The notes under the pieces are model-generated. The model had not been told where the DNA came from and did not search any database. It was given only the letters and a program-made list of their open reading frames with translations. Positions 1 to 45,337 of a stretch of DNA of 45,337 nucleotides are shown piece after piece (the stretch's first letter is position 1; every line of letters starts with the position of its first letter). The DNA is taken from positions 1-45,337 of the forward strand of contig CALCGD010000165.1 in the NCBI GenBank assembly GCA_937900875.1. Direction: 5' to 3'. The position numbers were made by a program, and so were the translations under genes. The DNA is from an uncultured Flavobacteriales bacterium. GTDB lineage: Bacteria > Bacteroidota > Bacteroidia > UBA10329.

Positions 1-2
1 GT

Positions 3-671
3 TCCAGAACCCAAACGCGTGACAATAACACCTTAGCAGGCAACACTAATGGTGTGCTATCTGGTTTTTATGAGACAAGTACGGCATCCCCTGGGGAAGG
101 ATATCCTTCCAACTCAAGTGGCTGGTGGCATATGATTGACACGCGCCACAGTAATTCAAGCAATAATTATGCAATGCAATTGTCAGGAAGTTTTTTTGAT
201 CAAGATTTATACGTTAGAAAAACTAATGACAACGGTGGCACTGCATGGTCAAGAGTTGTTACAAGTAGAGATATAGTATATGTGAGTCAAGATGACGCAC
301 CTGGTTTTGGCAGAAACTACTGGGCTGATGTGAGTGCGAACACCGGAAACATGACAGTTAAAGCCGGGGACGTAATAAAATTTGATGGCGTTTTCAATGC
401 TCGTTTCCAATCAGGTTCAGGAAATGATTACATCTATTGGAGAGTTTACATTGAAAACGTAACAGGCTGCGGTAATTACAATACTCCTCAAATGAATTAC
501 TTCCATGTTAACGAATCTGGAAGCGATCACGACAATTTCAAGCCAGTTGCAATTGCTGATGTCTGGAACTGCCCGTGTAATGGCACTGTACGTTTCAGAA
601 TACAAGCCTATTTTTCAGGCGATGATAACGGGCAGGTTTACAGCAGAAGGCTAATAGCCACGCGTTACTAA
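3..671 (+). CDS. Fibre/tail-fibre-like protein, C-terminal part (5' end outside window)
   Basis: The frame is open to the left edge, so this is the C-terminal part of a longer protein. The GTG at 54 is simply an internal Val. About 222 residues are visible. The first 75 carry a Gly/Asn/Trp-rich unit with GWWHMIDTRHSN, NNYAMQLSGSFFDQDLY and RKTNDNGGTAWSRV. From memory, this pattern recurs in Bacteroidota fibre and tail-fibre-like proteins. The last 130 residues look like an all-beta C-terminal domain with two Cys pairs (GCGNY, CPCNG) and no recognised catalytic motif. A role as a surface or phage-derived adhesive fibre is inference. No phage genes are visible beside it, though only its right side can be seen. 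It converges with the PhoD-like gene 17 bases away, with no clear terminator between them. Confidence 0.6.
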   Translation, partial: SRTQTRDNNTLAGNTNGVLSGFYETSTASPGEGYPSNSSGWWHMIDTRHSNSSNNYAMQLSGSFFDQDLYVRKTNDNGGTAWSRVVTSRDIVYVSQDDAPGFGRNYWADVSANTGNMTVKAGDVIKFDGVFNARFQSGSGNDYIYWRVYIENVTGCGNYNTPQMNYFHVNESGSDHDNFKPVAIADVWNCPCNGTVRFRIQAYFSGDDNGQVYSRRLIATRY

Positions 672-688
672 TTAATCGTTCTTCAACC

Positions 689-1663
689 TTACCACCCTAA
701 CTCCGAAAAGGGGATTGTGTGTTCAAAACTTACCTTCTGATTTACCTTCCTGTTCTGAAGGGTGACTGATTGATTTTCCCAATCAAACAGAATCATTCCA
801 AAATTCCGATGATAGTAGGTTTTCTGCTTCATTCGGTATGGATTCTTTTCAATCATAAGATTATTGGCATGCGTTAATCCGCTGCACATGTAATCGTAAA
901 TTGGATACGGCATGTCAGCCTGGTCCAGTTTAGAAATCTCGGCAAAATGCCGATCTCCTGATAAGAAGATTACTCCTTTCACACCCGTTTCTTTAATCAA
1001 CTTTAGCATTCTTTCTCTAGCCGATGGAAAGTGTCCCCATGTTTCAAATGGATGCTGATTCGATACAAACTGAACGCTACTTCCAACCAACACAACTTTT
1101 GCTGTTGACTTCCGAAACTCATTTTCCAACCATTCCCATTGTGCTTCCCCAAGCATATCGCCATCCGTATCTGGTTCATCTCGATGATAGCGCGTATCTA
1201 GCAGAACAACCTTAACTCGATTTTCATCAATACCATACTCATAGGTCGTATACACACCCTCCTGCTTCCATCTTGCACTGGTGATTGGTTCTCTAAAAAA
1301 CTCTAGGAACTCCTTCTGACTTTCAGCACGCTTTGGATATTCTTTACCGCCATCATTCACTCCAAAATCGTGGTCATCCCAAGTAGCAATTACAGGACAC
1401 TTGTCCTTTAGCAGTTGGTAGTTGTAATTATCGCCAAGCTGCTGATACTTTCTTCTCAATACTTCCATATCTTCCGTGTCTGCATAGATGTTATCACCCA
1501 GCCAAATCCACAGCTCCGGGTTAAGCGCCACCACCGAATTCCAGATAAACTGTTCTCCAATTTGATGCCCACACGAACCAAAAGCAATTCGCTCGATTGG
1601 TTTTTGTGCACTGCACTTTAGTGATACTGTTAAGACAAAAAGGAGAAGGAATGATTGCTTCAT
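689..1663 (-). CDS. PhoD-like metallophosphatase (alkaline phosphatase D family), secreted
   Basis: Predicted periplasmic or surface phosphodiesterase/phosphomonoesterase of the PhoD family, 324 residues from the chosen start. I start at 1663 (MKQSFLLLF) because it begins a signal peptide ending near CSAQ; the longer reading from 1708 adds 15 residues ahead of it. The metal-site motifs appear in family order: FGSCGH, WLGDNIYAD, WDDHDFGVND, LDTRYHR, GSSVQF and LSGDRHFAE. Their Asp, Asn and His residues bind the Fe/Ca or other bimetal centre. The protein lacks the long N-terminal Fn3-like domain of Bacillus PhoD and matches the compact Bacteroidota form. It diverges from the secreted hydrolase at 1714, and the two share a promoter region of about 50 bases. 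The substrate is not determined by the sequence. Confidence 0.85.
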   Translation of the reverse strand: MKQSFLLLFVLTVSLKCSAQKPIERIAFGSCGHQIGEQFIWNSVVALNPELWIWLGDNIYADTEDMEVLRRKYQQLGDNYNYQLLKDKCPVIATWDDHDFGVNDGGKEYPKRAESQKEFLEFFREPITSARWKQEGVYTTYEYGIDENRVKVVLLDTRYHRDEPDTDGDMLGEAQWEWLENEFRKSTAKVVLVGSSVQFVSNQHPFETWGHFPSARERMLKLIKETGVKGVIFLSGDRHFAEISKLDQADMPYPIYDYMCSGLTHANNLMIEKNPYRMKQKTYYHRNFGMILFDWENQSVTLQNRKVNQKVSFEHTIPFSELGW

Positions 1664-1713
1664 GAAGCGAAATTGAGCATTAATACTTAAGTTGTTGTAA
1701 TCAATCAAATAAC

Positions 1714-3039
1714 ATGAAAAAACTTCTAACTGTTCTACTCATTCTAATCGGGTCCAACGCGTTCTCTCAATTTGCAATAGGCCATAGAACAATTACTTAC
1801 AATGATCCAGCGCGCAGCAATAGAGCCATAGCCTGCGAAATTTATTATCCAGGTGTTTCTGCTGGCGACAATGTAGCCGTGGTCGCAGGAGAGTTCCCTA
1901 TTATTGTTTTCGGACATGGATTTACCATGCAACCTGGAGCATATCCGAATTGGAATAATGAGTTTGTTCCTGAAGGTTACATAATAGTTCTTCCATCAAC
2001 AGAAACAGGGTTTAGCCCTGTTCACCAAGAATTTGGCTTGGATTTACGGTTTTTAGCCACCAAAATGCAGGCTGAGGGACAGAATATCTCTTCGCCATTC
2101 TATCAACACATTTCTGATAGGACAGCACTAATGGGACATAGTATGGGGGGTGGGGCATCATTTTTAGCAGCTTCAGGATTTGCTGGAGTGGACTGTATTG
2201 TAGGCCTTGCGCCCGCTGAAACAAATCCTTCTGCTGTAGCGGCAGGCGTAAATGTCTCAGCACCTACAATGATTCTTTCAGGATCCTCAGATGGTGTTAC
2301 GCCACCAGCAGACCATCATATTCCGATATACGATGGTTTAGCTTCCAACTGTAAATACTTCGTGAGTATACAGAACGGTTCTCATTGCCGTTTTGCTTCA
2401 AACCCAGGCCTCTGTACTTTTGGAGAGATTATTCCAGGAAGTCTTTCTGCGGCAAATCAACAAGCAGTGAGCTATGCGATGTGCCACCCTTGGTTCGATT
2501 ATTTTCTAAAAGACGATTGTGATGCTTGGGATGATTTTCAAGCTGCGCTTTCATCAGAAACTAACCTTGGAACCATTAATTCAGATTGCGAGAATTCTGC
2601 GCCTGTAATAATTGATAATTCAGGCACCTTATCAAGTGACAATCAAGTTAACTATCAATGGTATTTAGATGGCAATCAGATTCCAAACGAAACCGCTCAA
2701 ACACATATTTACAACCAAGCTGGAACGTATCAAGTGGGAACGCTAATGCTAGGAAACTGCCCCACCTTCTCGAATGAGATTGTGGTGCAACCAACTGGTA
2801 TTGTAGAAGCTGATATCAGCCTTTCAACTTTTGGAAGCACGATTCAAATAAAGAGTCGTGATCGACTTGACAAAGTCACGTTAGAATGGTTCGATTTATC
2901 CGGAAAGTTGATTGAAACCAATATGTACCATTCTGTAATTGCAGCGCAAAATATTTCCGTTGCAAAACCAAATTACCTAGGCGTGAAACTTCTTCGATTG
3001 AGAAGCAATCAGACTTCAAAGACGTGGAAAGTGTATTAA
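1714..3039 (+). CDS. Secreted alpha/beta hydrolase (PAF-acetylhydrolase/chlorophyllase-like) with C-terminal sorting-like domain
   Basis: A 441-residue esterase or lipase-like protein. A signal peptide (MKKLLTVLLILIGSNAFSQ) is followed by an alpha/beta hydrolase fold at about residues 25-275. The oxyanion region is VFGHGF, the nucleophile elbow is GHSMGGG (Ser near residue 143), the acid is probably Asp in SGSSDGVTPP, and the catalytic His is in NGSHC. Residues about 300-350 look like an Ig-like module (QWYLDGNQI, AGTYQV). The last 75 residues (WFDLSGKLIE, ending in KTWKVY) resemble a type A T9SS sorting domain, though the usual PNP motif is missing. Export across the outer membrane is therefore likely but not certain. 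The chain end abuts the convergent response regulator with no gap. The substrate is unknown. Confidence 0.75.
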   Translation: MKKLLTVLLILIGSNAFSQFAIGHRTITYNDPARSNRAIACEIYYPGVSAGDNVAVVAGEFPIIVFGHGFTMQPGAYPNWNNEFVPEGYIIVLPSTETGFSPVHQEFGLDLRFLATKMQAEGQNISSPFYQHISDRTALMGHSMGGGASFLAASGFAGVDCIVGLAPAETNPSAVAAGVNVSAPTMILSGSSDGVTPPADHHIPIYDGLASNCKYFVSIQNGSHCRFASNPGLCTFGEIIPGSLSAANQQAVSYAMCHPWFDYFLKDDCDAWDDFQAALSSETNLGTINSDCENSAPVIIDNSGTLSSDNQVNYQWYLDGNQIPNETAQTHIYNQAGTYQVGTLMLGNCPTFSNEIVVQPTGIVEADISLSTFGSTIQIKSRDRLDKVTLEWFDLSGKLIETNMYHSVIAAQNISVAKPNYLGVKLLRLRSNQTSKTWKVY

Positions 3040-4197
3040 TTACAGTTTTACAAACTGCACAACATCCTTCTTCGTAATTGTTTTTCCTGAAAGAATAACC
3101 AGGCGTTCTACCACATTACGGAGCTCCCGAATATTTCCCGTCCAATTGTAATCTTGCAACTCTTTCAAGGCATCAGCATCAATTACTTTTTTGGCTACGC
3201 CTTGCTCTTCACAAATCATTTGAAGGAAATGGCTAATCAATAGAGGAATATCATCTTTTCGGTCGTTTAGCGCGGGTACTTTGATTAGAATAACGCCTAA
3301 TCTGTGATACAAATCTTCCCGAAAATTACCAGCTTCAATTTCCTTTCTCAAGTCTTTGTTTGTAGCAGCAATCACACGTACATCTACCACAATCTCCTTC
3401 TCGCCTCCTACCCTGGTAATCTTTCCTTCTTGCAGAGCACGAAGGACTTTTGCTTGAGCCGAGAGACTCATGTCACCAATCTCATCTAAGAAAAGAGTTC
3501 CGCCTGTAGCGGTCTCAAAGTTTCCTTTCTTTTGTTTGATGGCTGAAGTAAAAGCTCCTTTTTCGTGACCAAACAATTCGCTTTCAATCAACTCTGATGG
3601 AATTGCCGCGCAATTAACTTCAATCAAAGCATTATCAGAGCGTTGGCTTTTCTCATGAATAGCTCTTGCAACCAGTTCTTTACCAGTTCCATTTGGGCCG
3701 GTAACTAGCACGCGTGCGTCAGTTGGAGCAACTTTCTCAATCATCTCCAAAACCTGCTTTATGCCATCCGATTCACCAATCATCTCGTAGCTCTTGCTCA
3801 CTTTCTTGCGAAGCTTCTTTGTCTCAGCTACAATTTCCGTTCTATCAAGCGCATTGCGCACCGAAACCAACAAACGATTTAAATCAAGCGGTTTTGGGAT
3901 ATAATCATACGCACCTTCCTTCAATAAATGAACGGCAGTTTCAATATCACCGTGACCTGAAATCATCACAACGGGAGTATCAGGAGCCAGTAGCATTATG
4001 CGTTCCAACACCTCAGTTCCGTCCATTTTTGGCATTTTTATGTCGCAAAGAATCACGTCATACTTACCAGTCTTTACTTTCACAACTCCAGACAGGCCAT
4101 CTTCAGCTTCATCTACCTGAAATTTCTCGTACTCAAGAATTTCACGAATCGCATTCCTTATACTTCTCTCGTCATCAATTATCAGAATCTTGGCCAT
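3040..4197 (-). CDS. Sigma54-interaction-domain response regulator (NtrC/AtoC-like), no C-terminal HTH
   Basis: A 385-residue two-component regulator. The receiver domain (about 1-120) has the acidic pair D8-D9, phosphoacceptor D52 in CDIKMP and the conserved Lys in IPKPL. An AAA+ sigma54 activation domain (about 135-370) follows, with Walker A GPNGTGKE near 164-171, Walker B GGTLFLDEIGDM near 232-243, and the WTGNIRELRN segment near 350. The loop that contacts sigma54 reads GAFTSA rather than GAFTGA. The protein stops about 17 residues after the AAA domain, so the Fis-type DNA-binding helix-turn-helix of NtrC is absent. It may act without site-specific DNA binding, or through a partner. It is the last gene of the probable grpE-to-regulator unit, 45 bases after ppx. 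No histidine kinase lies nearby. Confidence 0.9.
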   Translation of the reverse strand: MAKILIIDDERSIRNAIREILEYEKFQVDEAEDGLSGVVKVKTGKYDVILCDIKMPKMDGTEVLERIMLLAPDTPVVMISGHGDIETAVHLLKEGAYDYIPKPLDLNRLLVSVRNALDRTEIVAETKKLRKKVSKSYEMIGESDGIKQVLEMIEKVAPTDARVLVTGPNGTGKELVARAIHEKSQRSDNALIEVNCAAIPSELIESELFGHEKGAFTSAIKQKKGNFETATGGTLFLDEIGDMSLSAQAKVLRALQEGKITRVGGEKEIVVDVRVIAATNKDLRKEIEAGNFREDLYHRLGVILIKVPALNDRKDDIPLLISHFLQMICEEQGVAKKVIDADALKELQDYNWTGNIRELRNVVERLVILSGKTITKKDVVQFVKL

Positions 4198-4242
4198 CGG
4201 TGTTGTGTTTAATTCAATTTCAAAAATAGAAAGTCGGTGCTA

Positions 4243-5175
4243 TCAAATTCGGTTTTCCATAACCCGATGCAAAACGCCCTCTTTCAATGCATAACTAGAA
4301 AGCAATAACCTTTCCAAACGGCAATTAGAAATTACCCACTGAACCATGAAAGACGCCAGATGAATAGTATCGACCCGCATTTCAACCAATCCAGGGATGG
4401 CTTTTCTTGTGTAAAAGTCAGCGGTAATTAGTTTCGAATGCAACTCGTTTAATTCAGTTAGATTAAACTCTTCTCGCACAACAGAATTTGCCAATTTATT
4501 GGACCCTTGCTCGGCCCAAATCATTTCAATGAAGCTATCGAAACTACCAGAAGAACCTATCAACGTTTTAATTCTATGCTTCTGGCAATTATCTAGCAAC
4601 TCAGAAAGTTGTTCTGAGAAAAGCTTATCAAGATTATTTAAATCTGAACTTAAAACTGGGTCTTGAGGTTCAAGCATTTGTAGAATCCGAGAGATTCCCA
4701 ACCTGTAACTTTTCATCCACAACACCCCGGTTTGGTTGGCAATAATAAACTCGGTGCTTCCTCCGCCAATGTCCATAATTAGCATTGGTTCTTCCCCGAA
4801 TGGAATGGCTAAATCTACGCCTTCATAAATCAAAGAAGCTTCTTCTAGACCGTCAATTACTTTAATCTCAAGACCTAATTCGGCTTTCACCTCGGATACA
4901 AAATCAGCTCCATTAGAAGTGCTTCTAATTCCTGAAGTTGCAAAGGCCAAAGTCTTTTGGCAATTATGCTTAGTGATAATATTAAGGTATTCGGAAAGCG
5001 CTTTTTTGGCTCGCAACATAGGTTCAGTCAAAAGCTTTCCAGCAATCATAGCGCCTTCGCCAATTTTCACGGCTACTTTGGTGTTGAATACCGCATGGTA
5101 CTCTCCACCTTCAGCTACATCAACAATAAGAAGATTGAATGTGTTGGTGCCTAAATCGATTACCGCTACACGCAT
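4243..5175 (-). CDS. Ppx/GppA family exopolyphosphatase or pppGpp phosphatase
   Basis: A 310-residue member of the ASKHA-fold Ppx/GppA family, which hydrolyses polyphosphate ends or pppGpp. N-terminal phosphate-loop motif VIDLGTNTFNLL, then KIGEGA, ATSGIR, and the second phosphate loop MDIGGGSTEF near residues 138-147. The length matches the short form with only the two ASKHA domains. It lacks the C-terminal HD-like domain of E. coli Ppx, so the choice between polyP and pppGpp cannot be made here. It sits 4 bases after the ABC permease and 45 before the response regulator on the same strand. Start is at the ATG giving MRVAVIDLGTN, directly ahead of the first motif. Confidence 0.9.
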   Translation of the reverse strand: MRVAVIDLGTNTFNLLIVDVAEGGEYHAVFNTKVAVKIGEGAMIAGKLLTEPMLRAKKALSEYLNIITKHNCQKTLAFATSGIRSTSNGADFVSEVKAELGLEIKVIDGLEEASLIYEGVDLAIPFGEEPMLIMDIGGGSTEFIIANQTGVLWMKSYRLGISRILQMLEPQDPVLSSDLNNLDKLFSEQLSELLDNCQKHRIKTLIGSSGSFDSFIEMIWAEQGSNKLANSVVREEFNLTELNELHSKLITADFYTRKAIPGLVEMRVDTIHLASFMVQWVISNCRLERLLLSSYALKEGVLHRVMENRI

Positions 5176-5179
5176 ATTA

Positions 5180-6529
5180 TCAATGATAGCGCAGCCATTT
5201 CCACAATTCCTTGTAGCTAATTTTCTTACCGTACATCAGAATTCCTGTACGATAAATTCGACCAGCCAGCCAAGTTGTAGCAACAAATCCGATGACCAAA
5301 AGCAACATTGAAAGCGCAAGTTCCCATGCTGGCACACCGAAAGGAATTCTAACCATCATTATTATTGGAGATGTAAACGGAATCATTGATAACCAAAAAG
5401 ACATTGGGCTTTCTGGGTTATTGATGACGACTTGGGCCATTACGAAGGAAAAAATAATCGGAATGGTAATAGGTAGCATAAACTGTTGCGTGTCGGCTTC
5501 ATTATCTACGGCAGAACCTACAGCCGCAAACAATGCACTATAAATCAAATACCCTCCAAGGAAATAAAATAGAAAGCTGAATAATATTAGTGGGAAGTTG
5601 ATCATCTCAATATTGGCAAAGATGTCTTCTATAGCCGCCTGATTAAGTTCAGCCGCTACTGCTTCTTCAGATTCTGGAGCAAGTGTTTGTGCAGTAGACA
5701 TAGCCTGCTCTATACTGGTAGTTGGGTCTTCCGTAGCAAAATGCTGTTCTACTAATGCTTTACTTCCAGATATGAGGGTTGCGGACAGAATTGTCCATAG
5801 CAGAAACTGAGTAAGTCCAACTAGAGCTATTCCTATGATTTTACCCATCATTAACTCAAATGGCTTCACAGAAGAGATGATTACCTCGATTATCCGACTA
5901 GTTTTCTCTTCAATAACCCCTCGCATAACCTGTACTCCGTAAAGGAAAATAAACATGTAAATAAGAATGCCACTGAACATGCCAATAACCATACTTAGTT
6001 CGGTATTGCTCTTACTTTCTGACCCGACCTCGTCTAGTTTGGTAGTAACCAAAGAAACGCTCGTTTTAGCAGCTTCGATTGTTGCTTGATCGATTCCAGA
6101 TTTGGCCAGTTTCCACTTTTCTATATCGTTCTCAAGAGTGTTTTCTATGTACCTGATTACATTAATTCCTGGCTGTTTGTCATACACCAACTGAATACCA
6201 GCGGTACTGGTCATTATTTTTTCGTGGATGTACAAAACGGCATCAAAATTTTCGCTTGCAATCATTTGGCGCTTGGCACTGTCAAGCCCAATTCTATCTG
6301 AAGGAAAGTGGAAATGGATTTTATCCGTGTCCGTCATCCTTTCGTTGAATAAGAAGCTATCGTCAATCACCAAAATATTGGCTTCGTCTTCTTCATTCAT
6401 CGCCAACCAAACGGGCACGATAAAAAGTGCCGCCATAAGCACCGGGCCGAGAATTGTCATGATAATGAACGACTTCTTTCGAACCCGAGTCATGTATTCT
6501 CGTCTTATAATGAGGCCTATCTTATTCAT
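5180..6529 (-). CDS. ABC-2 type transporter permease (NatB-like)
   Basis: A 449-residue integral membrane subunit of an ABC-2 exporter. One N-terminal membrane helix follows MNKIGLIIRREYMTRVRKKSF, the usual NatB/YhaP start. An extracytoplasmic domain of about 150 residues comes next, then a C-terminal set of five or six helices, including GVIEEKTSRIIEVIISSVKP, the conserved intracellular segment of this family. Its start codon overlaps the ATPase stop (ATGA, 4 bases), so the two products should be made together. NatAB systems export sodium in Bacillus, but most homologues are uncharacterised. The substrate is not set by the sequence. Confidence 0.88.
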   Translation of the reverse strand: MNKIGLIIRREYMTRVRKKSFIIMTILGPVLMAALFIVPVWLAMNEEDEANILVIDDSFLFNERMTDTDKIHFHFPSDRIGLDSAKRQMIASENFDAVLYIHEKIMTSTAGIQLVYDKQPGINVIRYIENTLENDIEKWKLAKSGIDQATIEAAKTSVSLVTTKLDEVGSESKSNTELSMVIGMFSGILIYMFIFLYGVQVMRGVIEEKTSRIIEVIISSVKPFELMMGKIIGIALVGLTQFLLWTILSATLISGSKALVEQHFATEDPTTSIEQAMSTAQTLAPESEEAVAAELNQAAIEDIFANIEMINFPLILFSFLFYFLGGYLIYSALFAAVGSAVDNEADTQQFMLPITIPIIFSFVMAQVVINNPESPMSFWLSMIPFTSPIIMMVRIPFGVPAWELALSMLLLVIGFVATTWLAGRIYRTGILMYGKKISYKELWKWLRYH

Positions 6530-7467
6530 ACCGCAAGATTCTCTCGATTATACCGTTCAACGGCTTCAATAAATATGTCGTTCATGCTAGGAATCACTTC
6601 TGTAAAACCAGTAACCTCTACGGACCGCATCATATTTCCGAGCAATTGATTGGTGGTTGCACCATTAACCAACCGAACAGTTGCACCCAATTTTTCTTGG
6701 TCAGAAGTACGCTCAATCAATTCGCCATAAGTGCCAAGCGAACTGCTCAACTCCATCAAGCTTCCTTTGAAATCGATGTCGAACGTGTTGGTTCTGAACC
6801 TGTTTCTGACCTCTGAAACTTCACCGTCAAGAATAACCTTTGCATTATTTATGAGGGCAATATGATCGCAAAGTTCCTCTACTGAACCCATGTTATGAGT
6901 TGAGAAAATGATGGTTGTTCCATTCTTTTTTAACTCAAGAATTTCGGACTTAATAAGATTGGTGTTTATCGGGTCGAAACCGCTAAATGGTTCGTCCAAT
7001 ATGAGCAGTTTAGGCTGATGTAAAATGGTAACAATGAACTGAACTTTTTGCGCCATTCCTTTCGAAAGCTCTTCTACTCGCTTGTTCCACCAAGATTGAA
7101 TTTCAAACTTCTCGAACCAATATTTCAATCTTTGGAGCGCGTCTTTTTTAGACAGCCCTTTAAGTTGACAGAGGTATAAAGCCTGTTCGCCAACCTTCAT
7201 TTTCTTATACAAACCACGTTCTTCTGGTAAGTAGCCGATGTACTGAAGATGCTTTTGGTCTAGCTTCTCATTATTAAACCAAAGCGTACCAGTATCTGGA
7301 CCAGTAATCTGATTAATAATTCGAATAAAGGTTGTTTTTCCAGCGCCATTAGGGCCTAAAAGACCAAATATGGAACCTTCGGGAACAGTCACGCTAATGT
7401 TCTCAATTGCTACATGACCAGCGTAAGCTTTGCTTACATTTTCGGCACGAAAAATAGGTTCAGACAA
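6526..7467 (-). CDS. ABC transporter ATP-binding protein (NatA-like)
   Basis: A 313-residue ATPase partner of the downstream permease. Walker A is GPNGAGKTT (about residue 36), the Q-loop region is YLPEERGLYKKM, the signature is LSKGMAQKVQ, Walker B is LLILDEPFSGFD, and the H-loop is STHNM. A C-terminal extension of about 90 residues (DFKGSLMEL to MNDIFIEAVERY) is typical of the DUF4162-type tail in NatA/YhaQ-like ATPases. It lies 25 bases after dnaJ on the same strand and overlaps the permease by 4 bases. Membrane-associated, on the cytoplasmic side. Confidence 0.92.
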   Translation of the reverse strand: MSEPIFRAENVSKAYAGHVAIENISVTVPEGSIFGLLGPNGAGKTTFIRIINQITGPDTGTLWFNNEKLDQKHLQYIGYLPEERGLYKKMKVGEQALYLCQLKGLSKKDALQRLKYWFEKFEIQSWWNKRVEELSKGMAQKVQFIVTILHQPKLLILDEPFSGFDPINTNLIKSEILELKKNGTTIIFSTHNMGSVEELCDHIALINNAKVILDGEVSEVRNRFRTNTFDIDFKGSLMELSSSLGTYGELIERTSDQEKLGATVRLVNGATTNQLLGNMMRSVEVTGFTEVIPSMNDIFIEAVERYNRENLAV

Positions 7468-7492
7468 TCTGATGGTTTTTTAAGAATGCTGA

Positions 7493-8656
7493 TTAATTGT
7501 GAAAATAATCCTTCATTTTATCAAAGAAGCTTTTCTCTCCTTTTGTTGGGTCTGGACGGAAATTTTCTGATTCTTTGAGTGTTTCCAACGTCTGCTTTTC
7601 CTCTTTAGAAAGGCGCTTCGGAATCCAAACATTGGTATGAACTAAAATATCACCTTTTCGTCCGTAATCTAAATCTGGCAAGCCCTTTCCTCTCAAACGT
7701 AGCAGTTTGCCACTCTGAGTTCCTGGCTCGACCTTAATTCTTGCTTTTCCTTCTATCGTTGGTACTTCAACAGATGTTCCTAACGCGGCATCAATAAAGC
7801 TTACATATAATTCATAATGCAGATTGCTACCGTCACGCTTTAAATCCTTATCCTCTTCCTCTTCTACAAGCACAATTAAATCTCCAGGAACTCCACTTTT
7901 GGCTCCAGCATTTCCCTTTCCTCTAACAGAAAGTTGCATGTCGTTTCCAACGCCTGCTGGGATTTTCACTTCAATTACTTCCTCTCCTTTTACAATTCCA
8001 TCGCCATAACATGCAGTGCACTTATTTGCAATTGTTTGTCCTTGTCCGCTACATGAAGGACAGGTAGAAGAAGTTTGCATTTGGCCCAAAGGCGTGTTCA
8101 TAACACGCGTAACCTGACCTCTACCTCCACACGTGTGACAGGTGTCCATTTTACCGTCTTCAGCACCTGTGCCAGTACATTTTGCGCAGCTTACGTACTT
8201 ATTTACCTTCAGTTTTTTGGTTACGCCATTGGCTACTTCTTGCAGATTAAGCTTAACCCGCACTCTCAGATTAGAACCTTTATTAACTCGGGCTCTTCGG
8301 CCACCTCCACCAAAACCTCCGCCAAAACCACCTCCGCCTCCACCGAAAATATCACCGAACTGTGAAAAGATATCATCCATAGACATACCTCCGCCAAAAC
8401 CGCCACCGCCATAATTTCCGCCAGCAGCTCCGCTCATACCCGCATGACCATATTGATCGTAGCGCGCTTTTTTGTCTCCGTTACTTAAAACTTCGTAAGC
8501 TTCGGCTGCTTCTTTAAACTTCTCCTCTGCAGAAGCATCATCCGGATTTTTGTCTGGATGAAACTTAACGGCCATCTTACGATACGCCTTTTTAATCTCC
8601 GCTTCAGAGGCTCCTTTGCTTATGCCAAGTATTTCGTAATAATCTCGTTTTGCCAT
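7493..8656 (-). CDS. dnaJ: Chaperone protein DnaJ
   Basis: Hsp40 co-chaperone, 387 residues, of usual length. J domain at 1-70 with the DnaK-stimulating HPD motif (KFHPDKNP). Gly/Phe-rich linker at about 75-125 (GGGFGGG runs). Four zinc-binding CxxCxGxG repeats at about 155-225: [24 protein letters not shown] and CTACYGDG. C-terminal substrate-binding beta domains follow. It is 10 bases downstream of grpE, giving the classic grpE-dnaJ pair; dnaK is not in the window. Neither a CIRCE operator nor any other heat-shock element is visible upstream of the pair. Confidence 0.98.
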
Positions 8657-8666
8657 TATTCTGTTC

Positions 8667-9215
8667 TTACGAGCCTACTACAACCTTAGCAAACCGAATT
8701 ACTTTATCGTTAAGAAAATATCCCTTTTCAACTTCATCTACCACTTTACCTTTCAGCTTTTTGCTTGGAGCTGGAATCTGTGTTATCGCTTCATGAATCT
8801 CAGAGTCGAACACTTCTCCTTTGGACTCCATTGGCTTGAGTCCTTTATTTCCAAGTTCTTTAACGAACTTGGTGTAGATTAACTCTACACCTTCTTTAAC
8901 GCTCGGAACATCCGTAGCGGTTTGCATGTTTGCTTGTGCTCGTTCAAAATCATCTAACAATGGCAGTAGAAGCTTAAAAATGTCTTCTCCTCCAGATTTC
9001 ATCAAATCAAGGCGTTCTTTAGCTGTTCTTCTTCTAAAGTTTTCAAAGTCTGAATAAAGCCTTAGATATTTATCATTTAACTGATTGTATTGATCTTGCA
9101 GCTCATCCATTGGATCTTTAGCCTCTGTATTTTCTTCTGAGTTATTTTGCTCTGTAGAATCAATTACTTCTTCCTTCTCCAATTCTGTCTGTTCTGTTTG
9201 CTTTTTGTTGCTCAT
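8667..9215 (-). CDS. grpE: Nucleotide exchange factor GrpE
   Basis: DnaK nucleotide-exchange factor, 182 residues from [10 protein letters not shown] prefer this start to the upstream one at 9239, which adds MRLTEILA with no family counterpart. The acidic, poorly ordered N-terminus (residues 1-40, many Glu) is typical. A long helix with [19 protein letters not shown] follows, then the beta-wing part [13 protein letters not shown] and the C-terminal signature [23 protein letters not shown]. First gene of the grpE-dnaJ-ABC-Ppx-regulator unit. No exact TAnnTTTG promoter could be read in 9216-9309. Confidence 0.96.
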
Positions 9216-9309
9216 AGCTAAAATTTCGGTCAACCGCATTAATCAAAAAATTTGCCGTTGCGATGTTTGGGACAATTTGGCAGTCAATCTGACCAAAGGG
9301 CGCAAAAAT

Positions 9310-9340
9310 AACAAAGGCAGGATGTCATCCTGCCTTTGTT
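9310..9340 (-). terminator. Intrinsic terminator after the TlpA-like gene
   Basis: A perfect 15-base inverted repeat (AACAAAGGCAGGATG with its complement, 9310-9324 and 9326-9340) is followed on the minus strand by TTATTTTTG. It begins 20 bases after the thioredoxin stop codon. The realistic fold is a GGCAGGA/TCCTGCC stem with a 5-base loop, extended by A-T pairs. On the plus strand the tail is only TTTCG, so it mainly stops minus-strand transcription before grpE. Confidence 0.9.
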
Positions 9341-9360
9341 TCGCTAAAGAAATGCTGTAT

Positions 9361-9894
9361 TTATTTGGCCAATATCTTCTGCAACTCTGCATGAAGATTA
9401 GCGCCTCTAAGACCTTTGGCTATTATGATTCCATTCTCGTCTATTAAGAAGTTTGCTGGTATTGAACGCACCCCATAAGTGGCAGCACCAGCACTGTTCC
9501 ATCCTCCTAGGTCACTAACGTTAACCCAGTTAAGTCCGTCATCGCTAATTGCTTTTACCCATGCATCTTGGCTCTTGTCTAACGATACTCCGTAAATCTC
9601 AAACCCTTCCGTTTTGAATTTTTTGTACGCAGCTACAATGTTCGGGTTTTCCATTCGGCATGGTCTACACCAAGAAGCCCAAAAATCAATTAGCACTACT
9701 TTCCCTTTTAACGAAGAAAGACTAACCTCTTTACCTTCTGGCGTTTTGAACTTAAGTTCTGGCGCTTGATCGCCAATATTCAAACCAACTTTTACTTCGG
9801 AATTTTCAGTCTTATCTCCATCTCCCCCTCCAGCAAATGCTGCAGTTCCAACTAACATTACTCCGATTGCAATTATGAATCCTATCTTTTTCAT
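9361..9894 (-). CDS. TlpA/ResA-like thioredoxin-fold protein, exported
   Basis: A 177-residue thiol-disulfide protein. Signal peptide MKKIGFIIAIGVMLVGTAAFA, then a thioredoxin/AhpC-TSA fold: GDQAPELKFKTPEGK, VLIDFWASWCRPCRMENPN with active-site CRPC near residue 76, and GVRSIPANFLIDENG with the cis-Pro loop. It probably reduces or exchanges disulfides in the periplasm, in the manner of ResA/TlpA. The sequence SIPANFLI is typical of Bacteroidota TlpA homologues. It is monocistronic: its own terminator lies 20 bases downstream and murA upstream is separated by 75 bases. I saw no clear -33/-7 pair in that gap. Confidence 0.9.
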   Translation of the reverse strand: MKKIGFIIAIGVMLVGTAAFAGGGDGDKTENSEVKVGLNIGDQAPELKFKTPEGKEVSLSSLKGKVVLIDFWASWCRPCRMENPNIVAAYKKFKTEGFEIYGVSLDKSQDAWVKAISDDGLNWVNVSDLGGWNSAGAATYGVRSIPANFLIDENGIIIAKGLRGANLHAELQKILAK

Positions 9895-9969
9895 GATTTA
9901 TGTTTTATCTAAAATTATGGCTTACCGTCCAGTACGTTAGGTCGTTAAGCAGACCAACAACTATACCAA

Positions 9970-11274
9970 TTAGAGCCTTTTGATGTTAGCGCCTATTGCA
10001 TTTAGCCTGACATCAATGTTTTGGTACCCACGGTCTATTTGCTCTATATTATGAATAGTGCTTTTCCCATCGGCAGAAAGTGCTGCTATTAAAAGCGATA
10101 CTCCTGCTCGAATATCCGGGCTAGTCATCTGAATTCCTCTTAGCTCAATTTGATGATCCATTCCAATGACGGTAGCTCTGTGCGGATCGCATAGAATAAT
10201 CTTTGCCCCCATATCAATCAACTTATCTACGAAGAACAGTCGACTCTCAAACATTTTTTGATGAATGAGCACGCTTCCTTTTGCTTGAGATGCCACGACT
10301 AGCACAATACTGAGTAAATCTGGAGTAAAACCAGGCCATGGAGCATCGGCAATTGTTAAAATAGAGCCGTCTATAAATGACTCAATTTCATAGTGTTCTT
10401 GAGATGGTATGTATAAATCGTCTCCCCTAAGTTCGATCTGTATTCCGAGTTTTCTAAAAATGGTTGGAATAAGTCCCAAATCAGGATAACTGACATTCTT
10501 TATTGTAATCTCAGATTTAGTCATTGCCGCCAAACCAATGAAAGAGCCAATCTCAATCATATCTGGCAGGCACTTGTGCTCAGTACCAGTCAAGTATTCA
10601 ACCCCATCGATGACAACCATGTTAGAACCGATGCCGGTAATCTTGGCTCCCATACGATTCAGCATTTTACACAGCTGTTGTAAATATGGCTCGCAAGCAG
10701 CGTTGTAAATGGTGGTTCTGCCTTTGGCCATTACCGCAGCCATTACAATATTGGCAGTTCCCGTTACCGAGGCTTCATCTAGCAGCATATAGCAGCCTTG
10801 AAGATTACTTGCTTCTACTTTGTAAAACTGTTCTTCGGCTAAATATTCAAATTTTGCACCTAGTTTTTGGAATCCAATGAAATGTGTATCGAGTCTTCTG
10901 CGTCCAATCTTATCGCCACCAGGTTGAGGAATGTATCCTTTACCGAACCTGCCAAGCATTGGGCCAACAACCATTATAGAGCCGCGTAAACCAGAGCCCT
11001 TTTTCTTGTACTCATCTGAGTGCAAATGCTCGAGATTTACATCGTCAGCAATAAACTCGTAAGTATCTTCTGCGAGTTGAGTAACCTTTACTCCTAGGTC
11101 GCGAAGTAAATCAATAAGTTTATTGACATCCCTTATGTTGGGGATGTTTGAAATAGTAACCTTCTCTGGAGTAAGAAGTACCGCACAAAGAATTTGAAGT
11201 GCTTCATTTTTGGCCCCTTGCGGAACCAATTCTCCTTTCAGTTTGTTCCCACCAATGATCTCAAATGAAGCCAT
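9970..11274 (-). CDS. murA: UDP-N-acetylglucosamine 1-carboxyvinyltransferase MurA (Asp form of the active-site Cys)
   Basis: First committed step of peptidoglycan synthesis: transfer of enolpyruvate from PEP to UDP-GlcNAc, in the cytoplasm. 434 residues, with KLKGELVPQGAKNEAL at the start (the family Lys-Asn near residue 22), RGSIMVVGPMLGRFG, and the closing loop at 115-125 reading PQPGGDKIGRRR. In E. coli MurA the loop is PGGC with catalytic Cys115; here the position is D121 (codon 10912-10914). In other bacteria the Asp form is active and insensitive to fosfomycin. The chain continues through DMIEIGSFIG and the C-terminal DIRAGVSLLIAAL. It follows the DUF4290 gene by 2 bases and is presumably co-transcribed with it. 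Confidence 0.97.
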   Translation of the reverse strand: MASFEIIGGNKLKGELVPQGAKNEALQILCAVLLTPEKVTISNIPNIRDVNKLIDLLRDLGVKVTQLAEDTYEFIADDVNLEHLHSDEYKKKGSGLRGSIMVVGPMLGRFGKGYIPQPGGDKIGRRRLDTHFIGFQKLGAKFEYLAEEQFYKVEASNLQGCYMLLDEASVTGTANIVMAAVMAKGRTTIYNAACEPYLQQLCKMLNRMGAKITGIGSNMVVIDGVEYLTGTEHKCLPDMIEIGSFIGLAAMTKSEITIKNVSYPDLGLIPTIFRKLGIQIELRGDDLYIPSQEHYEIESFIDGSILTIADAPWPGFTPDLLSIVLVVASQAKGSVLIHQKMFESRLFFVDKLIDMGAKIILCDPHRATVIGMDHQIELRGIQMTSPDIRAGVSLLIAALSADGKSTIHNIEQIDRGYQNIDVRLNAIGANIKRL

Positions 11275-11276
11275 GC

Positions 11277-11960
11277 TTAATTTCTATGATTTCTGCGATT
11301 ACTGCCTGAATTATTTGGTTTTTTCCTGTTTCTACCGCCTTTTCGTTTACGATTATTGTTAGAGGTGTTAGTGTTAGTTGCTGCGTCAATTAAATCCTTA
11401 GACGCGGTCAATTCCGTATCCTCAGGCACACGTATTTTACCTTCAGAAATTGTAGTGAGATCCTTTATTATGACTCGGTCTTCAACCGAATCTCGGTTCC
11501 AATTGAGATAAGCCCGCTTCATAACGTTTGCAATGGCTACCCCCATCTTTACCTTATCCTCCCCTTCTTCAACCTCAGATACTGTCTTTATCATTTGGAT
11601 GATGATTCTTCCATAATGACGGTATTTACGCTCTGCGGTTGGATAAGGGATTCTATCTGGGCCGGTCTCAAAATCTTCTCGGCAAGGTTTCGGAAACGGT
11701 GAGTCAACATCGAAATCAAAGTCCGAAATGATGAACATATGATCCCACAGTTTGTGAGTTAAATCTTCATTGTGCTTCAAATACGGATTTACCTGCCCCA
11801 TTACTTTAATGATGGATTTTGCCGCTCTATTTCTTTCGTCCCTATCCTCAATTGTTTTGGCGTAACCGATCATTTTCTGAATGTTTCGGCCGTATTCTGG
11901 AATTTGCATCAGCTCGCGAGCTGTGTTGTACTCCATTTCTAATCCTAATTCTAGGCTCAT
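11277..11960 (-). CDS. DUF4290 domain protein
   Basis: A 227-residue member of the Bacteroidota family DUF4290, function unknown. The family core is at about residues 8-185: MEYNTARELMQIPEYGRNIQ, GYAKTIEDRDERNRAAKSII, VNPYLKHNEDLTHKLWDHMF and the RKYRHYGRIIIQMI helix. The last 40 residues are Asn/Lys/Arg-rich and low complexity (RKRKGGRNRKK), so probably a flexible basic tail. MEYNT at codon 9 is an alternative start that fits the family better; the longer start is kept because nothing rules it out. It is coupled to murA (2-base gap), an arrangement I recall as common in the phylum. A link to envelope growth is inference from position only. Confidence 0.85.
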   Translation of the reverse strand: MSLELGLEMEYNTARELMQIPEYGRNIQKMIGYAKTIEDRDERNRAAKSIIKVMGQVNPYLKHNEDLTHKLWDHMFIISDFDFDVDSPFPKPCREDFETGPDRIPYPTAERKYRHYGRIIIQMIKTVSEVEEGEDKVKMGVAIANVMKRAYLNWNRDSVEDRVIIKDLTTISEGKIRVPEDTELTASKDLIDAATNTNTSNNNRKRKGGRNRKKPNNSGSNRRNHRN

Positions 11961-12011
11961 GTTGCGCTTTTAATGCTGTTGCAAAATAAAAAAACTACTT
12001 GCCAAAAAAAC

Positions 12012-12035
12012 GAAAGCCCCTACAAAGGGGCTTTC
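12012..12035 (-). terminator. Intrinsic terminator after ahcY
   Basis: Inverted repeat GAAAGCCCC / GGGGCTTTC (12012-12020 and 12027-12035) with a six-base loop. On the minus strand it is followed by GTTTTTTTGG. It starts 23 bases after the ahcY stop, so it ends the ahcY transcript ahead of the DUF4290-murA pair. Confidence 0.92.
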
Positions 12036-12058
12036 ATTCTTAAAAAACTGACTGTTTA

Positions 12059-13372
12059 TTAATATCTGTAGTAATCTGGCTTATATGGTCCGTCTACGGT
12101 AACACCAATATAAGATGCTTGATCGGCAGAAAGTACTTCTAGTTCAACCCCGATTTTTTCAAGGTGTAGTCTTGCCACTTTTTCATCCAAATGCTTTGGT
12201 AACATATACACTTCATTCTTGTATGCATCCGTGTTGGTCCATAACTCTAATTGCGCCAATGTTTGATTGGTGAATGAGTTAGACATTACAAAAGATGGGT
12301 GTCCTGTAGCACATCCCAGATTAACCAAACGTCCTTCTGCAAGCAGTATAATATGGTTTCCGTTGATATTGTATAAATCTACTTGAGGCTTAATCTCATC
12401 TTTAGTTGAACCGTATTTTTTGTTCAACCATGCCATATCTATCTCATTGTCGAAGTGACCAATGTTGCATACAATGGTCTTATCTCCCATCGCTTCAAAA
12501 TGCTTTCCAGTAATGATGTCTTTGTTTCCAGTTGCTGTAACAACTATATCCGCGCGAGGAATAGCAGACTCCATCGACTTCACCTCAAATCCGTCCATTG
12601 CGGCTTGCAACGCACAAATTGGGTCAATTTCCGTTACGATAACTCGTACTCCAGCTCCTCTAAGCGAAGCTGCAGAACCTTTACCTACATCACCGTACCC
12701 AGCAACGACAGCCACTTTACCCGCCATCATTACATCTGTTGCTCTTCTGATTGCATCAACTAAAGATTCCTTACATCCGTATTTGTTATCAAACTTGGAT
12801 TTAGTTACAGAATCATTGATGTTGATTGCTGGAACAGGAAGTGTTCCCTTAGTAACTCTTTCGTATAACCTGTGAACTCCGGTAGTAGTTTCTTCAGAAA
12901 TTCCTTTGATCTCCTTCACCAATTCAGGGAAACGGTCAAGAACCATGTTTGTAAGATCTCCTCCATCATCCAAAATCATGTTCAATGGCTGACCATCTTT
13001 GAATGCAAACAACGTTTGCTCTATGCACCAGTCAAACTCTTCTTCGTTCAAACCTTTCCAAGCGAAAACAGGTACGCCAGCAGCAGCAATGGCCGCAGCG
13101 GCATGATCTTGGGTTGAGAAAATGTTACATGAAGACCATGTAACATCCGCTCCAAGTTCTACTAAAGTTTCGATAAGAACAGCCGTTTGGATTGTCATAT
13201 GAAGACAACCCGCAATTCTAGCACCTGCCAGTGGCTTTGAAGCTCCAAATTCTTCTCTAAGAGACATTAGACCTGGCATTTCTGCCTCGGCTAACATGAT
13301 TTCTTTTCTACCCCAGGCCGCTAGAGTAATGTCTTTTACCTTGTATTTCAATTGTTCTGCTGTATTGCTCAT
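12059..13372 (-). CDS. ahcY: Adenosylhomocysteinase
   Basis: S-adenosylhomocysteine hydrolase: reversible cleavage of SAH to adenosine and homocysteine, clearing the product of SAM-dependent methylation in the cytoplasm. 437 residues, NAD-dependent. Motifs: [21 protein letters not shown] near 50, [24 protein letters not shown], the family signature with [16 protein letters not shown], the NAD-binding [10 protein letters not shown] near 222-231, and the C-terminal tyrosine-rich PYKPDYYRY. Both NAD- and substrate-binding regions are intact. It has its own promoter (13401-13431) and its own terminator, so it is a single-gene unit. Confidence 0.98.
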
Positions 13373-13400
13373 TATTAATATTTGCTTTTTAAAACGGGCT

Positions 13401-13431
13401 CAAAGGTATGTTATAGCTATGACTTAGCCAA
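13401..13431 (-). promoter_or_regulatory. Promoter for ahcY (Bacteroidota -33/-7 type)
   Basis: Read on the minus strand: TTG (13429-13431), 20 bases, then TACCTTTG (13401-13408), an exact TAnnTTTG. The start of transcription would fall near 13394, leaving a leader of about 20 bases before the ATG. That is too short for a SAM or SAH riboswitch. Confidence 0.75.
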
Positions 13432-13440
13432 TTTGAGCAG

Positions 13441-15285
13441 CTATTGCTTGATGATTTTGCGAGTAACAATGTTTCCGTCCGACAACTCCACGGATAACAG
13501 ATAGCCACCACTTTCAATCGAATTGGATTCAACATCCGTTCTTCCAGTCTTCAAATTACCAGATAACACTAAGTTTCCTTTAGAATCAAATAACCGGTAA
13601 TAACCATGGTCATTCGCATGAATTGAAAATGATGTGCTGAAAGGATTTGGGAATGTTTTCACTGAATTTTCAGCCACATTGTCAATTCCTGTTATCAATA
13701 TACCTTGACCTTCTACAACCTCAATAAATTGATTGGTCATGATTTCATAAAACCACTCTGAGTTACCGCCTGGCCACACTACTTGTATCGAATCAATTTG
13801 ATGCAAACCGCCAACGCCAAAGTGAGCCACTTGCCAATGTTGAGAATTAAAACTGCTTTCACCTCCTATTTCTCTCATCTGTATCAAAACATCGGTATAC
13901 ACGAGAACTTTCACACCAATTCCATTTGGGTTATTCTGGACTCCTGTAGCTTTTACCTGTAGGTAATCTCCCACTTGCGTGTCGTTTCGATATAGGAAAC
14001 TCGTACTTACACCTGTAAGGGAATCAGTTATACCTACAAAAACATCCAAATCTCCATCCAAATCGTAATCGCAGTACGCCAGTGCACGAGATATATATGT
14101 ATCAGAAAATCCTGATGCAAATGAAGCTTCGGTAAATCCGCCATGTCCATCGTTCAAAAACAATTTATTTGAATCTAAAGTTGGATGTGGAAAATTATAA
14201 GACAATGAGCCGTTAGCCACCACTAAGTCTTCATCGGCATCATTATCAATATCTAAGAATCCTGCGCCCCAGCCAACATTCCAATCCCTTGAAATAAGGT
14301 CCTGCAGCCAAACAGAATCATTCTGAATTCCACGAAGTACTGCTTCTTCGTCATATCCACTAAAACCGCTAATCATGAGCCGATCTGTACGGATATTTGT
14401 AACTAAATAATCCAGTACTCCATCCTCATTAAGGTCGGCTTTGGCCACGCCCATCCCATTCATTTCTTGATCTAAACCTAATCCCGCACTCACCTCGGAA
14501 AAAGACAAATTCGGGTAGTTATTTCTGAACATGCGATTTGGGGAATTGCCATTAAAAAAACCGAAATCATTTGCCACAAAAATGTCTTGGTCGTTGTCAT
14601 TGTCATAGTCTGTAAACATTACTCCTAATGCACACCCTAACGAGTCATCAATATCAAGTTCAACTGCTCTACTTTGAAGCAATCCCTCTCCATCATTCAT
14701 ATAAAAGTAGTTGCTTTCAGAATCGACAGACACGATGGGTCCGGATGTGGTCACTTCCATATTTCTAGACCAATTACAAACGTAAAGGTCTAACCATCCA
14801 TCTAAGTCAACATCTCCAAATGAGGCCGAGAAGCTGTTGGCCGCATGCTCACTTCCAGCCCAATTACTAGCCAATGAAAATGTACCATCTCCGTTATTCA
14901 ATAGCAGGTAGTTAGGGAAGTTTTTGGTCGTGGTGATAAAAAGATCATTCCAGCCATCTCTGTTAACGTCCCCACTGGTCACCCCATTAGTTTGTCGATT
15001 ATCAAGTATCGTAATTCCAGCTATTAAAGACATATCGGTAAACGTGCCATCGCCATTATTAGAATATAGCACATCTGGAGCCTCTCCTCCCGTCAGGTAC
15101 AAGTCATACCAACCATCATTATTATAATCAAACCATGCAGCACCTCCTTGTGCAGGCATAGCAGAATCTGACAAAACTGCGCGGTGCCACACTCCGCCAA
15201 TTTGAGACACATTGGTTAAAACTACTTGTGCGTGTGAACTTGCTCCATAAATGAGCACTAGAAAGCAAACAAGAATAAATCTCAT
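13441..15285 (-). CDS. Secreted FG-GAP/VCBS beta-propeller with ASPIC/UnbV domain and T9SS sorting domain
   Basis: 614 residues. Signal peptide MRFILVCFLVLIYGASSHAQ. Seven Asp-rich calcium-loop repeats follow: DYNNDGWYDLY, DVNRDGWNDLF, DVDLDGWLDLY, DYDNDNDQDIF, DLNEDGVLDYL, DIDNDADEDLV and DYDLDGDLDVF. These fit a seven-bladed integrin-like propeller. Residues about 445-530 are an ASPIC/UnbV domain (GIGVKVLV, MREIGGESSFNSQ, FGVGG, IQVVWPGG), giving the CRTAC1-like architecture. The last 70 residues are a type A T9SS sorting domain (TFPNPFSTSF, GNLKTGRTD). It should be displayed on the surface or released. It is 5 bases downstream of the CHU_C paralogue and looks like the last gene of a three-gene operon. 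Ligand or partner unknown. Confidence 0.9.
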   Translation of the reverse strand: MRFILVCFLVLIYGASSHAQVVLTNVSQIGGVWHRAVLSDSAMPAQGGAAWFDYNNDGWYDLYLTGGEAPDVLYSNNGDGTFTDMSLIAGITILDNRQTNGVTSGDVNRDGWNDLFITTTKNFPNYLLLNNGDGTFSLASNWAGSEHAANSFSASFGDVDLDGWLDLYVCNWSRNMEVTTSGPIVSVDSESNYFYMNDGEGLLQSRAVELDIDDSLGCALGVMFTDYDNDNDQDIFVANDFGFFNGNSPNRMFRNNYPNLSFSEVSAGLGLDQEMNGMGVAKADLNEDGVLDYLVTNIRTDRLMISGFSGYDEEAVLRGIQNDSVWLQDLISRDWNVGWGAGFLDIDNDADEDLVVANGSLSYNFPHPTLDSNKLFLNDGHGGFTEASFASGFSDTYISRALAYCDYDLDGDLDVFVGITDSLTGVSTSFLYRNDTQVGDYLQVKATGVQNNPNGIGVKVLVYTDVLIQMREIGGESSFNSQHWQVAHFGVGGLHQIDSIQVVWPGGNSEWFYEIMTNQFIEVVEGQGILITGIDNVAENSVKTFPNPFSTSFSIHANDHGYYRLFDSKGNLVLSGNLKTGRTDVESNSIESGGYLLSVELSDGNIVTRKIIKQ

Positions 15286-15290
15286 AAATG

Positions 15291-18200
15291 TTAACGGAAA
15301 ATGGTGATTGTACCGAGCTTATTGAAGGATATTCCACGGTACCAAACCAAGTCTATTTTATAGGTATAGGCGCCCTGCTGAACCTCTTTACCTGTTTCAC
15401 GGTGGGTACCATCCCACGATTCTTTTACGTTAAAGGTTTCCCATACGAGTTTGCCCCATCGATCATAAATCTGCATATGCCATTCGGTAATTCCTTTCTC
15501 CTTAATCTCAAACACATCATTTATACCATCACCATTTGGGGTAAAAGCGGTTTGAATAAAGAAGGTTTCCTGCTCCCAAACTCTATATGGAATAACAAGT
15601 GTGTCTGGGCAGCCAATTTCTCTCATTACAATAAGTTGTGCATTGTAAAGACCAGAATCCAAGAATATCCCCTCAGCATGCCACTCATTATCTACCGAAT
15701 AAAAATACGGTCCGCCAAACGGTGGTTCTATGCTAAAGAGCCAATGTGTTGAATCTTCCTCTGCATTTAAGCTCGCATTCCAAAATTGCACAAGTGTATC
15801 TGGCAACTGAAGTTCATCTGGTTCGAAGTAGAAATCAGCGATTGGATGAGGCCGAACCTCCATTGCAATCTTTGCTGAATCTCTACATCCCGTAATTGTA
15901 TTTACAACATGTTGGGTGATAACGTACCAGCCGGCTTCGTCAAACGTATACTCAACTATATCTTCAACACTTCCGTCTACTTCAATGGTTACATCCTTAT
16001 CGTTAAAATGGTAGTACCAGTTGGTAATATCAATATCTGCTTTAGATGTATCCATAAATAGAATTGGCAAACCTGTGCAAACAACATTTGTGTCAACATA
16101 GAAACCAGCAACTGGGGAGCGATGTACCGTGACATTGATTGATTGAGCCACTGCATCACATTGGTCCACCGAATAGACGGTTAAGTCAATGGTATAAATA
16201 CCTGGCTCATTAAAAGTGTGGTAAGGGTTTTGAAGGTTACTTGTGTTGGATTCTGGGCCTGAATTTGGGTCGCCAAAACTCCACTCCCATGAAGCCGCAT
16301 TTACCGAATTATCATAAAACCGAATTTCGGAGGAATCACAAATCTCTGTTTCAAGCGTGGTAAAAGCTGCGGTCGGAACAATGAGTGGTTCTATAAGATT
16401 TGGGACTACCAACGTGTCAGTGAACACTCCGTTTCCAGCCGAAAGCGTAATTGTGTATGGTCCAATGCCCGAATAGGTATGAACCGGATTTTGCTGATCG
16501 GATAAAAGTCCGTCTCCAAAATCCCATTCCCATTCATTCGGGTTACCTACTGTAGTATCGGTAAATGTCACCGTTGTTGAACCACATTGCGCATCAACAA
16601 CGTAGGTAAATCCAGCATAGACGTATGGCGGAAGAATAATATCAACTGCTACATCGCAAATGGTGGAACAGCCAAATGTATCTGTCACTTCTACGTTGGC
16701 ATTGTATAGTCCTGTACCTCCATATAAATGCGAAGGACTTTGTTCAATAGATGAACCTCCATCTCCAAACTGCCACATAAATTCGAATGGTGCAGTTCCT
16801 ACGGACATTTGAGCATCGAATCCTGTTTCGGCTCCGAGGTAACTATTGGTGACGTTGCTACAGTCGACAACCGGATTTGGATGAACTATTACGGTTATGG
16901 TTTCCGAATTCACGGTAGGTGTAATCGGACAAGGATAAGAACTCGCCATTCTTACATAAACTTGATCTCCATTATTAACGAAGGCAGGAGTATAAGAAGG
17001 TCCGATTCCGCCCGACACTCCATTTAAGAACCACTCGTAGGTTGGACTATTTCCTCCAGCGTAGGGAACAGCACCAAAGGTGATTGTTTCTCCTTCGCAA
17101 ATTTCAGTTGAAGTTGCGGTGATGAATACATCCGGCTCAACCACTGGCATAACTACCACATAATGGGTATCTGGCTTAGCCCAACCACAACAAGGTGATT
17201 CTGACTGCATAACAACCATATAGGTTCCGACTTCATTATAGGTATGCGATGGTGTTGCTTGCGTACTTGTGTTATTGGCTCCAGTCGTTGGGTCTCCAAA
17301 ATTCCACCGGTAGCCTAATACGTTAAAACTTGTTGGCCAAGTAGAGGAGAAGTTTACCACATCTCCTGGGCAAATTGTATCAGCAGCTTGGATGGTTGGC
17401 AAGTAAGGAGTTCCATCAATAAATATGTTTACAAACTCTGACAAGAAATACGGCACACCATTGGAAACCATGGTCAAATCAAAAGCTCCCATTGTAGTAT
17501 ACTGAGCTTGCGTGCTTTGGCCAACAGTGTTAATTGGCACTGTACTACCCTCGTAGAACCATTCAATGATTCCATTTGCATTGGTGGTGTAATAAATGTC
17601 TGAATACGTACAGCCCGTTACACCAAGTTCAACTTCTGGTTCAACGTTAGCAGCTAAACTTGTTTGTACTGTTTGAATTCCAGTAGGTTCTTCATAAAGC
17701 GGTTGGCTTACCCCAGGTGCGCCATTACCACCATTTCCGCCATCGCCACCAGCAGTTCCATCGCCACCTTGTCCGCCTTGTCCACAACCTTGACCGCCCC
17801 AGCCACCAAGTCCACCTTGACCACCAAGTCCACCAGGAAAACCACCGACTCCACCAATGCCTGGCATTCCTGAATTAAGCACGCAATCGTTTAGTACACC
17901 TCCTGTTCCATTATTGGTGATATATATACCAAAAGAACCACCGCCACCGCCACCAGCAAAAGCACCAGTACCAGCTTGACCACCTTCACCACCACCACCG
18001 CCACCTGGTCCAGATCCATTATCGCCAAAAAGTGCACCACCGTGAGAACCGCAGCCACCGCCACCGCCTCCACCGCCACCATCTACTCCGTCTACTCCAT
18101 CTTCTCCGTGACCTGGAGTGAAAAATCCGTTTATGTTGCTTGGAATTCCGTCTAATCCATCTGCTCCATCTGCTCCCGGAGGAGCTGCGTCAACACCATT

Positions 18201-19058
18201 TTGTCCGTAATTGACAACGCCTGCTGTGCAAGAACCAATCAAGAAAATGCATGGGCTTGGAGTGGCATTTTCCCATCCTGGACCACCAACACCTCCGACT
18301 CCAGGATTTGGTCCTAAACCGTTTTGTCCGTTTTGTCCGTCATAGCCTTCTCCCCAATCAATATTCCAAGGAGGCCAAAAATCTGCATCTGCTCCTTCTG
18401 GTCCACCATTTCCACCGTTTCCCCCGGCAGATGCTCCTCCTCCCCAAGAATTTCCTCCTGCTCCGCCCGCATAATTGCCATCTCCACAATCATTACCATT
18501 TTCTCCTACAAAACCGTCAACTCCTGTAATTCCATCCCATCCTGGGTTTCCATTTAAACCGTTGGCACCATTTCCAGCTGTCGACCGTATTCTACTTAGT
18601 GAGTAATCAGAGCAACCATTTAAATAAATACCACAAGTGGAAGAGCTTGGTTCTTGCGCATTATCCACTAAAACCGAAATGTCGTGTAAATGAAAATTTG
18701 AAATATTTGTAGCCGCTATTCCAAAAATACTGACCGAAGAAGGAGCTGTATTGTCTCTATGAAATAGAGTTTGTGCATTATTTCCCTTAACCCATGTAGT
18801 TGGATTGTAACCGCCTTCAATCGTTACTCCCTGAACTAGATGCAACGTGTCGGACAGCGGGTAGGTTCCCTCGGCCATTCGAATATGATCGACTCCTGGA
18901 ACTACGCTGTTTATGGCATTTTGAATCGAGGTTGGCGATGCTTTGGTTCCACTTCCGCTACCATTGGGAGAGACATAAAAGATATTGCACTCTTGGGCAT
19001 AACCAGTCGCGATAAATGCAACAAATAACACTCCAATAAGGCTCGCTCTCTTCAACAT
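15291..19058 (-). CDS. Giant secreted protein: beta-helix-like start, collagen-like Gly repeats, PKD domains, CHU_C C-terminus
   Basis: 1255 residues. Signal peptide 1-22 (ending ATGYAQ). Residues about 25-160 resemble a DUF1565/right-handed beta-helix start (IFYVSPNGSGSGTKASP, IRMAEGTYPL, VTIEGGYN). Residues about 162-449 are Gly-rich and collagen-like (GNGANG, GPGGGGGG, GGQGGDGTAGG), broken near 376-396 by GSFGIYITNNGTGG. PKD-type domains with W.FGD motifs lie near 580-620, 756-793, 839-876 and 919-962. The last 90 residues (TAFTPNGDGINDVFEI, YDRWGKLVWE) form the gliding-motility-associated CHU_C domain used for T9SS export. It is a tandem paralogue of the next gene upstream, from which it is separated by one base. 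It is probably a surface or matrix structural adhesin; this is inference. Confidence 0.88.
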   Translation of the reverse strand: MLKRASLIGVLFVAFIATGYAQECNIFYVSPNGSGSGTKASPTSIQNAINSVVPGVDHIRMAEGTYPLSDTLHLVQGVTIEGGYNPTTWVKGNNAQTLFHRDNTAPSSVSIFGIAATNISNFHLHDISVLVDNAQEPSSSTCGIYLNGCSDYSLSRIRSTAGNGANGLNGNPGWDGITGVDGFVGENGNDCGDGNYAGGAGGNSWGGGASAGGNGGNGGPEGADADFWPPWNIDWGEGYDGQNGQNGLGPNPGVGGVGGPGWENATPSPCIFLIGSCTAGVVNYGQNGVDAAPPGADGADGLDGIPSNINGFFTPGHGEDGVDGVDGGGGGGGGGCGSHGGALFGDNGSGPGGGGGGEGGQAGTGAFAGGGGGGSFGIYITNNGTGGVLNDCVLNSGMPGIGGVGGFPGGLGGQGGLGGWGGQGCGQGGQGGDGTAGGDGGNGGNGAPGVSQPLYEEPTGIQTVQTSLAANVEPEVELGVTGCTYSDIYYTTNANGIIEWFYEGSTVPINTVGQSTQAQYTTMGAFDLTMVSNGVPYFLSEFVNIFIDGTPYLPTIQAADTICPGDVVNFSSTWPTSFNVLGYRWNFGDPTTGANNTSTQATPSHTYNEVGTYMVVMQSESPCCGWAKPDTHYVVVMPVVEPDVFITATSTEICEGETITFGAVPYAGGNSPTYEWFLNGVSGGIGPSYTPAFVNNGDQVYVRMASSYPCPITPTVNSETITVIVHPNPVVDCSNVTNSYLGAETGFDAQMSVGTAPFEFMWQFGDGGSSIEQSPSHLYGGTGLYNANVEVTDTFGCSTICDVAVDIILPPYVYAGFTYVVDAQCGSTTVTFTDTTVGNPNEWEWDFGDGLLSDQQNPVHTYSGIGPYTITLSAGNGVFTDTLVVPNLIEPLIVPTAAFTTLETEICDSSEIRFYDNSVNAASWEWSFGDPNSGPESNTSNLQNPYHTFNEPGIYTIDLTVYSVDQCDAVAQSINVTVHRSPVAGFYVDTNVVCTGLPILFMDTSKADIDITNWYYHFNDKDVTIEVDGSVEDIVEYTFDEAGWYVITQHVVNTITGCRDSAKIAMEVRPHPIADFYFEPDELQLPDTLVQFWNASLNAEEDSTHWLFSIEPPFGGPYFYSVDNEWHAEGIFLDSGLYNAQLIVMREIGCPDTLVIPYRVWEQETFFIQTAFTPNGDGINDVFEIKEKGITEWHMQIYDRWGKLVWETFNVKESWDGTHRETGKEVQQGAYTYKIDLVWYRGISFNKLGTITIFR

Positions 19059-19059
19059 C

Positions 19060-22000
19060 TTATTCGATCAGCACAAATGGGAATGAATGTTCGTCATTGT
19101 TTGTACGCAACTTGAGGACGTAAGATCCCCTAACAAGTTGCGTCAAATCGAACCGGTTATTGTTTATCCCTGGAGATAATTGAATCTGTTGATCAAGAAC
19201 AAGTTTACCCGTTGCGTCCAAAACCCAGCAACTTACCGCTCGATTCTCAGCCGAATAAACAGCCAATTCTATCCAATCGCTAGCTGGGTTTGGATAAACC
19301 ATGGCCTGAAGATCATTGGTCAATTCACTAATTCCAACATTAACACTAGATCCCAAAATGATGCTATCAGTACATCCATAAACATTGGTAACCCATAGCG
19401 TAACGTTATATGCTCCATTACTGGTAAAAACGTGTATTGGGCTTTGCTCCGAGCTAAAGTTATTTGGTCCAGAATTTGGGTCTCCGAAGTTCCATGACCA
19501 ACTATCAGCAAAAATTGAGTTGTCTGCAAATTGCACTGTATCGCTTCCTGTTTCAGGATTTATTTCATAATTGTGGAAATTGGCGACTGGCGATGGATTC
19601 ACCACGACCTGACTAGCAATTGATAAGGAATCATTTCCGTTTCCAGCATAAACCCATAATGTTACATCATACGTTCCAGCGGTGTTATAGGTGTGAGCAG
19701 GACTCTCGGCACTTGAACCGCTACCATCTCCAAAACTCCAATAATTGGATACTGCATTTTCACTCAAATTATGAAACTGAACATTAAATGGCGCACATCC
19801 ATTGAGGGTATCAACTATAAAGTCGGCAGATAAATTTGGCGACACCGTCATGTAAGTTTGGCAAGAAACTGAACACCCTAATGAATCTTGAACATCTACG
19901 GTGGCTGTATATACACCTGCATTTTGATAGATATGCTCTACTGTTGCTCCAAAACCGAGAGAGCCATCTCCAAACGACCAGTAATATTCAAAAGGCGCTA
20001 ATCCACCTGTGGTAACTTCAACTTCGAAATACGTAGGCTGTCCAGACACAAATGAATCTGCGGAACAAATAATTTCTGGAGGTGGAATAACCGTAACTGG
20101 AATAGAATTAGAAACAGCAATTTCTCCTGTTGCGCATCCGAGTGAAGAAGTTACTTCGCAGACTACTTCATCTCCATTAAGCAACTGATTGGTAGTGAAA
20201 ACAGGGCCAGATCCGCCAGCTGGAGTTCCATTAATTAACCAAGTATAAGTTGGAGTTGGGCCAACATTTTCAGCAGTAGCTGTAAATGTCACTTCGGTTA
20301 GTTCGCAAACAGTATTGGTTGTGTCTGCAAATTGTGTTTGAATTGCTGTTGAAGGAAGCACTATAGAATCAACCACAATCATAATTGTATCCGTAAAAGA
20401 TTGACCACAGCATTCTGTTTCTGTTGTGAGCGTTAATTGATAAACCCCAGCAGAATCCCAAACAACACCAAGCAAATCGTAATAGTTAGGACCGTTGTAA
20501 ACAACCGTGTCTCCAACAACATTGTTTAGGGTCCAGATGTAATTGTTTGCAGAAATAGAACTATTAAAATCGGAGATATCTCCAACACAAAGCTCCGTAG
20601 GACCAGTTTGAATCTGTGGATCTAATGCTGGAACCACCGCATGAATATCTATGTAATCTGTATATGTAAATGCGATGCCATTAACGACTAATGTAAAAGT
20701 CTTAAACCCGGGAGTAGTAAAATGCGCCACTGCGTCCTGACCTAAGGCTGTTGACGGTATAGATCCGGCACCAAAGAACCATTGAAGGGTTCCGGTAGCG
20801 TCTGTACTAAAGGTGACAGGCGCATTTGTACAGCCTCCAAATTCAACATTTACAATTGGCTGCGAGAGACCATAAATATTTTGCAAAATCATAGGCTGTC
20901 CTCCTGGTCGCTGATACAATTCATCAGAAATACCATTAGAACCTGTTCCTCCCTGACCACCAGCACCTCCTGTACCACCATCACCCCCACTGCCGCCTGC
21001 ACCGATATCACATGCGATAAAAAGCGCCCCACCTTCTCCTCCAGGACCTCCCATACCACCGTCACCACCAACACCCCCAGGACCTCCGAATCCAGCAAAA
21101 CTTGATTGCATTTCACAATCCTTCATCACACCATTAAAACCGTTATCCCAAACGAAAACACCGAAAGAGCCACCAGCTCCTTGTCCTCCTCCTCCCCCGA
21201 GGCCACCACCTCCACCTTCACCACCACCAGCGCCACCAGCACCAGAACCATTGCTATTGGACGGAATTGTATCTGCAGAAATGAAGGGCGGTATTTCAGG
21301 AATGGCAAACCACAAAATGCCTCCTTGAGAGCCGCCTCCGCCTCCGCCTCCGCCTCCTGAAGCAGTTCCGCCAACTAAACCAGCAGTTCCAGCGCCAGGC
21401 GCAAAAAAGCCACCACCAAAAGCAAATCCACCTGGAACCCCAGGTAATCCAGGAACTCCATCTGCTCCATCTCCACCAAATTCACCATCATTTGCTTGTG
21501 TGCGATCGCATTGAGTAGATATTACGGTTGTAAATATTTCTTGACCTCCAGTTCCAGCGTATCCCGCTCCAGGTCCTTGTCCACTTTCCCCGTCATAACC
21601 AGGAAAAGCCTCCCCTCCAGCAGGAAATACATACGTGCCTCTTTCTCCTCCCCAGCCTCCTTCACCACCCATATTACTTCCAGGAAACGAACAACATCCG
21701 CCTAAACCACCATGTCTATTGCCTCCAGCATCTTCCTCACCAGGTTGGCCATTCTCACCTGCTGAACCTGCTGGCCCCGCAGACCCAGGAGACCCAGGAC
21801 TTCCATTTCCTCCATTACCGGCAATAATCTTGCAGCGAACTATGTCATAGTCAGCGCAGTTATTGAGGTAAAGACCATATGTAGTCACACCCTGACCTAA
21901 AGCATTTGCAGTACGAATTGTTAAATCTTGCAGCCTAAAATTGGATTGCCCCAAGCATAAAACCGCAATTAACCTTGGCGGGCCGAGCTGGACATTACTT

Positions 22001-22380
22001 GGGTCTCTAAATAGGGTTGTTACAGAAGAGTTGTCCTTTATCCAATTACCATTAAATCCGCCAATTAATTGAGCATTACTTGGGATAACCAACTCTTGGG
22101 TAAGTACATATGTACCAGATTGCAGGTAAATTTTGTCAGAGTTACCCCCAAGCATCGAAATGCCGGTAAGCAAATCAACTGGGTCGTCAGATTCACCGCT
22201 GGAGCTTGAAGAACCAGTAACCGCAACGTAAATCACATCAGAAAAATCCTGGCTACCCAATCCCGTACATGTTTGAGCCAAAGCAGGTTGGCTCAAAAAC
22301 AGGACTATCAATGACAACAAAAAAGCTAGTGCTTTATTCAACTTGATTTCAAATATTTTATCGCGCATAAAAAATGCCAT
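19060..22380 (-). CDS. Large secreted protein: beta-helix-like start, collagen-like Gly repeats, PKD domains, T9SS type A sorting domain
   Basis: 1106 residues. Signal peptide ends at QPALAQ; the MRDKIF codon at 22368 is an equally good start. Residues about 45-180 match the paralogue's beta-helix-like start (IYVAVTGSSSSSGE, IYLQSGTYVL, LIGGFNGNWIKD, YGLYLNNCADYDI). Gly-rich collagen-like stretch at about 182-485 with GxP and GGxGG units, interrupted near 402-425 by GSFGVFVWDNGFNG. PKD-type domains lie near 787-830, 875-912 and 957-998 (SFGDG, NFGDPNSGP). The C-terminus (VYPNPASDWIEL, LDATGKLVLD) is a type A sorting domain, not CHU_C. It is the first gene of the three-gene unit. The upstream gap of about 200 bases should hold its promoter, but I could not read a clear minus-strand -7 box. 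Confidence 0.88.
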   Translation of the reverse strand: MAFFMRDKIFEIKLNKALAFLLSLIVLFLSQPALAQTCTGLGSQDFSDVIYVAVTGSSSSSGESDDPVDLLTGISMLGGNSDKIYLQSGTYVLTQELVIPSNAQLIGGFNGNWIKDNSSVTTLFRDPSNVQLGPPRLIAVLCLGQSNFRLQDLTIRTANALGQGVTTYGLYLNNCADYDIVRCKIIAGNGGNGSPGSPGSAGPAGSAGENGQPGEEDAGGNRHGGLGGCCSFPGSNMGGEGGWGGERGTYVFPAGGEAFPGYDGESGQGPGAGYAGTGGQEIFTTVISTQCDRTQANDGEFGGDGADGVPGLPGVPGGFAFGGGFFAPGAGTAGLVGGTASGGGGGGGGGSQGGILWFAIPEIPPFISADTIPSNSNGSGAGGAGGGEGGGGGLGGGGGQGAGGSFGVFVWDNGFNGVMKDCEMQSSFAGFGGPGGVGGDGGMGGPGGEGGALFIACDIGAGGSGGDGGTGGAGGQGGTGSNGISDELYQRPGGQPMILQNIYGLSQPIVNVEFGGCTNAPVTFSTDATGTLQWFFGAGSIPSTALGQDAVAHFTTPGFKTFTLVVNGIAFTYTDYIDIHAVVPALDPQIQTGPTELCVGDISDFNSSISANNYIWTLNNVVGDTVVYNGPNYYDLLGVVWDSAGVYQLTLTTETECCGQSFTDTIMIVVDSIVLPSTAIQTQFADTTNTVCELTEVTFTATAENVGPTPTYTWLINGTPAGGSGPVFTTNQLLNGDEVVCEVTSSLGCATGEIAVSNSIPVTVIPPPEIICSADSFVSGQPTYFEVEVTTGGLAPFEYYWSFGDGSLGFGATVEHIYQNAGVYTATVDVQDSLGCSVSCQTYMTVSPNLSADFIVDTLNGCAPFNVQFHNLSENAVSNYWSFGDGSGSSAESPAHTYNTAGTYDVTLWVYAGNGNDSLSIASQVVVNPSPVANFHNYEINPETGSDTVQFADNSIFADSWSWNFGDPNSGPNNFSSEQSPIHVFTSNGAYNVTLWVTNVYGCTDSIILGSSVNVGISELTNDLQAMVYPNPASDWIELAVYSAENRAVSCWVLDATGKLVLDQQIQLSPGINNNRFDLTQLVRGSYVLKLRTNNDEHSFPFVLIE

Positions 22381-22560
22381 CGCAAGTTCGTTAAACCATA
22401 TAGTCTATGCAAATTCAATTAAGAACAATTAGACCAATGTTATTAACGCAGAAAAAAAACAGCCGTTGCCAAACGAATAAATTATCTGAAAGGGGTCTTT
22501 CCAAAATCCAATATTCGTTTTGAGTATTGATTTTATCAGAGATATCCCTACTCAATTTCT

Positions 22561-22568
22561 TAAGTTTG
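22561..22568 (+). promoter_or_regulatory. Possible -7 element for the GGGPS-to-Nramp operon
   Basis: TAAGTTTG is an exact TAnnTTTG box, 11 bases before the ATG at 22580. No TTG sits at the usual 17-23 base distance upstream, so the call rests on one element. If it is right, the transcript has a leader of only a few bases. The rest of the gap 22381-22560 is A/T-rich and shows no other feature I can support. Confidence 0.4.
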
Positions 22569-22579
22569 CAATCTGAATT

Positions 22580-23314
22580 ATGGAAGTCCTCAACCATCTC
22601 TACAAAGCAAAAGCAGAACAGCGCAAGCTTTTCTCTCTACTCATCGACCCTGACGAAACAAGTTCAAACGGGTTAGAACGAACGGTTATTTCCGCTCAAG
22701 ACGCAGGAGTTGACATGCTATTTGTAGGTGGGAGTTTGCTGGTAAGTAATTCACTTTTTGATTGCGTTCAAATCATCAAGGCCAATTGCAATATTCCAGT
22801 TGTTCTTTTCCCTGGAGATAATATGCAGGTGGTTCCGAATGCGGACGCTATTCTTCTTTTATCGGTGATTTCTGGCAGAAATGCAGAAATGTTGATTGGA
22901 AAACATGTAGTTGCTGCTCCGCGATTGAAAAACAGTGGATTGGAGATTATTCCAACTGGTTATATGTTAATTGACAGCGGAAGACCAACTACGGCTTCCT
23001 ATATGAGCAACACCAATCCCTTGCCGCACGACAAGGATGATATTGCAGCTTGCACAGCAATGGCTGGTGAAATGCTTGGACTAAAAACCATCTTTATGGA
23101 CGGTGGAAGTGGTGCTCAAAATGCCGTTTCCGCAAGTATGATTAAGCGAGTTTCTGACCACGTAGATGTGCCCATTATTGTTGGTGGAGGATTGAGGACA
23201 CCCGAAATGGCACGAGAGCGTTTTGATGCGGGAGCAACCGTTGTAGTTGTGGGAAATGCCATTGAACAAAATGGCTCATTGCTTGCTGAAATGGCAAGCG
23301 TTTCAAAACAGTAA
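22580..23314 (+). CDS. Geranylgeranylglyceryl/heptaprenylglyceryl phosphate synthase family protein
   Basis: A 244-residue TIM-barrel prenyltransferase that joins a polyprenyl diphosphate to sn-glycerol-1-phosphate. Motifs: SLLIDPDETS near the start, GGSLLVSN, PVVLFPGDNMQV, the phosphate-binding DGGSGAQNAVS, and IIVGGGLRTPE with VVVVGNAIEQNG at the end. The family makes archaeal ether lipids, and a separate bacterial group (group II) occurs widely in Bacteroidota, where its role is less clear. Prenyl chain length cannot be told from sequence by eye. First gene of a plus-strand unit whose next gene starts after 3 bases. The tie to thiamine genes is positional. Confidence 0.92.
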   Translation: MEVLNHLYKAKAEQRKLFSLLIDPDETSSNGLERTVISAQDAGVDMLFVGGSLLVSNSLFDCVQIIKANCNIPVVLFPGDNMQVVPNADAILLLSVISGRNAEMLIGKHVVAAPRLKNSGLEIIPTGYMLIDSGRPTTASYMSNTNPLPHDKDDIAACTAMAGEMLGLKTIFMDGGSGAQNAVSASMIKRVSDHVDVPIIVGGGLRTPEMARERFDAGATVVVVGNAIEQNGSLLAEMASVSKQ

Positions 23315-23317
23315 TTC

Positions 23318-23593
23318 ATGAAAGTGACTTTGGAAATTACCATGTATCCATTAACCGATGGGTACAAGGAAGCTGTAAAAGATTTTCTTCGAAGATTGAA
23401 TAAATGTGAGAACATTGAAGTCATCACCAACGGAGTAAGCACGCAGGTTTTTGGTGAATATGATGCTGTGATGAAGGCATATTCCGACTCATTGAAGCCA
23501 TCGATGGAATCTGGAGTTGCGATTGCAGCTGTTTCCAAGATTATCAATAGTCATTTGCCGCCCGACCGTTGGGATACGAGTCAATGGAGTTAA
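23318..23593 (+). CDS. Thiamine-binding MTH1187/YkoF-like protein
   Basis: A 91-residue protein of the MTH1187/YqgV-YkoF superfamily. It starts with the beta strand KVTLEITMYPLTDGYKEAV, then FLRRLNKCENIEVITNGVSTQVFGEYD, which contains the characteristic STQVFGEYD motif, and ends with the second strand SGVAIAAVSKII. Family members bind thiamine or hydroxymethylpyrimidine and often sit beside thiamine transporters. Here the next gene is a PnuC-type transporter, overlapping by 10 bases, and the TPP riboswitch lies 3.8 kb downstream. A cytoplasmic carrier or sensor of thiamine is the best inference. Confidence 0.85.
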   Translation: MKVTLEITMYPLTDGYKEAVKDFLRRLNKCENIEVITNGVSTQVFGEYDAVMKAYSDSLKPSMESGVAIAAVSKIINSHLPPDRWDTSQWS

Positions 23594-24171
23594 GTTCCAT
23601 TTTGGAATATGCGGCCATTGGATTGGCCATTGCTTACGTAATTCTTGCAGCCAAAGAGAGTATTTGGTGTTGGTATCCAGCATTTGTTAGCTCAGGCATT
23701 TACGTTTACCTCACCTATTCAGCTAGCCTCATTGGCGAATCGTTCATCAGCGTATTTTATGTAGTGATGGCCGTATATGGTTGGTGGCAATGGAAATTCG
23801 GAAATCGAAAGGATGGTAAATTGAACATTGCCGAATGGCACACCACACATCACGTTAGAGCAATTTTGTTGGGATTTGTTTTTGCAGGCGCACTCGGCAA
23901 GGGATTCGAACTGATTTTTGATTCGGCCATGCCGTATTTAGATGCGTTTACCACTTCATTTAGTCTTATTGCTACGTTTATGGTTACGCGTAAAATTCTG
24001 TCCAATTGGATTTATTGGATTGTAATAGACGCCTTCAACATTTACCTCTATTGGAGCAGGGGTTTAGAACCAACTGCTGGACTTTACGCTGTGTACACTA
24101 TCCTTGCATTGGTCGGATTTATTAGTTGGTACAAAGAATGGAAAGTAGAGCGAAGATTTTTGCATGCGTAG
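23584..24171 (+). CDS. PnuC-family vitamin transporter (probably thiamine, PnuT-like)
   Basis: A 195-residue membrane protein with about seven helices. Start chosen at MELSSILEYAAIG (23584); an upstream start at 23569 would lengthen the overlap with the thiamine-binding gene. PnuC features: WCWYPAFVSSGIYVYLTYSASL, the WWQWKFG segment, and the late NWIYWIVIDAFNIYLYWSRG. PnuC proteins facilitate uptake of nicotinamide riboside, thiamine (PnuT) or riboflavin, trapped by a partner kinase. The neighbouring thiamine-binding gene and TPP-controlled receptor favour thiamine. The NadR-like kinase next door leaves nicotinamide riboside possible. Confidence 0.85.
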   Translation: MELSSILEYAAIGLAIAYVILAAKESIWCWYPAFVSSGIYVYLTYSASLIGESFISVFYVVMAVYGWWQWKFGNRKDGKLNIAEWHTTHHVRAILLGFVFAGALGKGFELIFDSAMPYLDAFTTSFSLIATFMVTRKILSNWIYWIVIDAFNIYLYWSRGLEPTAGLYAVYTILALVGFISWYKEWKVERRFLHA

Positions 24172-24665
24172 GCCCTGAAAGCTCAGGTAAAACCACCTTA
24201 TGCAATCAGCTTGCTCACCATTTTGGCGGAGCCGTTGTCCCTGAATTTTCGAGAGAATACTTGAACAATAGGCAAGACAAATACGAACCTTACGATTTAC
24301 TTACAATCGCTAAAAAGCAACTTGAGCTAGAGAATCGAATCATCTCAGAAAATGATCAACCCGTTTTTTGCGACACGGATATCCTGGTAGTGATGGTCTG
24401 GCATCAATTCAAATACCGAAAGCGAAACAAGGAAATTGAAAAGCTTTTTGACCTTCAGCAACCCAGAAAGTACCTTCTCACTTATCCTGATTTGAAATGG
24501 GAACCAGACCCATTGCGCGAAAATCCGAATGACCTGCTAGCAATTTTTCGACTATTCGAGATTTCGCTCAAAACAATCGGAGCTGATTATCGAGTGATTA
24601 AAGGCCATGATGAAATACGATTGACCAATGCTATTGAGGCGGTTAATCAATTGAAATTGAATTAA
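24138..24665 (+). CDS. NadR-like P-loop kinase (candidate thiamine or nicotinamide riboside kinase)
   Basis: A 175-residue AAA_28/NadR C-terminal-domain protein. I start at the ATG 24138 (MESRAKIFACVG); a TTG at 24126 would add four residues. Walker A is GPESSGKTTL near residue 12. Then come VVPEFSREYLNN, VFCDTDILVVMVWHQF (the Walker B-like segment of nucleoside kinases) and YLLTYPDLKWEPDPLRENP. In NadR this domain phosphorylates nicotinamide riboside and traps it after PnuC uptake. Here the gene overlaps the transporter by 34 bases, so the pair is translationally linked. Given the thiamine context, its real substrate may be thiamine; no residue visible to me decides this. Confidence 0.85.
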   Translation: MESRAKIFACVGPESSGKTTLCNQLAHHFGGAVVPEFSREYLNNRQDKYEPYDLLTIAKKQLELENRIISENDQPVFCDTDILVVMVWHQFKYRKRNKEIEKLFDLQQPRKYLLTYPDLKWEPDPLRENPNDLLAIFRLFEISLKTIGADYRVIKGHDEIRLTNAIEAVNQLKLN

Positions 24666-24674
24666 TTTGGTTGC

Positions 24675-26063
24675 ATGAGTTTTTCATCAACCATAGAAAA
24701 AACCTTTAAAACCCTACTCCCAGCACCATTTACCATAGCGGTGGTTCTTACCATTCTCACCATGGTGTTGGCATATACACTAACCAGCTCAGATTCAACT
24801 GGAATTGATAGAGTTGCCGAGGTTTTTGGGTTTTGGGAAAATGGGCTTTGGAACGGCCCATTGTTAGTGTTCGCCATGCAAATGATGCTGATGTTAGTCC
24901 TCGGGCATACATTGGCCCTAACCAAACCAGTTGATGCCATTATTAGCTACGCAACTCGATTTTGCAACAACACAGCAAATGCAGCAGCCATTGTTACTTT
25001 TCTTACCGTAATTGTTGCTCTTTTTAATTGGGGATTAGGACTAATATTCGGAGCAATTTTGGCCCGAAAAGTGGGTGAACATGCTGCCAAAAACAGCCTT
25101 GATTTGAACTACCCGCTTATTGGTGCGGCAGGTTATTCTGGATTGATGGTTTGGCATGGTGGCATATCTGGTTCAGCCCCGATTAAAGTGGCAGAAGAAG
25201 GACACATAACTTCTTTAATGTCAAGCATTGTGTCGCCAGAGCAATTGCAACTTTTACCAGACCCCGTCTCATTTTCCGAAACTGTTTTCAGTTCAATGAA
25301 CTTGACCGCGACCCTTCTCATTATCGTTGTGCTACCAATCTTTATGTTCTTTCTTGGAAAACGTTCTAAATCAGGAGCTTTTCTCCCTTTGAACAAACCA
25401 GAATTAGCATTGGAAACCGTTGATATTACGGGCGCGGAAAAATTAGATTACTCCAAATTTTTTGGATCAACCATAGGCGGAATCATCAGCCTGTATTGCG
25501 CCTACTTGGCTTTCAATATTTTCCCTGAAAAAGGATTTGGATTCATAAATCCTAATTACATAAATCTCTTACTGTTAGGATTGTGCCTGTTACTTCACCG
25601 CAGCTTTTTCAAGTTCCTCAAAGCAATTGACCAAGCCATCGGTGGCGCATCTGGAATTCTTATTCAATTTCCGTTGTATTTCGGAATAATGGGCATCATG
25701 AACAGCTCGGGATTAGTTCAATTATTCTCAGACTTTTTCGTGAGTATTTCTAACGAAACAACCTTTCCTATTTTCACTTTTATAAGTGCTGGTGTTGTAA
25801 ATATTTTCGTGCCTAGCGGTGGTGGCCAATGGGGTGTGCAAGGACCAATAATCCTACAAGCAGCGTCCGAATTAGGAGTTAGCATTCCCAAAAGCATAAT
25901 GGCGTTGGCTTATGGCGATCAACTTACCAATATGCTTCAGCCATTCTGGGCATTACCGCTTCTTGGAATTACAGGCTTAAAAGCCAAGGAAATTCTTCCC
26001 TATACGGTTGCCTTAATGGGAGTTGGAATTGTGCTTTTCGTTTCTGTACTGCTGATTTTTTAA
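24675..26063 (+). CDS. AtoE-type short-chain fatty acid transporter family protein
   Basis: A 462-residue membrane protein with about 10-12 helices, of the AtoE family (short-chain fatty acid uptake in E. coli). Conserved stretches: PAPFTIAVVLTILTMVLAY, FWENGLWNGPLLVFAMQMML, GHTLA, FNWGLGLIFGA, GYSGLMVWHGGISGSAPI, FVPSGGGQWGVQGPI and YGDQLTNMLQPFWALPLLG. Start is the ATG 10 bases after the kinase stop. It lies inside the thiamine-type cluster, one base before the Nramp-like gene. An anionic organic substrate is expected; acetoacetate or butyrate is only a family guess. Confidence 0.88.
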   Translation: MSFSSTIEKTFKTLLPAPFTIAVVLTILTMVLAYTLTSSDSTGIDRVAEVFGFWENGLWNGPLLVFAMQMMLMLVLGHTLALTKPVDAIISYATRFCNNTANAAAIVTFLTVIVALFNWGLGLIFGAILARKVGEHAAKNSLDLNYPLIGAAGYSGLMVWHGGISGSAPIKVAEEGHITSLMSSIVSPEQLQLLPDPVSFSETVFSSMNLTATLLIIVVLPIFMFFLGKRSKSGAFLPLNKPELALETVDITGAEKLDYSKFFGSTIGGIISLYCAYLAFNIFPEKGFGFINPNYINLLLLGLCLLLHRSFFKFLKAIDQAIGGASGILIQFPLYFGIMGIMNSSGLVQLFSDFFVSISNETTFPIFTFISAGVVNIFVPSGGGQWGVQGPIILQAASELGVSIPKSIMALAYGDQLTNMLQPFWALPLLGITGLKAKEILPYTVALMGVGIVLFVSVLLIF

Positions 26064-26064
26064 A

Positions 26065-27324
26065 ATGAATTCTGAAAGATTCATCAACTTCCTAAAAACC
26101 CTTGGCCCAGGAATTCTTTTTGCAAGCACCGCAATAGGCGTGTCCCATTTGGTTCAAAGCACACGGGCTGGTGCCAATTTTGGGTTTGCCTTAGTTGGTT
26201 TTATCATTGCGGCTAACCTGTTCAAGTACCCATTTTTTGAATACGGAAGTCGGTATGCTAATGCCACCGGAGAGAGTCTGATTGATGGCTACAAACGAAT
26301 AGGAAAATGGATGCTTTGGCTCTATTTCATTATTACAATAATCAGTATGCTTTTCGTTTCAGCTGCTGTTGGCGCTGTTACTTCCGGATTTCTTCAGAAC
26401 CTATTTGGAATTACATCTTGGGGTATTTACGCCACCATTGCGCTATTTGCAATCTGTTGTGCAGTATTAATGAGCGGACGATACAGCCTTTTAGATTCCT
26501 TGATAAAAGTTATCGGAGCCGTTCTTTTGGTTTCAACACTTTTCGCATTCGTTCTGGCTCTTTTTAAAGGACCAAATCCGAAAATGCCTGATTTCATTGC
26601 ACCCAATATTTGGGATGAGGGCAGCATGCTTTTCATTATTGCCCTAATGGGTTGGATGCCAACGGCAGTTGACCTAAGCGCATGGAACAGTCTTTGGACT
26701 TTGGAACGTATCAAACAAACCGGCTACAAACCGAGCATGAAAGAAACTTTAGCTGATTTCAACTTTGGTTATATCGTATCTGCAGTTTTATCCATCTGTT
26801 TTGTAACACTTGGGGCGTTCATGCTTTACGGCACAGGAACTGAATTACCTGATAGCAGTGGCGCCTTTGCCCATTCAATTGTTGGTCTGTACACCAATTA
26901 CATTGGAGATTGGAGCTACATCATAATTGCAACCGCAGCTTTTAGCATCATGTTTGGAACTTGCATTGCCGTTTTTGATGGTTTTGCTCGAAGTTTTGAA
27001 CGAACCATTGAGCTCCTTTTTCTTCCTGATGAGGTAAATATCAGCACGAGTAAGGCATACAACTACTCACTTGCAATTATTGGAATTGGTGCGTTTCTGA
27101 TAATTTTCCTATTCGGAAACCACATGAAAACACTGGTTGATTTGGCCACTACAATCAGCTTTTTAATCGCGCCTCTAATAGCTGTTATCAACTTCAAATT
27201 AGTTACAGGAGACCACATTCAGAAGGAACATCAGCCTGCCACTTGGCTAAAAGCATTGAGTTGGCTCGGCATTTTATTTTTAACGGGATTTGCCGTTTAC
27301 TTCCTATACATCAAAATCATTTGA
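26065..27324 (+). CDS. Nramp-like transporter lacking the DPGN metal motif
   Basis: A 419-residue LeuT-fold protein of the Nramp (SLC11) superfamily with about 11 helices. The first helix aligns with Nramp TM1 (GPGILFASTAIG..., then RAGANFGFALVGFIIAANL), but the DPGN metal-binding motif is replaced by GVSH. In TM6 the usual MPH reads MPT (GWMPTAVDLSAW). The Asp and Asn ligands for manganese or iron are thus gone, leaving the Met, so transport of a classical divalent metal is doubtful. It starts one base after the AtoE stop. Its own stop codon overlaps the -33 element of the receptor promoter. Confidence 0.82.
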   Translation: MNSERFINFLKTLGPGILFASTAIGVSHLVQSTRAGANFGFALVGFIIAANLFKYPFFEYGSRYANATGESLIDGYKRIGKWMLWLYFIITIISMLFVSAAVGAVTSGFLQNLFGITSWGIYATIALFAICCAVLMSGRYSLLDSLIKVIGAVLLVSTLFAFVLALFKGPNPKMPDFIAPNIWDEGSMLFIIALMGWMPTAVDLSAWNSLWTLERIKQTGYKPSMKETLADFNFGYIVSAVLSICFVTLGAFMLYGTGTELPDSSGAFAHSIVGLYTNYIGDWSYIIIATAAFSIMFGTCIAVFDGFARSFERTIELLFLPDEVNISTSKAYNYSLAIIGIGAFLIIFLFGNHMKTLVDLATTISFLIAPLIAVINFKLVTGDHIQKEHQPATWLKALSWLGILFLTGFAVYFLYIKII

Positions 27325-27352
27325 TTCTTAAACTCTTTTCCGTTTAACTTTG
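27321..27352 (+). promoter_or_regulatory. Promoter for the TPP-controlled TonB receptor
   Basis: TTG at 27321-27323, 21 bases, then TAACTTTG at 27345-27352: an exact match to the Bacteroidota -33/-7 consensus. The -33 TTG overlaps the Nramp stop codon (27322-27324). Transcription should start about 5-8 bases after 27352, almost exactly where the riboswitch aptamer begins. Confidence 0.8.
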
Positions 27353-27356
27353 CCGC

Positions 27357-27432
27357 CATCAGGGGTGCTCGAAAATCGGGCTGAGATAATACCCTAAAAC
27401 TTGATCCAGGTAATGCTGGCGGAAGGAAGATG
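27357..27432 (+). ncRNA. TPP riboswitch (THI element) with the start codon inside P1
   Basis: All hallmark parts of the thiamine pyrophosphate aptamer are present. P1 is CATC 27357-27360 with GATG 27429-27432. P2 is GGGT 27363-27366 with ACCC 27391-27394. P3 is a short CTCG/CGGG stem, 27368-27371 and 27377-27380. The conserved CTGAGA lies at 27381-27386. P4 is CTT 27400-27402 with AAG 27423-27425. P5 is CCAG 27406-27409 with CTGG 27416-27419, enclosing the TAATGC segment. The 3' strand of P1 contains the ATG (27430-27432) of the receptor gene, and the purine-rich GGAAGGAAG just before it is also within the aptamer. Ligand binding should hide the start codon directly; no separate expression platform is visible. 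Confidence 0.95.
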
Positions 27433-29805
27433 AAAAGACAACTATTTATTGCAGCGCTATGCCTGTGCGCCTCACAAATACAGGCTCAATCTATTTCGGG
27501 AACCGTTTATTCTGCTTCAGATAGCGCTGCTATTCCTGGCGTGAATGTTACCGTTTCTGGAACTTACAGCGGTACGTTTACAGATACTGAAGGGAAATTC
27601 CACATCCGTTATGGCAAGGCAGATTCCGTCAAACTGAATCTAAGTTTCATTGGTTTTGATAACCGAGAAATTGCCGTTGTCGCAGGACAGAAAAAGCTAC
27701 ATCAGATTTACCTAACAGCAACGTCTTACGAGAAGGATGCTGTGGTTGTGAGTTCAACCCGAGCAAACAGAAATACCGCAACGGCATACACAGACGTTGA
27801 TTTAGAAACAATCGAGACTCAAAATTTCAGTCAAGATATTCCTGTATTGTTGGAGCTAGAACCAAGCGTGGTTTCGACTTCGGATGCAGGAGCGGGAGTT
27901 GGATATACGGGAATCAGAATAAGAGGAACTGATCCAACCCGTATTAATGTTACGCTGAACGGTATTCCCATCAACGATTCAGAATCACATGGCGTTTTCT
28001 GGGTAAATATGCCCGATCTGGCCTCTAGTTTAGATAACATTCAAGTTCAGCGCGGGGTTGGAACAAGCAGCAATGGAGCGGGCGCATTTGGTGCCAGCAT
28101 CAACATGCAAACCAATACGGTTCGTAAGAAATGGTATGCTGAATTGGTGAATGGGTATGGTTCTTTCAACACTTGGCGCCACTCGGTTTCAGCAGGTTCT
28201 GGATTGATTGCCAACAAATTCACAATTGATGCACGTTTCAGTCGAATTTCGTCTGATGGGTATATAGACCGAGCTACTTCTAGTCTTTGGTCGTGGTACG
28301 CGTCAGCGGCTTATCATGGCAAGAAAACCATGATTCGTTTTAACGCAATTGGCGGAAGAGAACGAACCTACCAATCTTGGTGGGGAACGCCACAGGACTC
28401 ACTTGAAACAAATCGAACTTACAATTATTACAACTACGAAAATGAGGTTGATGATTATGGGCAAGACCATTATCAACTCATCATCGCACATGAATTTGAC
28501 CGAAACTGGAACTTCAATCTGAACGGGCATTACACCAGAGGAAAAGGCTACTTCGAGCAATTAAGAGAGAAAGACGATTTGTCTGACTATGGATTGGAAA
28601 ACGTAATTATTGGGAATGACACAATCACCACTTCCGATATTATTCGAAGACGTTGGTTAGACAATCATTTCTACGGATTCACCTTTGCCGTAAATTATAC
28701 GGGGAAGAAGTTAAACGCAACATTTGGTGGTGGCTGGAATCAGTATTTAGGAAAACATTTTGGCGAAGCAATCGATTCTGAATTCACAGAATACGAAGAA
28801 TTAAGCCAACGGTATTATGAAGATGACGCACGCAAAAACGACATCAGCGTTTACATCCGAGCCAACTATCAATTTCACCCTAAAGTAAATCTGTTTGTCG
28901 ATTTACAGCATAGAACCATTGAATACAATTTCGTAGGGCCAGAAGCTGATTTATTTGGTCGAATTAAAACTACTGAGCAAAGCATCAATTGGCACTTCTT
29001 TAACCCAAAAGTTGGTTTCAACTTCGATTTAAACAGTCGAAATCGTGTTTATACTTCTCTTGCAATGGGCAACCGTGAGCCTGCTAGAAAAGACATCGTT
29101 GAGGCAACACAACTTTCTCGTCCGAAGCATGAAACACTTTACGATTGGGAATTGGGTTACGAACGAAAGTCGCGCTCGTATTCCGTAGGACTAAATGCTT
29201 TTTGGATGGTTTACCAGAACCAGCTTGTACCAACTGGACAAGTGAATGATGTGGGTGCCTACACCAGTCAAAATGTAGATTGGAGCGACAGATACGGGTT
29301 GGAATTAATGTGGAGCGTGAACATCCTCAAGAATCTAAACCTTGCAGGTAATTTCACGTGGAGCCAGAGCAAAATCTGGGATTTCACGGAATACGTAGAT
29401 GATTATGATAATGGCGGTCAGGTGGAGATTAATCACGGCCTGACGGATATCGCATTCTCGCCAAACTATATTGTTGCTGCAAATCTCACCTACGAGCCGA
29501 TCAAGAATTTGCGTGCTTCATTCATCACAAAATACGTTGGAGAGCAGTTTTTAGACAACACATCTAACCGTGATCGAATGCTTAACGATTACGTCACCAA
29601 CAACTTACGTTTGAGCTACAATTTTCATTGGAAATTCTTCAAAGAAATAGGTATTGGTGTTCAGCTAAATAACATCTTCAACCAGTTTTATGAATCTAAC
29701 GGTTACACCTTCTCCTATATATATGGCGGAGAATCTACCACGGAGAATTACTACTATCCGCAAGCAGGATTCAACTTTATGACCATGTTAACGCTTAAGT
29801 TATAA
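27430..29805 (+). CDS. TonB-dependent outer-membrane receptor, TPP-regulated (probably thiamine uptake)
   Basis: 791 residues. Signal peptide to SQIQAQ. A carboxypeptidase D regulatory-like domain lies at about 20-100 (SISGTVYSASDSAAIPGVNV, GTFTDTEGKFHI). The plug is at about 105-235 (VVVSSTRANRN, GIRIRGTDPTRINVTLNGIP, FWVNMPDLASSLDNIQVQRGVGTS, GAFGASINMQT). The rest is a 22-strand barrel ending in the aromatic-rich C-terminus FNFMTMLTLKL. Control by a TPP riboswitch makes thiamine or a thiamine precursor the likely ligand, with the PnuC-type transporter just upstream as the inner-membrane partner. No in-frame ATG, GTG or TTG lies before 27430 within the aptamer, so the start is firm. Confidence 0.95.
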   Translation: MKRQLFIAALCLCASQIQAQSISGTVYSASDSAAIPGVNVTVSGTYSGTFTDTEGKFHIRYGKADSVKLNLSFIGFDNREIAVVAGQKKLHQIYLTATSYEKDAVVVSSTRANRNTATAYTDVDLETIETQNFSQDIPVLLELEPSVVSTSDAGAGVGYTGIRIRGTDPTRINVTLNGIPINDSESHGVFWVNMPDLASSLDNIQVQRGVGTSSNGAGAFGASINMQTNTVRKKWYAELVNGYGSFNTWRHSVSAGSGLIANKFTIDARFSRISSDGYIDRATSSLWSWYASAAYHGKKTMIRFNAIGGRERTYQSWWGTPQDSLETNRTYNYYNYENEVDDYGQDHYQLIIAHEFDRNWNFNLNGHYTRGKGYFEQLREKDDLSDYGLENVIIGNDTITTSDIIRRRWLDNHFYGFTFAVNYTGKKLNATFGGGWNQYLGKHFGEAIDSEFTEYEELSQRYYEDDARKNDISVYIRANYQFHPKVNLFVDLQHRTIEYNFVGPEADLFGRIKTTEQSINWHFFNPKVGFNFDLNSRNRVYTSLAMGNREPARKDIVEATQLSRPKHETLYDWELGYERKSRSYSVGLNAFWMVYQNQLVPTGQVNDVGAYTSQNVDWSDRYGLELMWSVNILKNLNLAGNFTWSQSKIWDFTEYVDDYDNGGQVEINHGLTDIAFSPNYIVAANLTYEPIKNLRASFITKYVGEQFLDNTSNRDRMLNDYVTNNLRLSYNFHWKFFKEIGIGVQLNNIFNQFYESNGYTFSYIYGGESTTENYYYPQAGFNFMTMLTLKL

Positions 29806-29828
29806 TCAATCATCCGTATTCTTGATTT

Positions 29829-30299
29829 GTGAATTCGGCCTTGTACAAATCGCCCGTTGGTTGGCTAGAAATAGTTGAAGAAAATGACTGCCTTGTTGAA
29901 GTCAGGTTTCTTGATGATGAATCCATTTCAATATCACAAAATCCAAAAGGCATTCTAAAAGATGCTATCCAACAATTGGGTGAATACTTCAGCGGCAGTA
30001 GAACAGAATTCAAATTGCCACTCTCTCCAAAAGGAACTGATTTTCAGAAAAAGGTGTGGGATGAATTGCAGAATATCGAATTCGGGAAGACTGTCTCATA
30101 CATGGATATAGCCAAGCGTTTGGGCGACCCGAAAGTGATTCGTGCAGCTGGTACCGCAAATGGCAAAAATCCGATTGCAGTTATTATTCCGTGCCACAGA
30201 GTGATTGGAAGCGATGGAAGTTTGACTGGTTATTCAGGAGGGTTAAAAAGAAAACAATGGCTTCTTGAGCACGAAAGTTCTCAAGGAATGCTGTTCTAG
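29829..30299 (+). CDS. ogt: Methylated-DNA-protein-cysteine S-methyltransferase
   Basis: Suicide repair protein that takes the alkyl group from O6-alkylguanine. 156 residues. The C-terminal DNA-binding/active-site domain is complete: GTDFQKKVWDELQNIEFGKTVSYMDIA, RAAGTANGKNPIAVIIPCHRVIGSDG (acceptor Cys in PCHRV) and LTGYSGGLKRKQWLLEHE. Start is GTG at 29829: a stop codon lies just upstream in frame, and MNSALYKSPVGWLEI matches the usual N-terminus. It follows the TonB receptor by 23 bases, with no terminator visible between them, so some read-through is likely. Confidence 0.95.
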   Translation: MNSALYKSPVGWLEIVEENDCLVEVRFLDDESISISQNPKGILKDAIQQLGEYFSGSRTEFKLPLSPKGTDFQKKVWDELQNIEFGKTVSYMDIAKRLGDPKVIRAAGTANGKNPIAVIIPCHRVIGSDGSLTGYSGGLKRKQWLLEHESSQGMLF

Positions 30300-30305
30300 C
30301 TGAAC

Positions 30306-30665
30306 TTAAATGACCTTCTTTTTGAGGTAATAGGTATTCAATTGCATTCCCGATTGTGAACTTTCTGTGGCTGTCTGAATCGTATATCCATTAGCAAGGA
30401 AATCTGTGAGCGTTTGTTTTAACACAAAGTCTCCATTTCCATGCTCGGTATCTGAAACACTTACCTCCTCTATTCTCCCCAACCCTTTAGAAACATAAAC
30501 CACCGGCTTAATCTTGAAAAGCTCATTGATAGGCTGCACGACTCTCACAATTGCTAGGCTATCGTTCTTAGACTCTGGAGCGGGTCCCCCAGTCCAAGAG
30601 CTGAGAATTAACCAACCGAATAATGTGCTAAAAATCAGGAGAGACTTAAGAGAGAAGTTTTTCAT
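30306..30665 (-). CDS. Small secreted or membrane-anchored hypothetical protein
   Basis: 119 residues, not recognised. The N-terminus (MKNFSLKSLLIFSTLFGWLILSSW) is a signal peptide or signal anchor. The remainder is mixed charge, with IVRVVQPINELFKIKPVVYVSKGLGRIEEVSVSD followed by FLANGYTIQTATESSQSGMQLNTYYLKKK, which suggests a small alpha/beta fold. No cysteines, so no lipobox and no disulfides. It is separated by 54 bases from the LRR gene on the same strand and converges closely with ogt. Codon-like periodicity and the signal sequence support a real gene. Confidence 0.65.
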   Translation of the reverse strand: MKNFSLKSLLIFSTLFGWLILSSWTGGPAPESKNDSLAIVRVVQPINELFKIKPVVYVSKGLGRIEEVSVSDTEHGNGDFVLKQTLTDFLANGYTIQTATESSQSGMQLNTYYLKKKVI

Positions 30666-30719
30666 GGTGATTAATTTGCTTTGAAAATAACGAATGAAGT
30701 CAGAACTACCAACAGGCTG

Positions 30720-31319
30720 TTAGTTGCCACAATTACAGTGCTGGTCCAATTCAACCTTGGTATTTGGTAACAAATTTTTGATTTCCGCTTGCTCAGCTTC
30801 AGTCATTACAATAACCCTTAAATCAATCTCTTCTAGCCCCCACATTTCGGCCATAGAACCCGGCAATCGTGTGATATTGTTACTCCACATGTCTATGTAC
30901 CGTAGTTTTTTGAGGTTGCCAATTTCATCTGGTAAGGTCTCTAATTCATTCTGATTAATGACCAATTCTCTGAGGTCTTCCAGCTCTCCAATTTGAGCAG
31001 GAAGAACCTCAATTTTATTCTTAAATAATATTAGTTTTTTAAGCTTTTTTAACAAACCTATTTGAGGAGGGATTTCTGTCAGGCGGTTTTTACTTAAATC
31101 CAAAAGTTGAAGATTCGGGAACTCAGTAAAAACCTCCATCGGAACTTCTTTCAACCTGTCTTTCAATTTTAAACTGTAAACACTGTCTTTGGGCGCTGCT
31201 AGTGCCTCTTCTAAAGAAGTGTATTGGTAAATGTCGCTTTCCAACGCTTCTAAATTGTAGTCCTGCGCACACAACTGAGTGAAGAAAAATGTACCAAGAA
31301 GGGCAAGTATTAATCTCAT
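30720..31319 (-). CDS. Secreted leucine-rich repeat protein
   Basis: 199 residues with signal peptide MRLILALLGTFFFTQLCAQ. About five LRRs of 23 residues lie at 65-170: FPNLQLLDLSKNRLTEIPPQIG, LKKLKKLILFKNKIEVLPAQIG, LEDLRELVINQNELETLPDEIG, LKKLRYIDMWSNNITRLPGSMA. These are of the plant/small-GTPase-like PxxIGxLxxL type. A short C-terminal cap ends in HCNCGN. LRRs bind proteins; the partner is unknown. The start codon overlaps the ribF stop by 4 bases, so the two are co-transcribed. Confidence 0.85.
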   Translation of the reverse strand: MRLILALLGTFFFTQLCAQDYNLEALESDIYQYTSLEEALAAPKDSVYSLKLKDRLKEVPMEVFTEFPNLQLLDLSKNRLTEIPPQIGLLKKLKKLILFKNKIEVLPAQIGELEDLRELVINQNELETLPDEIGNLKKLRYIDMWSNNITRLPGSMAEMWGLEEIDLRVIVMTEAEQAEIKNLLPNTKVELDQHCNCGN

Positions 31320-32239
31320 AAAATATTATTAGTTAGATTTTTATCAACCATCAGTCTTGCACTTAATTCTTCAACACTATCAAACTTTTTCTCATCTCTA
31401 ATTCGGTCAATAATATGAAGCGTTAGTTGCTGACCATAGAAATCTGCATCATAGTCTAAAACATGAACCTCAATCCGTCTTTCTGCTCCGTTAACGGTTG
31501 GTCTTGTTCCAATATTGAGCATGCCCTTTAATTTCTCTCCATTTAAATAGACGTAACATGCATAAACACCGTTGGCTGGGATTACTTTTATATCATCTAA
31601 TACTTCAATATTGGCGGTAGGAAAGCCGATTTTTCGTCCCAATTTATCACCATGTATTACAACACCGCTAAGCGGATAAGGGTGTGACAAATACTTTGCC
31701 GCAATTGCCACATCTCCTACTAGCAGTGCTTTTCTAATCTTGGTTGAACTTACCGCTACATCGTCTACATCTTGAACTGAAATTTCCTCTACCTGAAAAC
31801 CATAGAGTGGTCCAGACTCGCGTAGATGTTCGAAACTACCCTCTCTGTTTCGGCCAAAATGATGGTCATAGCCGATTACCAATACAGATGTCCCAAGCTT
31901 ATTAACCAAAATATCTCGGATAAAATCTAACGAGGTAGTTCTCGAAAATTCGCGAGTGAAGGGATGAATAATCAGGTTCTGAACTCCCGCTTCCTCTAAA
32001 AGCTGAATCTTTTCATCCATTGTTGTTATCAATTCCAGACCATGATCGTCAGGAAATAAAACCATTCTAGGATGCGGATGAAATGTTAACAGAACACTCT
32101 CCCCACCTATCTTCTCAGCTATTTCATTCAGCCGATTAATTATTTTTCTATGCCCAATATGAACACCATCAAAAGTGCCCGTGGTAACCACTGCGCCTTT
32201 TACCTTCTCAAAATCTTTTATGGAGTGAAATACTTTCAA
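31316..32239 (-). CDS. ribF: Bifunctional riboflavin kinase / FAD synthetase
   Basis: Makes FMN and FAD from riboflavin in the cytoplasm. 307 residues. The N-terminal FMN adenylyltransferase domain (about 1-160) has the nucleotidyltransferase motif GTFDGVHIGHRKI, then LLTFHPHPRMVL, VIGYDHHFGRNREG and the STKIRKALLVGD segment. The C-terminal flavokinase domain (about 175-300) has GDKLGRKIGFPTANIEV, NGVYACYV, MLNIGTRPTVNG and the helix IRDEKKFDSVEEL. Both domains are intact. It is the first gene of a two-gene unit with the LRR protein and is divergent from atpD. Confidence 0.96.
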   Translation of the reverse strand: MKVFHSIKDFEKVKGAVVTTGTFDGVHIGHRKIINRLNEIAEKIGGESVLLTFHPHPRMVLFPDDHGLELITTMDEKIQLLEEAGVQNLIIHPFTREFSRTTSLDFIRDILVNKLGTSVLVIGYDHHFGRNREGSFEHLRESGPLYGFQVEEISVQDVDDVAVSSTKIRKALLVGDVAIAAKYLSHPYPLSGVVIHGDKLGRKIGFPTANIEVLDDIKVIPANGVYACYVYLNGEKLKGMLNIGTRPTVNGAERRIEVHVLDYDADFYGQQLTLHIIDRIRDEKKFDSVEELSARLMVDKNLTNNIL

Positions 32240-32256
32240 CTGTAATTATTGGGCTG

Positions 32257-32282
32257 CAAAAATATCGTTTTACCCGCGGCAA
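32257..32282 (-). promoter_or_regulatory. Possible ribF promoter
   Basis: On the minus strand, TATTTTTG (32257-32264) matches TAnnTTTG and lies 18 bases before the ribF ATG. A TTG is at 32280-32282, only 15 bases upstream, shorter than the usual 17-23. Plausible but weak. Confidence 0.35.
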
Positions 32283-32347
32283 TGCCATGAATGAAGGATG
32301 TTGCGCAAGGCGTTTGTCGGAGCTTGTTAACATTTTTTAAACATGCC

Positions 32348-32378
32348 TTGTTCAAGCAGAACGAATGACCTACTTTCG
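32348..32378 (+). promoter_or_regulatory. Promoter for atpD-atpC
   Basis: TTG at 32348-32350, 20 bases, then TACTTTCG at 32371-32378, a near match to TAnnTTTG. Transcription would start near 32385, giving a leader of about 40 bases to the atpD ATG at 32427. The remaining part of the ribF-atpD gap shows no further structure that I can support. Confidence 0.65.
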
Positions 32379-32426
32379 CAGTCCGAAAAACGAGCCTTTT
32401 TAATACGGTATAAAAACAACTTATAA

Positions 32427-33932
<1,506 letters not shown>

Positions 33933-33943
33933 GCAACAACAAG

Positions 33944-34183
33944 ATGCTTTTAGAAATTGTAACACCAGACGAAAAGGTATTTGAGGGAGAGGCCAAATAT
34001 GTGCAGCTTCCTGGAAAGGAAGGTCTTTTTGGTATTCTCGACAATCATGCCCCTATCGTTTCTACCCTGGTAAAAGGACGAGTTAAGGTTGAGGCGTTAG
34101 ATGGAGATATTCAGTTTTTTGAGATTGGCGGAGGCGTTGTAGAAATGAACAACAACAAGGTTATTGTTCTTGCAGAAAACTAA
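33944..34183 (+). CDS. atpC: ATP synthase F1 subunit epsilon, short form
   Basis: 79 residues. It contains the N-terminal beta-sandwich only: LEIVTPDEKVFEGEAKYVQLPGKEGLFGILDNHAPIVSTLVKGRV and the closing strand FFEIGGGVVEMNNNKVIVLAEN. E. coli epsilon is about 139 residues, with a C-terminal two-helix domain that inhibits ATP hydrolysis and binds ATP; that domain is absent. Short epsilon subunits are known in this phylum. It contacts subunit gamma and the c-ring. Co-transcribed with atpD and followed by a good terminator. Confidence 0.95.
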   Translation: MLLEIVTPDEKVFEGEAKYVQLPGKEGLFGILDNHAPIVSTLVKGRVKVEALDGDIQFFEIGGGVVEMNNNKVIVLAEN

Positions 34184-34205
34184 CTCTTGAGGTAATAATA
34201 TTTGT

Positions 34206-34239
34206 AAAGGCCCCGTTCAGAATATGAATGGGGCTTTTT
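34206..34239 (+). terminator. Intrinsic terminator after atpC
   Basis: AAGGCCCCGTTC pairs with GAATGGGGCTTTT (34206-34218 with 34226-34238, including G-T pairs), loop AGAATAT, followed by a T run. It starts 23 bases after the atpC stop. Confidence 0.92.
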
Positions 34240-34272
34240 GTTAATACTTCTGTCGAAAAAACGGAATGCATT

Positions 34273-34304
34273 TTGCTATTAGCCACTGTCAACTATTAAA
34301 TTGC
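34273..34304 (+). promoter_or_regulatory. Possible promoter of the alpha/beta hydrolase-like gene
   Basis: TTG at 34273-34275, 21 bases, then TAAATTGC at 34297-34304, a degenerate form of TAnnTTTG. If real, the transcript would start at or just before the ATG at 34309, so nearly leaderless. Confidence 0.4.
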
Positions 34305-34308
34305 ACCC

Positions 34309-35055
34309 ATGTTCAGATTCTTAATTATCACCATCCTCTGTTCCCTTTTTATTGGAGCTACAGAGTCTGATGCCCAAACAGCTAGAAGGGTAAAGTTTCC
34401 ATCGAAAGATGGAGTAACTATTACGGCCGACATGTATGAGGTGAACCCAGATTACCCATGGGTTGTGCTTTTTCACATGGCCGAATCTAGCCGTGGTGAA
34501 TACCAAAGGATAGCTCCTAAGTTGAATAAACTTGAAGTAAACTGTATAGCAGTAGACCTTCGCTCTGGCAAGGAGAATAACTTTATTGTAAACGAAACCT
34601 ACGTGCTGGCTAAGAACACTGGGCTTGGCACTTCCTACATGGATGCCGAAGCTGATATGAGAGCCGCCATAGAAAAGGCTTACCTCATTGCCCGCAAACC
34701 AGTAATTATAATGGGCAGCTCTTACACAGCATCGCTAGCCATTAAGCTTGGAAGCGAAATGCCACAAGTAAAAGCCGTTATTGCTTTTAGCCCGGGTGAA
34801 TATTTTGGAAAAGAATTAGATGTAGCTAAGGCCGCTAAAAGCCTTACCAAGCCTACATTCATTGCTTGTGGTGCTGACGAAAAGAAATACACAGACGCTA
34901 TAGCAAATGCAGTCACATCTAGAAAGAAAATTTATTTCGCTCCACCAAAAGGAGGAGCACATGGGTCGAAATGCCTAGGAAAGGATACTGATGGTGAAAC
35001 TGAATACTGGATTCAGATGATCAACTTCCTACAAACCGTAAAAAAGGAGTATTAA
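34309..35055 (+). CDS. Exported alpha/beta hydrolase-like protein
   Basis: 248 residues. Signal peptide MFRFLIITILCSLFIGATESDAQ. Alpha/beta hydrolase or dienelactone-hydrolase-like core: VVLFHMAESSRGEY (oxyanion region), NCIAVDLRSG, the nucleophile elbow IMGSSYTASLA with Ser in GSSYT, AVIAFSPGEYFG, PTFIACGADEKKY, and a His in GGAHGSKCL as the likely catalytic base. A serine hydrolase is likely; the substrate is unknown. It stands alone between the atpC terminator and a convergent MazG-like gene only 2 bases away. Confidence 0.8.
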   Translation: MFRFLIITILCSLFIGATESDAQTARRVKFPSKDGVTITADMYEVNPDYPWVVLFHMAESSRGEYQRIAPKLNKLEVNCIAVDLRSGKENNFIVNETYVLAKNTGLGTSYMDAEADMRAAIEKAYLIARKPVIIMGSSYTASLAIKLGSEMPQVKAVIAFSPGEYFGKELDVAKAAKSLTKPTFIACGADEKKYTDAIANAVTSRKKIYFAPPKGGAHGSKCLGKDTDGETEYWIQMINFLQTVKKEY

Positions 35056-35057
35056 TA

Positions 35058-35390
35058 CTACCTAAGCTTCGGGTTATTGATGTGCCGATTGGCATCTCGC
35101 TTAGTTTTTTTATCTAGATTCTTGTCCAACGCCTTTGTCAGGTCAACTCCTGTCTGATTGGCTAGACAAATTAGTACAAACAGGACATCCGCCATTTCGT
35201 CAGATAGGTCTTTTCCTTTATCCGATTCCTTCTCCGACTGCTCGCCATACCGTCTGGCAATAATTCTGGCAACCTCTCCAACTTCCTCGGTGAGCATGGC
35301 CATATTGGTCAATTCATTAAAATAGCGGACTCCGGTGGATTTAATCCATTTATCAACCTTTTTCTGAGCTTCTTCCATGGTCTTTTTCAA
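35058..35390 (-). CDS. MazG-like nucleotide pyrophosphohydrolase
   Basis: 110 residues, an all-alpha NTP pyrophosphatase of the MazG/dCTPase superfamily. The magnesium-binding signature is complete: MLTEEVGEVARIIA (ExxE) and LSDEMADVLFVLICLANQTG (ExxD). The N-terminal helix ends in WIKSTGVRYFNELTNMAML, as in family members that clean house of non-canonical nucleotides. A second possible start is Met5 at 35378. The basic tail (KKTKRDANRHINN) is short. It is single, with its promoter not readable in the 73 bases to the next gene. Confidence 0.88.
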   Translation of the reverse strand: MKKTMEEAQKKVDKWIKSTGVRYFNELTNMAMLTEEVGEVARIIARRYGEQSEKESDKGKDLSDEMADVLFVLICLANQTGVDLTKALDKNLDKKTKRDANRHINNPKLR

Positions 35391-35463
35391 TTCCTAGTGT
35401 TAGCAAAGAAATGAAAGTAGATGACAGCAACGGTAACTACTATGCCGTATTTTGTACCTCAGA

Positions 35464-36378
35464 ATGAAGAACACCCAATTTCTTTTCCTTCTTCTCGTCT
35501 TAATTATTATTGCGAGCGGCTGTAAAAAAGACCCTGATTTAGTCTTAGATAATGATGCGCCTTATTATTCTGAAGTTTCAGATTTATTGATTGAGAATTA
35601 CATTAATCGAGTGTACATCGATCAAATAGGAAGAGAGCCATTTGATTCTGAAATGATTTCTGAGCGAATGACGCTTAAGGCAAACGATTTAAGTTTTGAA
35701 TCACGGGAAGCCATGATTTACAAATTACAAACAAACACAAACTACATACCGGGCGATATCTCCTACAAACACTCGTATTACAATCGCTTGTACGAACAAG
35801 GAAAAGCAAGATTTATGGAGGCGGCTTCCAATGCCGAAATACAGGAGGTAATGGGGCCAATTGCAGGCGGAATACTCAATGATTCCTTGAACGGTAATTG
35901 GGAAGGTCTTGCAGAGCGCTACCTGTTGCTTGATAAGCTGCAAGCTGTACTCGATTCCGAAGAGAAATACATGAACGGGGCAATAGAAGTTAGCGATTTG
36001 TGCGCTTTCATGGTCAACAATTCTGTGTATGACGAGATTAACATGAACACGTTCAATTTTGTGAACGCAAGTTTTGACAATATGTTTTTTCGTTTTCCAA
36101 CACAAGCTGAATTCTACACAGCATTTAACATGATCGAATACAATCAACCAGGCAGTATGCTTGGTGCCTCTGGTCAGAATAAAGAAGAATACGTTCGAAT
36201 ACTGGCCGATTCGAGAGAGTTTTATGAAGGTTTAATTGTTTGGTCGTACCAACTTCTTCTGGCACGAGAACCTTCAACAGCAGAAACAAGTGTATTGATG
36301 ATTGACCTTTGGTCAGACCACGACCTACAGAAGGTGCAAAAGACTATAATGATAACAGACGAGTATGCTCATTTCTAA
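35464..36378 (+). CDS. Lipoprotein with DUF1549/DUF4214-like motifs, first gene of the DUF1501-type operon
   Basis: 304 residues from MKNTQFLF (an upstream start at 35452 adds four residues). Lipobox IIASGC with Cys20, so an outer- or inner-membrane lipoprotein. The motif NYINRVYIDQIGREPFDSEM near residue 45, followed by ESREAMIYKL, resembles the start of DUF1549 or DUF4214-type proteins. The C-terminus VWSYQLLLAREPSTAETSVLMIDLW ... ITDEYAHF resembles the R.P...E helices of DUF1553. No full-length homology is claimed. It overlaps the next gene by 14 bases. First of six tightly packed plus-strand genes; function unknown. Confidence 0.75.
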   Translation: MKNTQFLFLLLVLIIIASGCKKDPDLVLDNDAPYYSEVSDLLIENYINRVYIDQIGREPFDSEMISERMTLKANDLSFESREAMIYKLQTNTNYIPGDISYKHSYYNRLYEQGKARFMEAASNAEIQEVMGPIAGGILNDSLNGNWEGLAERYLLLDKLQAVLDSEEKYMNGAIEVSDLCAFMVNNSVYDEINMNTFNFVNASFDNMFFRFPTQAEFYTAFNMIEYNQPGSMLGASGQNKEEYVRILADSREFYEGLIVWSYQLLLAREPSTAETSVLMIDLWSDHDLQKVQKTIMITDEYAHF

Positions 36379-36859
36379 ACTGAAATATTTCATACCAGCT
36401 TTGTTCGCTTTTACCCTTGTTTTTTCAGGGTGTGAGAAAGACAAGTTGTACGATGTGAATGAAGAGACCATCCTTCCTGCTAACGCTAACAAAACGAAGC
36501 TAAAATCGGACCAGCAATACATCGCTATTCTGTACGCCAATTTGTTTCAGACAGCCCTATCAAGCGATGATCTTTTTGAAGCGAGCGAGTGCGTTCAATC
36601 CATTGGCGATAAGGATTTGGTGCACGAAGTGCTCATCAGTAATTACATGAATCAGCAAGGCGTTATTCTTCCTACAAACGAAGAGATGAGAGCGGATGTT
36701 GATGGCTTTCTGACCGAAACGTATAACCGTTTTTTAGTTCGAAACCCAACGGAGGCAGAGCGTCAATACTTCAAAAACTACATCAATACCCACCCAAACG
36801 TGAGACCAGAATTGGTGTATTTCTCTTTTGCATTGTCTAACGAATATCAATATTACTAG
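36365..36859 (+). CDS. Small lipoprotein with DUF1553/DUF4214-like C-terminus
   Basis: 164 residues. Lipobox LVFSGC with Cys23. A linker is followed by a helical domain. The end FLTETYNRFLVRNPTEAERQYFKNYINTHP with SFALSNEYQYY closely parallels the C-terminus of the preceding lipoprotein (LLLAREPSTAE ... ITDEYAHF). The two look like distant halves or paralogues of one fold. It overlaps the previous gene by 14 bases and is followed after 3 bases by the DUF1501-like gene. Not recognised at family level with certainty. Confidence 0.72.
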   Translation: MLISKLKYFIPALFAFTLVFSGCEKDKLYDVNEETILPANANKTKLKSDQQYIAILYANLFQTALSSDDLFEASECVQSIGDKDLVHEVLISNYMNQQGVILPTNEEMRADVDGFLTETYNRFLVRNPTEAERQYFKNYINTHPNVRPELVYFSFALSNEYQYY

Positions 36860-36862
36860 GCC

Positions 36863-38191
36863 ATGAAAAGGAGAGGATTTATAAAGAAGGCCGCTGCAGC
36901 AACCGCTGGTGCATTTACGGTTCCTTACATCTTGCCTTCGGGCAGATTGTTTGCTGCTAGCGGTGCGCAATTAGCCGAACACGTGGTTATGGTAATGTTT
37001 GCAGGAGGCGTACGACAACAAGAGAGCGTTGAACGCAACTACTTGGCACAAAGCCAGGGAATTCCTGCCGAAGGCAACATAATGTATAACATGTTGGACG
37101 GGCTTCCGCCAACGCAGAAAATAGTTTACGGCACCGATGGAAACTTGGCAGGAGATACGCCAATACCGCAAATCCTAAATTCAACACTTCAGCAGCAGGG
37201 AACCCTGTTTCAGGAAGTAAGAAGTAGCCACGCTGGTCATTACGGTGGAATGAACGCCTTGCTGCAAGGCAATACACTGTTCTCCCAAGGTCTTAGACAA
37301 AAGCCATTAAATCCTACTGTTTTCGAGTACGCTAGGAGGCATTTGGGAATTCCTGCATCTAAAACATGGTTTGTTGGTGGTGGAATTGGTAATTCTACAC
37401 CCCTCATGAATTACAGTAATCATCCAGATTATGGACCTGATTATGGTGCCAATTTCTTAGCTCCTTCCATCACATTTGGTTCTCAGGGGCAGGAACATTT
37501 ATCCAACGCAAAAATTTACCACCCAGAAGAGGAATTAAACCCCATCTATCAGATGAAGTACTTCCTCGACAATAATTTCGAGAACGTAGGAGGAACAATT
37601 GAGTCTATTTACAACACCGAAGATGAAAAGCAGAACATCAAGCTATTCATGCGCGAGATGTATAACCTTGGGGGTAACATTTCTAGACCACCTGTTTCTG
37701 ACAACAACGACTTAAACACTGTAGCGTATGCAGTAGAAGTAATGAAGTGGTTTAAGCCAAACCTCACTGTAGTTAACCTTGGTAATGTGGATGCTTGCCA
37801 CAGCAATTACACTGATTATTTAAGAGCATTGCACCGAGCCGATCATGCAGTTGGACATATTTGGAATCAGGTAAATCAAATTCCTGGAATGGCTAATAAC
37901 ACGGTTATGCTGATTACGCCAGAATGTGGACGAAACCTGAATTCTAATCCAATAAAGGATGAAAACGACTGGAGAGCTTTCGACCATTCGGATGCCAATA
38001 CACAGCGTGTCTTCACCCAAATGGTTGGTCCAAACGTACCAAGCAATTTGGTGAGAGGCGGAATTGGAAATCAGATTGGTGAAACAGCGGATAATTGTCC
38101 AACCATTGCTGAAATACTTGGGTTTAAAGCAGATGTAATGGGAAGTGGCCTTATTTCTTCTACCGCACAATCTCTATTCGATAGAATTTGA
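36863..38191 (+). CDS. Tat-exported DUF1501-like protein (alkaline-phosphatase superfamily)
   Basis: 442 residues. Twin-arginine signal MKRRGFIKKAAAATAGAF, ending near LFAAS. The mature part is arranged like DUF1501/sulfatase-type proteins: VVMVMFAGGVRQQESVERNY at the start, EVRSSHAGHYGGMNALLQGN, a central NLGNVDACHSNYTDYLRALHRADHAVGHIW, MLITPECGRNLNSN and AFDHSDANTQRVFTQMVGP. His and Asp residues at the expected places suggest a metal-dependent hydrolase fold, though the first metal Asp (usually FSGGGSQLD) is not evident (AGGVRQQES). Tat export implies folding, perhaps with cofactor, in the cytoplasm. Its stop overlaps the next gene's TTG start. Confidence 0.8.
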   Translation: MKRRGFIKKAAAATAGAFTVPYILPSGRLFAASGAQLAEHVVMVMFAGGVRQQESVERNYLAQSQGIPAEGNIMYNMLDGLPPTQKIVYGTDGNLAGDTPIPQILNSTLQQQGTLFQEVRSSHAGHYGGMNALLQGNTLFSQGLRQKPLNPTVFEYARRHLGIPASKTWFVGGGIGNSTPLMNYSNHPDYGPDYGANFLAPSITFGSQGQEHLSNAKIYHPEEELNPIYQMKYFLDNNFENVGGTIESIYNTEDEKQNIKLFMREMYNLGGNISRPPVSDNNDLNTVAYAVEVMKWFKPNLTVVNLGNVDACHSNYTDYLRALHRADHAVGHIWNQVNQIPGMANNTVMLITPECGRNLNSNPIKDENDWRAFDHSDANTQRVFTQMVGPNVPSNLVRGGIGNQIGETADNCPTIAEILGFKADVMGSGLISSTAQSLFDRI

Positions 38192-39129
38192 AAAAGCTAT
38201 TCCCATATCTCGTTATAGTGGTTCTTGCCGTGGCTGGTTGTACGCCAGATGTCGACAATCCCTTTGACGATCCAGACAATCTTCCACCAGAAGACACAAC
38301 TGGAATCGACAATATCGACCCAACCAGTTTTGTTGGGCTGCATCAGAACATTTTCAAACCTACCTGTGCCAATTCTGGTTGTCATGATGGTACGTTTGAA
38401 CCCGATTTCAGAACCATTGAGAGTTCTTACAACACGCTGGTTTTTCATGCTATTATCAAGAACAACCCGGCCGGCACCTATGAGTATCGTGTAAAACCAG
38501 GAAGTTTATCGGAGTCTATTATTTGGTTAAGATTGAACGAAGACATAGACGGTATTTCGGGCATTATGCCGCTGGATGCTTTCTACGACCCAGAATCTGA
38601 ATGGAATGCCAATAAAGCAGAACACCTAAGCAACATCAGTTCTTGGATAATGGGAGGGGCACTAGACATGTTTGGAAATGCACCTGGAGGAAACAATCAG
38701 CAACCAGGTATTGCTGGAATTTATGCCGAAGCGGATGGTAATCCGTGTCTAATTGATGATAGAATTGACGTTCCAGCGGGCAGCCAAAGTGTAAGTGTTT
38801 GGTTTGCGATAAACGATTTAGAAACGCCTATCGGAAATCTAGAATACAATAAGGTGAAGATGAGTGGTAAAATCAATTTTGACGATACGTTAGCCACCTT
38901 GCACGATTTGCAGTTGTTAGGAGCACCAGAAACGCACCCAAGTTTCTTAAACGAACCAACCAATTTTCAACATAAAATCACTTTTAATGCAAGTGGTTAT
39001 GCAGCCGATAGCACTTATTACATGCGTGTTTTACTGAAAGACCCAGTTCAGCCCGATACTACTTCTATTCCTCAAGCTGGCAGTCAACTGTACATCAAAA
39101 AGAAATTCTCTTGGCACTTCGTAGACTGA
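38188..39129 (+). CDS. Cytochrome-c-like lipoprotein with CX4CH haem motif
   Basis: 313 residues, starting at TTG in the TTGA overlap with the preceding stop. Lipobox VLAVAGC, Cys18. Residues about 50-150 resemble a class I/planctomycete-type cytochrome c: IFKPTCANSGCHDGTFEP, with C60, C65 and H66 as a CX4CH haem site, GSLSESIIWLRL, and GIMPLDAF (M127, possible sixth ligand) before LSNISSWIMGGA. The C-terminal half is beta-rich (VSVWFAINDLETPIG, YMRVLLKD). CX4CH is rarer than CX2CH but known in such domains; haem attachment is inferred. An electron-transfer role with the DUF1501 protein is speculation. Confidence 0.78.
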   Translation: MKKLFPYLVIVVLAVAGCTPDVDNPFDDPDNLPPEDTTGIDNIDPTSFVGLHQNIFKPTCANSGCHDGTFEPDFRTIESSYNTLVFHAIIKNNPAGTYEYRVKPGSLSESIIWLRLNEDIDGISGIMPLDAFYDPESEWNANKAEHLSNISSWIMGGALDMFGNAPGGNNQQPGIAGIYAEADGNPCLIDDRIDVPAGSQSVSVWFAINDLETPIGNLEYNKVKMSGKINFDDTLATLHDLQLLGAPETHPSFLNEPTNFQHKITFNASGYAADSTYYMRVLLKDPVQPDTTSIPQAGSQLYIKKKFSWHFVD

Positions 39130-39551
39130 TATTCTTGTTGCCTATTGCTTTAATTGCTGCTGCGTCTTGCAACGAGCAACAAAGCGATATTCCTGAAATC
39201 AGCAACCTAACGGTAACCCCATTATTGGTGAGCGAGTTCACCGATTCGGTTGTAATCTCCTTCGATTACTACGACTTTAATGGCGATCTCGGCCACCAAG
39301 ACCCTAATGTTTCGTCTTTATCTGTGAAAGACAGCAGGTTGCAAAATGCCGATTTGTATCATGTGATTCCGCTTTCTCCCGAAGGTTCAAATGTTCCAAT
39401 TCAAGGTAGAATATCGGTTAGATTGAATAACCTTTTCGTCCTTGGAAATGATACGATGGAAGAGCTTCAATTTGAAGTGATGATGCAGGATCAAAAAGGC
39501 AATTGGAGTAATCTGCTAGAAAGCGATACAATCAGCGTTTATCGTCCTTGA
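39111..39551 (+). CDS. Small beta-rich lipoprotein
   Basis: 146 residues, start TTG at 39111 inside the end of the cytochrome-like gene (19-base overlap). Lipobox LIAAASC, Cys20. The mature part looks like one Ig/Fn3-like domain: NLTVTPLLVSEFTDSVVISFDYYDFNGDLG, and FEVMMQDQKGNWSNLLESDTISV. Domains of this kind (short lipoprotein with DFNGDLG) recur in Bacteroidota surface operons. No enzymatic motif. Its stop overlaps the TTG start of the next gene, so translation is probably coupled. Confidence 0.75.
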   Translation: MALRRLIFLLPIALIAAASCNEQQSDIPEISNLTVTPLLVSEFTDSVVISFDYYDFNGDLGHQDPNVSSLSVKDSRLQNADLYHVIPLSPEGSNVPIQGRISVRLNNLFVLGNDTMEELQFEVMMQDQKGNWSNLLESDTISVYRP

Positions 39552-42500
39552 AAGACATTAAAAGCATAATAATCCCTGTATTTTTTGTGTTGCTGGCACT
39601 GTCTGTTGCAGCTCAGCCCACTTACAATCTTGTGGGTAATCTTGATGTTGACGATTGCGAAGGTTTCTTTCTAGATAGTGATGCAGGCTTGAATGGTCTA
39701 GACTACGGTCATGGCGAAGATTACACCTTTACTATTTGTGTGCCTAATGCCATCAGCACAACCATGACCTTCTTTAGCTTTTGCTCTGAAGCAGGTTTTG
39801 ACGAAATGACTTTTTATGATGGGCCAGACGTCAATTCTCCCATCATTGCAGGGCCACATTCTGGACAAGACCTCCCTCCCACTATCGTTGCCACATCTGG
39901 TTGCCTCACCATTCATTGGGAATCGGATGTTTTTGGAGTAGCATGCGGTGGTTGGAATGCCTACTGGGAAGTAGAAGTGGAAGAACCAGAACCGCCTATT
40001 GTATCATTCAACCCAAGCGCACCAACATGTAGCACCGAGGTTATTGTCATGCAATTTGACGCACCTATTCCATGCGATTCGGTCTATCCTGCGGCATTTA
40101 CACTTTCGGGCGGACAGTCTATTACGAGCATTAATCCATTGAATTGTACGAACGGAGAAGGAACCCAATTTGAACTGACTTTAGCACCAGGTTTGGATGA
40201 AAGTGCGGTATATGACCTCGAATTCATCTACAACTATTCGGATGATTGTGACAATGAATTCACACTTGAAGTTGAGGGTAGTTTTGAGGTAAATGATTGT
40301 CCTTTACAAGTAGAGGTTTTTGAAGATGATTTGAACGTTTGCTTGGGCGATTGTATTGAGATTTGGGCAGAAGCATCAGGCGGTGACCCCAATACCTACA
40401 ACTATGCATGGAACAACGGATTACCAAATTCACCAGGTCCACATTTGGTTTGCCCTACCGTAAACACAACCTACACGGTTACAGTAAGCGATGCCGGCCC
40501 TTCTGCTCCCGCCTCTGACCAAACCACTATTACAGTAATACAACCACCCGTTATCGACCCAATTCCTGATTTGTGTCTGAACAACGGGGCTATCTCTCTT
40601 ACTGCAAATCCTGCGGGAGGGAGTTGGAGCGGTTCTCATGTGCCAGACCCGAACGCCATTTTCAGACCAGATTCTGGTTGGGGAAACCCTTGGACCTACT
40701 ACACCGATTTAAATGGTTGCTCCGATTCAGTTCAATCCGAAGTGTTTCAGGTTTGGGCAGGTTACGACCAATCTGCTTGTCCCGGCACTGCACCTTTTCA
40801 ATTAACAGAAAACTATCCTGCTGGAGGAACATGGTCTGGCCCATACACTACTCCAGCAGGTATTTTCGACCCATCTACCCCTGGTACGTATTCTATTATT
40901 TACACGACCGCAGATGGCTGTACAGATACAAAATTGGTTCGTGTTGATGATATAACCATGCCTGCGGATATGACAGTTTGCGAATCTGATCCGCTTTTCT
41001 ATTTCAGCGTTACTCCTTTCGGAGGTATTTGGAGCGGAACAGGCGTAGCAAATTGGTATTGGGCTTCCTATAACCCTGCTGCTGCTGGGCCGGGAACTCA
41101 TACCGTAACATATACGCTCAATGGGTGTGCTGCAACGGTTGATGTAACCGTGACCGAAATTGATGCCGGAAGCAACTATGTAATTTGTCCCGAGGAATCT
41201 CCTATTCAATTAAATGGAACTCCCGCAGGTGGAACTTGGAGCGGAATTGGTGTTTCTCCATCAGGAATTTACGACCCAACCATTGCGCCAAGCCCTACAA
41301 ACGACACGCTTACATACACCTTAAATGGATGTTCGGACAAGCGTGTGGTTTATGTACAGCAGACCACCATTTTGTGGGACAACCTAGAATTCTGCTTGTA
41401 TGATAATGCACTCGAACTTAATTGGGCTGGGGTCCATCGATATCCCGGTGGTGGTAATTGGGTTGGTCCTGGAACAGATAACATCGGAAATGGACATTTC
41501 ACCGCTGCGGATGCAGGTGGTGGGACTCATACATTGTACTACACGGCCAACACATGCTTAGACAGTATGGTGATGACCGTTCATGAAAACACCATGTTCG
41601 ACACTTCAATCTGCGAAACAGGAAATCCTATTCAGTTGCTAGCCTTACCTGCGGGCGGAACGTGGGCAGGAGATGGAATTATTGACCCATCCGGCACCTT
41701 CGACCCAGAAGAAGTAGACGCTGGAATTCATTGGGTCTATTACCAAGGTCCAAGCGGATGTTGGGATTCTTGTATGGTGGATGTGTACCAACTACAGCCC
41801 GCAGAAATCATCGGATTGGCAAACACCTACTGTTTTATAGACTCAGCCATTTCTTTAATCGGATTACCGAGTGGTGGGCTGTTCTCCGGATTGGGCATCA
41901 CCGACACCATTTTCAATCCATCGTTAGCGGGAGAAGGAATACACGAAATTGCCTACGACCATGGTATAGCAGGTTGCGAAGTGCAAACCGATATGTTGGT
42001 TTCCATTTCTCCCCCAATATCTACCACCAGTTTTGGAGATGGCGAAGCGGTTTGCCAAGGAAACGCAATCACCATAGGGGTGGAAGCTATAGGTGGAGAC
42101 GGTTCGTTTTTTCAGCATGCCTGGCAGCCAAATGTTTCTTGGTTCGCCTCAGAAGAGTTGTACCCAGACACTTCTACCATCTACATTATTTCTACTTCGG
42201 ATGGCTGCTCAGACCCTGCCATAGACACCATTGATGTTTTCGTATTTGAGCCATTTTCCGCTACCATCCAAACAAGCGATACTATGTGCTATGGCAACAC
42301 AGGGTTTGCCACGGTTACAGGTGTTCCGAGTGCTTTTTACGGTTACGAATGGCATACCGCCACACCTAATTTCACCAATACGATTTACGGCCCTGTGGCA
42401 ACATCCTATCAAATAACTATTACAGAAATGGAGAGTGGTTGCACGTTCGATACAAGCGCCTCTATTCCTTCTTTTCCGAACGTAACGGCCTACTTTACAC

Positions 42501-43030
42501 CTAATCCAAACGGAGCGTGTCTTTCTGAAGCCGACCCAGTTGCGGAGTTCTTAGATTTAAGTCAGGGTGCAGTAACCGGTGTTTGGGATTTTGGAGATGG
42601 TGGCACTGAAGATTACTCCTTTGGAAACTATCCTATTCACACCTATGCAGATACGGGCGTTTATACCGTAACTCTTTATGTGGAGAACGAATTAGGCACC
42701 TGCACAGATGAACACAGTTTTGATATTTGCGTGCAGCCCGAATTCAAACTTTGGATCCCCAATTCGTTTACGCCAGATGGCGATGGACTGAACGATTTGT
42801 TTGAAATTGTTTCCTCAGGAATTACTGAGTTTGAACTCCTTATTTCTAGTAGTTGGGGAACAAAAATCTACCGAATGACTTCTATTGATGATCCATTTTG
42901 GGATGGAACTTATAAAGGAAATCAAGTAGAACAAGACCGTTATATCTACGAAGTAATCGCCAAAGGAAACCACATTGGCGGAGTCAAATTCTATAAAGGA
43001 AGCGGGTACATTCATGTGATTAGACACTAG
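39548..43030 (+). CDS. Large CHU_C surface protein with CUB-like domain and seven GGxWSG repeats
   Basis: 1160 residues, start TTG in TTGA overlapping the previous stop. Signal peptide to SVAAQ. Residues about 25-140 are CUB-like (FCSEAGFDEMTFYDGPD, GCLTIHWESD). Residues about 350-815 hold seven repeats of about 65-80 residues, each built on PAGGTWSG...G.FDP...G.HTV.YT..GC. A PKD-type domain lies near 1007-1047 (VWDFGDGG, IHTYADTGVYTVTLYV). The last 95 residues are the CHU_C gliding-motility-associated domain (NSFTPDGDGLNDLFEI, PFWDGTYKGNQV). It should be exported by T9SS. Last and largest gene of the operon; an adhesin or scaffold for the lipoproteins is inference. Confidence 0.88.
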   Translation: MKDIKSIIIPVFFVLLALSVAAQPTYNLVGNLDVDDCEGFFLDSDAGLNGLDYGHGEDYTFTICVPNAISTTMTFFSFCSEAGFDEMTFYDGPDVNSPIIAGPHSGQDLPPTIVATSGCLTIHWESDVFGVACGGWNAYWEVEVEEPEPPIVSFNPSAPTCSTEVIVMQFDAPIPCDSVYPAAFTLSGGQSITSINPLNCTNGEGTQFELTLAPGLDESAVYDLEFIYNYSDDCDNEFTLEVEGSFEVNDCPLQVEVFEDDLNVCLGDCIEIWAEASGGDPNTYNYAWNNGLPNSPGPHLVCPTVNTTYTVTVSDAGPSAPASDQTTITVIQPPVIDPIPDLCLNNGAISLTANPAGGSWSGSHVPDPNAIFRPDSGWGNPWTYYTDLNGCSDSVQSEVFQVWAGYDQSACPGTAPFQLTENYPAGGTWSGPYTTPAGIFDPSTPGTYSIIYTTADGCTDTKLVRVDDITMPADMTVCESDPLFYFSVTPFGGIWSGTGVANWYWASYNPAAAGPGTHTVTYTLNGCAATVDVTVTEIDAGSNYVICPEESPIQLNGTPAGGTWSGIGVSPSGIYDPTIAPSPTNDTLTYTLNGCSDKRVVYVQQTTILWDNLEFCLYDNALELNWAGVHRYPGGGNWVGPGTDNIGNGHFTAADAGGGTHTLYYTANTCLDSMVMTVHENTMFDTSICETGNPIQLLALPAGGTWAGDGIIDPSGTFDPEEVDAGIHWVYYQGPSGCWDSCMVDVYQLQPAEIIGLANTYCFIDSAISLIGLPSGGLFSGLGITDTIFNPSLAGEGIHEIAYDHGIAGCEVQTDMLVSISPPISTTSFGDGEAVCQGNAITIGVEAIGGDGSFFQHAWQPNVSWFASEELYPDTSTIYIISTSDGCSDPAIDTIDVFVFEPFSATIQTSDTMCYGNTGFATVTGVPSAFYGYEWHTATPNFTNTIYGPVATSYQITITEMESGCTFDTSASIPSFPNVTAYFTPNPNGACLSEADPVAEFLDLSQGAVTGVWDFGDGGTEDYSFGNYPIHTYADTGVYTVTLYVENELGTCTDEHSFDICVQPEFKLWIPNSFTPDGDGLNDLFEIVSSGITEFELLISSSWGTKIYRMTSIDDPFWDGTYKGNQVEQDRYIYEVIAKGNHIGGVKFYKGSGYIHVIRH

Positions 43031-43035
43031 AAAGT

Positions 43036-43488
43036 TCACTCCTTTCTCTTAGAATCCACCAGAATAGTAACAGGTCCATCGTTTACCAATTCTACATCCA
43101 TCATGGCGCCAAAAACGCCACTAGCAACGGGTTTCAGCAGCATACCAGATAGTTTTGTTTTGAACCGTTCATACATCGGCTCGGCTTGTTCTGGTCGGGC
43201 GGCTTTTATGTAAGAAGGTCGGTTTCCTTTTTTTGTGGAGGCATGAAGGGTGAATTGTGAAACAACCAACGCCTCTTTCCCGCTTTCTTCCAACGAAACA
43301 TTCATTACCCCTTCGGCATCATTAAAAATGCGCATGCGACAAATTTTACCGCAAAGCCAGTCAATGTCCTCTTCCGTATCGGCTTCTTCAATGCCTAAAA
43401 GTAGGAGCACGCCTTGGCCAATACTGCCAACCAATTCATTTTCTACCGTAACCGATGCGCGTTTTACACGCTGTAGCACCACTCTCAT
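43036..43488 (-). CDS. dtd: D-aminoacyl-tRNA deacylase
   Basis: Removes D-amino acids (and glycine mischarged on tRNA-Ala) from tRNA in the cytoplasm. 150 residues, the usual length. Start MRVVLQRVKRASVTVENELVGSIGQGVLLLLGIEEAD, catalytic SQFTLHASTKKGNRPSYIKAARP, and the cross-subunit GP motif in ELVNDGPVTILVDS. All key elements are intact. It converges with the CHU_C operon 5 bases away. A weak AGAAAG/CTTTCT hairpin spans the junction, but there is no convincing terminator. Confidence 0.97.
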   Translation of the reverse strand: MRVVLQRVKRASVTVENELVGSIGQGVLLLLGIEEADTEEDIDWLCGKICRMRIFNDAEGVMNVSLEESGKEALVVSQFTLHASTKKGNRPSYIKAARPEQAEPMYERFKTKLSGMLLKPVASGVFGAMMDVELVNDGPVTILVDSKRKE

Positions 43489-43545
43489 CCTGCAATATTA
43501 AACCAACAAACGGAATTGGCAGTTCGATTGAGTGCAGTTTCCCGG

Positions 43546-43776
43546 ATGCATGCCTCCTGACCTTCTATGCATGCTCATTAAACCTGTTTGCACAACACTC
43601 AATTGGTTTCGCAAAAGCACTGAGCCTTCTTGCAACACCACTGAAGTTGTAGGTAACTCCACTGAGCCATTACGCATGTTACCTGAGCAACGTTGCAGGT
43701 TCGCTTAGCCAGTGGGTAAACACGCTGAGCATCATTGCAAACACCTTGAGCAGCGTTGCAAAACAGCTGATGTAGT
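43546..43776 (+). repeat. Degenerate tandem array, exact 21-bp period, about 11 units
   Basis: The 380-base stretch 43489-43868 has no recognised gene. It holds about 11 units of 21 bases in strict register. Consensus is roughly TTGCAAACACCCTGAGCA, then 3 variable bases. G at unit position 3, A at 5 and A at 15 are kept in all 11 units. C at 4 is kept in 9 and T at 13 in 10. The CTGAG-like core recurs at 43620, 43641, 43662, 43683, 43704, 43725, 43746 and 43767. Because 21 is seven codons, each frame gives heptads. The frame starting at 43532 (GTG) reads CNTTEVV GNSTEPL-like units but has an in-frame TAG at 43706. Flanks 43489-43545 and 43777-43868 show only faint traces of the pattern. Confidence 0.85.
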
Positions 43777-43868
43777 TGGCTTTACAACCCGCAACTCTCA
43801 CATGCAGACATCTAAGGTTGATAAACAACCGACCACACTTCCTGAAAAGACAATTTGAAGTCGACCGA

Positions 43869-45323
43869 ATGCATATTTTTGAGCCAATGTCAAAACCTGG
43901 TGTCGATCAGCTTTCTCTTCCGCTCACGCAATTCGCAATTGTAGACATAGAAACTACAGGCACCATTCATGACGGGAAAATCACGGAGATTGCCATCATT
44001 ATTCATGATGGAACAAAAGAGATTGAACGCTTTACAACGTTACTCAACCCTCAACGCAAAATAGACAGATTTGTAGTTAAACTAACGGGCATTACAGACC
44101 AAATGGTAGCCGATGCTCCACTGTTTGAAGAACACGCAGATCGCATTTTTGAAATGACCAAGGACCGAGTGTTTGTAGCACACAACGTATCGTTCGATTA
44201 CGGTTTTTTGAAGAAGGAATTTGGTGCGATAAACGTGGCGTTTAAGCGCGAAATGCTGGACACGATAGACATCTGTCGAAGAATAATTCCGGGGCTGCCA
44301 TCTTACAGTTTAGGGAAACTTTGTGCTTCACTTGGCATTGAAATGGACAGTCATCACCGTGCGTTAGACGATACGGCTGCTACTGCCACACTTTTTCAAC
44401 GCTTATTTCAGAAAGACCCGACAACGGTTTTCAGTCGCATAAAACCAGATATGCCAGATGTTCGGATTCCTCCAAATCTTCCTGCATCTGAACTAGAAAA
44501 CATACCCACAGGCGCAGGCGTTTATTATTTCTATGATGGAGATGATGAGATTCTTTATGTGGGAAAAAGCATCAATATTAAGAAGCGCGTACTCAGTCAT
44601 TTTCATCCAAAGGAGAAAAAGAAATGGGCAGAACTTTGGAAGGCTGTTCATTCCATTTCGTTTGAAGAAACGGGCAGCGAGTTGGTAGCACTTCTTTTAG
44701 AATCTCAAGAAATAAAGAAGCTTCAACCGCCTATAAATTCAGCACAAAAAAGGCCTTATTTTCCGTATGGTGTGTACGAATCTACTGACGAAAGCGGGTA
44801 CATTAATTTGACCCTCAAGCGGAAAGATAAATTGGAAGGACAACCACTAGTTGAGGTAAGAAGTTACTTTGAAGGGAAAAGATTATTGCTGCGCCAAGCC
44901 AAGAAACACGAATTATGTCAATGTCTTTTAGGATTGCATAATCTGAAAGGAAATTGTTTCCAGTATCAGATAAAAAGTTGTCGTGGAACCAAAATGGGTC
45001 TCGAAACCGCGCTGGAGTATAATGTGCGCCTAAACGAAGCAAAAAAATCACTTGGCATGACCATGAATAACACCTTGGTTATTGGAACAGGAAGAACGCA
45101 ACAAGAGTATTCTTTGGTTCAAGTTGAAGACGGTAAATACATAGGCTATGGCTTTATTGAAAAAGACGAAGCCAACCAGCCGCTTGAATTAGTTTTAGAA
45201 CACATTCGTTCTCAAAACGACAATCCAGATACCCGAAAAATTATTCAGAATTACCTCAGCAAAAACAAGCGAGATAAGGTTTTGGAGTACAAAAAAAGTC
45301 CCGACCAAGGCCGGGACTTTTAA
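43869..45323 (+). CDS. DnaQ-like 3'-5' exonuclease fused to GIY-YIG (UvrC N-terminal-like) nuclease
   Basis: 484 residues from MHIFEPMSKPG. The longer reading from 43776 adds 31 residues that run back into the repeat array and look non-native. The exonuclease domain (about 15-185) has FAIVDIETTG, VFVAHNVSFDYGFLKKEF and the HxAxxD motif HHRALDDTAAT, so it is DEDDh type. The GIY-YIG domain (about 215-300) reads PTGAGVYYFYDGDDEILYVGKSINIKKRVLSHF. The C-terminal region contains Cys-rich KKHELCQCLLGLHNLKGNCFQYQIKSCRG, as in Cho/UvrC relatives. A role in DNA repair is likely. A possible promoter (TTG 43855, TATTTTTG 43874-43881) would place transcription start at the second Met (43887), implying a leaderless start there. 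Confidence 0.9.
   Translation: MHIFEPMSKPGVDQLSLPLTQFAIVDIETTGTIHDGKITEIAIIIHDGTKEIERFTTLLNPQRKIDRFVVKLTGITDQMVADAPLFEEHADRIFEMTKDRVFVAHNVSFDYGFLKKEFGAINVAFKREMLDTIDICRRIIPGLPSYSLGKLCASLGIEMDSHHRALDDTAATATLFQRLFQKDPTTVFSRIKPDMPDVRIPPNLPASELENIPTGAGVYYFYDGDDEILYVGKSINIKKRVLSHFHPKEKKKWAELWKAVHSISFEETGSELVALLLESQEIKKLQPPINSAQKRPYFPYGVYESTDESGYINLTLKRKDKLEGQPLVEVRSYFEGKRLLLRQAKKHELCQCLLGLHNLKGNCFQYQIKSCRGTKMGLETALEYNVRLNEAKKSLGMTMNNTLVIGTGRTQQEYSLVQVEDGKYIGYGFIEKDEANQPLELVLEHIRSQNDNPDTRKIIQNYLSKNKRDKVLEYKKSPDQGRDF
45294..45321 (+). terminator. Intrinsic terminator overlapping the stop codon of the exonuclease/GIY-YIG gene
   Basis: AAAAGTCCCG (45294-45303) pairs with CGGGACTTTT (45312-45321), loop ACCAAGGC. 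The T run ends within the TAA stop (45321-45323), so the hairpin encodes the last residues KSPDQGRDF. With seven A's on the left arm it could also work on the minus strand. Confidence 0.88.
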
Positions 45324-45337
45324 CAACTATAGTGGCG

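Follow-up and report, generated by a model that had tools for sequence, protein, structure and literature searches.

Riboswitches in which the start codon lies no more than 15 nt from the P1 helix were defined by Barrick and Breaker in 2007 as acting by "direct translation attenuation," with TPP riboswitches among the commonest users of this plan (PMC2258182). For the Bacteroidetes, the mode of action of TPP switches has been stated to be uncertain (PMC5613172). In transport operons of Bacteroides thetaiotaomicron with TPP switches upstream, mRNA levels did not change significantly with thiamine, which is what translational control predicts (PMC5613172), and an RNA-seq survey of 57 riboswitches found six transcriptionally active TPP switches, all in other genera, though Bacteroides data were included (PMC12121620). 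Two studies report that ribosomes of the Bacteroidia start without reading Shine-Dalgarno sites and that initiation depends on structure in the start region (PMC9976891, PMC6847099). Here we describe a TPP aptamer from an uncultured Flavobacteriales bacterium, encoded in a 45,337-nt stretch of DNA (the window; contig CALCGD010000165.1), whose P1 helix contains the start codon of a TonB-dependent receptor gene. We consider it likely that this leader is a translational OFF switch that works by direct occlusion and arose through loss of a strand-exchange platform; TPP binding, the OFF direction, and the level of control are all inferred from sequence.

The aptamer and its receptor gene

Rfam family RF00059 matched the window over the complete model (positions 1 to 105) with a score of 67.2 bits, above the gathering score of 54.3 (Table 1), and no second TPP aptamer was found in the genome assembly. 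A sequence-only reading of the window had proposed such an aptamer with a CATC/GATG P1, and both the aptamer and the exact helix were recovered: cmscan gave the identical register of four base pairs (C27357-G27432, A27358-U27431, U27359-A27430, and C27360-G27429). In alignments with the class consensus, P4 of the genus reads CUU/AAG instead of CCU/AGG, a compensatory change, and the P2-P4 junction of the window aptamer is one base shorter. The purine-rich sequence GGAAGGAAG before the AUG does lie inside the aptamer, as that reading noted, but it is mostly the 3′ strand of P4 together with the 3′ core that is conserved throughout TPP aptamers; it is thus no independent sign of a ribosome site, and we set it aside as a Shine-Dalgarno candidate. 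In direct attenuation the aptamer end supplies the ribosome-binding site; the end of the window aptamer is purine-rich, but this sequence is the P4 strand of the family, and the class barely uses Shine-Dalgarno sites (PMC6847099, PMC9976891).

Table 1. Positions of the features of the aptamer-receptor locus in the window
Feature	Position	Strand	Basis
TTG, possible -33 element; it overlaps the stop codon that ends the Nramp-like gene upstream	27321..27323	+	Sequence; also in G004, unclear in other congeners
Sigma-A -7 box TAACTTTG	27345..27352	+	Congener conservation
TPP aptamer (complete RF00059 match, flanks included)	27351..27445	+	cmscan, 67.2 bits, E 3.4e-11
Predicted start of the transcript, give or take a few nt	27357	+	Position of the box relative to the start in F. 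psychrophilum
P1 5′ strand CAUC	27357..27360	+	Sequence, cmscan
P2 (27361-27364/27392-27395) around P3 (27367-27371/27377-27381) and CUGAGA core	27361..27395	+	cmscan alignment
P4 (27400-27402/27423-27425, CUU/AAG) and P5 (27406-27409/27416-27419)	27400..27425	+	cmscan alignment
P1 3′ strand GAUG, holding the start codon (27430-27432)	27429..27432	+	Sequence, cmscan, congeners
TonB-dependent receptor; signal peptide, CarbopepD_reg_2 domain, and Plug domain	27430..29805	+	Pfam; orthologues with TPP aptamers

The AUG in P1 opens a 791-aa open reading frame (ORF) with no other in-frame start there, in agreement with the earlier claim that it is the receptor's only possible start. The aptamer is tied to thiamin through this TonB-dependent receptor, whose orthologues also bear aptamers: a TPP aptamer lies upstream in 15 of the 16 orthologues tested outside the genus, and the two congener assemblies without an aptamer, both incomplete, also lack a receptor orthologue. 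By association, the gene is probably best annotated as a receptor for thiamin or a precursor. Neither ThiC nor the catalytic domain of thiamin pyrophosphokinase (PF04263) was found in the nine genomes sampled from the genus, which are also the whole sample for the family and order and six of which come from assemblies at least 90% complete; this suggests that the genus relies on imported thiamin or a precursor.

Elsewhere in the window (positions 23569 to 24665), a PnuC-type transporter gene is followed by a gene for an AAA_28 (NadR-like) kinase. Among 80 receptor-orthologue loci, 26 to 27 have relatives of each, which frequently lie immediately upstream and give the order pnuC, AAA_28, TPP aptamer, receptor, and since no PF04263 thiamin pyrophosphokinase was found in the genus, the AAA_28 protein is a candidate thiamin kinase. 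Two neighbouring large secreted proteins (1,255 and 1,106 aa) that contain PKD-like repeats and extended Gly-rich stretches are encoded on the minus strand at positions 15291 to 22380.

P1, promoter, and platform in the genus and class

An AUG at the 3′ strand of P1 is kept in all seven aptamer-bearing congeners, the window included; it is the receptor start in five and the start of a leader ORF in two. The opposing strand is CATC in G000 (the window), G004, and G006 and CAATC in G001, G005, G007, and G008. Pairs on the first two AUG bases (U-A and A-U) are Watson-Crick in all seven, the AU of the 5′ strand being kept throughout, whereas the outer pair, C27357-G27432, becomes an A·G mismatch in four and forms in only three. 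G006 has GAAUG as its 3′ strand, which still permits CAU/AUG pairing. The sequence-only reading had named covariation of CATC and GATG, with the ATG kept, as a check. The AUG was invariant, but no compensatory change in P1 was found among the seven congeners, and pairing of the entire AUG, as opposed to its first two bases, fails in the four with the mismatch. Conservation of P1 fits pairing of the first two AUG bases, short of proof.

When the aptamer helices were enforced in Vienna, the 4-bp P1 formed in G000 and G004, with an unpaired probability of 0.04 to 0.06 for the AUG, whereas in the four species with a 3-bp P1 and the A·G mismatch, no P1 was predicted from the aptamer helices alone and the AUG was mostly open. 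In several species, free folding already paired part of the AUG with coding sequence downstream, so energies alone give no clear switch. Because TPP and tertiary contacts are not modelled in them, nearest-neighbour energies neither prove nor exclude one.

Upstream, the TTG is separated from TAACTTTG by 21 nt (N21); the pattern TTG-N21-TAnnTTTG was found once in the window, with 0.99 occurrences expected, and is no commoner than chance. The box itself is credible because all seven congeners keep it 8 to 10 nt ahead of the GGGG core, as TAnnTTTG in six and with TTTA in the seventh. Since Flavobacterium psychrophilum has its sigma-A box at positions -12 to -5 (PMC9723704), we place the transcript start at about 27357. 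The start at 27357 to 27360 proposed earlier is consistent with these coordinates and with the conserved box, but it is not peculiar to this locus: a TAnnTTYG box ends 5 to 25 nt before the aptamer core in 108 of 155 Bacteroidia leaders, compared to 2.2% in shuffles and 5 of 155 at 65 to 85 nt. An aptamer-abutting promoter was therefore rejected as a special feature. In most of the 155 leaders, the box ends 8 to 20 nt before the core, which predicts that most Bacteroidia TPP transcripts begin at the 5′ strand of P1.

A tree of receptor N-termini recovered the genus as monophyletic (support, 100/99), with a clade A of only five species, the window's among them (G000, G001, G004, G005, and G008; 100/100), and a clade B of two (G006 and G007; 97/96). 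In clade B, the P1 AUG opens a leader ORF, 28 codons long in one species and 29 in the other, that ends in a stop codon overlapping the receptor start (ATGA), an overlap that is suggestive only, since its estimated chance is ~0.09 per species (frame, 1/3; open frame, ~0.26). Clade B leaders also keep a 9- to 10-bp strand exchange in which aptamer AUCAGGGGUG can pair with GCCCUUGGU (G006) or, at the same distance, CGCCUCUGGU (G007). The energies of -12.6 and -13.5 kcal/mol were equaled by 3% and 1% of dinucleotide shuffles, respectively, and next to this pairing, ahead of the receptor start, lies a GGUCA...UGACC hairpin. In the five clade A species, by contrast, the aptamer 5′ strand found no partner in the following 100 nt that was better than in shuffles, 29 to 93% of which did as well; the downstream complementary strand typical of thiM-type switches is thus seen in clade B but not in these five. 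A terminator elsewhere, which the sequence-only reading had named as counterevidence, was also sought, and no terminator-like site was found on the plus strand at 27250 to 27800. Like other direct attenuators, the window leader has neither terminator nor separate platform, and the proposed lack of an expression platform holds for clade A, in contrast to clade B and the outgroups. Separately, the clade B leaders (L019, L027, and L052) may encode a riboswitch-controlled, translationally coupled leader peptide with the platform inside its ORF; database record L052, labelled Chryseobacterium gleum, holds the G006 sequence and so belongs to clade B.

Among 147 Bacteroidia genomes, with 155 aptamers in total, P1 and the gene start were typically ~60 nt apart, for receptors and ThiS alike, and in only about 10 did a receptor or ThiS start within 15 nt of P1. 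The clear cases were the five clade A genes, L149 and L167 (offset, 0), L233 (+2), L247 (+10), and the ThiS gene of L204 (+2); a few more near-P1 ORFs were ambiguous N-terminal extensions. Crocinitomicaceae-type orthologues carry a conserved platform of ~60 to 80 nt in which TTGTTCTTGTT forms a hairpin with the opening codons of the gene, ATGAAAACAAGAA. Since most of the class has ~60 nt between P1 and the start and orthologues have a conserved platform, the window architecture is derived, and the comparison supports loss of a downstream strand-exchange platform as its origin. L149, L167, L233, L247, and L204, in which the gene start abuts the aptamer, belong to other lineages and are apparently independent direct switches. 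In L055, L056, L060, L061, L101, and L128 (Crocinitomicaceae type), an TTAGCCCCTTGTTCTTGTT...ATGAAAACAAGAA hairpin is built on the first receptor codons.

An AUG lay over the P1 3′ strand in 43 of 148 outgroup aptamers, compared to 29.9 expected from column composition (maximum of 42 in 500 shuffles) and uncorrected for kinship; outgroup leaders that ran in-frame into the gene start or ended at it numbered 12, compared to 6.0 expected, again uncorrected for kinship. These excesses are suggestive, and we do not claim that P1-AUG leader ORFs form a family across the class. Complementarity of outgroup platforms to the aptamer over at least 6 Watson-Crick bases (18 of 81; 6.9 expected) is a general sign of platforms only. 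The AUG-in-P1 survey covered TPP switches of the Bacteroidia and examples from Rhodococcus, which is the sole actinobacterial comparison because no Rfam hit in Nocardia farcinica L263 passed the threshold.

Proposed mechanism and alternatives

We propose that the mRNA begins at or beside the 5′ strand of P1 and that its aptamer ends on the receptor AUG (~+74). At low TPP levels, the 3′ part of the aptamer would be open and the 30S subunit would initiate without a Shine-Dalgarno site. Bound TPP would lock P1, P2, P4, and P5, leaving ~-73 to +3 folded, whereupon initiation would fail and less thiamin receptor would be made. Folding of the aptamer itself thus probably blocks translation; pairing of the AUG in P1 would strengthen the block, firmly with a 4-bp P1 (the window and G004) and weakly with a 3-bp P1. 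Loss of the platform would have produced this design. Direct occlusion is the most economical account because TPP-dependent folding would close the region from ~-73 to the start and initiation in the phylum depends on structure around the AUG.

How far the AUG itself matters is a separate question. In ordinary direct translation attenuation, the whole folded aptamer would exclude the 30S subunit and the pairing of the AUG would be incidental, an account to which we give nearly even chances. The broken outer pair in four of seven congeners points this way, as do the AUGs just outside P1 in other Bacteroidia (L149, L167, L233, L247, and the ThiS gene of L204) and ~10 nt past it in Rhodococcus thiC; however, the A and U of the AUG have Watson-Crick partners in all seven congeners, and the window and G004 have the 4-bp CAUC/GAUG helix. 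We hold more tentatively that the start codon itself serves as the P1 strand that switches, an arrangement that evolved by deletion of the platform and fusion of the receptor start to a pre-existing P1 AUG. If so, the sister species could have kept an intermediate, with a P1-AUG leader ORF and the old platform, a plausible but somewhat doubtful history.

The remaining accounts would replace direct occlusion altogether. Blocked translation can expose mRNA to Rho, so control might fall chiefly on mRNA amount, through Rho acting on untranslated mRNA or through a terminator elsewhere, and E. coli tbpA is indeed controlled at both levels (PMC11487190). We regard this as unlikely, since the plus strand at 27250 to 27800 has no intrinsic terminator and Bacteroides transport operons had no significant mRNA response (PMC5613172). 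A cryptic strand-exchange platform within the first receptor codons would parallel the one that clade B has in the equivalent leader stretch, and free folding does pair part of the AUG with coding sequence in some species, but pairing to the aptamer 5′ strand no better than in shuffles in five clade A species makes it quite improbable. Finally, the short P1 and the P2-P4 junction one base below the class consensus could mark a decaying aptamer with no regulatory function; the 67.2-bit score, the conserved CUGAGA and P4/P5 core, the compensatory change in P4, and retention of the aptamer in all congeners with the receptor make decay very improbable.

If the start codon does act as the switching strand, the locus would represent a form of direct occlusion that fits ribosomes working without Shine-Dalgarno sites. 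Its 74-nt leader, nearly all aptamer and ending on the AUG, offers a compact test of whether structure at the AUG alone can regulate such ribosomes, and the two sister clades offer a natural before-and-after of platform loss.

Comparison with known riboswitches

In principle, the switch type put forward in the sequence-only reading is not new: placing the start near P1 without a separate platform is direct translation attenuation as defined in 2007 (PMC2258182) and would place the window in the "direct occlusion" group (PMC10907184). The minimal design in that reading stands for the missing platform and not for the promoter at the aptamer edge, which is general in the class (108 of 155 leaders). 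The E. coli thiM, thiC, and tbpA TPP riboswitches are likewise OFF switches on initiation, as we infer for the window, but each relies on a separate anti-P1 or sequester segment (for tbpA, see PMC11487190). The Mycobacterium tuberculosis ppe2 riboswitch, with its translated upstream ORF (PMC11260477), resembles clade B in having a leader ORF that overlaps the gene start, with possible termination-reinitiation; its ligand is B12, however, and the leader ORF has been lost in the window's clade A. Closest in family, receptor type, and aptamer-edge promoter is the Bacteroidetes THI element (RF00059) before thiamin TonB-dependent receptors of the OMthi/BT2390 type, but other members of the class mostly have an expression platform of ~60 nt between P1 and the start, and the window has none. 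The Rhodococcus thiC loci share the direct-attenuation plan with an AUG ~10 nt outside P1. Whereas the purine-rich aptamer end was described as a substitute ribosome-binding site in direct translation attenuation (PMC2258182), in the window the AUG is itself P1 sequence. The start-near-P1 principle is thus already established, and the window differs in having the AUG, not a Shine-Dalgarno site, in P1.
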